Positions 1 through 38,228 of a DNA stretch of 38,228 bases are shown piece by piece. Source of the DNA: Candidatus Didemnitutus sp. (GTDB lineage Bacteria; Verrucomicrobiota; Verrucomicrobiia; Opitutales; Opitutaceae); assembly GCA_030681265.1 (NCBI GenBank), contig JAUXXD010000216.1, positions 1 to 38,228 of the forward strand, in the 5' to 3' direction. Below the pieces are notes generated by a model that saw only the letters and a list, made by a program, of their open reading frames with translations, did not search any database and was not told where the DNA came from. Both the position numbers and the translations under genes were made by a program. Position 1 is the stretch's first letter, and each line of letters opens with the position of its first letter.

Positions 1-261
1 TTCACCGCAGTCGGCAAGGCCGTCGCGGGTGGCGAAACCGAAGGTTTCGTCAAAGTGATCAGCGAAGGCACCACGGGCGAAATTCTCGGCGTGCATATCA
101 TCGGCAACGAAGCGACAGAGCTGATCGCCGAATACGGACTCGCCATGAATCTCGAAGCGACAGTGGAGGATATCCACCACACGATCCACGCGCATCCGAC
201 GTTGTCGGAAGCATTGGGTGAAGCGGCTGCGGCCACGACCAACGAAGCGATTCACATCTAA
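1..261 (+). CDS. lpdA: Dihydrolipoyl dehydrogenase, C-terminal end (partial)
   Basis: The frame is open from base 1 and ends at the TAA before 262, so only the last 86 residues are present. They form the C-terminal dimerisation domain of the E3 flavoprotein, which reoxidises dihydrolipoamide with NAD+ in the pyruvate, 2-oxoglutarate and branched-chain 2-oxoacid dehydrogenase complexes and in glycine cleavage. The diagnostic stretch is HAHPTLSE near the end. Its His and Glu form the catalytic base pair that acts with the redox disulfide, which lies outside the window. The preceding GEILGVHIIG segment is also typical. The neighbouring isovaleryl-CoA dehydrogenase is compatible with a role in branched-chain amino-acid breakdown, but the two genes converge and are not an operon. 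Family assignment is firm; which complex it serves cannot be told. Confidence 0.93.
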   Translation, partial: FTAVGKAVAGGETEGFVKVISEGTTGEILGVHIIGNEATELIAEYGLAMNLEATVEDIHHTIHAHPTLSEALGEAAAATTNEAIHI

Positions 262-306
262 GCGAATCGGCGCATGCGTGACGATTCACGCCAGCGACAA
301 ATCACG

Positions 307-337
307 AGACCGGCCGCCACGCCGGTCTTTTTGTTTT
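307..337 (+). terminator. Rho-independent terminator after lpdA
   Basis: An 8-bp perfect stem, AGACCGGC (307-314) with GCCGGTCT (321-328), closes a 6-base loop and runs straight into a T-rich tract (328-337). It lies 46 bases after the lpdA stop. The minus strand has no matching U-tract, so it should act only on lpdA and not on the convergent gene. Confidence 0.85.
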
Positions 338-360
338 AGCGATAACGCGCGTGGTGCGCG

Positions 361-1524
361 TCAGGCGTTCTCGTTGTAAAGTTCGCGTCCGATGAGCACG
401 CGACGAATCTCGTTCGTGCCCGCGCCGATGTCGTAGAGCTTCGCATCGCGCAGCAAGCGTCCGGTCGGAAACTCGTTGATGTAACCGTTGCCGCCGAGGC
501 ACTGGATGGCTTCGAGCGCGACTTTCACTGCGCACTCTGAGGCGTAGAGGATACACGCAGCGGCGTCTTTGCGCGCGGCGCGACCACGGCCGCGGTCGAG
601 CGAACGCGCGACTTCGTAACTGAACGCGCGGGAACTTTGCAGCGCGACATACATGTCGGCGATCTTGCCCTGCATGAGACCGAAGGTGCCGATGGCGGAG
701 CCGAATTGTTTCCGCTGATGCACGTAGGGCAACACGATGTCCATCGCCGCCTGCATGATGCCGAGCGGACCGCCGGAAAGCACGCAGCGTTCAGTATCGA
801 GACCTTTCATCAGCACGCGTGAGCCGCCGTTGATTTCGCCGAGGACGTTTTCAGCGGGAATTTCGCAATCTTCGAAAACCAACTCGCAGGTGTTCGAGCC
901 GCGCATGCCGAGTTTGTCGAGTTTCGGCGACTTCTTGAAACCCTTCATGCCTTTCTCGACGAGAAACGCGGTCATGGCACGCGAGCCTTGGTCCTTCGGT
1001 GCTGTGCGCATGTAGACGATCAACACGTCGGCTTCGGGGCCGTTGGTGATCCACATTTTGGTGCCGTTGGCGATCCAGCGATTGCCTTTCTTCTTCGCTT
1101 GGCAGGCCATCGAATTGACGACGTCGGATCCAGCGCCCGCCTCGGACATCGCGAGCGCGCCGACGAATTTGCCCGAGCACAACTTCGGCAGGAAGCGCTT
1201 CCGCTGCTCGTCGTTGCCGTTCAGAAAGAGATTGTTGACGCAAAGATTGGAGTGCGCGCCATAGGACAAACCGACCGCACCCGACGCGCGGGAGATTTCC
1301 TCCATCGCGACGAGGTGGGCGAGGTAGCCCATGCCGGAGCCGCCGAATTCCTCGGAGACGGTGATGCCGAGCAGGCCCATCTCGCCGAATTTGCGCCACA
1401 TGTCGGCAGGCGATTCGTTGGTGTGATCGATTTCGGCGGCGCGTGGAGCGAGTTCCGCAGCACACATTTTGCGGACCGTGTCGCGCAGCGCATCAATTTC
1501 TTCGCCAAGGGTGGGTGCAGTCAT
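361..1524 (-). CDS. ivd: Isovaleryl-CoA dehydrogenase (acyl-CoA dehydrogenase family)
   Basis: A 387-residue FAD enzyme that oxidises isovaleryl-CoA to 3-methylcrotonyl-CoA in leucine breakdown, passing electrons to electron-transfer flavoprotein. The acyl-CoA dehydrogenase signature EAGAGSD is at about 128-134 and the flavin-contacting WITNG at about 158-162. Two features point to the isovaleryl subtype. The usual catalytic Glu near the C-terminus is replaced by Ala/Gly in YDIGAGTNE (364-372), and a Glu (E245) sits in the helix-G segment DTER, as in human [13 protein letters not shown] and the C-terminal RRVLIGR also fit. I chose the ATG at 1524 because it gives the normal family length; the frame stays open further upstream but that part is Ser/Arg-rich and unlike the family. 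Transcribed toward lpdA. Confidence 0.93.
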
Positions 1525-1703
1525 GGTGGGGATTGGGAATGGTTGCCGCAGAACTCGCGCCTTTGCAATCCAACGGTCTTTGATTGCCGGCAGCGAAGTG
1601 AACTCCGACAGGTCCGTCCACCCCGAATATTTTCGTGTCGCCTGGCTGCGAGATTCAGCATTGGCAACCCCGGCACAGCGCCGGAAGCTTGATGAAATCA
1701 AAC

Positions 1704-1733
1704 TTGCATTACTAAATAGAGTTTCACTATACA
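1704..1733 (+). promoter_or_regulatory. Candidate sigma70-type promoter for the rhs module
   Basis: TTGCAT (1704-1709) and TATACA (1728-1733) are separated by 18 bases in an AT-rich stretch just before the secreted-protein gene. The -10 ends only 9 bases before the ATG at 1743, so the transcript would be nearly leaderless. The match is moderate and untested. Confidence 0.3.
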
Positions 1734-1742
1734 AAATCCATC

Positions 1743-2819
1743 ATGCGAAAGGCCTCTATTGTCGGGGTGTTGCTAATATCGGGCGCATTTTCAGTAGCGC
1801 TTTGCGCCCACGGCGATTCCACGGCTGCGGCAAGCCCAGAGCCGACCAAGGGGCGCAGCGCCATTATGGCGCCCGGCGCTGCGTCGATCATGTTGGCAAA
1901 GGGAGAACAGCTGGCGCGTGACTTTTCCGCCGAACGAGTGCGGATTTCTCTTTTGTCTCGGCCGTTTTTTCAGGCTTCGGCGGGCGACTGGCCCACCCTT
2001 GAAGTGGGTCCTTCCTCCTTGGTGTTTGTGCAGGATGCAAGTGGGGGCGGCCTCATTCTCTTAGGCGATGGAGAACAGGCTTTACCGGTTTCGATCGAAC
2101 TAGGAGCGGATGGCCGCAGTAAAGACCTTCTCGGTTTAAGTCTCGAATATGACCGCTTGCGGGGTGAGGCAGCGCTGCAAGCCTTTGGTAAGACTTATGC
2201 AATTGAAGCGTCGCCCGATAGTCACATCACTTCGGTTGTGATTACGGCGGGCGCGGCAGATTGGGTCTTGGAAAAGTTGGAATTCGAGTCGAATGAGCCC
2301 GCTTCGGTGGCGCGCGTTCCGAATCTGACTGCGGCAACGACGCCCGGGAATCGAGCCAAGCCCGAATCAATTAGGTTGAAGCGGCAACTAGCATTGCAGG
2401 ACGCCATTGCCTTCTTCGGTCGGGGACAAGACGCAGCTGGCGAGGCCGCATTGGATTTACAGGGCAGGGGCCTACACGGAACGGCTGCGTGGCGTCTCGA
2501 TTGCGCCAATCGTCTAACTTGGGTAGCGCTCGAACTTTCGCGCCGCGGTGAGGCGTCAGCTGCGGTTCTGGCGGCGCAAAAAGCGGTGGACAAACTGCGC
2601 CCCTTGTTTGCCGCAAATCAAAGGAGTGAGGCCACAGTGGTGGCCAGCGCTTCCGAACTCGAAGGGTTTCTGGTAGAGAGATTTTTCGGAGACTTGGAAC
2701 AAGCGCGCGCGAGTTACAGCAGGGCAGCAGGGGTTATGCCCGGCAGCGTCGTGGCTGAAGCCGCCATCGGGCGGTTAGAGCGAGCGGAACAAGAGTCGCG
2801 AATTCGCGCCAAGCGTTAA
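1743..2819 (+). CDS. Secreted protein of unknown function with helical-repeat C-terminus
   Basis: I do not recognise this 358-residue protein. Residues 1-22 form a Sec signal peptide (basic MRKAS, then a hydrophobic core ending near ALCA), so it should be exported. Residues about 60-200 look beta-rich (alternating hydrophobic stretches such as GLILLGDG). From about 215 the chain is Ala-rich and helical, with segments resembling tetratricopeptide units (AAVLAAQKAVDKL; LEQARASYSRAAGVMPGS). The gene ends 19 bases before the rhs start on the same strand with no terminator between, so co-transcription is likely. That suggests a periplasmic or surface partner, chaperone or export aid of the RHS protein, but this is positional inference only. 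Confidence 0.75.
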   Translation: MRKASIVGVLLISGAFSVALCAHGDSTAAASPEPTKGRSAIMAPGAASIMLAKGEQLARDFSAERVRISLLSRPFFQASAGDWPTLEVGPSSLVFVQDASGGGLILLGDGEQALPVSIELGADGRSKDLLGLSLEYDRLRGEAALQAFGKTYAIEASPDSHITSVVITAGAADWVLEKLEFESNEPASVARVPNLTAATTPGNRAKPESIRLKRQLALQDAIAFFGRGQDAAGEAALDLQGRGLHGTAAWRLDCANRLTWVALELSRRGEASAAVLAAQKAVDKLRPLFAANQRSEATVVASASELEGFLVERFFGDLEQARASYSRAAGVMPGSVVAEAAIGRLERAEQESRIRAKR

Positions 2820-2838
2820 CCTGAAGAATTCTATTACC

Positions 2839-5800
2839 ATGTTGCCTTCACTTTTACGGTTTAGCCTTAGTTGCACCATTGCCATTCTTGTCGGACTTGC
2901 TTCGCCAGCGCGCGCGCAGTCTATTCCAGAATCAGCACAGATAAATCCGTTCCTTGGGGTGCCAGTGCAGATTCTCGTTCTCGCCTTCGGGAAAGCGGAG
3001 CACGGTGAACCGGCAGAATTCTGGGCTCAAGGGAACGGGCTTATGCCATCTTCGCTATCCGACTACTCCTACCATCTCAACGCGGGCTTCCCGATTTGGT
3101 ATGGAGTTCAAGAGGCCAGCTACCAGATGACTCCTGGTGAGGACTATGTGATTTACGCTGATAGCATCTCGTATCCGTCAAGTGTTGCAAAGACCAAGAT
3201 CAACCTGCGGGCCCCAAGAGGGTATCGCGTATTCATCGATGGGGTGGATCGCACCAGTCTAGAGGTAAATGGAGAGAGTCACAATTACCTGATTCGGATA
3301 GTTGCGACCGACCCAGACTCGACGGTTGCTAGGGCCGGAGAGGCGTCATCCCTTGCGACTGGGGGTATCAACTGGCAAGTGGGACTCGGCGCACTCCGGA
3401 ATGGCAAATCCGCCGGATTTCTTGAGATTCTCAGCGGGGGCACGGCTTCTAGCTGGGGTGGTATTTTCACCCCAGCCGCGTTGGACTACCGGAAAAACTG
3501 GAGCGAGGTCGCAGTTTATCGGGTTAGCAATCACATCCGTCAGGTTATTGCTAATGAAGCGGCGGTAGATGTCGTGACAATCAGTGGCGACTCTTTCGAG
3601 TTAAGATTTTACAATCCCAGTCAGGTCGTAGGGACGTCGGGGTTGCGCACGTTTGAAGGCGTGCCATTTGTGACCTACAAGATTGAGAAAGGAAGCACAG
3701 ATACATCGCTTAAGCTTACAAGCACAACCCGGGATCTAGGCAGTAGTAGTGCAGTGGCAAGAGTTGCCCAAACGACCTTGGTGCGAACCGGAGCCGCGCC
3801 CAACTTTGTATGGACATTGCATAATTGGCATTCGGTAAATGCGGCTGCTCCCACTGTCGAAATCTCGGAGTCGGCGGGCACGGTGCAGAACCGGACGGAA
3901 ACAATCATCCTTCGCGTTCCCAATGGAGACATTGCAACCAAGATTGAAAATGGATTTGCGCTCAAACCATGGGGCGAGGTTTTGGTGTCTGAAAAACTTG
4001 GCACGACCGAGGCGATCACAAAAGATTTCGACTACTACCAGAACGCAAACGATATCAGTAATTACACGTTTCTCAAGTCAATCAGTGTAGTCGGCGGAGG
4101 ATGGGAGGCCTACGAATACTATCCAATCACAACGCATTTGGCTGGCACCTTGAAATACAAATTTCGGCCATTTTTGAGCACCCCGGCTTCCCCCTCGGTC
4201 AATCCGAGCCTCGGACAAGTCACCTATTTTGAATATTCGACAGACCCCTACGGCAAGCCAACTCGGCCGGCGCTGATCCAAACATCGATCAACTCGGGTG
4301 CCGGTTCGGTGACGACGGCGAAAACCACGATTACCTATTCCGAGCAAAGCGTAACGTTTAACACCTATCCCTTTCATCTGGTGCAGGCGACCCGCCGGGA
4401 CTACTCGGATGCATCGACTTACTTGCAGACTGTGACGAAATACTTTCGCGAGAACACTGCGAACGAGTTTTTTCGCAATTTGCCTCATTCCGTGCTCCAC
4501 CCAAATGGGGTGAAGCAGGTCTTTGCGCATCAGCGAGGAAGTTGGAATGGCACGACATTTACGAAGTCAGGCAACTATGGTTTTGATAATGATTCGGCCA
4601 GTAGGACCATAGTGATTACCGGGATCGACGGATCGTCCTACACTAATCATGACAACTACGACATCGAGGACTTGAGCTTGGTTAGTGGGAAATCAACGAT
4701 GGAGGTTCAGATTCGAGATTCTCGGTCAAAGTTGGTTCGCTCCGAACTTTACATCTGGAATGGAAGCTGGAATTTAAGCCTGAGTCCTGCTGCGGCAACC
4801 ACCTTTACCTACGATGCCGCTGGATTTCTGACGAAGCGCTTAGATGGTAGTGGAGCAGAAGTTTCTGCGGTGTATCGCGGGGCCCTAAAAATTACAGACG
4901 TGGATGTCGCGGGTGTGAAACGAAACTACATCTATGACGCTGGGGGCCGGATTGAAACCATTACTAAGGAGGCTGGTCCAATAACAATACTCAAGTATGA
5001 TGCCGCTGGACGAATTATTGAGACAAAAGTAGTCAATAGAATTGAAGAGGAGGAAGAAGAAGAGGAAGAAGAGCGGCAGTATTTCGCGGGTTGGGAATTC
5101 GACGACGCTTTGAATGCAGAACAATGCTTTGCTTTCGGCGAGGGCGCGCAAGAATGCGAGGAGCCGGAAGAGGAAGAGGAAGAGGAAGAGGATGAAGAAG
5201 AGGAAGAGGATGAGGAGCCACTTCTTGTTTTGGTTACATCCAGCACTTACGATGATGCTGGTCGCGTAAAAGTAGTCATAGCTCCAGGAAATATTGTCAC
5301 GAACTACAGCTATGTCGTTGCGAATAATCGAATGACCGTTGCCGTTACGGGTGGAGGCGATAAAATTACGGAAAGCTATGCTGACGGACGTCTTAAGTCG
5401 GTCACGGGCTCGGGCGTTGTAGCCGAATACTATACTTATGGGATCGACGGGGCGGGTAACCTCACATTGGAGCGGCGGCTGAGTTCTACAACGTCCAGCA
5501 ATGTTTCAACGCTGACTCGTGATTGGCTAAACAGAGAGGTGTCTCTTGTTCAGCCTGCGTGGAGTGGCGGCACGGCAACGCAAACCTGGAGCTACAATAC
5601 GAACGGACAACTCGCTAAAATCACTCAGCCGGGATCGGCTAACAAACTTTTCCTCTACGACGAACTCGGGACGCTTTCTCGAGAGGGCTTGGATGTCGGT
5701 GCCACCACAGGGGTGCTTGATCTTGCGAGCACTGATCGCATCACGGACTACGAATGGACCTATTTCCTCAGGGACAACAACTGGTGGCGCCGTGAAACGA

Positions 5801-8800
5801 AAAAAATCTATGCGACAGCATACAATGCGGCGACCACACAAACAGGCCAGCTCGAGACCCAACTCAACGGCTTCGCGGCGGCAGAAAGTGGCTTTCTGCG
5901 CTTGGCCCGCAGCGACAGCACCGATGTTTTCGGAAATGTCACCACGGCCTATACAGAGATGCATTTCGCGACCAAAACCGTTGTTGCAACTAACGCCATT
6001 CTGGCAGATTTGACTAAACTTTCTGTGCAGACACAGGTTAACGGATTGCTGAAATCGGTGCGCGACCGAGCCGGTCTTACGACAGTGCATAAATACGACG
6101 GACTTGAGCGACAGGTTTCAACGGTCGATTCACGGAACAATGCCCAAACCGTCAATTTCTTTGTCGGCACGAATCTAGTTCAAAAGGTTAGAGATGGTGC
6201 AGGTGTTGCACAGGCGACCTACACCTACGATACGGCCGGTCGCATCGCTACCATTACAGATGCGCATAACGAGGTAACTCGGTATGCCTACTCGACACGG
6301 AATGAGCGCACTTACGAGTGGGGAAGCGCAATTTATCCAGTCGCTCATACCTACAACGAGTATGGACAGAAGCAAACCATGAAGACCTATCGGGGGGGCA
6401 CAAACTGGAATGACGAAACGTGGCCGTCTGCGACCGGTGACGCCGATACGACGACCTGGAGCTATCAGGAGAGCACTGGATTACTTACTGCCAAAACGGA
6501 TAATTCAAACAATGCGGTCACCTATACCTATACTTCGGCCAGACAGGTTAAAACGCGCAAGTGGGCTAGAACGATTCTGATCGGCGGAACGCACGTGCCC
6601 GTTACCACGACTTACGAATACAGCACAACAACCGGAGAGCCTGACACGGTCTCCTATAACGACGGAACGACGGGAGTGGTGTTTTCATTCAATCGCCTCG
6701 GACAATTGACGTCTGCTTCGCAAATGGGGGGAGCGGGCCTTGTCACAACGTTAGATCCTTGCGTATGCGGGAAGCTGCTTGCAGAGATTCTGGATCCCAC
6801 ATTCTTCGGGAATCGACGAATTGACTACGAACTCAACTTCGCCACGGGATATGATAAAGGCCGCAGTATGGGTTATGCGCTCAAAGTCGGCACGACTCCG
6901 GAGCAGACGATCAGCTACGGCTACGAAACTGACGGACGATTCAAATCCCTTGTCGCCGATGGGATGACCTTCAACTACACTTACGCAACCAACTCTCACC
7001 TGATTGCGGGCGTCTCGCAGTCCGGATCCAACTGGACCCAGTCCCGCACGTGGCTTGCCAAGCGCAACATCCTCGATGTTATCGAAACCAAGATCGGCAC
7101 TACATCGAAAGCCAAATTTAACTATCACCACGACGCCGGTGGTCGGATCGATTGTGTCGAAAAAACGGGCGAATTGTTCAACCGCTACGGAACTTCCAGT
7201 GAAGGCCTTCACACCAACTATGGGTATAATGCTCGTGCCGAACTGACCTCCGAACTAACCAAACTGCGCGACAGTGATTCGGTCCTGACGGGCCGCACTG
7301 ATACTTACTCTTACGACAACATCGGCAACCGACAGGAAGCTAGTCACAATGGAAATGTGGCGACCTATACGTCAAACGGCCTCAACCAATACATCACCCG
7401 CACGGTGCCGGGTGTGTTCGATGTCACCGGGGCGTCTGCTTCTACCACGGTGACTGTGGGCGGTTCTGCCGTTGATGTGGCTCGGCATGGGGAATATTAT
7501 TTCAAGGGACACCCGTTGGACAACAGCGAAGCACCGGCATTTACGGGTATCGCTGTTAATGACGGCACAACCTCAGTAACGGTGCCTGCATTCGTGCAGG
7601 GTTCTCCCGAGGGAATGGGGCCATACGACGCGGACGGCAACTTGCTAAACGACGGTCGATGGAAGCGCGTCTATGATGCCGAGAACCGCCTGATTGAGAT
7701 GGAGGCGATAGTTTATGGCACGGGTGCTCCGCGGCAGAAGCTGAAGTTCGCCTACGATTACCTTGGTCGTCGCGTTGGAAAGAAAGTTTTCAACCATACA
7801 GCAGCCCCAGAAGCCCCGGCTTGGGTGCTGGTGTTTGAACGGCGATTCGTGTATGACGGTTGGAACATGATCGCGGAATTGGAAGTCAACGGCACCACGA
7901 TCAGCAAATTGCGCACTTATGCGTGGGGTTTAGACTTGTCTGGCTCGCGACAGGGCGCAGGCGGGATTGGCGGACTCCTAGCCGTCCAAGAAGGGGGTGA
8001 CACTTATCTACCGGCCTATGACAGTAATGGCAATCTCCATGGGCTCCTAAAAGCTACCGATGGAACCTTCGTCGCGGAGTATGAGTATGATGGGTTTGGG
8101 AATACGCTGCGGTCAAGCGGTTCATTTGCGGCAACTAATCCATTCCGCTTTTCAACCAAATACATGGATATCGAGACGGGACTATTTTACTACGGCCGGA
8201 GATACTATTCGCCTAGCTTGGGGCGATTTATCAACCGAGATCCGATCGAAGAAAAGGGAGGGGTTAATTTGTATGCATTTGTTGGCAACAACGGAATCGG
8301 TCGCACCGACTTTATGGGTTTGAGTGAAAACGACGATAAACTAAAATTAATTAATTATAATGATAAATCTGTATTAATAGATCCTTTCCCGGTTACGGCG
8401 GACAAAATCAAGATAATATTCAACGTTCACTTTTTATTCGAGAAAACCACTATTCGCTTGCCATTTGGATTAAGCGACGCAGGAAATAATGCCTCGGAAG
8501 AAGCCCCAAACAACACGATCAAAGATTTTGACTGTGACAAGATTAAGAAGGCAATGGCGGGTGACAAAACTGCGCTCGCAGAGCTAGGGAAAACCAATGC
8601 AGTTGTAGGCGGTGCTATTACCGCAGCTGAAAATTTATTCCGCCGCTCGGAGTATATGGGGCAGCTTCTCAATACCTCTGACATTGGGGCGCGTTATGAC
8701 GTGCGGCATGAATTTGGTGTTAGCATTAACGGCGCAGGCCAAATGGGGAGGGTTATGCAAGATCAAGATGGCCACTGGTCTGATGCCGACACACTAGCTG

Positions 8801-9072
8801 ACCCTCAGGGCGTTGCATTCGTTCATACCCATCCATACTGGCAGGGTGGACGATCTGGAAATTTTAGTGCCGGAGATATAAATTGGGCGCTCAAAAGTGG
8901 CCGAGATATCTACCTAGTTGGTGCTGGAGGCGCCGTGAGTGTGTTCTCGCCAAACGGGCAGGATACGCAAGAGATCAGATCGATCTTAGCGCGCAGTGTC
9001 GGTGCCGGTAATCTCGACGACGCGACCTTGAAGGAGCTTCAAAAGATAGGTGCATCGAAAGGGTGTAAATAG
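2839..9072 (+). CDS. Giant secreted RHS/YD-repeat protein with C-terminal toxin-like domain
   Basis: A 2077-residue protein. Residues 1-27 are a Sec signal peptide ending ARA-Q. An N-terminal beta-rich region (about 30-590) is followed by a long run of YD repeats (YDAAGFLTK, YDAGGRIET, YDDAGRVKV, YDTAGRIAT) that should form the hollow RHS shell. Residues 735-794 carry an unusual acidic insert. The hallmark RHS-associated core is at about 1780-1828 (YYGRRYYSPSLGRF, then NRDPIEEKGG and NLYAFVGNN). After the core comes a 249-residue tip unrelated to the repeats. In polymorphic toxin systems the core marks where a variable toxic domain is joined, self-cleaved and kept inside the shell. Export here appears to rely on a signal peptide; no VgrG, PAAR or TcB-type partner is present. 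Three small genes follow within 3 bases or with overlap. Confidence 0.92.
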   Translation: MLPSLLRFSLSCTIAILVGLASPARAQSIPESAQINPFLGVPVQILVLAFGKAEHGEPAEFWAQGNGLMPSSLSDYSYHLNAGFPIWYGVQEASYQMTPGEDYVIYADSISYPSSVAKTKINLRAPRGYRVFIDGVDRTSLEVNGESHNYLIRIVATDPDSTVARAGEASSLATGGINWQVGLGALRNGKSAGFLEILSGGTASSWGGIFTPAALDYRKNWSEVAVYRVSNHIRQVIANEAAVDVVTISGDSFELRFYNPSQVVGTSGLRTFEGVPFVTYKIEKGSTDTSLKLTSTTRDLGSSSAVARVAQTTLVRTGAAPNFVWTLHNWHSVNAAAPTVEISESAGTVQNRTETIILRVPNGDIATKIENGFALKPWGEVLVSEKLGTTEAITKDFDYYQNANDISNYTFLKSISVVGGGWEAYEYYPITTHLAGTLKYKFRPFLSTPASPSVNPSLGQVTYFEYSTDPYGKPTRPALIQTSINSGAGSVTTAKTTITYSEQSVTFNTYPFHLVQATRRDYSDASTYLQTVTKYFRENTANEFFRNLPHSVLHPNGVKQVFAHQRGSWNGTTFTKSGNYGFDNDSASRTIVITGIDGSSYTNHDNYDIEDLSLVSGKSTMEVQIRDSRSKLVRSELYIWNGSWNLSLSPAAATTFTYDAAGFLTKRLDGSGAEVSAVYRGALKITDVDVAGVKRNYIYDAGGRIETITKEAGPITILKYDAAGRIIETKVVNRIEEEEEEEEEERQYFAGWEFDDALNAEQCFAFGEGAQECEEPEEEEEEEEDEEEEEDEEPLLVLVTSSTYDDAGRVKVVIAPGNIVTNYSYVVANNRMTVAVTGGGDKITESYADGRLKSVTGSGVVAEYYTYGIDGAGNLTLERRLSSTTSSNVSTLTRDWLNREVSLVQPAWSGGTATQTWSYNTNGQLAKITQPGSANKLFLYDELGTLSREGLDVGATTGVLDLASTDRITDYEWTYFLRDNNWWRRETKKIYATAYNAATTQTGQLETQLNGFAAAESGFLRLARSDSTDVFGNVTTAYTEMHFATKTVVATNAILADLTKLSVQTQVNGLLKSVRDRAGLTTVHKYDGLERQVSTVDSRNNAQTVNFFVGTNLVQKVRDGAGVAQATYTYDTAGRIATITDAHNEVTRYAYSTRNERTYEWGSAIYPVAHTYNEYGQKQTMKTYRGGTNWNDETWPSATGDADTTTWSYQESTGLLTAKTDNSNNAVTYTYTSARQVKTRKWARTILIGGTHVPVTTTYEYSTTTGEPDTVSYNDGTTGVVFSFNRLGQLTSASQMGGAGLVTTLDPCVCGKLLAEILDPTFFGNRRIDYELNFATGYDKGRSMGYALKVGTTPEQTISYGYETDGRFKSLVADGMTFNYTYATNSHLIAGVSQSGSNWTQSRTWLAKRNILDVIETKIGTTSKAKFNYHHDAGGRIDCVEKTGELFNRYGTSSEGLHTNYGYNARAELTSELTKLRDSDSVLTGRTDTYSYDNIGNRQEASHNGNVATYTSNGLNQYITRTVPGVFDVTGASASTTVTVGGSAVDVARHGEYYFKGHPLDNSEAPAFTGIAVNDGTTSVTVPAFVQGSPEGMGPYDADGNLLNDGRWKRVYDAENRLIEMEAIVYGTGAPRQKLKFAYDYLGRRVGKKVFNHTAAPEAPAWVLVFERRFVYDGWNMIAELEVNGTTISKLRTYAWGLDLSGSRQGAGGIGGLLAVQEGGDTYLPAYDSNGNLHGLLKATDGTFVAEYEYDGFGNTLRSSGSFAATNPFRFSTKYMDIETGLFYYGRRYYSPSLGRFINRDPIEEKGGVNLYAFVGNNGIGRTDFMGLSENDDKLKLINYNDKSVLIDPFPVTADKIKIIFNVHFLFEKTTIRLPFGLSDAGNNASEEAPNNTIKDFDCDKIKKAMAGDKTALAELGKTNAVVGGAITAAENLFRRSEYMGQLLNTSDIGARYDVRHEFGVSINGAGQMGRVMQDQDGHWSDADTLADPQGVAFVHTHPYWQGGRSGNFSAGDINWALKSGRDIYLVGAGGAVSVFSPNGQDTQEIRSILARSVGAGNLDDATLKELQKIGASKGCK
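5041..5220 (+). repeat. GAA/GAG low-complexity tract encoding poly-Glu
   Basis: Two runs of GAA/GAG codons (about 5044-5073 and 5158-5217, mostly a GAAGAG hexamer) encode Glu/Asp-rich blocks flanking about 30 ordinary residues. The tract interrupts the YD repeats at residues 735-794 and is in frame throughout. Slippage of the six-base unit would change length without breaking the frame. Confidence 0.85.
8323..9069 (+). other. Variable C-terminal tip of the RHS protein: JAMM/MPN-like domain
   Basis: This is residues 1829-2077, after the RHS core. The DNA becomes clearly AT-rich right after the core (from about 8325), typical of toxin-tip exchange. The motif H1996-T-H1998-P followed by S2010 and D2013 matches the HxHP...SxxD metal site of JAMM/MPN metallopeptidases. 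E1958, 38 residues upstream, sits where the catalytic Glu is expected. The H-to-D spacing (15) is longer than in AMSH-type enzymes. JAB-like toxins and the DUF4329 family at RHS C-termini have similar motifs. A zinc-dependent protease or deubiquitinase-like activity is inferred, not shown. Confidence 0.6.
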
Positions 9073-9074
9073 CC

Positions 9075-9500
9075 ATGAAACGAATAGCCAAATTAGCGCT
9101 GCTCCTTTTGGTCACCTACTTGTCGATAATTTCAATGAAGCGCATGGGGAGAGAGACCTTTTCCATCAGATGCTCTCCGCCTGATCACCGCTTTGAAAAT
9201 TCGGGAGATCCTCGCGGCGTCCTCGCATTTGCTTTGAAGGAGATCGATATGAGAAAATCTTGGGTGATTGTTAGGTGGCGCAATCCTGGAAAAGATAAAT
9301 TGGGTTTCATGCAAAACTGCTTACCGCCATTTTTGCTTACTTCCGACATTTCACTCCAAAGCGTTTCGTCTGAAAATATCACTATTTCGATCGATACGCC
9401 GTTTTGGACGAACGCACGGGACGTTAGAGAAGCGATTTTAGACGGTCTCCCTAAGTCGAGACATTACTCGGGTTATGTGTTTACCCTTTCTGAAAATTGA
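9075..9500 (+). CDS. Small membrane-anchored or exported protein; candidate immunity protein
   Basis: A 141-residue protein with an N-terminal hydrophobic helix (residues about 5-20, KLALLLLVTYLSIIS after MKRIA) that is either a signal peptide or a membrane anchor. The rest is soluble, with two cysteines (positions about 33 and 83). I recognise no family. The start is two bases after the rhs stop and the end overlaps the next gene, so it is part of the same transcript. In polymorphic toxin loci the gene directly behind the toxin tip is usually the cognate immunity gene, which makes this the leading candidate. A periplasmic location would fit an RHS protein that is exported by Sec. There is no sequence proof. 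Confidence 0.7.
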   Translation: MKRIAKLALLLLVTYLSIISMKRMGRETFSIRCSPPDHRFENSGDPRGVLAFALKEIDMRKSWVIVRWRNPGKDKLGFMQNCLPPFLLTSDISLQSVSSENITISIDTPFWTNARDVREAILDGLPKSRHYSGYVFTLSEN

Positions 9501-10132
9501 TCGCCCCAAACAAAACAGAGAGCCCTGAGGAGCGCGAAAAAAGAAAGAATCGGTGTAGGACTTACCTCAATGGAATCAACGGGAGTTATGCTGCTTACTG
9601 GAATACGCGCGCGAGTATTCAGGAACTCACCGGCCAGAGTAACTTGGCTTCTGTCTCACACGTGATTGCGGACGGCGGCGCGGTCACGGAATCGGCGCTT
9701 GAGATGATGGCGAAAAGCAATTGGACGCTTTTCCAAAACGTTCCGGAACGTATATTGAACTACGGGAATTTTGCGGGAAAAGTCTACGCTGGTGGAGCGG
9801 CTGCGCTTGATCTGGTGAACGCCGGTGCCGAGCTTTATGCGAATGGATGGACGGGAGATGTGACTTATAACTTGGGAAGTGCAGGTGCAAATGCGCTTGC
9901 GCTTTACTCCGGCAGTCCTTGGGCGAAGGGATTTGCGCGTCATCCGGCAGTAGGTTTTGGTGTTGGAGCTGGGGCGTTCGCGATCGGATTTTCCGTGGAA
10001 TACGCCAATTTCCAACAAAGGAAAGGGGAGCTTCAATCGTTGAAGGATCATTTGGGGAGAACTGATAATAACTTCCAGTTGGCGCAGCAGAAATACCAGC
10101 AGGAAAACTGCGGCGAATTTTATGGGAACTAA
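9497..10132 (+). CDS. Unknown Gly/Ala-rich protein in the rhs module (TTG start)
   Basis: The reading frame gives 211 residues if it starts at the TTG at 9497, whose last bases lie in the preceding stop (TTGA overlap), a typical coupling arrangement. No ATG is available early in the frame. The first 25 residues are charged. The middle (about 95-165) is Gly/Ala-rich and mildly hydrophobic (GKVYAGGAAALDL, VGFGVGAGAFAIGFSVEY) and could insert in or contact membrane. The end is Gln-rich and helical. No family recognised. It could be a second immunity protein, or an orphan cassette left from an older RHS tip, since the Gly/Ala middle resembles pre-toxin segments. Expression through the overlap with its neighbour is plausible. 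Confidence 0.6.
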   Translation: MIAPNKTESPEEREKRKNRCRTYLNGINGSYAAYWNTRASIQELTGQSNLASVSHVIADGGAVTESALEMMAKSNWTLFQNVPERILNYGNFAGKVYAGGAAALDLVNAGAELYANGWTGDVTYNLGSAGANALALYSGSPWAKGFARHPAVGFGVGAGAFAIGFSVEYANFQQRKGELQSLKDHLGRTDNNFQLAQQKYQQENCGEFYGN

Positions 10133-10370
10133 GATGCGGCAATTTTGGCTTTCGCTCGCCGCTATAGCGTGCTCGGCGATGTTTCTATTTGTTTCATTCG
10201 TGGTTATTTTTACCGGGACGTTTCCTTGGTATGGGAGAATATTAATAGGAATAATCTTCATGCCGATTTTTGCGCTCACGGCCCTCGGGCTCTTTGCTGA
10301 ATTGGATTCGAGTCGGAGGATCGGGTGGTTGAAGAAGTTTAGAAAGCCGATTGATCCAGATGGAAAATAG
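10122..10370 (+). CDS. Small two-helix membrane protein in the rhs module
   Basis: An 82-residue protein with two hydrophobic segments (about 8-30, LSLAAIACSAMFLFVSFVV; and about 37-58, RILIGIIFMPIFALTALGLF) and a basic C-terminal tail (GWLKKFRKP). It is probably an inner-membrane hairpin. The ATG at 10122 overlaps the previous gene by 11 bases; a second ATG at 10134, just after that gene's stop, would remove four residues and is equally possible. Last gene of the module before the repeat region. Its membrane nature and position fit an immunity or accessory role, but there is no direct evidence. Confidence 0.6.
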   Translation: MGTKMRQFWLSLAAIACSAMFLFVSFVVIFTGTFPWYGRILIGIIFMPIFALTALGLFAELDSSRRIGWLKKFRKPIDPDGK

Positions 10371-10443
10371 GGGCCAAGCCGAAGACGTCATGTCTTGACT
10401 CTTGACAAGCTGCTCTCTCAGCCGAGGCCAAGCGAAGATACAA
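10371..10443. repeat. 73-bp direct repeat, copy 1
   Basis: Identical to 10526-10598; the two copies begin 155 bases apart. Copy 1 begins right after the stop of the last gene in the rhs module. The unit contains an internal dyad AAGAC-GTCAT-GTCTT. Both ends carry GGCCAAGC-type sequence (GGGCCAAGCCGAAG at the start, GAGGCCAAGCGAAGATAC at the end). Confidence 0.9.
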
Positions 10444-10525
10444 AGCAGGCGGCACGTCTCGCGCCAGCTCTGCGCGGACTCCGATCTGTCACGAGCCCTG
10501 CTTCCTCCTCCGCTTCGCTTCGTCC

Positions 10526-10598
10526 GGGCCAAGCCGAAGACGTCATGTCTTGACTCTTGACAAGCTGCTCTCTCAGCCGAGGCCAAGCGAAGATACAA
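10526..10598. repeat. 73-bp direct repeat, copy 2
   Basis: Second identical copy of the 10371-10443 unit. The 82 bases between the copies are GC-rich and contain no gene. The structure suggests an intergenic repeat family duplicated in tandem. No transposase or terminal inverted repeats are seen. Confidence 0.9.
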
Positions 10599-10770
10599 GG
10601 CCTTGGGGTTTGGGGTTCGAATTTGTGATTCAAGCGGGCGTTCTACGTTATTTACGTTGTCACGTCCCTGTTGCCGCGCCTTCGACCAACAAATGTCGCC
10701 TGGCTCGTCTCAAGCGCAGCACGCCAAGTTCAAACGCACACGGTGCCACGTCGGCGTAGAAGAGAGGCGC

Positions 10771-10798
10771 TGGTGCGAGTGCCGGGAGTCGAACCCGG
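10771..10798 (-). other. tRNA 3'-end fragment (T-arm, acceptor strand, CCA); possible att site
   Basis: On the minus strand this reads as a perfect T-arm, CCGGG-TTCGACT-CCCGG (10798-10782), followed by a 7-base acceptor strand CACTCGC, discriminator A and encoded CCA (10773-10771). No matching 5' acceptor strand (GCGAGTG), D-arm or anticodon arm follows within 100 bases, so the tRNA is not complete. Such detached tRNA 3' ends are typically left by integrases that use the tRNA as attachment site. No integrase gene is in the window. Confidence 0.55.
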
Positions 10799-11042
10799 AC
10801 AACGAGTATTGGAAGGTAAGAACTTACAAATCAATGACGGAAATGTGGCTGTCGTGTGGCTGTTACTAATTTTTGCACGTTTTCTCCCGAAAATTGCCAG
10901 TGGCTGACGAAACGCGGCGATGCTGTGGCGTTCCAGAATGGGAAGCGTGGAAATCTCGCTTGGAGGTGATGCACCCACGGATGGTGTAGCTAGCGGGCGG
11001 GTGTGGCAAGGGCCTCATCAAGTTGCGGCGTAACTTTGCGAA

Positions 11043-11726
11043 ATGAAAATACTGCATGTGAGTGACCTTCACGCTCGTCCGGCTTGGTTCAAGTGGTTGA
11101 TCAGAGAATCTTCAAAAGTCGATCTAGTCTGTATTTCGGGAGACCTCCTCGATCTGCGCGTTGATTGTTTTAATGGCTCGGCAGAGGCGCAGATTAAAAT
11201 GGTTCTGAATCAATTGACCCAACTGCGTGCACCATTCGCATTGTGTTCGGGCAATCACGATTCGATTTCCTCGCGGGGAGTTGAATCTGCTCGATGGACT
11301 GAACCACTGCGCAAGAGAGGTGGGTTCATAGATGGTTCCGTCTTTTGGTTTCAAGACTACAAGTTTCGTTGTGTCCCGTGGGGCGAACCGCTCCCTGTGG
11401 TAGCGCCGGAGGATTTTTGGCTCATACATGCGCCGCCCCTTGGGGTCTACACTTCACAGGCGATGGACGGCAGTTCACACGGATGTCACGAGTTGCGCGA
11501 AGTTTGCCGTTCTGCGGCCGGGCCGTTGTTTGCGTTGAGTGGCCATGTGCACAGTCCCCGACGTTTTTGGGGTATGCTGGGGCGCACCATTTCTCTCAAT
11601 CCGGGATGGCGCGATCATCCGTTCCAGCCCAGCAGTATCATTATCGATATGTCTAATCGAACGGTGACGCACTGGCCGACGGGATTGCTGGGAGTCAAAA
11701 ACGCGACATTTCGATTTGCTGAATAG
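11043..11726 (+). CDS. Calcineurin-like metallophosphoesterase
   Basis: A 227-residue protein with all metal-binding motifs of the family in order: D8-L-H10, G-D34, G-N71-H72-D73, H129 (IHAPP) and G-H168-V-H170. These bind two metal ions and hydrolyse phosphomono- or diesters. There is no signal peptide or membrane segment, so it is cytoplasmic. It is short, with no C-terminal extension, so it belongs to the compact group of unknown substrate (related to YfcE-like or Icc-like enzymes, but I cannot assign either). It stands alone between repeat-rich spacers and is the only clearly intact gene between 10.4 and 13.6 kb, which could mark it as cargo of a former insertion. Confidence 0.88.
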   Translation: MKILHVSDLHARPAWFKWLIRESSKVDLVCISGDLLDLRVDCFNGSAEAQIKMVLNQLTQLRAPFALCSGNHDSISSRGVESARWTEPLRKRGGFIDGSVFWFQDYKFRCVPWGEPLPVVAPEDFWLIHAPPLGVYTSQAMDGSSHGCHELREVCRSAAGPLFALSGHVHSPRRFWGMLGRTISLNPGWRDHPFQPSSIIIDMSNRTVTHWPTGLLGVKNATFRFAE

Positions 11727-12372
11727 TTGGGCGGTGGCCCGACGAAAAAACCTATGACCATGGAATTTTTTTTAATCATTTTGTGCAAACCCGAACTATT
11801 GATCTCGTTCGTGGAATTCTTGATTCGGGTTCGGCGCTCATCCGATATTCGCAAGCGCGCCTTCGCGCTATGTGCGATCGTTTTGCTTTGGGTCGGGAAG
11901 CTCCGAAGGATTCGGGTGAAACTTTGGCTGGTTGCTCCCTCGCTGCGCTCTCGTCGGCGCAGCCGCGGAGCAAATCCACCAAAACGTCGCTTGAGAATGC
12001 AGTCGAAGGCGCGAATTCGGGTTAGGGCCTAAGGGAGTTACCATCGCAGGGAGTTACCATCGGCCTATGGGCGGAGAGCTCGCGAAATTGCCTATTTTAA
12101 ACTCTGCGCGAGTGTTCGAGTAGAAGTCGGTGGAAAATGGCTCTCTTGTTGAGCTGGAACCATCGCGCTTTGTTCTGAAGACGAGCTATCTTTGCATTCT
12201 AGATCAGGAGTCCGGGCTTTGAATTGCGCCCCGAGTTTGTCCGGTTTTCAGGGAGCATCCGAGGTGGGAGCGAGGTGCGCGCCACCATCAGTATTTCCAA
12301 GTAAGCTGACCCACTTTAAGTTCGTGGCTCTTTAAGATTGAGCTATTTTTGCGTTCACGGGCCAGAGCATTT
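11727..12372. other. Gene-poor spacer
   Basis: About 650 bases with no convincing gene. A TTG-initiated open frame (11727-12032) is Arg-rich and lacks family features. The stretch holds a strong dyad AGCGCG-CCTT-CGCGCT near 11855-11870 and a 16-base tandem duplication, listed separately. Confidence 0.6.
12033..12062. repeat. Two tandem copies of a 14-base unit at 16-base spacing
   Basis: GGGAGTTACCATCG occurs at 12033-12046 and again at 12049-12062, separated by two bases. Purpose unknown; it may be a duplication scar or a pair of protein-binding half-sites. Confidence 0.8.
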
Positions 12373-12926
12373 ATGAGAACCAGAAGTCGCCTTGTGGTAG
12401 TCAGCGGAGCATTGCTGATTGCCTGCGTTTTCATTTGGAAAACATGGCATCGTCAGCCTCAACCGGTGCCGTTTGCGACGCCCACCGTCGCCGAAAGTCC
12501 GTTCACGGCCCAAACCATCAAGGTTGGTAACCAGGAAATTGAACTAAAGCCGATTCCACTTGGAATTGCTCGATCAACTCCTGACACGGAATTTGGCCCA
12601 AAAATCGCCGCCGCACTTGAAGCCCTAAAACAAGGCGGCGGTCGTGCTGCGCCAGATATTCCTCCGCTCGATCCAGAATCGATTCCGGAACATCTTCTCC
12701 CCAAGGCACCCAATCTTTCGGCTGCTCAACGGGCTAACTTGGCGCGACTGCAATGGGGTCTCACGAAGGACCTGCGTTATCTGCGAGTGGCGGCGTGTGG
12801 GCGCGCGATATTGCTGCGCTGATCACTCGCATCAGCAAGCATAACGCCGTGCAAGAGGTGGCTGAGTGCCTCGCCTACAACATGGCGAGTCAGAGCAAAC
12901 TGCTGATCGTTGCGCGGCGGGACTGA
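12373..12926 (+). pseudogene. Frameshifted gene for a membrane-anchored protein
   Basis: From the ATG at 12373 the first frame encodes an N-terminal membrane anchor (RLVVVSGALLIACVFIW) and a Pro-rich, periplasm-like stretch, then runs into low-quality sequence and stops at 12822. From about 12753 a second frame is open to the TGA at 12924-12926 and reads like the end of a real protein (GVWARDIAALITRISKHNA, then VQEVAECLAYNM). The simplest reading is one gene with a frameshift between 12738 and 12800. Alternatively the second frame is a separate 57-residue gene starting at 12753. No family recognised. The neighbouring converging fragment suggests general decay here. Confidence 0.4.
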
Positions 12927-13229
12927 GTGGAAGATGTGACCAAAGGGCAGGACGGAAATGTTACGGCGACCATTCGGGGATACCGTTGCCTGATTAACCA
13001 CGCGTTCCAGGGAAAGTTTGGGCATGGGCGGTTCGCCGGGCTTCGGGTCTTCGGGCAGCACAATTCGCTTAATTTCTGACTGCACGTAATTCATTACGAC
13101 AGGGGCGGTCAGCGGGGTGATGATAATATCCTGCCCGTTCCGATTCACAATGATCTGTGTAAGGAATTGTCCGATTCCGAAATCGTCCTGCGGCGCGCGT
13201 CGGAAAAGTGCTTTTGAAGGAGAAAGATT
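12777..13229 (-). pseudogene. Remnant of a gene, possibly secretin-like
   Basis: The minus frame is open from 13229 to 12777 and reads like coding sequence in its first part: FGIGQFLTQIIV, then NRNGQDIIITPLTAPVVMNY, then PKPGEPPMPKLSLERVV, then NQATVSPNGRRN. The pattern of a beta-strand ladder ending in a '(V/T)Q-x-TV-x-x-G' segment is reminiscent of the C-terminal part of bacterial secretins, but this is a weak guess. It has no proper start (only GTG at 13148) and from about 12926 it is merely the antisense of the plus-strand fragment. It is probably a gene piece brought in by rearrangement. Confidence 0.35.
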
Positions 13230-13580
13230 TCAGATTCGGTGAAGGGGCGGGCGCTCATTGTGCCGGAAAGTTACGTCGGGCGTTCAGCAAAATTCGCGAC
13301 TGGCAAGTGCGACTTCAATGGGTGCAATTCCGCGCGATGTGGGGAGGCGGTTGGAAAAAAGGGATGGGGAAGTGGGGAAGAGTGCGCCGGTCTTTTGCGG
13401 AAGGGTTGCACCCGTTGTTCGCGAATGGATGCCGGCCTATCTGTGGGCCACTGGGCACGCCAAAAATTGGAGGATTTTTCGCAGTCTCGCAGGACGAAGT
13501 GCGACTAGGCAAAAAAATGCCCGCTAATATTCAAGGACTTAAGGCCAGCGGAATTTAGTTTTGCTCCTAAGGGAAGGGGG
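13230..13580. other. Spacer without convincing gene
   Basis: About 350 bases. Several overlapping plus-strand frames are open (for example 13208-13558) but they are Gly/Trp/Arg-rich, have no recognisable motif, and no frame is favoured over another. It looks like degraded or non-coding DNA. Confidence 0.5.
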
Positions 13581-13581
13581 A

Positions 13582-13645
13582 GAGCCCCGGCAAATTCCCG
13601 CGCCGGGGTCTCCATAAGTGTAGGGAGTCTCTGTAAAGGACTCTC
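13582..13645 (+). promoter_or_regulatory. Two consecutive hairpins in the leader before the DUF2225-like gene
   Basis: A 10-bp stem, GAGCCCCGGC (13582-13591) with GCCGGGGTCTC (13602-13612, one bulged T), is followed by a 7-bp stem at 13623-13629 with 13639-13645. The gene starts at 13677, after an AAGGA ribosome-binding site. Neither hairpin is followed by a T-tract. They may be RNA leader structures or the end of an upstream unit. No known riboswitch class recognised. Confidence 0.35.
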
Positions 13646-13676
13646 AGTCCAACCAACCCAAATCCAAGGAATACCC

Positions 13677-14351
13677 ATGACGATGCTTCATCCATTCACC
13701 ACCACGTGCGGCGCTTGCGGGCGCGATTCAAAGCAATTGAAATTAATGAGCACCAGCGCGTGCGGATCGGGCGACCTCGATCTGAGGCCGCCCGAAATGC
13801 AGCGCAGCTCGATGCCGGCGTGGCTCGAATTTTGCCCGCACTGCGGCTATGCGGCGAAGGAGATCGCAGTCTGCCAAGAGGCCACGACGGCCGTGGTGAA
13901 TACGCCGGAATACCAACGTTACGCCAAAGACCGCACGCTGCCGCACCTTGCACCGCGTTTTATTTGTGCGGGTATGCTCGCGGAAGCGTCAGGCGACCTC
14001 TATGCGGCGGGGATCAACTTTGTGCGCGCAGCGTGGGTGTTTGACGACGAGCAAAAGGACGGTGGCAGCCGTGAGTGGCGCCAGCGCGCCGCTACGGTCA
14101 TGAAGCCCCGCGTTATGGACGGACCCTTGGAAATCGAGGAGCAGCTCGTCGTGACGGCTCAATGGGTGGATTGCCTCCGTCGCACCGGACAATTTGCGGA
14201 GGGACTCGAAGTGATAGAGATCTTGCTCGCCCGGGAAATCAGCGACGACCTGCGTGCGCTCCTGACCTATCAGCGGTCATTAACCAATGGATGCGATACG
14301 GCCTGTCATCTGTCCTCGGAGGCCTTCAGAAAAGAGGTGCGAGAGCAATGA
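13677..14351 (+). CDS. DUF2225-like zinc-binding protein
   Basis: A 224-residue protein. C11-x2-C14 near the start and C53-P-H-C56-G-Y-A-A form a likely zinc site. The CPxCGYAA pattern is the mark of the DUF2225 family, whose function is unknown. The remainder (about 65-210) is helical and TPR-like (AGMLAEASGDLYAAGINF, QWVDCLRRTGQFAEGLEV), also usual in that family. The start at 13677 is supported by an AAGGA ribosome-binding site about nine bases upstream, one of few in the window; a second in-frame ATG lies at 13683. Cytoplasmic. A double zinc-ribbon gene follows after 144 bases, possibly functionally linked. Confidence 0.8.
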   Translation: MTMLHPFTTTCGACGRDSKQLKLMSTSACGSGDLDLRPPEMQRSSMPAWLEFCPHCGYAAKEIAVCQEATTAVVNTPEYQRYAKDRTLPHLAPRFICAGMLAEASGDLYAAGINFVRAAWVFDDEQKDGGSREWRQRAATVMKPRVMDGPLEIEEQLVVTAQWVDCLRRTGQFAEGLEVIEILLAREISDDLRALLTYQRSLTNGCDTACHLSSEAFRKEVREQ

Positions 14352-14495
14352 TGGCACTGCGGCGGTGCTTTTCCTAGCGAATCCCGCGACCGCTTCTTGC
14401 GGCGGGCGCGGTTCAGCGTCAATTTGGTCGGGCAAAACAAAAATCAAGGCGAAGCGGACCGACCGCCATAGCCGGAGCGCTAATATCTATTCTCC

Positions 14496-14756
14496 ATGGG
14501 ACAGGACGGGAAAATACTTTGCCACGAGTGTGGTGCCAAATTCTGGGGCCTCATCGGTGGCGGTGACGTGTCCGATGTGCTGCGTTGCCTGCGGTGCGAC
14601 GACACGCAGCTCGTCGACGCCAAGTTCAGCCGCGAGGATTTTAAGTTCCCGTGTAAAGATTGTGGCGGGCCGATGCGTAGCGGAATGACTCCCAGATGTC
14701 CCAAGTGCGGGTCTCGGGAAACTGCGATGTTTCTGCCGCAGGTGTTTTGGGAGTAA
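14496..14756 (+). CDS. Small double zinc-ribbon protein
   Basis: An 86-residue protein with four CxxC knuckles: C9/C12, C31/C34, C53/C56 and C68/C71. Pairing 1+2 and 3+4 would give two zinc ribbons of about 22 and 15 residues spacing. Such modules usually bind nucleic acid or protein partners. No enzymatic domain. The ATG at 14496 has no obvious Shine-Dalgarno sequence. The gene is short, but the regular cysteine spacing strongly supports real coding. Confidence 0.75.
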   Translation: MGQDGKILCHECGAKFWGLIGGGDVSDVLRCLRCDDTQLVDAKFSREDFKFPCKDCGGPMRSGMTPRCPKCGSRETAMFLPQVFWE

Positions 14757-14962
14757 GCAAAGTATCCAGGGAATTCGGACGCCACTCTACTCGCGGAGCG
14801 AAAAACTGGGAATAGGCTAACCTGTAAATTTCGTTCGATGTTTGGCGGGAAATTCTTTGTCGGGTCTCTGGTCAGATTGACGTGGCCAGCTTTGTGGGCC
14901 AATTCGACAGAGGGGCCAAGAAGGTTTGACGGGATCTGACGCTATATTCCGAAAACACGTTG

Positions 14963-15469
14963 CTAGACTGTCTCGTCATCGGTTTCTGCATCGATCCGGC
15001 GTTGCCGTCCTTCTGAGTCCTCGTCGTGGAGCACAATTTCAGACTGTTTTGGTAGGGAGCCTTGGTGCCGCAAGCGTTCGAGAAAACCGAATCCCTGACT
15101 CAAGACTGCTTTCAATAACGGACGGTAGTCATCCGGCTCGGGCTGATGCTGGGCCAGATGCGCCATCGCGATCTGTGCTAGGGTGCCGAAGAATCCATAT
15201 TTATTCTTCGCGCTTAACTCATCGGCGAAAGTGTCGCGGAGCTCAAAAAATAGCCACGAAAGTAAGCGGGCATGGTGGGTGTAAACCATCAGATCATGCT
15301 CAAAGAAATCCGGAGTTGAGGGAGTGAAATCAGAGGTGATTCGAGTGTCAGCCCCGCGCCACTCAAGCAAGGTGGATTGGTCGGGATGAATCAACTGATC
15401 AGACGATTGAGATTCAATGCGACGACCGAGTTCAATTAAATGATCTTCAATTGTTTTGATATTCTTCAT
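14963..15469 (-). CDS. Hypothetical protein
   Basis: A 168-residue soluble protein, mostly helical by composition, with a hydrophobic middle (HHARLLSWLFFELRD, then FGTLAQIAMAHLAQHQPEP) and a strongly acidic C-terminal tail (DEDSEG, DAETDDET). No signal peptide and no family recognised. It lies 67 bases downstream of another unknown gene on the same strand (15537-15995), so the two may be co-transcribed. The pair is not obviously connected to its surroundings. Confidence 0.6.
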   Translation of the reverse strand: MKNIKTIEDHLIELGRRIESQSSDQLIHPDQSTLLEWRGADTRITSDFTPSTPDFFEHDLMVYTHHARLLSWLFFELRDTFADELSAKNKYGFFGTLAQIAMAHLAQHQPEPDDYRPLLKAVLSQGFGFLERLRHQGSLPKQSEIVLHDEDSEGRQRRIDAETDDETV

Positions 15470-15536
15470 GGATTAGAAGCTTCAAAAAATAGAACTTCCA
15501 CGCGGCGCAATTCTCCTGCGTTCGCGATCTTCAGCG

Positions 15537-15995
15537 TCAAAGTAGTGTCGCCAACCTTGCTTTCCCTTGGCCTGCGTGGCGCTCAAGCGTCACGTTAATC
15601 AGCGATGCCTCCCCGACTTGGATAATTGGCACTTTAAGCTCGCGTGCTAAGGCAAGGGTTTGAATTCCAGATATTGTAGCGACTGCATTGCCGCGATGCC
15701 GGAGTTGGGCGATCGTGAGAGCTTGCTGCCCGATGTCGGGGTGGGCCATGCACGGCAGCTCCACTTCCTGCCAGATGCACGTGCGGGTCGGGAAAAACGG
15801 TGAGGTGCGTGCGCAGGCGAAACCTAGGACATCTGTTTCTGCAACAACCCATCCGCTTGAGCCCAAAACAATGGTTCCGGCTGTAATTGTGCTGCTGCGG
15901 TCGAGCCAGAGGTCTTCATCACGGCAGTTGTAGAGGAAGGCAGCGGCGATCAATTCGCTTTCGCTATACCAGTATGTGCTGAATTTTTTAGTCAT
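15537..15995 (-). CDS. Hypothetical protein
   Basis: A 152-residue soluble protein with beta-rich character (TITAGTIVLGSSGWVVAETD) and three cysteines in the middle region (GFACARTSP, RTCIWQEVELPCM). No signal peptide. I recognise no family. The C-terminal part (GIQTLALARELKVPIIQVG) resembles a Rossmann-like or restriction-type fold segment, but not enough to name. First gene of a likely two-gene unit with 14963-15469. Confidence 0.55.
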   Translation of the reverse strand: MTKKFSTYWYSESELIAAAFLYNCRDEDLWLDRSSTITAGTIVLGSSGWVVAETDVLGFACARTSPFFPTRTCIWQEVELPCMAHPDIGQQALTIAQLRHRGNAVATISGIQTLALARELKVPIIQVGEASLINVTLERHAGQGKARLATLL

Positions 15996-16279
15996 GATGA
16001 TTAGGTCGATTTTTCAGTTGTGACACTCTAGTGGCCATTACGGCTGTTTCCAGCGGATGGAATTTGTCTGGCTACCGCAAAACGTGCAGCGCGTTTGAGC
16101 GACTCTCGAATGCCTGTCTGACCCTTGGTTGTTGAGGCGAACCAAGGATGCTCGTTGTCGCAAAGCTTGCGAATTTTGCGTCCACAATGTGTTCGTAGCA
16201 ACGGACTCAAAACGACTGCGTCTACTCTAGGAAGTCGCCTTTGCACTTCTCTCGCGGTCTCGATCAGTTGGAACTAGAA

Positions 16280-16963
16280 TCACTTCGTCACGTAAAATGG
16301 ATTGGGGAGCTTGAACTCTCTTTCGGAAAAACCACCAACGAAGTCGCCTGGTTGGTCGCCAATGTTCAAGATGATGACGGCCCCACGCTCGGTCATCTCG
16401 CGCTGGATGAGCGCCTTGAATTCACTCGTTGGGCCGCGTTCGTCGTCAGGTTTGAGCCACAGCTCAAATCCGCATCCCAATCCGATCGCACCCAAGTTCC
16501 TCAGCGTAGCCGCGCGCTGCCGTTCGCGCCGTCCGGTAAGCAGCACGATTCGGACACCGGCCGCGCGCGCGGCGCAGAGGAGGTCAGCGACTGGTTGAAT
16601 TGGCGGTGCGTTCCCACCGGCTTCCCATTCCGTCCAAGGCGCGGTGCTGCTATCAAAGTCCGATTGCTCCAACAGCGGTAGATTCGAAAGGAGTGTTTCG
16701 TCGAGATCGAATACCGCCACCAGCCGTTCATCGCCCGAAGATACGCGTTTGTTCATCCATGCCGTCGCCTCACCCGCGATGCGGCGGATATCCTGTTCGT
16801 ATTGGCCGGAGCGGACATAGGCGTGCAGTTCGGCCGGCGTTTGTGCAGTGTCGACGGGGACCGTGTTTGCACTGGCGCAGGCCCCAAGCCACAAGGCTAG
16901 GGCGACCGAGGTGCGTCGCAAATGAATCCGGGTTATCAGGCAGGCGGGGGACACGATGCTCAT
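16280..16963 (-). CDS. HAD-type acid phosphatase (class B / IIIB) lipoprotein
   Basis: A 227-residue outer-surface or periplasmic phosphatase. The N-terminus is a lipoprotein signal with lipobox LGAC (Cys at about 29). The HAD motif I is VFDLDETLLSN, motif II lies at VLLTGR, and motif IV is NIGDQPGDFVGG followed by FKLPNPFYV, the pattern of the acid phosphatase B/5'-nucleotidase e(P4) family. Such enzymes release phosphate from nucleotides and other phosphomonoesters outside the cell. It lies 39 bases after the end of a decayed serine hydrolase on the same strand and may sit at the end of that operon. Confidence 0.88.
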   Translation of the reverse strand: MSIVSPACLITRIHLRRTSVALALWLGACASANTVPVDTAQTPAELHAYVRSGQYEQDIRRIAGEATAWMNKRVSSGDERLVAVFDLDETLLSNLPLLEQSDFDSSTAPWTEWEAGGNAPPIQPVADLLCAARAAGVRIVLLTGRRERQRAATLRNLGAIGLGCGFELWLKPDDERGPTSEFKALIQREMTERGAVIILNIGDQPGDFVGGFSEREFKLPNPFYVTK

Positions 16964-17002
16964 GGCGGCGTAATGCGCGCCGCGCGGCTAGTTGGAGAAT
17001 GA

Positions 17003-17265
17003 TTAATAAACGAGATTGTAGAATTTACCACTGACCTTGTGCGGGTCTTGCGGGATGTCCTAGATCAGGAGAAAGGCGATCAGGCCTTCCTTTGGGTCGA
17101 CCGTGTAAATGGCGTGCAGTCGCCCAGTCGGTCGGGAGAAAAGCCGGCGTCGGCCGGCTCGCTGGGCGGCAGCGCCGGTGCCGCGGCGGAAGCAGCGGAC
17201 GGCAGGGCGGTGCCCATGGCGAGGGCGAGGACGAGGGCTATCTGCGAGCGGAGCAGCGGGGTCAT
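17003..17265 (-). pseudogene. Serine hydrolase (class C beta-lactamase family) collapsed by internal deletion
   Basis: The ATG at 17265 overlaps the preceding CoA-transferase stop (ATGA). It begins a good signal peptide (ALVLALAMGTALPSAASA) and the mature N-terminus (PADAGFSPDRLG) of the beta-lactamase/EstB family. Then the frame breaks, and in another frame the extreme C-terminus of the same family appears (YTVDPKEGLIAFLLI, an in-frame TAG, then DIPQDPHKVSGKFYNLVY and stop at 17003). About 300-350 residues of catalytic core, including the SxxK motif, are missing. It is therefore a dead remnant with a large internal deletion, a frameshift at the joint and a nonsense codon. Confidence 0.75.
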
Positions 17266-18494
17266 TTCTGAGTGAAATCAAACACAACCCCGTCCGCGAT
17301 CAGGCGGGCGTAGGCGGATTCGTCGACGCCGATTTCGGCGAGCAGCGGGCGGTTGTGCTCGCCCAGCCTGGGGGCCGGAGTGCGGATCGAGCCAGGCGTG
17401 TCGAGGAGACGTGGCACGACGTGGTGCATCGGGATCTGACCCGTTTCTGCGTCGGGATAGTCGGCGATTATCTCCCTTTCGATGAAGTGCGGATCGGCGA
17501 GGATTTGGGAGACATCGTAGATGGGGCCGACCGTGACTTCGGCTTTTTCAAAAAAAGCAATGTTCTCCGCCTGAGTCTGTCCGGCAATGAAGCCCCCGAC
17601 AATGGCGTCGAGTTCGTCGGCGTGTTTCACGCGGCCGGCGTTGGTGCGGAAACGCGGGTCGTCGATCAGGTCGGCGCGGCCAATTGCGCGGAATAGTCGT
17701 TCGGCCATTTTTTGCGTCGAGCCAGAGAGCGCGACGTAACTGCCATCCTTGCAGCGATAGGTGTTGCGCGGCGCGGAATTGGTCGAACGGCTGCCCGTGC
17801 GCGGCTTTACCTTGCCGGTGAGCCGGTAGTTCGCGGCCTGCGGGCTGAGGATGGCGAAAAGCGGATCGAGCAGCGGCAGGTCGATGACCTGTCCGCGACC
17901 GCCGTTGTGCTCCACCTCACGGAGCGCGATCATCACGGCAGAAGCGCCGTAGAGGCCGGCGACTCCGTCGGCCAGATACATCGGCGGCAGCACGGGCTCG
18001 CGGTCGGCAAAGCCATTGAAGGAGGCGAAGCCCGACATGCCCTCGATGATGGTGCCGAAGCCGGGCCGCTGGCTGTAGGGACCATCCTGCCCCCAGCCGG
18101 AAATGCGGGTGATGACGAGCTTGGGGTTCAGGGCGAGCAGATCAGCTGGGGCGAGGCCCATCTTCTCGAGGATGCCCGGTCGGAAACTCTCAATGAACAG
18201 AGTCGCCGTGGGCACGAGCCGCCGGATCAGGTCGATCGCCTCGGGGCGGCGGAGATCCAGTGCGAGGCTTTTTTTGTTGCGCGAGTAGATTTTCCAGTGC
18301 GTGGAAACTCCGTTGGTCTGCCAGGCGCGGAGCGTGTCGCCCTCCGGCGGCTCGATCTTGATGACCTCGGCGCCGAAGTCGCCGAGAACCTGCGTGAGGA
18401 CGTTGCCCGCGAACAGGCGCGAGAGGTCGAGGATTCGGACGCCATCAAGAGGGCCGGAGGCATCGGGCGCGTAGTCTCGTCGCTTGAGAGGCAC
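17262..18494 (-). CDS. CaiB/BaiF-type (family III) CoA-transferase
   Basis: About 410 residues. Family III transferases move CoA between carboxylic acids through an acyl-aspartyl intermediate. The N-terminal fold is seen as ILDLSRLFAGNVLTQVLGDFG, then EVIKIEPPEGD and KSLALDLR; the catalytic Asp is D176 in YLADGVAGLYGA. The C-terminal domain has the usual RFRTNAGRV segment. I place the start at the GTG at 18494, eight bases after the stop of the CitE-like gene, which gives the normal N-terminus; the frame is open upstream but that part is the antisense-like Arg-rich overlap. The pair CitE-like lyase plus CoA-transferase suggests activation and cleavage of a dicarboxylic or hydroxy acid (malyl-, citramalyl- or itaconyl-CoA type). 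The true substrate is unknown. Confidence 0.9.
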   Translation of the reverse strand: MPLKRRDYAPDASGPLDGVRILDLSRLFAGNVLTQVLGDFGAEVIKIEPPEGDTLRAWQTNGVSTHWKIYSRNKKSLALDLRRPEAIDLIRRLVPTATLFIESFRPGILEKMGLAPADLLALNPKLVITRISGWGQDGPYSQRPGFGTIIEGMSGFASFNGFADREPVLPPMYLADGVAGLYGASAVMIALREVEHNGGRGQVIDLPLLDPLFAILSPQAANYRLTGKVKPRTGSRSTNSAPRNTYRCKDGSYVALSGSTQKMAERLFRAIGRADLIDDPRFRTNAGRVKHADELDAIVGGFIAGQTQAENIAFFEKAEVTVGPIYDVSQILADPHFIEREIIADYPDAETGQIPMHHVVPRLLDTPGSIRTPAPRLGEHNRPLLAEIGVDESAYARLIADGVVFDFTQK

Positions 18495-18502
18495 GCGGGA
18501 AA

Positions 18503-19387
18503 TCAGGGTTTGCCAGCGGCCATCTGCCGGGCGATCTCGACGATGGCGCGGGCGCGCCGGATGAAGGGTGCGTCGATCATCCACCCTTCGAGGGAGAAGA
18601 CACCGGCCGTTGTGTGATCGGCAGCCTCCACGACCCGGTGGGCGAACGCGATTTCCTCCTCGCCAGGGCGGAAGACTTCGTTGGCCAGCGGTATCTGGCT
18701 CGGGTGGATGCAGGTCTTGCCGAGAAATCCCAGCCTTCGGGCGGCAAGGGCCTCCGCCTTGAAGCCCTCGGGGTCCTTGATGGCGCCGTAGGCGGCGTCG
18801 TAGGCCCAGATGCCGGCTTCGCCCGCTGCGAGGCGCACGGCGAGTTGGATTTGCCGGATTGCGGCACCGTCAGTGCGGTCGATGCCGAGTGGTTCCAAAA
18901 GGTCGGCGAAACCGAGCTGCAAGCCCGCGACACGGGGGTCGGCAGATGCAATCTCGGCGGCGAGGCGGAGGCCGCGGGGCGACTCGATGTTCGCCAAGAG
19001 TTGAATCGGGCGCGTGATCCCGCGCGTCTGTTCCAGACTGGCGATGGCGGCGGCGGCGGCCCGGATGTCGTCGGCGCTCTCGACTTTCGGCAGGTTGAGC
19101 AAATCGAGACGCGGATGGATGACAGCCGCGAGATCCGCGGCGAAGTGCAGTGTCGAAAGTGCGTTGACGCGCACGATGAGAATCTTGCTCGAGGCGGCAA
19201 ATTCCAGGGATGCAAGCGCCGCGCCCAGCGTCATGCGGGCGGCTTCCTTGCCCTCTTCGGCCACGGCGTCCTCCAAGTCGAAGGACAGGCTGTCCGCCTG
19301 ACCTGAAAGAGCTTTGGGGAACAACTCGGGTCGGGAGGCAGGGACGAACAACTTGCTGCGCATGGGCTGTGTGTGGAGTGGAATCAT
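18503..19387 (-). CDS. HpcH/HpaI aldolase / CitE-like acyl-CoA lyase
   Basis: A 294-residue TIM-barrel lyase. Family marks are LFVPASRPE, SFDLEDAV, RVNA (substrate Arg), the metal ligand Glu E135 in NIESPRG and the metal ligand Asp D162 in LGFADLLEPLG. CitE-like enzymes cleave malyl-CoA, citramalyl-CoA or related hydroxyacyl-CoAs to acetyl-CoA and a 2-oxoacid. The start at 19387 overlaps the upstream stop as ATGA; an alternative ATG at 19363 gives MRSKLF and would also fit the family. Directly followed by the CoA-transferase, so the two probably form one activation-cleavage pathway. Confidence 0.88.
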   Translation of the reverse strand: MIPLHTQPMRSKLFVPASRPELFPKALSGQADSLSFDLEDAVAEEGKEAARMTLGAALASLEFAASSKILIVRVNALSTLHFAADLAAVIHPRLDLLNLPKVESADDIRAAAAAIASLEQTRGITRPIQLLANIESPRGLRLAAEIASADPRVAGLQLGFADLLEPLGIDRTDGAAIRQIQLAVRLAAGEAGIWAYDAAYGAIKDPEGFKAEALAARRLGFLGKTCIHPSQIPLANEVFRPGEEEIAFAHRVVEAADHTTAGVFSLEGWMIDAPFIRRARAIVEIARQMAAGKP

Positions 19388-21576
19388 GGGGCGTCGATTA
19401 CGCAGCGAAAACCGAGCATGCCGCTGCGGTCCTTGCACGGCGCCATCAGCAGGTATTTGCCGTGCTGGTCGAGCTGGTAGGCCTGCGGGAAATACCAGTG
19501 GGAGGTCTGTGGCTGGTAGGAACTGCCACCGCGAAGGGCGGCGGCGCGGGTGTGCTCGTCCATGAACTCATCGGTCCACTGCCATACGTTGCCGACGAGG
19601 TCCATGACACCGAAGGGACTGGCGCCGCCGGGGTGCGCGTCGACATCTGCGGGTGGCAGCAGGGTGCGGGCGCGATTGGGTTTGGGCAGGTTGGCGGGAT
19701 TCCAGTCGTTGCCCCACGGGTAAAGGCGTCCGTCCGTGCCTTGGGCGGCGTATTGCCATTCCCATTCGTGCGGAAGGCGCTTTCCCGCCCACGCGGCATA
19801 GGCGCGCGCGTCCTCGAGTGAAACCCAGGTGACGGGTTTCCGTTCCCAGCCAGTCTGAGGCGCGCCATCTTCCCAGTCGCGGAGGAAATGGTGGTCGTCC
19901 CTCGGGCGATAGCCGGTGGCGTCGATGAATTTCTTGAAGTCCGCGTTTGTGACGGGGTGGCGGTCAATGTGGAACGATTTCATCGCCATCCGGTGCAGGT
20001 GGGCGCGGCGGGGAAAATTTTCCCAAGGGTATTGGAAATCGAGGCCCTTCCACGTGTAGCCTTCGATCTCGATGCCGGTGACCTTGAAGTCGAATTCGCC
20101 GGCGGGGATCGTCACCATGCCGGCCGGCGCGACGGCGACAGGTTTGGTCGGAGCAATGGGGATGATTTGCTGGGGTGCGGCATGCCATTGGGCGGAAAGT
20201 GATTGAAGCGGAGCGGAGGTGAGCTCGCGGCGGCGGGCAAGGTAGGCGTCCAGTCCGGCTGGTTGCATGCCGACATCGACGCCGAGCACGGCACCGAAGC
20301 CGCGGGTCTCGAGAGGGAAGGCGAGGGCCGCCTGGCCGTTGCCGAGGCGCGGGGGGAGTTCGGCTCCGTTCCACACGTCGTAATAGCGGCGGCCTTCCTG
20401 ATGGGCGACGAGGAGTTGGTCGCCCGCCAGTTCGTATTCGTTGCGGTTGACGACCGTCCAAAGTGTCAAGCCGCTGACGGGAAACATCGTCGCAAAGACG
20501 CCTGGCTGGAGCGTGTGGGCGTAGGGCTCCCAGTCGGTGCTGACGAGCAGGTCGGGAAACTGGCGGTAAAGGTGGGCGATGCGGTGCAGCGCGGCGGCGT
20601 CGCGCGGGGTAAACTGGTTCCATACGCCCCAGATGTTTTCCCACGCGTTGTAGCCGGTGCCGTTGAAGAAAATATAATGGAAATCGTTCGTGCGGTCGCG
20701 GCCCCAGCGGTTTTCGGTGTTGGTCATGTGGCGCGGTTCGAGCCACTTCAACTTGGTGACGGCGGGAATGACCTCGGGCGGGATGAGTTTGCCCCAGCTC
20801 TGGAGGTTCCACATCAGGGCCTCGTCGGACAGCGGCACGGCTTCGGGTTGAAACACGAGCGGATGGCCGAGGGCGTCGGCTGCATCGAGGAAAGCGCGAG
20901 GCACGCCACTGTAGGTGTCGCCGTTGACGCCGTCGGCGCCTATGTTCTGGGCCAGTTGCGCGACGGCCTCCCAGTCGGGCGCGCCGGCGGGACGTGTGCC
21001 GTTGTCCCACGGAATCGTGGGGAGGAAGACCTTGACGCCGCGGCGATGGAAGTCGGCCACGGCCTGCTTCAGGCCGGAGAGGCCTCCCGGCAGGTCGGAG
21101 GCAAGGGCGAATTGGTTGCGATCGTCGATGCCGATGTTCGGGTAAACATACCAAAGGAGCACGCTGTCGATGCCGCCAAAACGGGCCGTGAGGTCGTCAA
21201 GGTAACGCTCGACGGTGTATTTTTCGGCGACCGGGTCGTAGAAAAACCGATCCTCGACCATCATCTGAGTGTGGACGAAATTGCGCTGTGCCCAACGAAA
21301 CTCGGGGCGCTCGTAGTTCGCTCCGCTGTAACCCATGCGGGTGAGATGCTCTTGGCGCCACTGGCGGAAGTCGCGCCGCCAAGCGTCGGCGCTATTATTC
21401 ACATCGATACGCCAGTGGCCGATGTTTTGAAACGGCCAGCTAGGTGCATGGCCGGGAACGGGGAGGAGTGGGCCGTTGCGGGCGTGCGACAGTTGAAACT
21501 CGGCAATCTGGGCCGAGGGGGCGCGTTGTGGCCGAGGCGGACTGGGGTCGGGAGTTTGGCTGGAAAGGGAGGACAC
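19384..21576 (-). CDS. Two-domain protein: TIM-barrel glycosidase-like domain plus formylglycine-generating-enzyme (SUMF1) domain
   Basis: 730 residues. The first part (about 70-460) looks like a glycoside-hydrolase-type barrel: DSVLLWYVYPNIGIDDRNQ, GVKVFLPTIPWDNGT, NIGADGVNGDTY, PLVFQPEA. Residues about 480-730 are an FGE/SUMF1 fold: PAGEFDFKV, HPVTNADFKKFIDATGY, VSLEDARAYAAWAGKRLP, EWEWQYAAQG, YPWGNDWNP, GVMDLVGNVWQWT, ALRGGSSY and a final LGFRC. Whether it has the oxidising Cys pair is unclear (PCKDRSG...FRC). The start is the GTG at 21576; a stop lies six bases upstream. No signal peptide is evident. It starts 87 bases from a LacI operator and heads the overlapping operon with the CitE-like and CoA-transferase genes. 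A glycan-modifying role is inferred; no sulfatase gene is in the window. Confidence 0.8.
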   Translation of the reverse strand: MSSLSSQTPDPSPPRPQRAPSAQIAEFQLSHARNGPLLPVPGHAPSWPFQNIGHWRIDVNNSADAWRRDFRQWRQEHLTRMGYSGANYERPEFRWAQRNFVHTQMMVEDRFFYDPVAEKYTVERYLDDLTARFGGIDSVLLWYVYPNIGIDDRNQFALASDLPGGLSGLKQAVADFHRRGVKVFLPTIPWDNGTRPAGAPDWEAVAQLAQNIGADGVNGDTYSGVPRAFLDAADALGHPLVFQPEAVPLSDEALMWNLQSWGKLIPPEVIPAVTKLKWLEPRHMTNTENRWGRDRTNDFHYIFFNGTGYNAWENIWGVWNQFTPRDAAALHRIAHLYRQFPDLLVSTDWEPYAHTLQPGVFATMFPVSGLTLWTVVNRNEYELAGDQLLVAHQEGRRYYDVWNGAELPPRLGNGQAALAFPLETRGFGAVLGVDVGMQPAGLDAYLARRRELTSAPLQSLSAQWHAAPQQIIPIAPTKPVAVAPAGMVTIPAGEFDFKVTGIEIEGYTWKGLDFQYPWENFPRRAHLHRMAMKSFHIDRHPVTNADFKKFIDATGYRPRDDHHFLRDWEDGAPQTGWERKPVTWVSLEDARAYAAWAGKRLPHEWEWQYAAQGTDGRLYPWGNDWNPANLPKPNRARTLLPPADVDAHPGGASPFGVMDLVGNVWQWTDEFMDEHTRAAALRGGSSYQPQTSHWYFPQAYQLDQHGKYLLMAPCKDRSGMLGFRCVIDAP

Positions 21577-21662
21577 GGGTTAGTTGGAAAGTTTTGCCGA
21601 AGGAAAAATATAACGGTCCGCAGGCCTGAGGCAGTGAAAAATACGGGTAGTTAAGCTAGTAG

Positions 21663-21674
21663 GCAAACGTTTGC
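21663..21674. promoter_or_regulatory. LacI-type operator 1, divergent region
   Basis: Perfect palindrome GCAAACGTTTGC with the central CG typical of LacI-family operators. It lies between the divergent FGE-fusion gene (start 21576) and lacI (start 21863), so one site could control both and give autoregulation. Confidence 0.82.
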
Positions 21675-21862
21675 TTGATAATCTTTTTGTTGTCTATGCT
21701 ATTTCCGAGCATGTCCGGTCGCTCGGAGCTTGCTAGCCAACAACGATGGACGCAAGTTGACACGCTAGCCGGTAATCCCTCGTGCCCTGCTGGCTTGGTA
21801 AAGGGAAGCTGGTTGAAGTATCCGGAAGTTTTATTCACTAAGAAACGAGAACCGCCCAGTCC

Positions 21863-22867
21863 ATGGAAAAGAAACCAAGTCTGATCGACGTTGCCCGCCG
21901 CGCGAAGGTAAACATTTCCACGGTATCGAGAATCATCAACAAAACTGGCTCTTTCGGCTCCGCAACTGAAACGCGAGTCCGCAAGATCATGAAAGAACTC
22001 GGCTACAAACCGAACCGAGTTGCCCGGCGCTTGCGCACGCAGGAAGGATCAAGTCACCTGATGGGATTGATTATTCCCAATATCCAAAACCCGTTTTTTG
22101 CCGACCTAGCGCGGGGCGTAGAAGACGTCGCATACCAGAACAACTTCGCTGTCCTTCTGTGCAACTACGATGAGGATGAGAAAAAGGAACGATTCTATCT
22201 CGACGTGTTGCAGTCCGAATCGGTGGACGGAATTATTCTTCCGCCGATCCACGAAAATGACCCCGCCGTGCTTCAGGTTGTGCGCAATGGTATTCCCGTC
22301 GTTTGCGTTGACCGCAGTCTATCGAGCGGCGCCCTCGACAAGGTGGAGGTGGACAATCACATGGCCGCGTTCACCGCAGTTGAACACATCATCGCCAAAG
22401 GGCACCGGCGCATCGGAGTGATCTGCGGTCCGGCGGACTCTTCCACAGGGCGCGAGCGTCTGCGCGGATACAAGGAGGCGCATGGTAAGGCGGAAATTCC
22501 GGTCAGGTCGGAATTCGTGCGTTTCGGTGATTTCAAGCAACAGAGTGGAAACTTGCTTGCACACGAAATTCTGTCGTTATCCCAGCCACCGTCCGCACTT
22601 TTCGTATGCAACGGGCTGATGATGATTGGGGCTCTCGAAGCCATCGCCGAGCGGGGGCTCAAGATACCGCGACAGATCGCTTTGGTGGGATTCGACGATC
22701 TCTCTCTCGCGGCAGTTTTTAATCCGCCGCTCACTATGGTCAGACAACCAGCCTACGAAGTTGGTAAATGCTCTGCCGAACTGCTCCTAAAGCGAATCGA
22801 GGATCCGAATCGTCCACCAACCAGTCTCAAGTTACTGCCCGAACTGATCATCAGGAAGTCCTGCTGA
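21863..22867 (+). CDS. LacI-family transcriptional regulator
   Basis: 334 residues. The N-terminal helix-turn-helix (LIDVARRAKVNISTVSRIINKT, residues 7-28) is followed by the hinge helix with YKPNRVARRLRT; Leu57 is the residue that wedges into the central CG step of the operator. The rest is a periplasmic-binding-protein-like sensor (MGLIIPNIQNPFFADLARGVE, then VDGIILPP, then ALVGFDDLSLAAVFNPPLT). The sensor normally binds a sugar or nucleoside and releases DNA. Four matching operators lie at its own promoter, the kinase gene and the receptor gene, so it is almost certainly the local repressor. The ATG at 21863 places the HTH at the usual distance from the N-terminus. Confidence 0.95.
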   Translation: MEKKPSLIDVARRAKVNISTVSRIINKTGSFGSATETRVRKIMKELGYKPNRVARRLRTQEGSSHLMGLIIPNIQNPFFADLARGVEDVAYQNNFAVLLCNYDEDEKKERFYLDVLQSESVDGIILPPIHENDPAVLQVVRNGIPVVCVDRSLSSGALDKVEVDNHMAAFTAVEHIIAKGHRRIGVICGPADSSTGRERLRGYKEAHGKAEIPVRSEFVRFGDFKQQSGNLLAHEILSLSQPPSALFVCNGLMMIGALEAIAERGLKIPRQIALVGFDDLSLAAVFNPPLTMVRQPAYEVGKCSAELLLKRIEDPNRPPTSLKLLPELIIRKSC

Positions 22868-22912
22868 AAAACGACGAAACCCTGTGAAAGTTACGCTTGA
22901 CTTCGGTGCGAC

Positions 22913-22924
22913 GCAAACGTTTGC
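22913..22924. promoter_or_regulatory. LacI-type operator 2, upstream of the kinase
   Basis: Second perfect GCAAACGTTTGC, 47 bases before the kinase ATG and 45 bases after the lacI stop. The position is suited to repression of a kinase-hydrolase transcript. Confidence 0.85.
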
Positions 22925-22971
22925 CTTAATGCGTTGCTGTTTTCTTTCCGAGAGCACGCTCCCCACTAATA

Positions 22972-23967
22972 ATGGATTCCCAAACTCACGTAGTTGTCGT
23001 AGGTAGCATCATGCAGGATCTAACTTTCACCTGCGTGAATTTTCCGATAAAGGGTGAAACGACAATTGGCCGACTGACCGTAGGTCAAGGAGGCAAGGGA
23101 TCCAACCAGGCGATTGCTTGCGGACGAGCCGGAGCCACGACTACTTTTGTTGGAGCGATGGGGCGCGACGGGTTTGCCGACCAAGTGCGTGAATACTATC
23201 GCAAAGAGGGCAGCGGATGTCGACTTGCGCTGAAGTCGCGCTTGGCCACTGGCACTGCGGTCATACTTGTAGACCGGAAGGGTGATAACCAGATCGTGAT
23301 TGAGCCTGGCGCGAATGAGCTGCTGTCCCCAGTAGACGTGCCCCGCTCCCTCTTGACGCAATCCAAAGTTGTTGTGGTCCAGCTCGAGTCGAATCTGCTC
23401 ACCACTGCGCATGTGCTCCGTGTCGCCCACGATGCCGGTGTGACAACCATGCTGAACCCCGCACCGATGCGTGCGGACTTCGATCCGAAGATGCTGAGAT
23501 TCGTTGACATCCTTGTGCCGAACGAGACCGAGTTCGTGGCACTTGTCAGGCAACTGCCGCACGTCCGGCGTCCTAAGTTCAATGAAAGCAGCCTGCTCCG
23601 GATGACGCCCGCCCAGCTGCATAACCTATGTCGGAAGTTTGGCGTGCCCACGCTGATTATTACGCTCGGGAGCCGCGGCTGCTTCGTGTCGGAGGCGTCG
23701 GGATTTCACCAAATCCCCGCACATCGCGACGTTGGTGTGGTTGACACGACCGGTGCCGGCGATGCCTTTTGCGGCGGATTTGCAGCCGGTCTGGTTCGAT
23801 GTGCCGGTCGTGTGGTTGATGCAGCGCACCTTGGCACTGCGATGGCGGCGCTTTCCATCACAAAGGCCGGTGCTGCCAGTTCGATGCCGACCAAGGCGGA
23901 ATTACGCCGCTTCTTGTCTCGTCATGGCCATTCGGTGGGATACTCGGCAAGCAAGTCCCCTAATTGA
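22972..23967 (+). CDS. Ribokinase-like PfkB-family kinase
   Basis: 331 residues. PfkB signature 1 is GQGGKGSNQA (38-47), close to ribokinase itself. The substrate-binding NPAP is at 162-165 and NETE at 184-187. Signature 2 is DTTGAGDAF (258-266), with catalytic base D264 and the anion hole. It phosphorylates a sugar or nucleoside with ATP in the cytoplasm; the closeness of motif 1 to RbsK favours a ribose-like substrate. It is preceded by an operator and followed after 76 bases by the ADP-ribosylglycohydrolase-family gene. The pair suggests that the hydrolase frees a ribosyl unit that this kinase then phosphorylates. Confidence 0.9.
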   Translation: MDSQTHVVVVGSIMQDLTFTCVNFPIKGETTIGRLTVGQGGKGSNQAIACGRAGATTTFVGAMGRDGFADQVREYYRKEGSGCRLALKSRLATGTAVILVDRKGDNQIVIEPGANELLSPVDVPRSLLTQSKVVVVQLESNLLTTAHVLRVAHDAGVTTMLNPAPMRADFDPKMLRFVDILVPNETEFVALVRQLPHVRRPKFNESSLLRMTPAQLHNLCRKFGVPTLIITLGSRGCFVSEASGFHQIPAHRDVGVVDTTGAGDAFCGGFAAGLVRCAGRVVDAAHLGTAMAALSITKAGAASSMPTKAELRRFLSRHGHSVGYSASKSPN

Positions 23968-24043
23968 AGAGAAATTGTTCTCTCACTCATATCTGACCAC
24001 AGCGATTGTCGCAGCAAAGTTATCTTAAACAAAAATTTACACT

Positions 24044-25036
24044 ATGCCTACTAAGATCCAATTGCCAAAGGACACTGCACTTCTGCAAGACCGAGCTCGT
24101 GCCAGCTTGATTGGGCACGCGATCGGCGATTCATTCGGAGATATCGCGCGATCCGCAGACTATCATCTGCAATACGGCATTACCATGGATTTTTCGGAAA
24201 AGCCGGCCCCAGGGACTGATGATACGGAATTCGCATTGCTGACTGCGCAGACGCTCATCAAGGCTCAAGGAAATTTAACGGACGCCGATGTCCTTGAGAG
24301 TTGGAAAGAACATGTTCTTCCATTGAGCGAATTGAAGCGGGGGGGCGCGAGCGAGAGAGAGGCAGCGGCCAACATCCGGCGTGGAGTGCTACCGCCTTTT
24401 TCCGGCATCTATAATTCACATTACATGAGTGATGGGGCCGCAATGCGCGTGACGCCAATCGGCATCGCTTGTGCGGGAGATCCGGAGCGGGCCGCTCATC
24501 TGGCGGGGATCGACGCACGCATCAGCCATTCACGCGATGGACTTTGGGGAGCGCAGGCAGTTGCGGCCTCCGTTGCCATTGCGATGGCCGGGGCTTCGGT
24601 TGATGAGATTTATCAGGCGGCGATAAATGTGACCCCCAAGGAATCGTGGATGAGATTCACGCTCGTGAAGGCGCTAGATGTTATCGGGGAGAGAAGGACA
24701 CTCGAGGCCTCGTGGAAGCCGTTGCATGATGTGTTGTGGACCGAATACAAGTCGGTGGCACCGGAAGCAGTTGCTTCAGCCCTGGCCATCCTGAAACTGA
24801 CCAACGGAGATTTCAGGCGGGGTATCATCTACAGCGGGAACTTCGGGCGCGATGCGGATACGATCTCAGCAATTGTCGGGGCGATCAGCGGCGCGATGAA
24901 CGGGATGAGCAGCATTCCTCCACCGTGGATTGACAAGGTTCGGATTACGACCGGCGTCTGCCTCCCGTTTACCAAGGGCATGGATATTTTTGCGGTCGCG
25001 TCCCAATTGGCGGACTTGGTTAAACAAGAGGAGTGA
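24044..25036 (+). CDS. ADP-ribosylglycohydrolase (DraG/ARH-like) family hydrolase
   Basis: 330 residues, all-helical metal-dependent hydrolase. The Mg-binding residues are visible: GDSFGD (28-33), G-T58-D59-D60-T61, and FGRDADT with D270, D272 and T273. SDGAAMR (129-135) is also typical. Family members remove ADP-ribose from proteins or small molecules, and several bacterial members clustered with sugar kinases (for example yegU beside yegV in E. coli) are thought to act on ribosylated small molecules. The context with a kinase, receptor and symporter favours catabolism of such a compound over protein de-ADP-ribosylation. No Shine-Dalgarno sequence; an A-rich stretch (TAAACAAAAATTTACACT) precedes the ATG. 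Confidence 0.9.
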   Translation: MPTKIQLPKDTALLQDRARASLIGHAIGDSFGDIARSADYHLQYGITMDFSEKPAPGTDDTEFALLTAQTLIKAQGNLTDADVLESWKEHVLPLSELKRGGASEREAAANIRRGVLPPFSGIYNSHYMSDGAAMRVTPIGIACAGDPERAAHLAGIDARISHSRDGLWGAQAVAASVAIAMAGASVDEIYQAAINVTPKESWMRFTLVKALDVIGERRTLEASWKPLHDVLWTEYKSVAPEAVASALAILKLTNGDFRRGIIYSGNFGRDADTISAIVGAISGAMNGMSSIPPPWIDKVRITTGVCLPFTKGMDIFAVASQLADLVKQEE

Positions 25037-25166
25037 TTGCCAATGCATGCCTCATATCAAGCAGATGGGGAGCTCACTGACAGGCTCCTGCGGTGTTTCG
25101 CATCAGGAGAGTGCCAGTTGGAATTTAATGTTGACACCAGAACGATTTTTTAAAGGCTCTTTTAAG

Positions 25167-25178
25167 GCAAACGTTTGC
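25167..25178. promoter_or_regulatory. LacI-type operator 3, upstream of the TonB receptor
   Basis: Third perfect GCAAACGTTTGC, 183 bases before the receptor ATG. A lone half-site GCAAAC follows at 25193-25198. Together with operator 4 it forms a spaced pair (about 166 bases centre to centre) that could allow DNA looping. Confidence 0.82.
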
Positions 25179-25332
25179 GTTCAATGCAGGACGCAAACAC
25201 AAACTCGGGTTCGACAAAGACTGTTCAATTCAGACTAGCATCACTTTTCCCGCCACGTGTTGCGAGCGACCTAAAGGCGTAGCCAACACTCCGAACCACC
25301 TCTTTTCCCTAAACATCCCAAGTATAAATAAC

Positions 25333-25344
25333 GCAAACGATTGC
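25333..25344. promoter_or_regulatory. LacI-type operator 4, at the receptor start
   Basis: GCAAACGATTGC, one change from the perfect site, inside the near-palindrome ACGCAAACGATTGCGT (25331-25346). It ends 17 bases before the receptor ATG, where bound repressor would block RNA polymerase. Confidence 0.8.
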
Positions 25345-25360
25345 GTATTTACCAACACCA

Positions 25361-27568
25361 ATGAAAACACCCCCGACCCCGAACCCAGCCGCAGCGGCCC
25401 TCGCCGCACTGCTCTTACTCGTATTCCCAACATACGGTTTTTCCCAGTCCGAGACTCCTGAGAAAATAGAAACGGAAAAATCTAGGTCCAAGGTCGTGTC
25501 TGCGGCGAAAGCAGTAAAAGCCGAGGAAGAAATCCTTCAACTTGAGGCTTTTACCGTGACCACCGGTTATCGGTCACCTAAGGCGATCGACCAAATTCCT
25601 GGAGCAATTAAACTGATCACAACAGCGGAAATTGCGGGGACGCAAATGCTGACTGATGACGCCACGGCGGTGCTGTCCAGAATAGTCCCGGGCTATGCTC
25701 CGGCGACGCAGGCCATGAATAATACCGGAGAGACTCTCCGTGGGCGCGTCGCCCTGCGTCTGTTTGATGGCATTTCCCAAACGACGCCCCTGCGTGAGGG
25801 CAGTCGTAATGGGACCTTTACGGACATGGATGTCGTCGGACGGATTGAAGTAATTAACGGACCTTCAGCCTCCGAGGGCATAGGAGCGGTGGGGGGCATC
25901 ATCAATTACATCTCCAAGAGCCCCGAAAAAGAGGGCAGCGAAGCGGTGCTGCGCTCGAAGTTCTCCGGCCAAGGAGAAGACGACTCCATTAATTGGCGCG
26001 TGGGTTTCAACTATTTCCACAAGGCGGGCAACAAAGACTTGGTTGTCGGAACCTCCTTCAGTGACCGGGGTATTTCATATGATGCCAATGGCCGTAGGCA
26101 GGGCATGAGCCAGAGCGGTTCGATCCACGATTCGGAATCCCAGAACATCTTTATCAAAGCAGGATACACCTTTGGGGAAAATAATGAACAACGAGCAACT
26201 TTGACCGTCAGTCGGTTTCATATCGAAGGCAAAGGCAACTATGTCTTTGAGTTCGGCGACCGCGCCCTCGGCATTCCTGACTCGGCCCGACGCGGCAAGC
26301 CCCTTAATGCGAAGACGGAGTTCAATGATTTCAACCAATACGCTTTGGCCTACAACCACGCGAATCTTCTGGGCGGCTCGCTAAACGTCCAGATTTACAA
26401 GGCCAGTCAGGCCATGCGCTTCCTCACCGAAGATGGCTCTGATCGTCAGGATCCCCTCATCGCTCCGTTGGGCACGCTGGTCGATCAGTCGGAAATCAAT
26501 TCTCAGAAACGAGGCCTTCGCAGCTCTTGGTTCCATAAAGAGCTGTTCGGTGTGGCCGGCTTGGAGGTTAATCTTGGCTTCGACGTGCTCGACGAGACCG
26601 CACAGCAGAAACTCGCCTTAACCGACCGTGTTTGGGTTCCACCGATGAATTTCACTAGCAAAGCGCCGTTCGTGCAGGCCTCCTACACCCGCGGCCCGGT
26701 AACAGTGAGCGGCGGCGTGCGCCGTGAAGATGGAGAGCTCCAAGTGGACGACTATACAACGACCTACTTCCGCAATCGCGTTTTCGTTCGTGGGGGCACA
26801 TTGGAATACCAAGAAACAATTCCAAATGCTGGCCTGATTGTGCGGTTGCCTAGCAACTGGTCGGTTTTTGCTTCCTACAGCAAAGGTTACACGCTGCCGA
26901 ATGTCGGTATCCCCCTTCGCAACGTGAATGTCCCGAACAAATCGGTAGCTGGCATCCTTGACTTGCAGGCGGTCATAGCGGACAACAAGGAGGCGGGTGT
27001 GACTTGGAATGGCAAGAAGGCGAGTCTCAATGCCTCCTACTACAAATCCTACTCAGATTTCGGTGTTTCATTGACAGTCGATCCTGTCACGAGGGACTTC
27101 GTCATGCAGCGTCGACCGGTCGATCTGAAAGGATGGGAGGTCTCTGGAGAATTCAGGCCGAACAAACTTTTCAGGTTCAATGCCACCTATTCGCACACCA
27201 AGGGCATGACGAGGACCACCCAGACAGGGCCATTAACGCGCCAAATGGGCATGGCCAGCATCAGCCCCGACAAGCTCAATCTGTCCGCCACTTGGAAATT
27301 CTCGGACAAAGGCAGCATGACGCTGTATCAGGACAACCTCTTCAAGCGTGACATCAATATCGGTGCGTCGGGAGAAGAACACACCTCGGGCCTCACCCTG
27401 CACCACCTGACTGTAAACTATGATACCCAATGGGGTTACCTCTCCTTGGGCGTGGAAAACTTGACCAACAAGTTCTACATCCTGCCATGGTCACAAATTG
27501 ACCAATTCCTAAACTATTTTGCGGGAAGAGGCAGGGTGGTTTCCCTCAGCCATACGCTCAAATTCTGA
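25361..27568 (+). CDS. TonB-dependent outer-membrane receptor
   Basis: 735 residues. A signal peptide (residues 1-29, ending GFSQ) is followed by a short linker, the TonB-box-like EAFTVTTGY, the plug domain (about 60-190; LRGRVALRLFDGI, VDVVGRIEVINGPS-type motif, GAVGGIINYISKSP) and a beta-barrel of alternating strands to the terminal aromatic VSLSHTLKF. The final residue is Phe, as outer-membrane proteins require. It imports a substrate across the outer membrane with energy from TonB. The absence of an N-terminal carboxypeptidase-like repeat and of a SusD partner distinguishes it from Bacteroidetes SusC systems. Two operators in its 325-base upstream region show it belongs to the LacI regulon, so the substrate is more likely a sugar or nucleoside compound than iron. 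Confidence 0.93.
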   Translation: MKTPPTPNPAAAALAALLLLVFPTYGFSQSETPEKIETEKSRSKVVSAAKAVKAEEEILQLEAFTVTTGYRSPKAIDQIPGAIKLITTAEIAGTQMLTDDATAVLSRIVPGYAPATQAMNNTGETLRGRVALRLFDGISQTTPLREGSRNGTFTDMDVVGRIEVINGPSASEGIGAVGGIINYISKSPEKEGSEAVLRSKFSGQGEDDSINWRVGFNYFHKAGNKDLVVGTSFSDRGISYDANGRRQGMSQSGSIHDSESQNIFIKAGYTFGENNEQRATLTVSRFHIEGKGNYVFEFGDRALGIPDSARRGKPLNAKTEFNDFNQYALAYNHANLLGGSLNVQIYKASQAMRFLTEDGSDRQDPLIAPLGTLVDQSEINSQKRGLRSSWFHKELFGVAGLEVNLGFDVLDETAQQKLALTDRVWVPPMNFTSKAPFVQASYTRGPVTVSGGVRREDGELQVDDYTTTYFRNRVFVRGGTLEYQETIPNAGLIVRLPSNWSVFASYSKGYTLPNVGIPLRNVNVPNKSVAGILDLQAVIADNKEAGVTWNGKKASLNASYYKSYSDFGVSLTVDPVTRDFVMQRRPVDLKGWEVSGEFRPNKLFRFNATYSHTKGMTRTTQTGPLTRQMGMASISPDKLNLSATWKFSDKGSMTLYQDNLFKRDINIGASGEEHTSGLTLHHLTVNYDTQWGYLSLGVENLTNKFYILPWSQIDQFLNYFAGRGRVVSLSHTLKF

Positions 27569-27580
27569 CAATTTGAGCCA

Positions 27581-27626
27581 ACGCGCCAGCCGTCCCTCCG
27601 CGGGGCGGTTGGCGTTTTCTTTTCTT
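27581..27626 (+). terminator. Rho-independent terminator after the TonB receptor
   Basis: A 12-bp stem with two G-T wobbles, GCCAGCCGTCCC (27585-27596) with GGGGCGGTTGGC (27602-27613), has a 5-base loop and is followed by GTTTTCTTTTCTTG. It separates the receptor from the symporter gene. Confidence 0.88.
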
Positions 27627-27719
27627 GTTAGCTCAAGCCCTTAAGTCGCAGCAATCACACAACGCTCGACGTTCCTGTGCGTCCGCGCACACTGCCTGCG
27701 CCACCCCAAGCCACTGTTC

Positions 27720-30137
27720 ATGAAATCCCTCATGCCGGGTTTGACTATGTGTTTGCTGCTGCTCGGCGCATGCCTGCCCTTGTGTGCGGAGAATCTGGTT
27801 CCGGTGCGCACTGCGGCGATGGGAGAGTTGACCGGTCCTGTCTCCGAGTGGCATTTGACTGTGCTGGCCGGACGCCCAGTCGCTCTGTGTCCGGTGTCGG
27901 CGGCGGCGTTTGACGAAAGCCGCAAAGAGTGGACGCCATTGGAGCGGGGAAATCCGTCCGAACCGGTGCTTGCCGTCGTGCAGGATGGCATCGGGGCGAT
28001 TCTGATCCTCGGACGGATGGGCGACCAAGCGACGTTGAGGGTTGAACGCCTGACACTGGACGGGAACCGCCTCGTCACTCGCGCGCTGGCTCCGCTTCCG
28101 ATGGAGCTGTCTTCCGTGCAGGGAGCGGTGCGCGCGGGCCGGTTGTTTGTCGCTGGGCTCGGCGCTGACGGTGCTGGGAAACTGTTTTCACTCAACTTGG
28201 CAGCACCCGCAACCGGCTGGACGCCGCACGCCGACTGGCCCGGTGACACCCACGGGGCGACGTCATTGGTTGCGCAGGACCAGGCGCTGTTCCTTACCGT
28301 GCGCGGTGCCGAAGATGACGGAGATTCCCTTCTGCGCTGGACGCTTGAGACCGGTTGGACTGCAAAGCCTTCGCTGTCGGGCCGGGTGGTCGGCGGCACG
28401 GCGCGCCCCATCGGGCAAGGCCACATCCTCTACCTGCTCCACGGGCCGCCTGCGGGGACGGGGATGCGGCTGGTGTCATTTCACACCATCACGGGCTCTT
28501 CCGCCGTATTGAAGGAGTTGGGTGCCCAGGTGGCCGGAGCCGGCACAGGCTGGAAGAACGGTGTTCTTTGGACGGAGACGAAGGCTGGCGCATCAGTTGT
28601 CGTGTTCGCGGAGCTGGTGCCATCCCAGAGACTGATCGGGTCGGTCGATTGGATGGTAATCACCATCTACCTCGCTGGAATGATTGGCATTGGCCTTTAC
28701 TTTTACTTGCGCGAAAAAAAACAATCGACGGCGGAGTTTTTCGTGGGCGGACGCAGCATCCCCTTCTGGGCCGCAGGCATCAGCCTCTATGCGACCAACA
28801 CCAGTTCGATCAGCTACATCGCGATTCCGGCCAAGGCCTTCGCGACTAACTGGCAGTATTTGATGAACAATCTGGTCGCCGTGCTGGGGCTCCTGTTCGT
28901 CGCCGTCTGGATCGTGCCACTGCTCCGGCGCCTCGACCTGATGTCGGTGTTCCACTACCTTGAAACACGCTTCCACCCCGCGATCCGCACGATCACGAGT
29001 GCGCTTTGCATCGCCATGCAGTTGGGCGGGCGAATGAGCGTGGTGCTGTTCCTGCCGTCGCTCGCGATCTCCACCATCACCGGGATCGACGTCGTCTGGA
29101 GCATCCTGATCATGGGGACGGTCACAATCTGCTACACGGCCATGGGCGGGATGAAAGCCGTCATCTGGACGGACTGCCTGCAACTCGTCGTCATGTTCGG
29201 CGGCGCGCTCTTCGCGATCGGCTTCATCGTCCTCAAGCTCGACGGTGGATTCGGCGAATTCTTCGCGACTGCGGCACTCGAGAACAAGACGCAGCTCTTC
29301 GATTGGAGCTTTGACCTGACGAAAGCGACGGTCTGGGGATTTATTTTTCTCGTGCTGTTCGATGTCGTGCTCACTTTCCCGAAGGATCAGGTGCTGATGC
29401 AGCGGGTGCTCTCCACCAAGTCTTCGCGGGAGGCGAGCCGGTCGATCTGGACCTTCGCGGCCATCATGGTGCCTGGCGGTTTCTTATTCTACCTGATCGG
29501 CACCGCGCTCTACGTCTTCTACAAAGCCCACCCTGAGCGGATGAATCCGCTGCTTACGACAGACGCCACGTTCCCGCTCTTCATCGCCGCAGAGCTTCCC
29601 ATGGGCGTCACCGGCCTGATCATTGCCGGGATTATTGCCGCCTCGATGTCGACGCTTTCCAGCATCCTGAACAGCGTGGCCACGCTCGGCTCGGTCGATT
29701 TCTACGAGAAACTGGTAAAGAAGAGGGACCCCGCCGTGAGTGTGCGCGTGGCGGAGTGGATGACTGTCGGCGCCGGCATTATCGGCATGGGTTTGGCCCT
29801 TCTGCTTTCGCGCTATGACATCAACTCGCTGTTCGATGTCTCGATCGAGCTTTCCGGCATGCTCAGTGGAGGATTCGCCGGAGCCTACACGCTTGGGATG
29901 TTCACGCGGCGCGCCAACTGGCAGGGGGTGGTCATCGGCATCGCGACCAGCATCATGTTGACGATTCTCGCGTGGTCGCAAAGCCTCGTCCATCCCTACT
30001 TCTACATGCCGATCTCCATTTTGATCTGCATCGTGGTCGGTTACCTGACCAGTTTCCTTTTTCCTCCGCCGACGCAATCGCTCGACGGCCTCACTATTTT
30101 CACCCGGCAGGACGAGACCGTCTCTCCCTCCGCCTGA
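27720..30137 (+). CDS. Sodium:solute symporter (SSS) with N-terminal periplasmic beta-propeller-like domain
   Basis: 805 residues. A signal sequence (1-24, LLLLGACLPLCAE) is followed by about 280 residues of repeating beta strands with kelch-like character (AVRAGRLFVAGLGADGAGKLFSLNL-type units), then by the SSS transporter domain from about 310 (WMVITIYLAGMIGIGLYFYL, AEFFVGGRSIPFWAAGIS, ATNTSSISYIAIPAKA, TAMGGMKAVIWTD, FDVVLTFPKDQ) with about 13 membrane helices. Propellers fused to SSS proteins are known in Planctomycetes and Verrucomicrobia and resemble mutarotase/NanM proteins, so the domain may bind or epimerise the sugar before Na+-driven uptake. It lies right behind the regulon genes but a terminator and no operator separate it, so joint control is uncertain. 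Its stop abuts the convergent esterase stop. Confidence 0.88.
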   Translation: MKSLMPGLTMCLLLLGACLPLCAENLVPVRTAAMGELTGPVSEWHLTVLAGRPVALCPVSAAAFDESRKEWTPLERGNPSEPVLAVVQDGIGAILILGRMGDQATLRVERLTLDGNRLVTRALAPLPMELSSVQGAVRAGRLFVAGLGADGAGKLFSLNLAAPATGWTPHADWPGDTHGATSLVAQDQALFLTVRGAEDDGDSLLRWTLETGWTAKPSLSGRVVGGTARPIGQGHILYLLHGPPAGTGMRLVSFHTITGSSAVLKELGAQVAGAGTGWKNGVLWTETKAGASVVVFAELVPSQRLIGSVDWMVITIYLAGMIGIGLYFYLREKKQSTAEFFVGGRSIPFWAAGISLYATNTSSISYIAIPAKAFATNWQYLMNNLVAVLGLLFVAVWIVPLLRRLDLMSVFHYLETRFHPAIRTITSALCIAMQLGGRMSVVLFLPSLAISTITGIDVVWSILIMGTVTICYTAMGGMKAVIWTDCLQLVVMFGGALFAIGFIVLKLDGGFGEFFATAALENKTQLFDWSFDLTKATVWGFIFLVLFDVVLTFPKDQVLMQRVLSTKSSREASRSIWTFAAIMVPGGFLFYLIGTALYVFYKAHPERMNPLLTTDATFPLFIAAELPMGVTGLIIAGIIAASMSTLSSILNSVATLGSVDFYEKLVKKRDPAVSVRVAEWMTVGAGIIGMGLALLLSRYDINSLFDVSIELSGMLSGGFAGAYTLGMFTRRANWQGVVIGIATSIMLTILAWSQSLVHPYFYMPISILICIVVGYLTSFLFPPPTQSLDGLTIFTRQDETVSPSA

Positions 30138-31199
30138 TCATTTGGGTGTCGGCACCTCGGATTTGAGCCATTCGAAGGCGAAAGTTACGCCTTCGCTGAA
30201 GGCAGGCCGCCATGTTCCCCAGTTGTGCCCGCCATCGACGACCCGGAGTTGCGCGGAAACACCTTTCGTGCGACGAAGGTGATTGTAGAGCGTGTGGGCT
30301 TCGTAGTCCAGATCGTGGCTGGCCTCAGCGGGATCGGTGAGTGCGGTCTCGTCATCTCCCACGGCGATAAAAACGGCCAAGGGCAGGCCCTTCGACGCAA
30401 ATTCTGGTAACAAGGCGGGGTAGTTCAACGACCGATAGACCTGCTCGCTGAAAGATTCTCTACCAAGACCGAAGGCGCCGAACTCGCGCGTGCTGGAATC
30501 TCGTGGCGGCAGCGGAAAATAGACGGCTGGGCTCAGCACGATGGCGGCCCCGAACAGTTCCGGGTGGGCCAACGCATGGCGCAGCGCCCCGGCCCCACCC
30601 ATCGAGTAACCGGCCACGAGGCGACTGGCCCGATCCGTTCGCGTGGGGAACGCGGCATCGACATGGGCCATCAGGTCTCTCGTAAACGCTGTTTCCAAGA
30701 GCTCACCGGCCGGCAATCCGGTTCCGCCTCCAGTCCCTGTGAACTGCGAGTCGATGTAATAGCCGGCACGATGGCTTCCCGGCGCATCCGGCATAACGGC
30801 GATGACCGGTGGAATTTTCCCCGTCGCAATTAGACGGTCAAGATCCAGCTTAATTGTGGCCCAAGCCTGCATGGAATCGCCGCGCCCATGGAGCAGAAAG
30901 AGCACCGGATAGCGCTTGGTTGAACTCGCCTGATATCCTGCCGGCAGGAACACCAAGTAGTCGAACGAGCGCCTGAGTGTCGCCGAGTGGAAGGTGACTG
31001 ATTGAAGCGTTCCCGTTGCCAATCCGAAATTGAGATTTGCAGAGAGCGCCGGGGGCGACGCTGTTTGACTGGAGCCGCTACTGTCACAAGACAGGAAGGG
31101 CAGAATGAGGAGTCCCAAAAGAAACCTCGAAATGCACCATCTATGGAAGTTGGGTGCAAATGCAGCAGATAGCAGCGACGATCCGGGTTGGGTGGACAT
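30138..31199 (-). CDS. Putative lipoprotein esterase (esterase D / feruloyl-esterase-like alpha/beta hydrolase)
   Basis: About 353 residues from the ATG at 31199; the frame is open further upstream but that part lacks a signal and has an unusual composition. Residues 20-38 (RWCISRFLLGLLILPFLSC) look like a lipoprotein signal with Cys38. The hydrolase domain shows FLLHGRGDS (oxyanion region), nucleophile GYSMGGAG, an acidic residue in the GDDETAL region and the base His in GGHNWGTW. This architecture is common in carbohydrate esterases that remove ferulate or acetate from plant polysaccharides. It is separated by 167 bases from the SGNH gene, so it may have its own promoter. Confidence 0.85.
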   Translation of the reverse strand: MSTQPGSSLLSAAFAPNFHRWCISRFLLGLLILPFLSCDSSGSSQTASPPALSANLNFGLATGTLQSVTFHSATLRRSFDYLVFLPAGYQASSTKRYPVLFLLHGRGDSMQAWATIKLDLDRLIATGKIPPVIAVMPDAPGSHRAGYYIDSQFTGTGGGTGLPAGELLETAFTRDLMAHVDAAFPTRTDRASRLVAGYSMGGAGALRHALAHPELFGAAIVLSPAVYFPLPPRDSSTREFGAFGLGRESFSEQVYRSLNYPALLPEFASKGLPLAVFIAVGDDETALTDPAEASHDLDYEAHTLYNHLRRTKGVSAQLRVVDGGHNWGTWRPAFSEGVTFAFEWLKSEVPTPK

Positions 31200-31366
31200 G
31201 TTGAATGGCGCGGTTTTTCTACAAGAACAGGCTATATTGATAGCTCCATTGTCGCGAAACAAAACGGAGTTGCATGCGGAATTTGATTCTCCTTCCCACC
31301 AGTTTGCCAGTGACCAACAACAAAATAATAATTGAGAATCCCCGCGCTCGCACGGCCACATAGGCT

Positions 31367-32083
31367 CTACTGCACCAGCAAAGATGAGAGTATCTTGCGC
31401 CACATGGCGTAACCTGCGGGGGACAGATGCAGTCGGTCTTCGACAAAGAATTCGAGCCGCGCAGATCCGTCCGGAGCGAGCATAGCTGCGTTGGTTTCGA
31501 CGAAAACCCGGCGCGGGTCGGCGGCACAGAAGGCGGCAATGTAGATGTTGGTCAGGGCCATTTTATCGCGCAACTGCCAGCGCGCCGGGGCAAGCTGGAT
31601 GGAAACAAAGAGAATCCGCGTGTCAGGCCGGCTCGCGTGGACCTTTTCGCAAAACTCGCGGAAATCCGCGGCCACCTCCTCGGGGGATTTGCCGGCGGCG
31701 AGATCGTTGGTGCCCGCGTAGAACACGATCAACCGCGGATGGTGCGGCGTCACCAAGTGGTCGAAATGCACGAGACTGTCGGCGATCTGGGAACCGCCGA
31801 ATCCCCGATTGAGAACCGGAACTTCCGGAAAATCCGCGGCCAGGGTGCTCCAGAGGCGAATGGATGAGCTGCCGACGAACAGCACCGTCCCCGGCGACGA
31901 CGATTGCGCCGCGTCGGCTTGTGCGAAGTTCCCCATCGCCTCCGACCAGTCGGCCGATGCCACCGGTTCGCTCGCGTGGAGGCAGACGCTTAGCACCGCG
32001 GCGGCAAGCAATCCGGTAGCGCCGCGACACAACGGGCGAACAAGAGCGGATTTCACGGGAGCTAGGATTTTCAGGAACTGCAT
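31367..32083 (-). CDS. Secreted SGNH/GDSL-family hydrolase
   Basis: 238 residues. A signal peptide (about 1-37, LLAAAVLSVCLHASEP) is followed by SGNH blocks: block I VLFVGSSSI (nucleophile Ser), block II GFGGSQ, block III FYAGTND, and block V EDRLHLSPAGY (catalytic Asp and His). Acts as an esterase, lipase or acetyl-esterase in the periplasm or outside. Six bases after the GH5 gene stop, hence in the same operon. A carbohydrate-deacetylating role is suggested by the glycosidase neighbour but not shown. Confidence 0.88.
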   Translation of the reverse strand: MQFLKILAPVKSALVRPLCRGATGLLAAAVLSVCLHASEPVASADWSEAMGNFAQADAAQSSSPGTVLFVGSSSIRLWSTLAADFPEVPVLNRGFGGSQIADSLVHFDHLVTPHHPRLIVFYAGTNDLAAGKSPEEVAADFREFCEKVHASRPDTRILFVSIQLAPARWQLRDKMALTNIYIAAFCAADPRRVFVETNAAMLAPDGSARLEFFVEDRLHLSPAGYAMWRKILSSLLVQ

Positions 32084-32089
32084 GACGGG

Positions 32090-33337
32090 CTATGGAGAGG
32101 TTTGCGGAATGGTTGGCGTGAGACCGAGGGCCCGGACGTAGCCTTCGTTGAGCTGGCAGCGTTCGACGGCAAGGTTTTGCAGCAGCCCGTCGAGTGCGCG
32201 GGCAACGACGGCGGGATCGGGGCGCGCCTCGCGGATTTCGGGGAATGTGCGGCGCGGGGCCTCGGCGTAGGCGAGCACGGTTTCCCATCCCGGGGGCGGG
32301 ACGATGGTCAGCACGCCCGTGACGGTGTGGACTTTCTTGTAGGGCCAGAAACACCAGCCGATGTCGTGGGTCTCGAGCAGCTCGCGGAACTGTTGAATCC
32401 ATTCGTTGTTGTTTTCGCCGGACTCGCCGAGGTAGAGCGGCACCTGGTGTTTCTCGCGAAAGGCGAGGTAGCGCTCGATCGCCTTCACAGTGGGTTCCGT
32501 CCAATAGGTGTGGAAGGTGTAAACGAGATTCGGCGCGAAGGGTTCGCCCGCCGCCTCGAAGTTGGTGTTCCACTGGGCGCCTCCGATGAAGATGACGTGG
32601 TGCGGGTCCACCTCGCGGATCGCGGTGACAAGCTTGCGGTAAAGGGGAGCGAGGAGAGGGTTGAGGCGTTCGGTGTCGAAGAAGTGCGCGATGGGCTCGT
32701 TGAGAAGGTCGTAGCCGAGGACGATCTTCTCGTCGCGGTAGCGGCGGGCGATCTCGCGCCAGAGTGCAACCGTGCGATCCTGCGCCTCGGCGCTGTCGAA
32801 GAGGTGCGGGTAGCCGCTGCTGTCGTCGATGTTCGTGCCGGTCTGGCCGCCCGGAGCGGCGTGCAGGTCGAGCAGCACAAAAACACCTTCCGCGCGGCAC
32901 CAGTCGATGAGGCGGTCGAGGAGGGCCCAGCCCGGGCCGGAAAAATCGGAAACGCCCGTGGCGCCGATGAGCAGCTTGTGGTGCAGGGGCACGCGCACGT
33001 GGTCGAAGCCGAGACGGCGGATGTGGCGGATATCGTCGAGGGTGATGTAGCGGTCATACCACTCGCGCCAGAAGGCGGCGGCCGCCTCGTCGCCCACGAG
33101 CTCCGAGAGGATATCATTGATCTGGCGGGCGGACTCGTCGCGCTTGAAGTGCCACATGTAGCCCTCGGCGACAAACCAGTTGCCTAGGTTGATGCCGCGC
33201 AGGAGCAGGGGCTGGCCGGAGCCGTCCACGATCTGCGTGCCGCGCGTTTGCACGAAGCCGTCAGGGGCGGAGGCGGAGGAGAGAGCGGGGGTGATGAGAA
33301 GCACGGTGAGGAGAAGAGAGGAAAAACGGAGGATCAT
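32090..33337 (-). CDS. Secreted GH5-type glycoside hydrolase
   Basis: 415 residues from the ATG at 33337. Signal peptide 1-23 (LLLTVLLITPALSSAS). The family signature LRGINLGNWFVAEGYMW begins the catalytic barrel; DLHAAPGGQ (157-165) and the general acid/base E214 in YDLLNEP, H276/Y278 and nucleophile E305 in LYLGESG complete the GH5 site. The N-terminal part resembles beta-1,3-glucanase and endoglucanase subfamilies; exact specificity cannot be read. The start overlaps the upstream stop (ATGA). No carbohydrate-binding module. Probably acts in the periplasm or outside on beta-linked glucan or mannan. Confidence 0.9.
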   Translation of the reverse strand: MILRFSSLLLTVLLITPALSSASAPDGFVQTRGTQIVDGSGQPLLLRGINLGNWFVAEGYMWHFKRDESARQINDILSELVGDEAAAAFWREWYDRYITLDDIRHIRRLGFDHVRVPLHHKLLIGATGVSDFSGPGWALLDRLIDWCRAEGVFVLLDLHAAPGGQTGTNIDDSSGYPHLFDSAEAQDRTVALWREIARRYRDEKIVLGYDLLNEPIAHFFDTERLNPLLAPLYRKLVTAIREVDPHHVIFIGGAQWNTNFEAAGEPFAPNLVYTFHTYWTEPTVKAIERYLAFREKHQVPLYLGESGENNNEWIQQFRELLETHDIGWCFWPYKKVHTVTGVLTIVPPPGWETVLAYAEAPRRTFPEIREARPDPAVVARALDGLLQNLAVERCQLNEGYVRALGLTPTIPQTSP

Positions 33338-34083
33338 GAGGGGAACAGGTGTTGTTGGAAAAATTTTGTGGTGAGGCGGATGACACGGGCGCGGTGGCGC
33401 GGGTGGGTGAAAACGTGGTCGGCGCCGCGGAGCACGACATGGCGCTTGGGCGGGGGCGCGGCGCGCAAATTGGCGGCGAAGCCCGCGCGAAATCCGGGCA
33501 GGTCGCGGTCGCCTTGGATTTGGAGTTTCGGGCACACGAGCTGCGCACAGGCCGCAGGCACGTCGGTCGCGGGCAGTCCGCGCGCGAAGGCGGAGCCGGG
33601 CTGGTCGGGTTGACGTGCGGCGGGGGCGCGGTGGCGCATCCAAAAGGCAAAGCTCGGCACGCTCGACCAAGTGCACACGGCGGCGATTTCACCTACGGGC
33701 CGTTCCGCCGCCGCGCAAATGGCGACGGCGCCGCCCATGCTGAGGCCGAGCAGTCCGGCGCGCCGCCAGCCGCGCCGCCGGGCCCAGTCGAGCACGGCGT
33801 GAAGATCGGCGATTTCGGAGGCGGGGCTCATCGCCGCGAATTCGCCGGAGCTGTCGCCGCTGCCCATGAAGTCAAAGCGGAGAGCGTCGAGGCCCGCAGC
33901 GGCGAGGGCGCGGGCAGTGGAGACAAAGAGACGACCGTTCTCGGACTTGTTGCCGGTGAAACCATGCGCGAGGACTACCAGCGGTGCGCGGCGGCGTGCG
34001 GCGCGATGCAGCACGGCGGCGAGCCGGTGCGGGCCGCGCGGGATGAAGAGGAGTTCCTCGCGTTGTTGAACGGTGGTGCGCAT
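33334..34083 (-). CDS. Alpha/beta hydrolase
   Basis: 249 residues without signal peptide. HGFTGNK forms the oxyanion region, the nucleophile lies in GLSMGG, the acid at about QGDRDLPG, and the His in GADHVFTH. The fold resembles the serine-aminopeptidase/lipase (Hydrolase_4) group of small cytoplasmic esterases. The start overlaps the previous gene by one base and the end overlaps the GH5 start (ATGA), so the protein is made in step with its neighbours. Substrate unknown; cytoplasmic removal of acyl groups from imported sugars is one possibility. Confidence 0.85.
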   Translation of the reverse strand: MRTTVQQREELLFIPRGPHRLAAVLHRAARRRAPLVVLAHGFTGNKSENGRLFVSTARALAAAGLDALRFDFMGSGDSSGEFAAMSPASEIADLHAVLDWARRRGWRRAGLLGLSMGGAVAICAAAERPVGEIAAVCTWSSVPSFAFWMRHRAPAARQPDQPGSAFARGLPATDVPAACAQLVCPKLQIQGDRDLPGFRAGFAANLRAAPPPKRHVVLRGADHVFTHPRHRARVIRLTTKFFQQHLFPS

Positions 34084-34916
34084 CAGTCGCCGGAGCGGGA
34101 GGCTTGCAGGAGAAGGCCGAGTTCGCCGATGTCGGTGAGGACAAAGTCAGGCGCGGTGCCGGCGCGGCGGGCGTCGTCCGCCGTGGCTTCGCCGCTGAGC
34201 ACGAGCACGCTGACGCAACCGGCGGCGCGGGCCATCGCCATGTCGGTGTAAATCCGGTCGCCGACCATCGCGATTTCGCGCGCGGCGAGCTGGTGGCGAC
34301 GACGGATGCCGGTGAGCATCTCCGGGTCCGGTTTGCCGAACACGCGATCAGGCGCGCGACCGGTGGCTTTTCCCAGCGCGGCGCAAATGGAGCCGCAATC
34401 CACGAGCACGGTCGGTTCGTCGGTGGGGCAGATGTGGTCGGGGTGCGTGGCGAAATAGGGCAGGCCGTGCGCGATCCAGTGGGCGGTGCGGCAGAGCCGG
34501 GCGTAGTCGAGCGTGGTGTCGAAGGCGACCAGCACGGCGTCGGGCGCGTCGGCCGGATCGTCCGCGGTGAGTTCGTAACCGGCCGCGCGCAGCTCCGCGG
34601 CGAGACTGGGTGTGCAGAGGGCAAAGAGCCGGCGCACGCCGGGCCGGTGCGCGCGCAACCAGTCAACGGTGGCGTTGGCGGAAGTGTGGAGCTGCGCCGG
34701 GTCGGTCGCGATGTCGAGGCGGGCCAGATGCGCGAGGTAGTCCGCCGAGCTGCGCGAGGAATTGTTGGTGAGGAAAGTATAGCCGATGCCGAGCGGGCGG
34801 AGTTGCGCCAGGAACGGGCGCGTGAAGGGGAACAGCGTGCCGCCTCGGTAGAGGGTGCCGTCCATGTCGAGCACGACATGGCGGACACCGGCGAGCATTG
34901 ACGAGGGGGAGGACAT
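34083..34916 (-). CDS. HAD-IIA phosphatase, NagD/4-nitrophenylphosphatase type
   Basis: 277 residues. Motif I VVLDMDGTLYRGG (nucleophile D17, D19), motif II FLTNNSS, an alpha/beta cap module (about 90-190), motif III FGKPDPEM and motif IV VGDRIYTD are the NagD-type HAD signature. Hydrolyses small phosphate esters such as sugar or nucleotide phosphates in the cytoplasm. One-base overlaps (TGATG) on both sides bind it tightly into the operon. Confidence 0.93.
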   Translation of the reverse strand: MSSPSSMLAGVRHVVLDMDGTLYRGGTLFPFTRPFLAQLRPLGIGYTFLTNNSSRSSADYLAHLARLDIATDPAQLHTSANATVDWLRAHRPGVRRLFALCTPSLAAELRAAGYELTADDPADAPDAVLVAFDTTLDYARLCRTAHWIAHGLPYFATHPDHICPTDEPTVLVDCGSICAALGKATGRAPDRVFGKPDPEMLTGIRRRHQLAAREIAMVGDRIYTDMAMARAAGCVSVLVLSGEATADDARRAGTAPDFVLTDIGELGLLLQASRSGD

Positions 34917-36022
34917 CAGGGTTTGAGGAGCGAGCCGGCGATTTTCTCCCCGAGGAGCCGGTCGTGGCGACGGGCGTCAAGCGGCAGTGTGACGCGCTCG
35001 CCGGTCCACGCGGAGAGGAGCATGGCATTGACGAGTTCGACCGAGGCGACGCCGTCGGCGAGCGGGGCGAGGAGGGGAGCATCATCAAGGATGGCGGCGG
35101 TGAAGTTGCGGAGGATTCCGACGTGCTGAAGGCCGTGGCCGAGGTTGCGCCACGTCCGGTCGGTGACTCGCGGGGCGGAGAAGAGCCCGGCCGTGTTGCG
35201 GCTGAACTCCGACATCGGCACGGCGTTGCGGCGAAGCAGAAGCGTATCGTTTTCGTAGATGATCAGTCCGCCCTCGGTCGTGATTTCGAGGCGGTTGACT
35301 CCCGGAGCCTCGCCGGTCGAGGTGATAAACGTGGCGTGCGCGCCATCGGGATATTCGAGATAGGCGGTGACGTCGTCCTCGACCTCGATGTCGTGATAGC
35401 GGCCGAAGTTGCAATGGGCGCGCACATGCGTCGGTTGTCCAAAGAGCCACTGGAACAGATCGAGATTGTGCAGGCATTGGTTGAGGAGGACACCGCCGCC
35501 TTCGCCCGACCAAGTCGCACGCCAACTGTTCGAGTCGTAGTAGGCGGCGGAGCGGAACCAGTTGGTGATCGTCCACTGGACACGGCGGACGGCGCCGAGT
35601 CTGCCGGAGTGGAGGAGCGCGCGGATGCGCCTGTAGAATGGATCAGTGCGCTGGTTGAGCATCACCGCGCTCATCTGATCGGGGCGGCGTGCGGCGGCGG
35701 CGGCGAGGCGTCGCGCGGTCGAGGCTTGGGCTGTGAGGGGTTTCTCGACGAGAACGTGCAGGCCCGCACGCAGCGCGGCGTGGGCGATCCCGGAGTGGGA
35801 GAAATGAGGCGTGGCGATCAGGACGGCGTCCACCTCTCCGGAGCGGATGAGCTTGGAGGCATCGGTGTGCGCGGCGACGCCGGGGAAGAGTTGGTGCCTG
35901 GCGGGATCGGTGTCGGCGATTGCGGTGAGGCGCATGCGCGGCACACGGCGTTCGATGAGCGAGCGGGCATGGCCCTGTCCCATCAGACCGAGACCGATGA
36001 TGCCGAGGCGGACGTTCTTCAT
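34916..36022 (-). CDS. Gfo/Idh/MocA-family NAD(P)-dependent oxidoreductase
   Basis: About 368 residues. The N-terminal Rossmann fold is seen as RLGIIGLGLMGQGHARS, with AIADTDP and EVDAVLIATPHFSHSGIAHAALRAG, then the signature lysine in VEKPLT. The C-terminal substrate domain has GGVLLNQCLHNLDLFQWLFG and the acidic/Asp-rich EVEDDVTAYLEY. Such enzymes oxidise or reduce sugars, inositols and sugar derivatives. The start at 36022 (MKNVRLG) directly precedes the nucleotide-binding strand; upstream reading would add 40 unrelated residues. It begins 13 bases after the isomerase stop. Confidence 0.92.
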   Translation of the reverse strand: MKNVRLGIIGLGLMGQGHARSLIERRVPRMRLTAIADTDPARHQLFPGVAAHTDASKLIRSGEVDAVLIATPHFSHSGIAHAALRAGLHVLVEKPLTAQASTARRLAAAAARRPDQMSAVMLNQRTDPFYRRIRALLHSGRLGAVRRVQWTITNWFRSAAYYDSNSWRATWSGEGGGVLLNQCLHNLDLFQWLFGQPTHVRAHCNFGRYHDIEVEDDVTAYLEYPDGAHATFITSTGEAPGVNRLEITTEGGLIIYENDTLLLRRNAVPMSEFSRNTAGLFSAPRVTDRTWRNLGHGLQHVGILRNFTAAILDDAPLLAPLADGVASVELVNAMLLSAWTGERVTLPLDARRHDRLLGEKIAGSLLKP

Positions 36023-36035
36023 GGCGGGGACGGGT

Positions 36036-36806
36036 TCAGCCGAGCGCAAGCGGGGCGAGATAGTTGTAACTGATCCGCAGTGACTCGAAGGGATCGCCAG
36101 CGCAGGTGTCCTGCTCGACGATGAACCACTCGCAGCCGGCTGCACGCGCGGCGGCGAGAATCGCGGGGAAGTTGAGATTGCCCCGGCCGATCTCGCGGAA
36201 GGCGGGCTGGTTTTGCGCGTCGATGCCGTAGTCCTTCAGGTGAATGAACGGCAGGCGGCCGGTGAGCCGGTTGATCCAGGCGATGATGTCGCCGCCGCCG
36301 TTTTGCACCCAGTAGGTGTCGAGTTCGGCGACGAGGTTGCGCGGGTCGGTGTTGGCGAAAATGTGATCGAGCACGGTGCCGGCGCCGAGGCGTCGGAATT
36401 CGTGGGCGTGGTTGTGGTAGCCGAGCGTGAGGCCGGCGGCGCGGAGGGCCGCGCCGGCCGCGTCGAGCTGGCGGACGAGGGCGGTGACTTGCGCGGGGTC
36501 GGAAAAATCAACCCCGTGCGGATAGGGATAGGCGGTGAGTTTGCAGCCGAGGATGTGCAGGCGCTCGATGACGCGCGCCGGCTCATTGAGGATGGTCGCG
36601 GCCGGTTCGTGAGTGGCGCAAATCACCAGGTCGTGATCGCGCATGATGGCGGCGATTTCGGCGGCGGGAATCGGGCCGACTCCGCTGACCTGGACGGCGG
36701 TGTAGCCGATGGCGCGGATTTTCCGGACGGACTCAGCGAGGCCGGCCGCATCCTGGCAATGAGTCCGCACGGTGTAGAGCTGGGCGGCAATCCGGTGTTT
36801 TTTCAT
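36036..36806 (-). CDS. Sugar phosphate isomerase/epimerase (xylose-isomerase-like TIM barrel)
   Basis: 256 residues. The AP-endonuclease-2 type barrel: metal and catalytic residues lie in YHNHAHEF, VAELDTYWV, PFIHLKDY and FIVEQD. Reaction is isomerisation or epimerisation of a sugar, inositol or keto sugar in the cytoplasm. Pairing of this family with a Gfo/Idh/MocA oxidoreductase is very common in inositol and sugar-oxidation pathways, so the two probably act in sequence. First gene of the six-gene operon running to 31367. Confidence 0.92.
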   Translation of the reverse strand: MKKHRIAAQLYTVRTHCQDAAGLAESVRKIRAIGYTAVQVSGVGPIPAAEIAAIMRDHDLVICATHEPAATILNEPARVIERLHILGCKLTAYPYPHGVDFSDPAQVTALVRQLDAAGAALRAAGLTLGYHNHAHEFRRLGAGTVLDHIFANTDPRNLVAELDTYWVQNGGGDIIAWINRLTGRLPFIHLKDYGIDAQNQPAFREIGRGNLNFPAILAAARAAGCEWFIVEQDTCAGDPFESLRISYNYLAPLALG

Positions 36807-36865
36807 TCGCAGTGGCTCCTGCAGGAGGGGAGACCGATGGGCCCAATGGCGACGGGAAACTGTGG

Positions 36866-36899
36866 GTCGGGTTTTATCCCCGACGGAGCTTTGTCCGTC
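36866..36899. repeat. Two overlapping inverted repeats at the end of the ABC ATPase gene
   Basis: GTCGGG (36866-36871) pairs with CCCGAC (36879-36884), and GACGGA (36882-36887) pairs with TCCGTC (36894-36899). The stems share three bases, so only one can fully form at a time. They end at the stop codon of the ATPase gene. There is no T-tract on either strand. This is a REP-like element or an RNA-processing/attenuating structure between the ATPase and the operon. Confidence 0.6.
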
Positions 36900-38041
36900 T
36901 AGAGCGCGGCTTGGGAATCGGCGTCGAAGAACCGGGCGCGGGCGAGGTTGAGGTGGACGGTGAGTTCCGCGGCGAGCTTCAAGGCGTGGTGGGAATGAAA
37001 GCGGGCGACCAGGCCGTGCGCGCCCGTGCGGAGATAGACAAACGTCTCGGCTCCCATCGGCTCGACGAGCTCGATCCGGGCGATGGCGGCAACGGTGCCG
37101 GGCTGGGCCTGTTCGTGGATGTCCTCCGGACGAATCCCGAGGACGATGTTGCGTCCGGTGGCCGAAGTGATGTGCGGGGTGGCGACTTGGTCGAGGGCGA
37201 GAACCAGCCCCGGATTGCCGGGGCTCCAGCGGGGGCCGTCGGCAGGAGCGTTTTGCTCGACGAAGCAGGGGCGGCCCGCGCGGGTTTCGACGCGGCCCTT
37301 GATCAGGTTCATCTGGGGGCTGCCGATGAAGCCCGCGGTGAAGAGGTCGGCGGGGCGGTCGTAGAGGGCGAGGGGTTCGTCAACCTGGCGGATGACGCCG
37401 TCGTGCATGACGCAAATCCGGTCGCCCATGGTCATGGCCTCGATCTGGTCGTGGGTGACGTAGATCATCGTGGCGCCGAGGCGTGCGTGGAGCTTGGAAA
37501 TCTCGGCGCGCATCTGCACGCGCATCTTGGCGTCGAGGTTGGAGAGCGGTTCGTCGAAGAGAAAGACCTTGGGCTGGCGGACGATGGCGCGGCCGACGGC
37601 GACCCGCTGGCGCTGGCCGCCGGAGAGAGCCTTGGGTTTGCGCTCCATCAGTTCATCGAGCCCGAGGAGCGCGGCGGCTTCCCCCACGCGCTTGTTGATC
37701 TCGGCGGCGGGCAATTTGCGGAGCTTGAGGCCGAAGGCCATGTTCTCGCGCACGCTCATGTGCGGATAGAGCGCGTAGTTTTGGAAAACCATCGCGATGT
37801 CGCGGTCCTTGGGCTCCACGTCGTTGACGACGCGGCCGTCGATGGAAACGGTGCCGCCGGTGATCTCCTCGAGGCCGGCGATCATGCGCAGCGTGGTGGA
37901 TTTGCCGCAGCCGGAAGGGCCGACGAGCACCATGAACTCGCCGTTTTCGACGGTGAGGCTGATGCCCTTGACGGCGGTGACACCCGGCCCCTTGGAATCA
38001 GGGTAGGTCTTGACGAGGTTGGTGATGATGACTTGGGCCAT
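36899..38041 (-). CDS. ABC transporter ATP-binding protein, MalK/UgpC type
   Basis: 380 residues. Walker [10 protein letters not shown] (41-49), Q-loop Q87 in [17 protein letters not shown], signature LSGGQ (139-143), Walker B VFLFDEP with E164, H-loop H197, and a C-terminal regulatory OB/TOBE domain (about 240-375; LGIRPEDI). This length and YALYPHMSV mark the sugar-importing MalK/UgpC/MsmX branch, which often serves several permeases. No permease or binding-protein gene is in the window. I start at the ATG at 38041 ([14 protein letters not shown]); the frame continues upstream without family similarity. It could supply energy for import of the operon's products, 92 bases downstream. Confidence 0.93.
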
Positions 38042-38164
38042 GGGGCAGGGTGGGTGAATTTCTACAACGGACTCAGGCTGAACGAGGCATTTGGAACCAC
38101 CGGTCCGCACTGATTTTTACTTCTCTCCCCAGGGTCTCTCCGCTGGAACGATTCATTCGAAAAC

Positions 38165-38194
38165 CACAGATGAACACAGATGGACACAGATGTC
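38165..38194. repeat. Three 10-bp units CACAGATGNN
   Basis: CACAGATGAA, CACAGATGGA and CACAGATGTC follow directly. Short elements of this kind, beginning ACCACAGATGAACACAG, recur dispersed in Verrucomicrobia genomes to my knowledge. It sits upstream of the ABC ATPase gene, 120-150 bases before its start. Confidence 0.65.
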
Positions 38195-38228
38195 GGAGTG
38201 AAAGACCCTCTGGCAGGTCGCAAACCCA

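What the first reader, a model, noticed from the sequence alone, without database searches (positions are those of the whole stretch)
8323..9069. RHS toxin tip with a JAMM/MPN-type metal site
The tip after the RHS core is AT-rich and carries H1996-T-H1998-P, S2010, D2013 and an upstream E1958, matching a JAMM metallopeptidase site with an unusually long His-to-Asp spacing (15). Such a domain released by an RHS shell would be a proteolytic or deubiquitinase-like toxin. RHS proteins with a Sec signal peptide and no secretion-system partner are poorly described.
Basis: partly seen in the sequence, partly recalled or inferred. Interest (0 to 1): 0.72.

Follow-up and report, generated by a model that had tools for sequence, protein, structure and literature searches.

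The report
RHS toxin with JAB-type metalloenzyme tip
A bacterium of the Verrucomicrobia group carries a large shell-like, probably exported protein whose tail looks like a metal-dependent JAB enzyme toxin, a distant cousin of a toxin family already described, next to a likely immunity protein.

Summary
In detail: ORF 2839-9072 (2077 aa) is an RHS protein with a signal-like N-terminus and core ending at residue 1828, and the tip carries H1996, H1998, S2010, D2013. The tip is a divergent relative of DUF4329/Tox-JAB-2, a JAB-fold tip of polymorphic toxins named in 2012, so the idea is not new. Pfam DUF4329 scores it below cut-off (14.2 of 28.6 bits), but a profile of 11 DUF4329-type relatives gives 29.8 bits against at most 4.5 for shuffled tips. 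Two details are corrected. The metal-site glutamate is most likely E1938, not E1958: that column is Glu in 22 of 22 relatives and E1938 aligns to it. The His-to-Asp spacing of 15 is ordinary here (relatives 10 to 44). A low-confidence model matches JAMM/MPN structures best. The next gene encodes a small protein with an N-terminal hydrophobic segment, a candidate immunity protein. That hints at an envelope target, but a matched control (17 of 20 non-JAB RHS tips have such partners) shows that this is not specific, so substrate and compartment stay open. A deubiquitinase role has no direct support. Verdict: a new, divergent member of a known kind.

The parts
2839..9072 (+). RHS/YD-repeat polymorphic toxin, 2077 aa
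   Evidence: PF05593 61.6 bits, TIGR03696 80.8 bits
2839..2916 (+). Probable Sec signal peptide (residues 1-26, ends SPARA)
   Evidence: read by eye in the sequence printed; no predictor run
8086..8322 (+). RHS-associated core, ends TDFMGL1828, the likely self-cleavage border
   Evidence: TIGR03696 1750-1828; border letters; self-cleavage is inferred from known RHS proteins (recalled)
8323..9069 (+). Toxin tip, residues 1829-2077
   Evidence: cores shared with genus relatives while their tips differ
8599..8970 (+). JAB/DUF4329-type domain, about residues 1921-2044
   Evidence: profiles and alignments; model; fold matches
8650..8652 (+). E1938, most likely metal-site glutamate
   Evidence: column is Glu in 22 of 22 relatives; tip placed there with posterior 0.7 and 0.9
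8710..8712 (+).
   Evidence: falls in a non-conserved column; 38 residues to H1996, below the relatives' 44-75
8824..8832 (+). H1996-T-H1998
8866..8877 (+). S2010 to D2013
9075..9500 (+). Candidate immunity protein, 141 aa, N-terminal hydrophobic segment
   Evidence: starts 2 nt after the toxin stop, best 13-residue hydropathy 2.69; no match above a curated cut-off in Pfam or NCBIfam and no match in PHROGs or PADLOC
9497..10132 (+). 211 aa ORF of unknown role, TTG start overlapping the previous gene
   Evidence: no family above cut-off
10122..10370 (+). 82 aa ORF with hydrophobic segments (by eye), possible second partner
1743..2819 (+). Upstream 358 aa protein with signal-like N-terminus; relatives also lie just upstream of RHS genes in two genus mates
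   Evidence: 2 of 6 regions examined

Best explanation
The locus encodes a Sec-exported RHS polymorphic toxin. The RHS shell encloses the tip, probably cleaves it after L1828, and frees a JAB-fold domain related to DUF4329/Tox-JAB-2 with a complete set of metal-site residues (E1938, H1996, H1998, S2010, D2013). The freed domain most likely acts as a metal-dependent hydrolase against competing bacteria, and the adjacent 141-aa protein most likely gives self-immunity at the membrane or in the periplasm. Shown by computation: RHS core and border, JAB/DUF4329 kinship, retained residues, adjacency and N-terminal hydrophobic segment of the partner. Inferred: export, self-cleavage, metal binding, toxicity, immunity. 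My preferred substrate is a protein or peptide bond in the envelope (about 0.42), with a nucleic acid next (about 0.35).
For: RHS core TIGR03696 to residue 1828. A profile of 11 DUF4329-type relatives scores the tip 29.8 bits; of 1000 shuffles 632 were scored, best 4.5. hhalign of the tip against that alignment: probability 93.7, E 1.9e-7. All 13 rows of A5, the tip included, match DUF4329 at E<=1 and 8 of 13 match Prok-JAB; of ten sibling tips scanned, L120 (28.6 bits) and L124 (25.2) pass the Prok-JAB cut-off of 25. In 22 relatives Glu is kept in 22, His1 in 21 as aligned, His2, Ser and Asp in 22; the tip keeps all five. Model m9e0ce545e9bf: the 50 Foldseek rows shown (of 246 matches) are JAMM/MPN-type chains by title or by my knowledge of the entries; VIA best 1oi0 Z 8.6, rmsd 3.4 over 92; RadC 2qlc Z 7.9. 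In the window's genus 9 of 13 genomes hold a match to this RHS core region and the tips that follow differ. The partner starts 2 nt after the toxin stop. In that genus the Tox-REase-9 and Ntox10 tips have partners without a hydrophobic N-terminus and the Tle1-like lipase tip has a lipoprotein-like partner.
Against: Pfam DUF4329 score 14.2-15.7 is below the cut-off 28.6. The model is weak (pLDDT 56.7, pTM 0.53), its alignment was built from DUF4329-type rows, and no Foldseek match reached E 0.001; cytidine deaminases also appear (Z 6.5). A single-sequence model (pLDDT 41) puts E1938 in a helix. Envelope reading: partners are hydrophobic at the N-terminus for 17 of 18 JAB-type tips against 10 of 20 other tips of the genus, but with other rules for picking the partner this becomes 17 of 18 against 11 of 20 or 15 of 18 against 11 of 20 (p 0.007 and 0.06), and in a matched set from the other JAB-bearing genomes 17 of 20 non-JAB tips have such partners too (p 0.34 and 0.72), so it is not specific to JAB tips. 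Papers call enterobacterial DUF4329 tips RNases (passages). No close homologue of the tip was found.
Confidence: 0.7

Rival explanations
1. The tip is a metal-dependent nuclease, as Zhang et al. proposed for toxin JAB domains by analogy with RadC.
For: PMC3482391 passages; RadC 2qlc among the best structural rows, Z 7.9; enterobacterial DUF4329 tips called RNases in PMC10469887 and PMC7216683 passages; Tox-JAB-2 listed among tested toxin domains in a PMC9635880 passage.
Against: Partner 9075-9500 has an N-terminal hydrophobic segment, unlike the partners of the two Pfam-named non-lipase tips (Tox-REase-9, Ntox10) of the genus, though in related genomes such partners are common whatever the tip; four gammaproteobacterial DUF4329-type proteins stand alone with a signal-like N-terminus (by eye).
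Confidence: 0.35
2. A deubiquitinase-like effector against eukaryotic predators.
For: Many of the JAMM/MPN fold neighbours are deubiquitinases.
Against: An adjacent immunity candidate suggests bacterial targets; Zhang et al. report that toxin JAB domains do not keep the residues lining the ubiquitin-tail tunnel; fold neighbours reflect what has been solved.
Confidence: 0.07
3. A JAB-like fold that is no longer an enzyme, or an RHS surface protein not used as a toxin.
For: No experiment exists; orphan tip with no close relative found.
Against: All five site residues kept although the rest has diverged.
Confidence: 0.12

Closest known systems
Tox-JAB-2 / DUF4329 (PF14220)
   Same: C-terminal tip after RHS; E, H[ST]H, S, D all kept; Sec (T2SS) route listed for the family
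   Different: below Pfam cut-off; HTHP where the collected RHS-tip members mostly have HTHG; partner shows no known immunity family
Tox-JAB-1 (Zhang et al. 2012)
   Same: RHS, Sec route, exported immunity (Imm65 lipoprotein) (passages)
   Different: described there from Bacteroidetes only; not compared directly, and I did not check whether Pfam holds a model of it; DUF4329 was the only Pfam family to hit the tip at E<=1
Prok-JAB (PF14464), JAMM/MPN+ proteins such as AF2198 and PfJAMM1
   Same: HxHP...S..D and fold matches; two sibling tips pass the Prok-JAB cut-off
   Different: longer His-Asp loop, 58 residues between Glu and HxH, RHS setting
Bacterial teneurin-like proteins (PMC13018210)
   Same: YD-shell toxins with signal peptide, no obvious delivery machine, adjacent immunity gene (passages)
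   Different: teneurin-specific domains were not looked for here

Membership tests
DUF4329 / Tox-JAB-2 | Pfam gathering score 28.6 bits | tested here: not met
   14.2 bits, 15.7 bits for the trimmed domain
DUF4329 / Tox-JAB-2 | E, H[ST]H, S, D | tested here: met
   all five align to the family columns; Glu placement posterior 0.7 and 0.9
DUF4329 / Tox-JAB-2 | similarity to member profile beyond chance | tested here: met
   29.8 bits against best shuffle 4.5; hhalign E 1.9e-7
DUF4329 / Tox-JAB-2 | immunity of Imm-NTF2 family 2 | tested here: inconclusive
   partner 9075-9500 has no Pfam or NCBIfam match above cut-off
JAMM/MPN+ metallopeptidase | MPN fold | tested here: inconclusive
   best matches are MPN but model pLDDT 56.7 and Foldseek E 5.2e-3 at best
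JAMM/MPN+ metallopeptidase | second His to Asp spacing near 11 (recalled) | tested here: not met
   15 here; 22 relatives 10-44
JAMM deubiquitinase | ubiquitin-tail tunnel residues and isopeptidase activity | not testable with these tools
   no reliable structure, no assay
RHS polymorphic toxin | RHS core before a variable C-terminal tip | tested here: met
   related cores with other tips in the genus
RHS polymorphic toxin | adjacent immunity gene | tested here: inconclusive
   gene 2 nt downstream; function untested
RHS polymorphic toxin | self-cleavage at a DPxGL-like border (recalled) | not testable with these tools
   border reads TDFMGL

The most novel reading that the evidence does not exclude
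RHS-borne JAB domains of Verrucomicrobiota form a diverse group of Sec-exported toxins that act as metalloproteases (or amidases) in the cell envelope of rivals and are countered by unrelated exported immunity proteins, a use of the JAB fold outside the ubiquitin, RadC and cofactor-biosynthesis settings.
Probability: 0.25. Interest if true: 0.62.

Novelty: new member of a known kind. Interest (0 to 1): 0.36.

Why it matters
The substrate of JAB-type polymorphic toxins is unsettled in the passages I saw: nuclease by analogy, peptidase by fold. A divergent member with intact site residues and a partner that looks exported gives a clean test, since the compartment in which it kills separates the two. 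It also suggests that the Pfam DUF4329 model misses part of the group: 14 of 259 genomes of the phylum matched the wider profile at E<=0.001, while the Pfam model rang in 4 of 377 at E<=0.005 (samples and thresholds differ, and the wider profile contains the tip).

Tried and rejected
Close relatives of the tip: none in genome contigs (62 stretches matched a pattern, none confirmed), plasmids (at E<=10 only chance-looking pieces), phages (the same). 177 genomes of the order gave one weak match besides the window (in a short unrelated ORF); 387 genomes of the phylum gave no other at E<=0.001; with the domain alone, 135 of 377 genomes matched at E<=0.5 (window included). I scanned the 40 loci held by then for H.H[PGA]...[ST]..D: besides the window's copies only L014 (two strings) and L034 (one), all in proteins or frames that look unrelated, so I took these hits as chance. 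Only 30 of the matches, the window's own included, had loci; one unlisted-as-locus match (G277:C1:497591-497731, E 0.338) later proved to be the genuine relative L047.

In favour of E1958: several sibling tips have E-[FYH]-G (L084 REFGTVYI, L123 REFGLRV), which resembles HEFGVSI, and the single-sequence model places E1938 in a helix.

Exported-partner argument: first looked strong (17 of 18 against 10 of 20, p 0.003), then failed the matched control (17 of 20, p 0.34). A recount with the nearest ORF gave 17 of 18 against 11 of 20 (p 0.007) and, with less overlap allowed, 15 of 18 against 11 of 20 (p 0.06); matched control p 0.34 and 0.72. Kept only as a weak hint. In one search, 19 JAB-type loci were given (L043 had no ORF; the one miss, L041, is followed by a gene that looks like a transposase) and 24 others (3 ran off the contig, 1 had no ORF). 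JAB-type loci include near-copies (L117/L119, L118/L125, L041/L045). In one search, 30 loci were given, out of many more core matches in those genomes: 4 without a core ORF found, 2 off the contig, 1 without partner, 3 JAB-type dropped. The export test is a hydropathy threshold, not a signal-peptide predictor.

A shared immunity family: partners of seven JAB-type tips and the 211-aa ORF showed no significant similarity to each other. PDB sequence hits of profile A5 to zinc-finger protein BCL11A (best E 0.0072) and others are taken as chance. No Rfam family reached its gathering score in the window. Promoter- and terminator-like sites were no more frequent than in shuffles.

In the 22-row alignment I left out L119, L045, L042, L044 (copies) and L046/L080 (a truncated copy). 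L122 counts as the one miss for His1 only because of its alignment; it has HSH.
Full report
What is there. The window is contig C45 of a 3.56 Mb draft genome. The fetched relatives place it in the Verrucomicrobiota: a 'same phylum' genome has a 3,660,783-base contig, the length of Lentisphaerae bacterium WC36, and a 'same class' genome a 38,220-base contig, the length of an Akkermansia MAG contig. This placement is my inference. ORF 2839-9072 encodes 2077 aa with a signal-like N-terminus, RHS repeats (PF05593) and an Rhs_assc_core ending at residue 1828. The tip is 1829-2077.

What the tip is. Pfam gives one sub-threshold hit, DUF4329, over the HTHP..FSAGD..YL stretch (14.2 bits, cut-off 28.6). 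Zhang et al. 2012 list Tox-JAB-2 as DUF4329 in Pfam (PMC3482391, passages). I collected DUF4329-type domains from the same phylum (4 of 377 genomes) and from a public genome collection (9 loci). A profile of 11 of them scores the tip at 29.8 bits; of 1000 shuffles of the tip 632 were scored and reached at most 4.5. Profile comparison gives probability 93.7 and E 1.9e-7. A wider profile that contains the tip then matched 14 of 259 genomes of the phylum, the window's own included; most of the new matches read as RHS tips with an HxH...D site, and two of ten sibling tips scanned pass the Prok-JAB cut-off. The tip is thus a divergent JAB-superfamily domain next to DUF4329. I do not file it as a Pfam DUF4329 member because the curated score is not met.

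The metal site. In 22 relatives aligned without the tip, Glu is kept in 22, the first His in 21 as aligned, the second His, Ser and Asp in 22. Adding the tip places H1996, H1998, S2010 and D2013 with top posterior and E1938, not E1958, in the Glu column (posterior 0.7 and 0.9 with two aligners). The Glu-to-His distance in relatives is 44 to 75; E1938 gives 58, E1958 gives 38. E1938 also leaves room for the strands expected between Glu and HxH, as I read the sequence. Against this, some siblings have an E-F-G motif like that around E1958, and a poor single-sequence model puts E1938 in a helix. The second-His-to-Asp spacing runs from 10 to 44 in relatives, so 15 is not unusual.

Fold. A model of residues 1921-2077 with eight remote rows has pLDDT 56.7 and pTM 0.53. 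Its best PDB matches are JAMM/MPN proteins (Foldseek E 5.2e-3 at best; 5ld9 probability 1.00), with VIA Z 8.6 to AF2198 and 7.9 to RadC. The alignment rows are themselves JAB relatives, so this is consistent support, not independent proof.

Setting. Of 13 genomes of the genus, 9 match the window's RHS core region and 10 hold an RHS core over cut-off, 26 core matches in all. The tips after these cores are clearly different, the usual tip-swapping of polymorphic toxins. One genus mate, G526, has another JAB-type tip with a much longer His-Asp insert. The gene 2 nt after the toxin encodes 141 aa with an N-terminal hydrophobic segment; the two following ORFs are unexplained.

Where it might act. 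JAB-type tips are followed by partners with a hydrophobic N-terminus in 17 of 18 cases against 10 of 20 for other RHS tips of the genus (p 0.003). The contrast depends on how the partner is picked: a recount gives p 0.007 or 0.06. In the genus the partner type agrees with the likely target where Pfam names the tip: Tox-REase-9 and Ntox10 tips have partners without it, a Tle1-like lipase has a lipoprotein-like one. But a matched control from the other genomes bearing JAB-type tips gives 17 of 20 for non-JAB tips (p 0.34; 0.34 and 0.72). The pattern is therefore general to RHS toxins in those lineages. Four gammaproteobacterial relatives are stand-alone proteins with a signal-like N-terminus and no RHS (by eye).

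Literature. Zhang et al. suggested that toxin JAB domains may be nucleases because residues lining the ubiquitin-tail tunnel are missing. Two later papers call enterobacterial DUF4329 tips RNases, one citing Ma et al. 2017, which I did not read (passages). [quoted passage not shown] passage). Searches for 'DUF4329' found 5 papers and for 'Tox-JAB' 2 in the held library; I saw passages of some of them only. Polymorphic toxins with a signal peptide and RHS repeats under the Sec/T2SS route are listed by Zhang et al., and teneurin-like toxins without an obvious delivery machine are described in PMC13018210 (passages).

Verdict. The exact member is new and divergent, the Glu probably needs correcting, and the deubiquitinase label should be dropped.

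Noticed in passing
window 5044-5217 (residues 736-793 of the RHS protein): Two long acidic runs (10 Glu; 17 Glu/Asp) inside the YD-repeat region. In the 12 other RHS loci scanned the only run of six or more was a short EEEEED elsewhere in one genome, G527.
   Followed up: partly
window 10371-10446 and 10526-10601: A 76-nt direct repeat, 99% identical, with similar fragments beside RHS genes of G328, G527 and G529; ORFs that look like REP-type transposases lie near RHS genes in G328 (by eye).
   Followed up: partly
window 9497-10370: A 211-aa ORF with glycine-rich hydrophobic stretches and an 82-aa hydrophobic ORF follow the candidate immunity gene; possibly an orphan toxin-immunity pair.
   Followed up: no
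window 1743-2819: 358-aa protein with signal-like N-terminus upstream of the RHS gene; relatives lie directly upstream of RHS genes in G527 and G529 (2 of 6 regions), a possible accessory factor.
   Followed up: partly
   Followed up: no
L076, L077, L079, L082: Stand-alone DUF4329-type proteins with a signal-like N-terminus and no RHS in gammaproteobacteria; their role is unclear.
   Followed up: no
L068 3931-6599: A gene that looks like a tyrosine recombinase and one that looks like a primase lie downstream of the G526 JAB-type RHS toxin, suggesting a mobile island (by eye).
   Followed up: no
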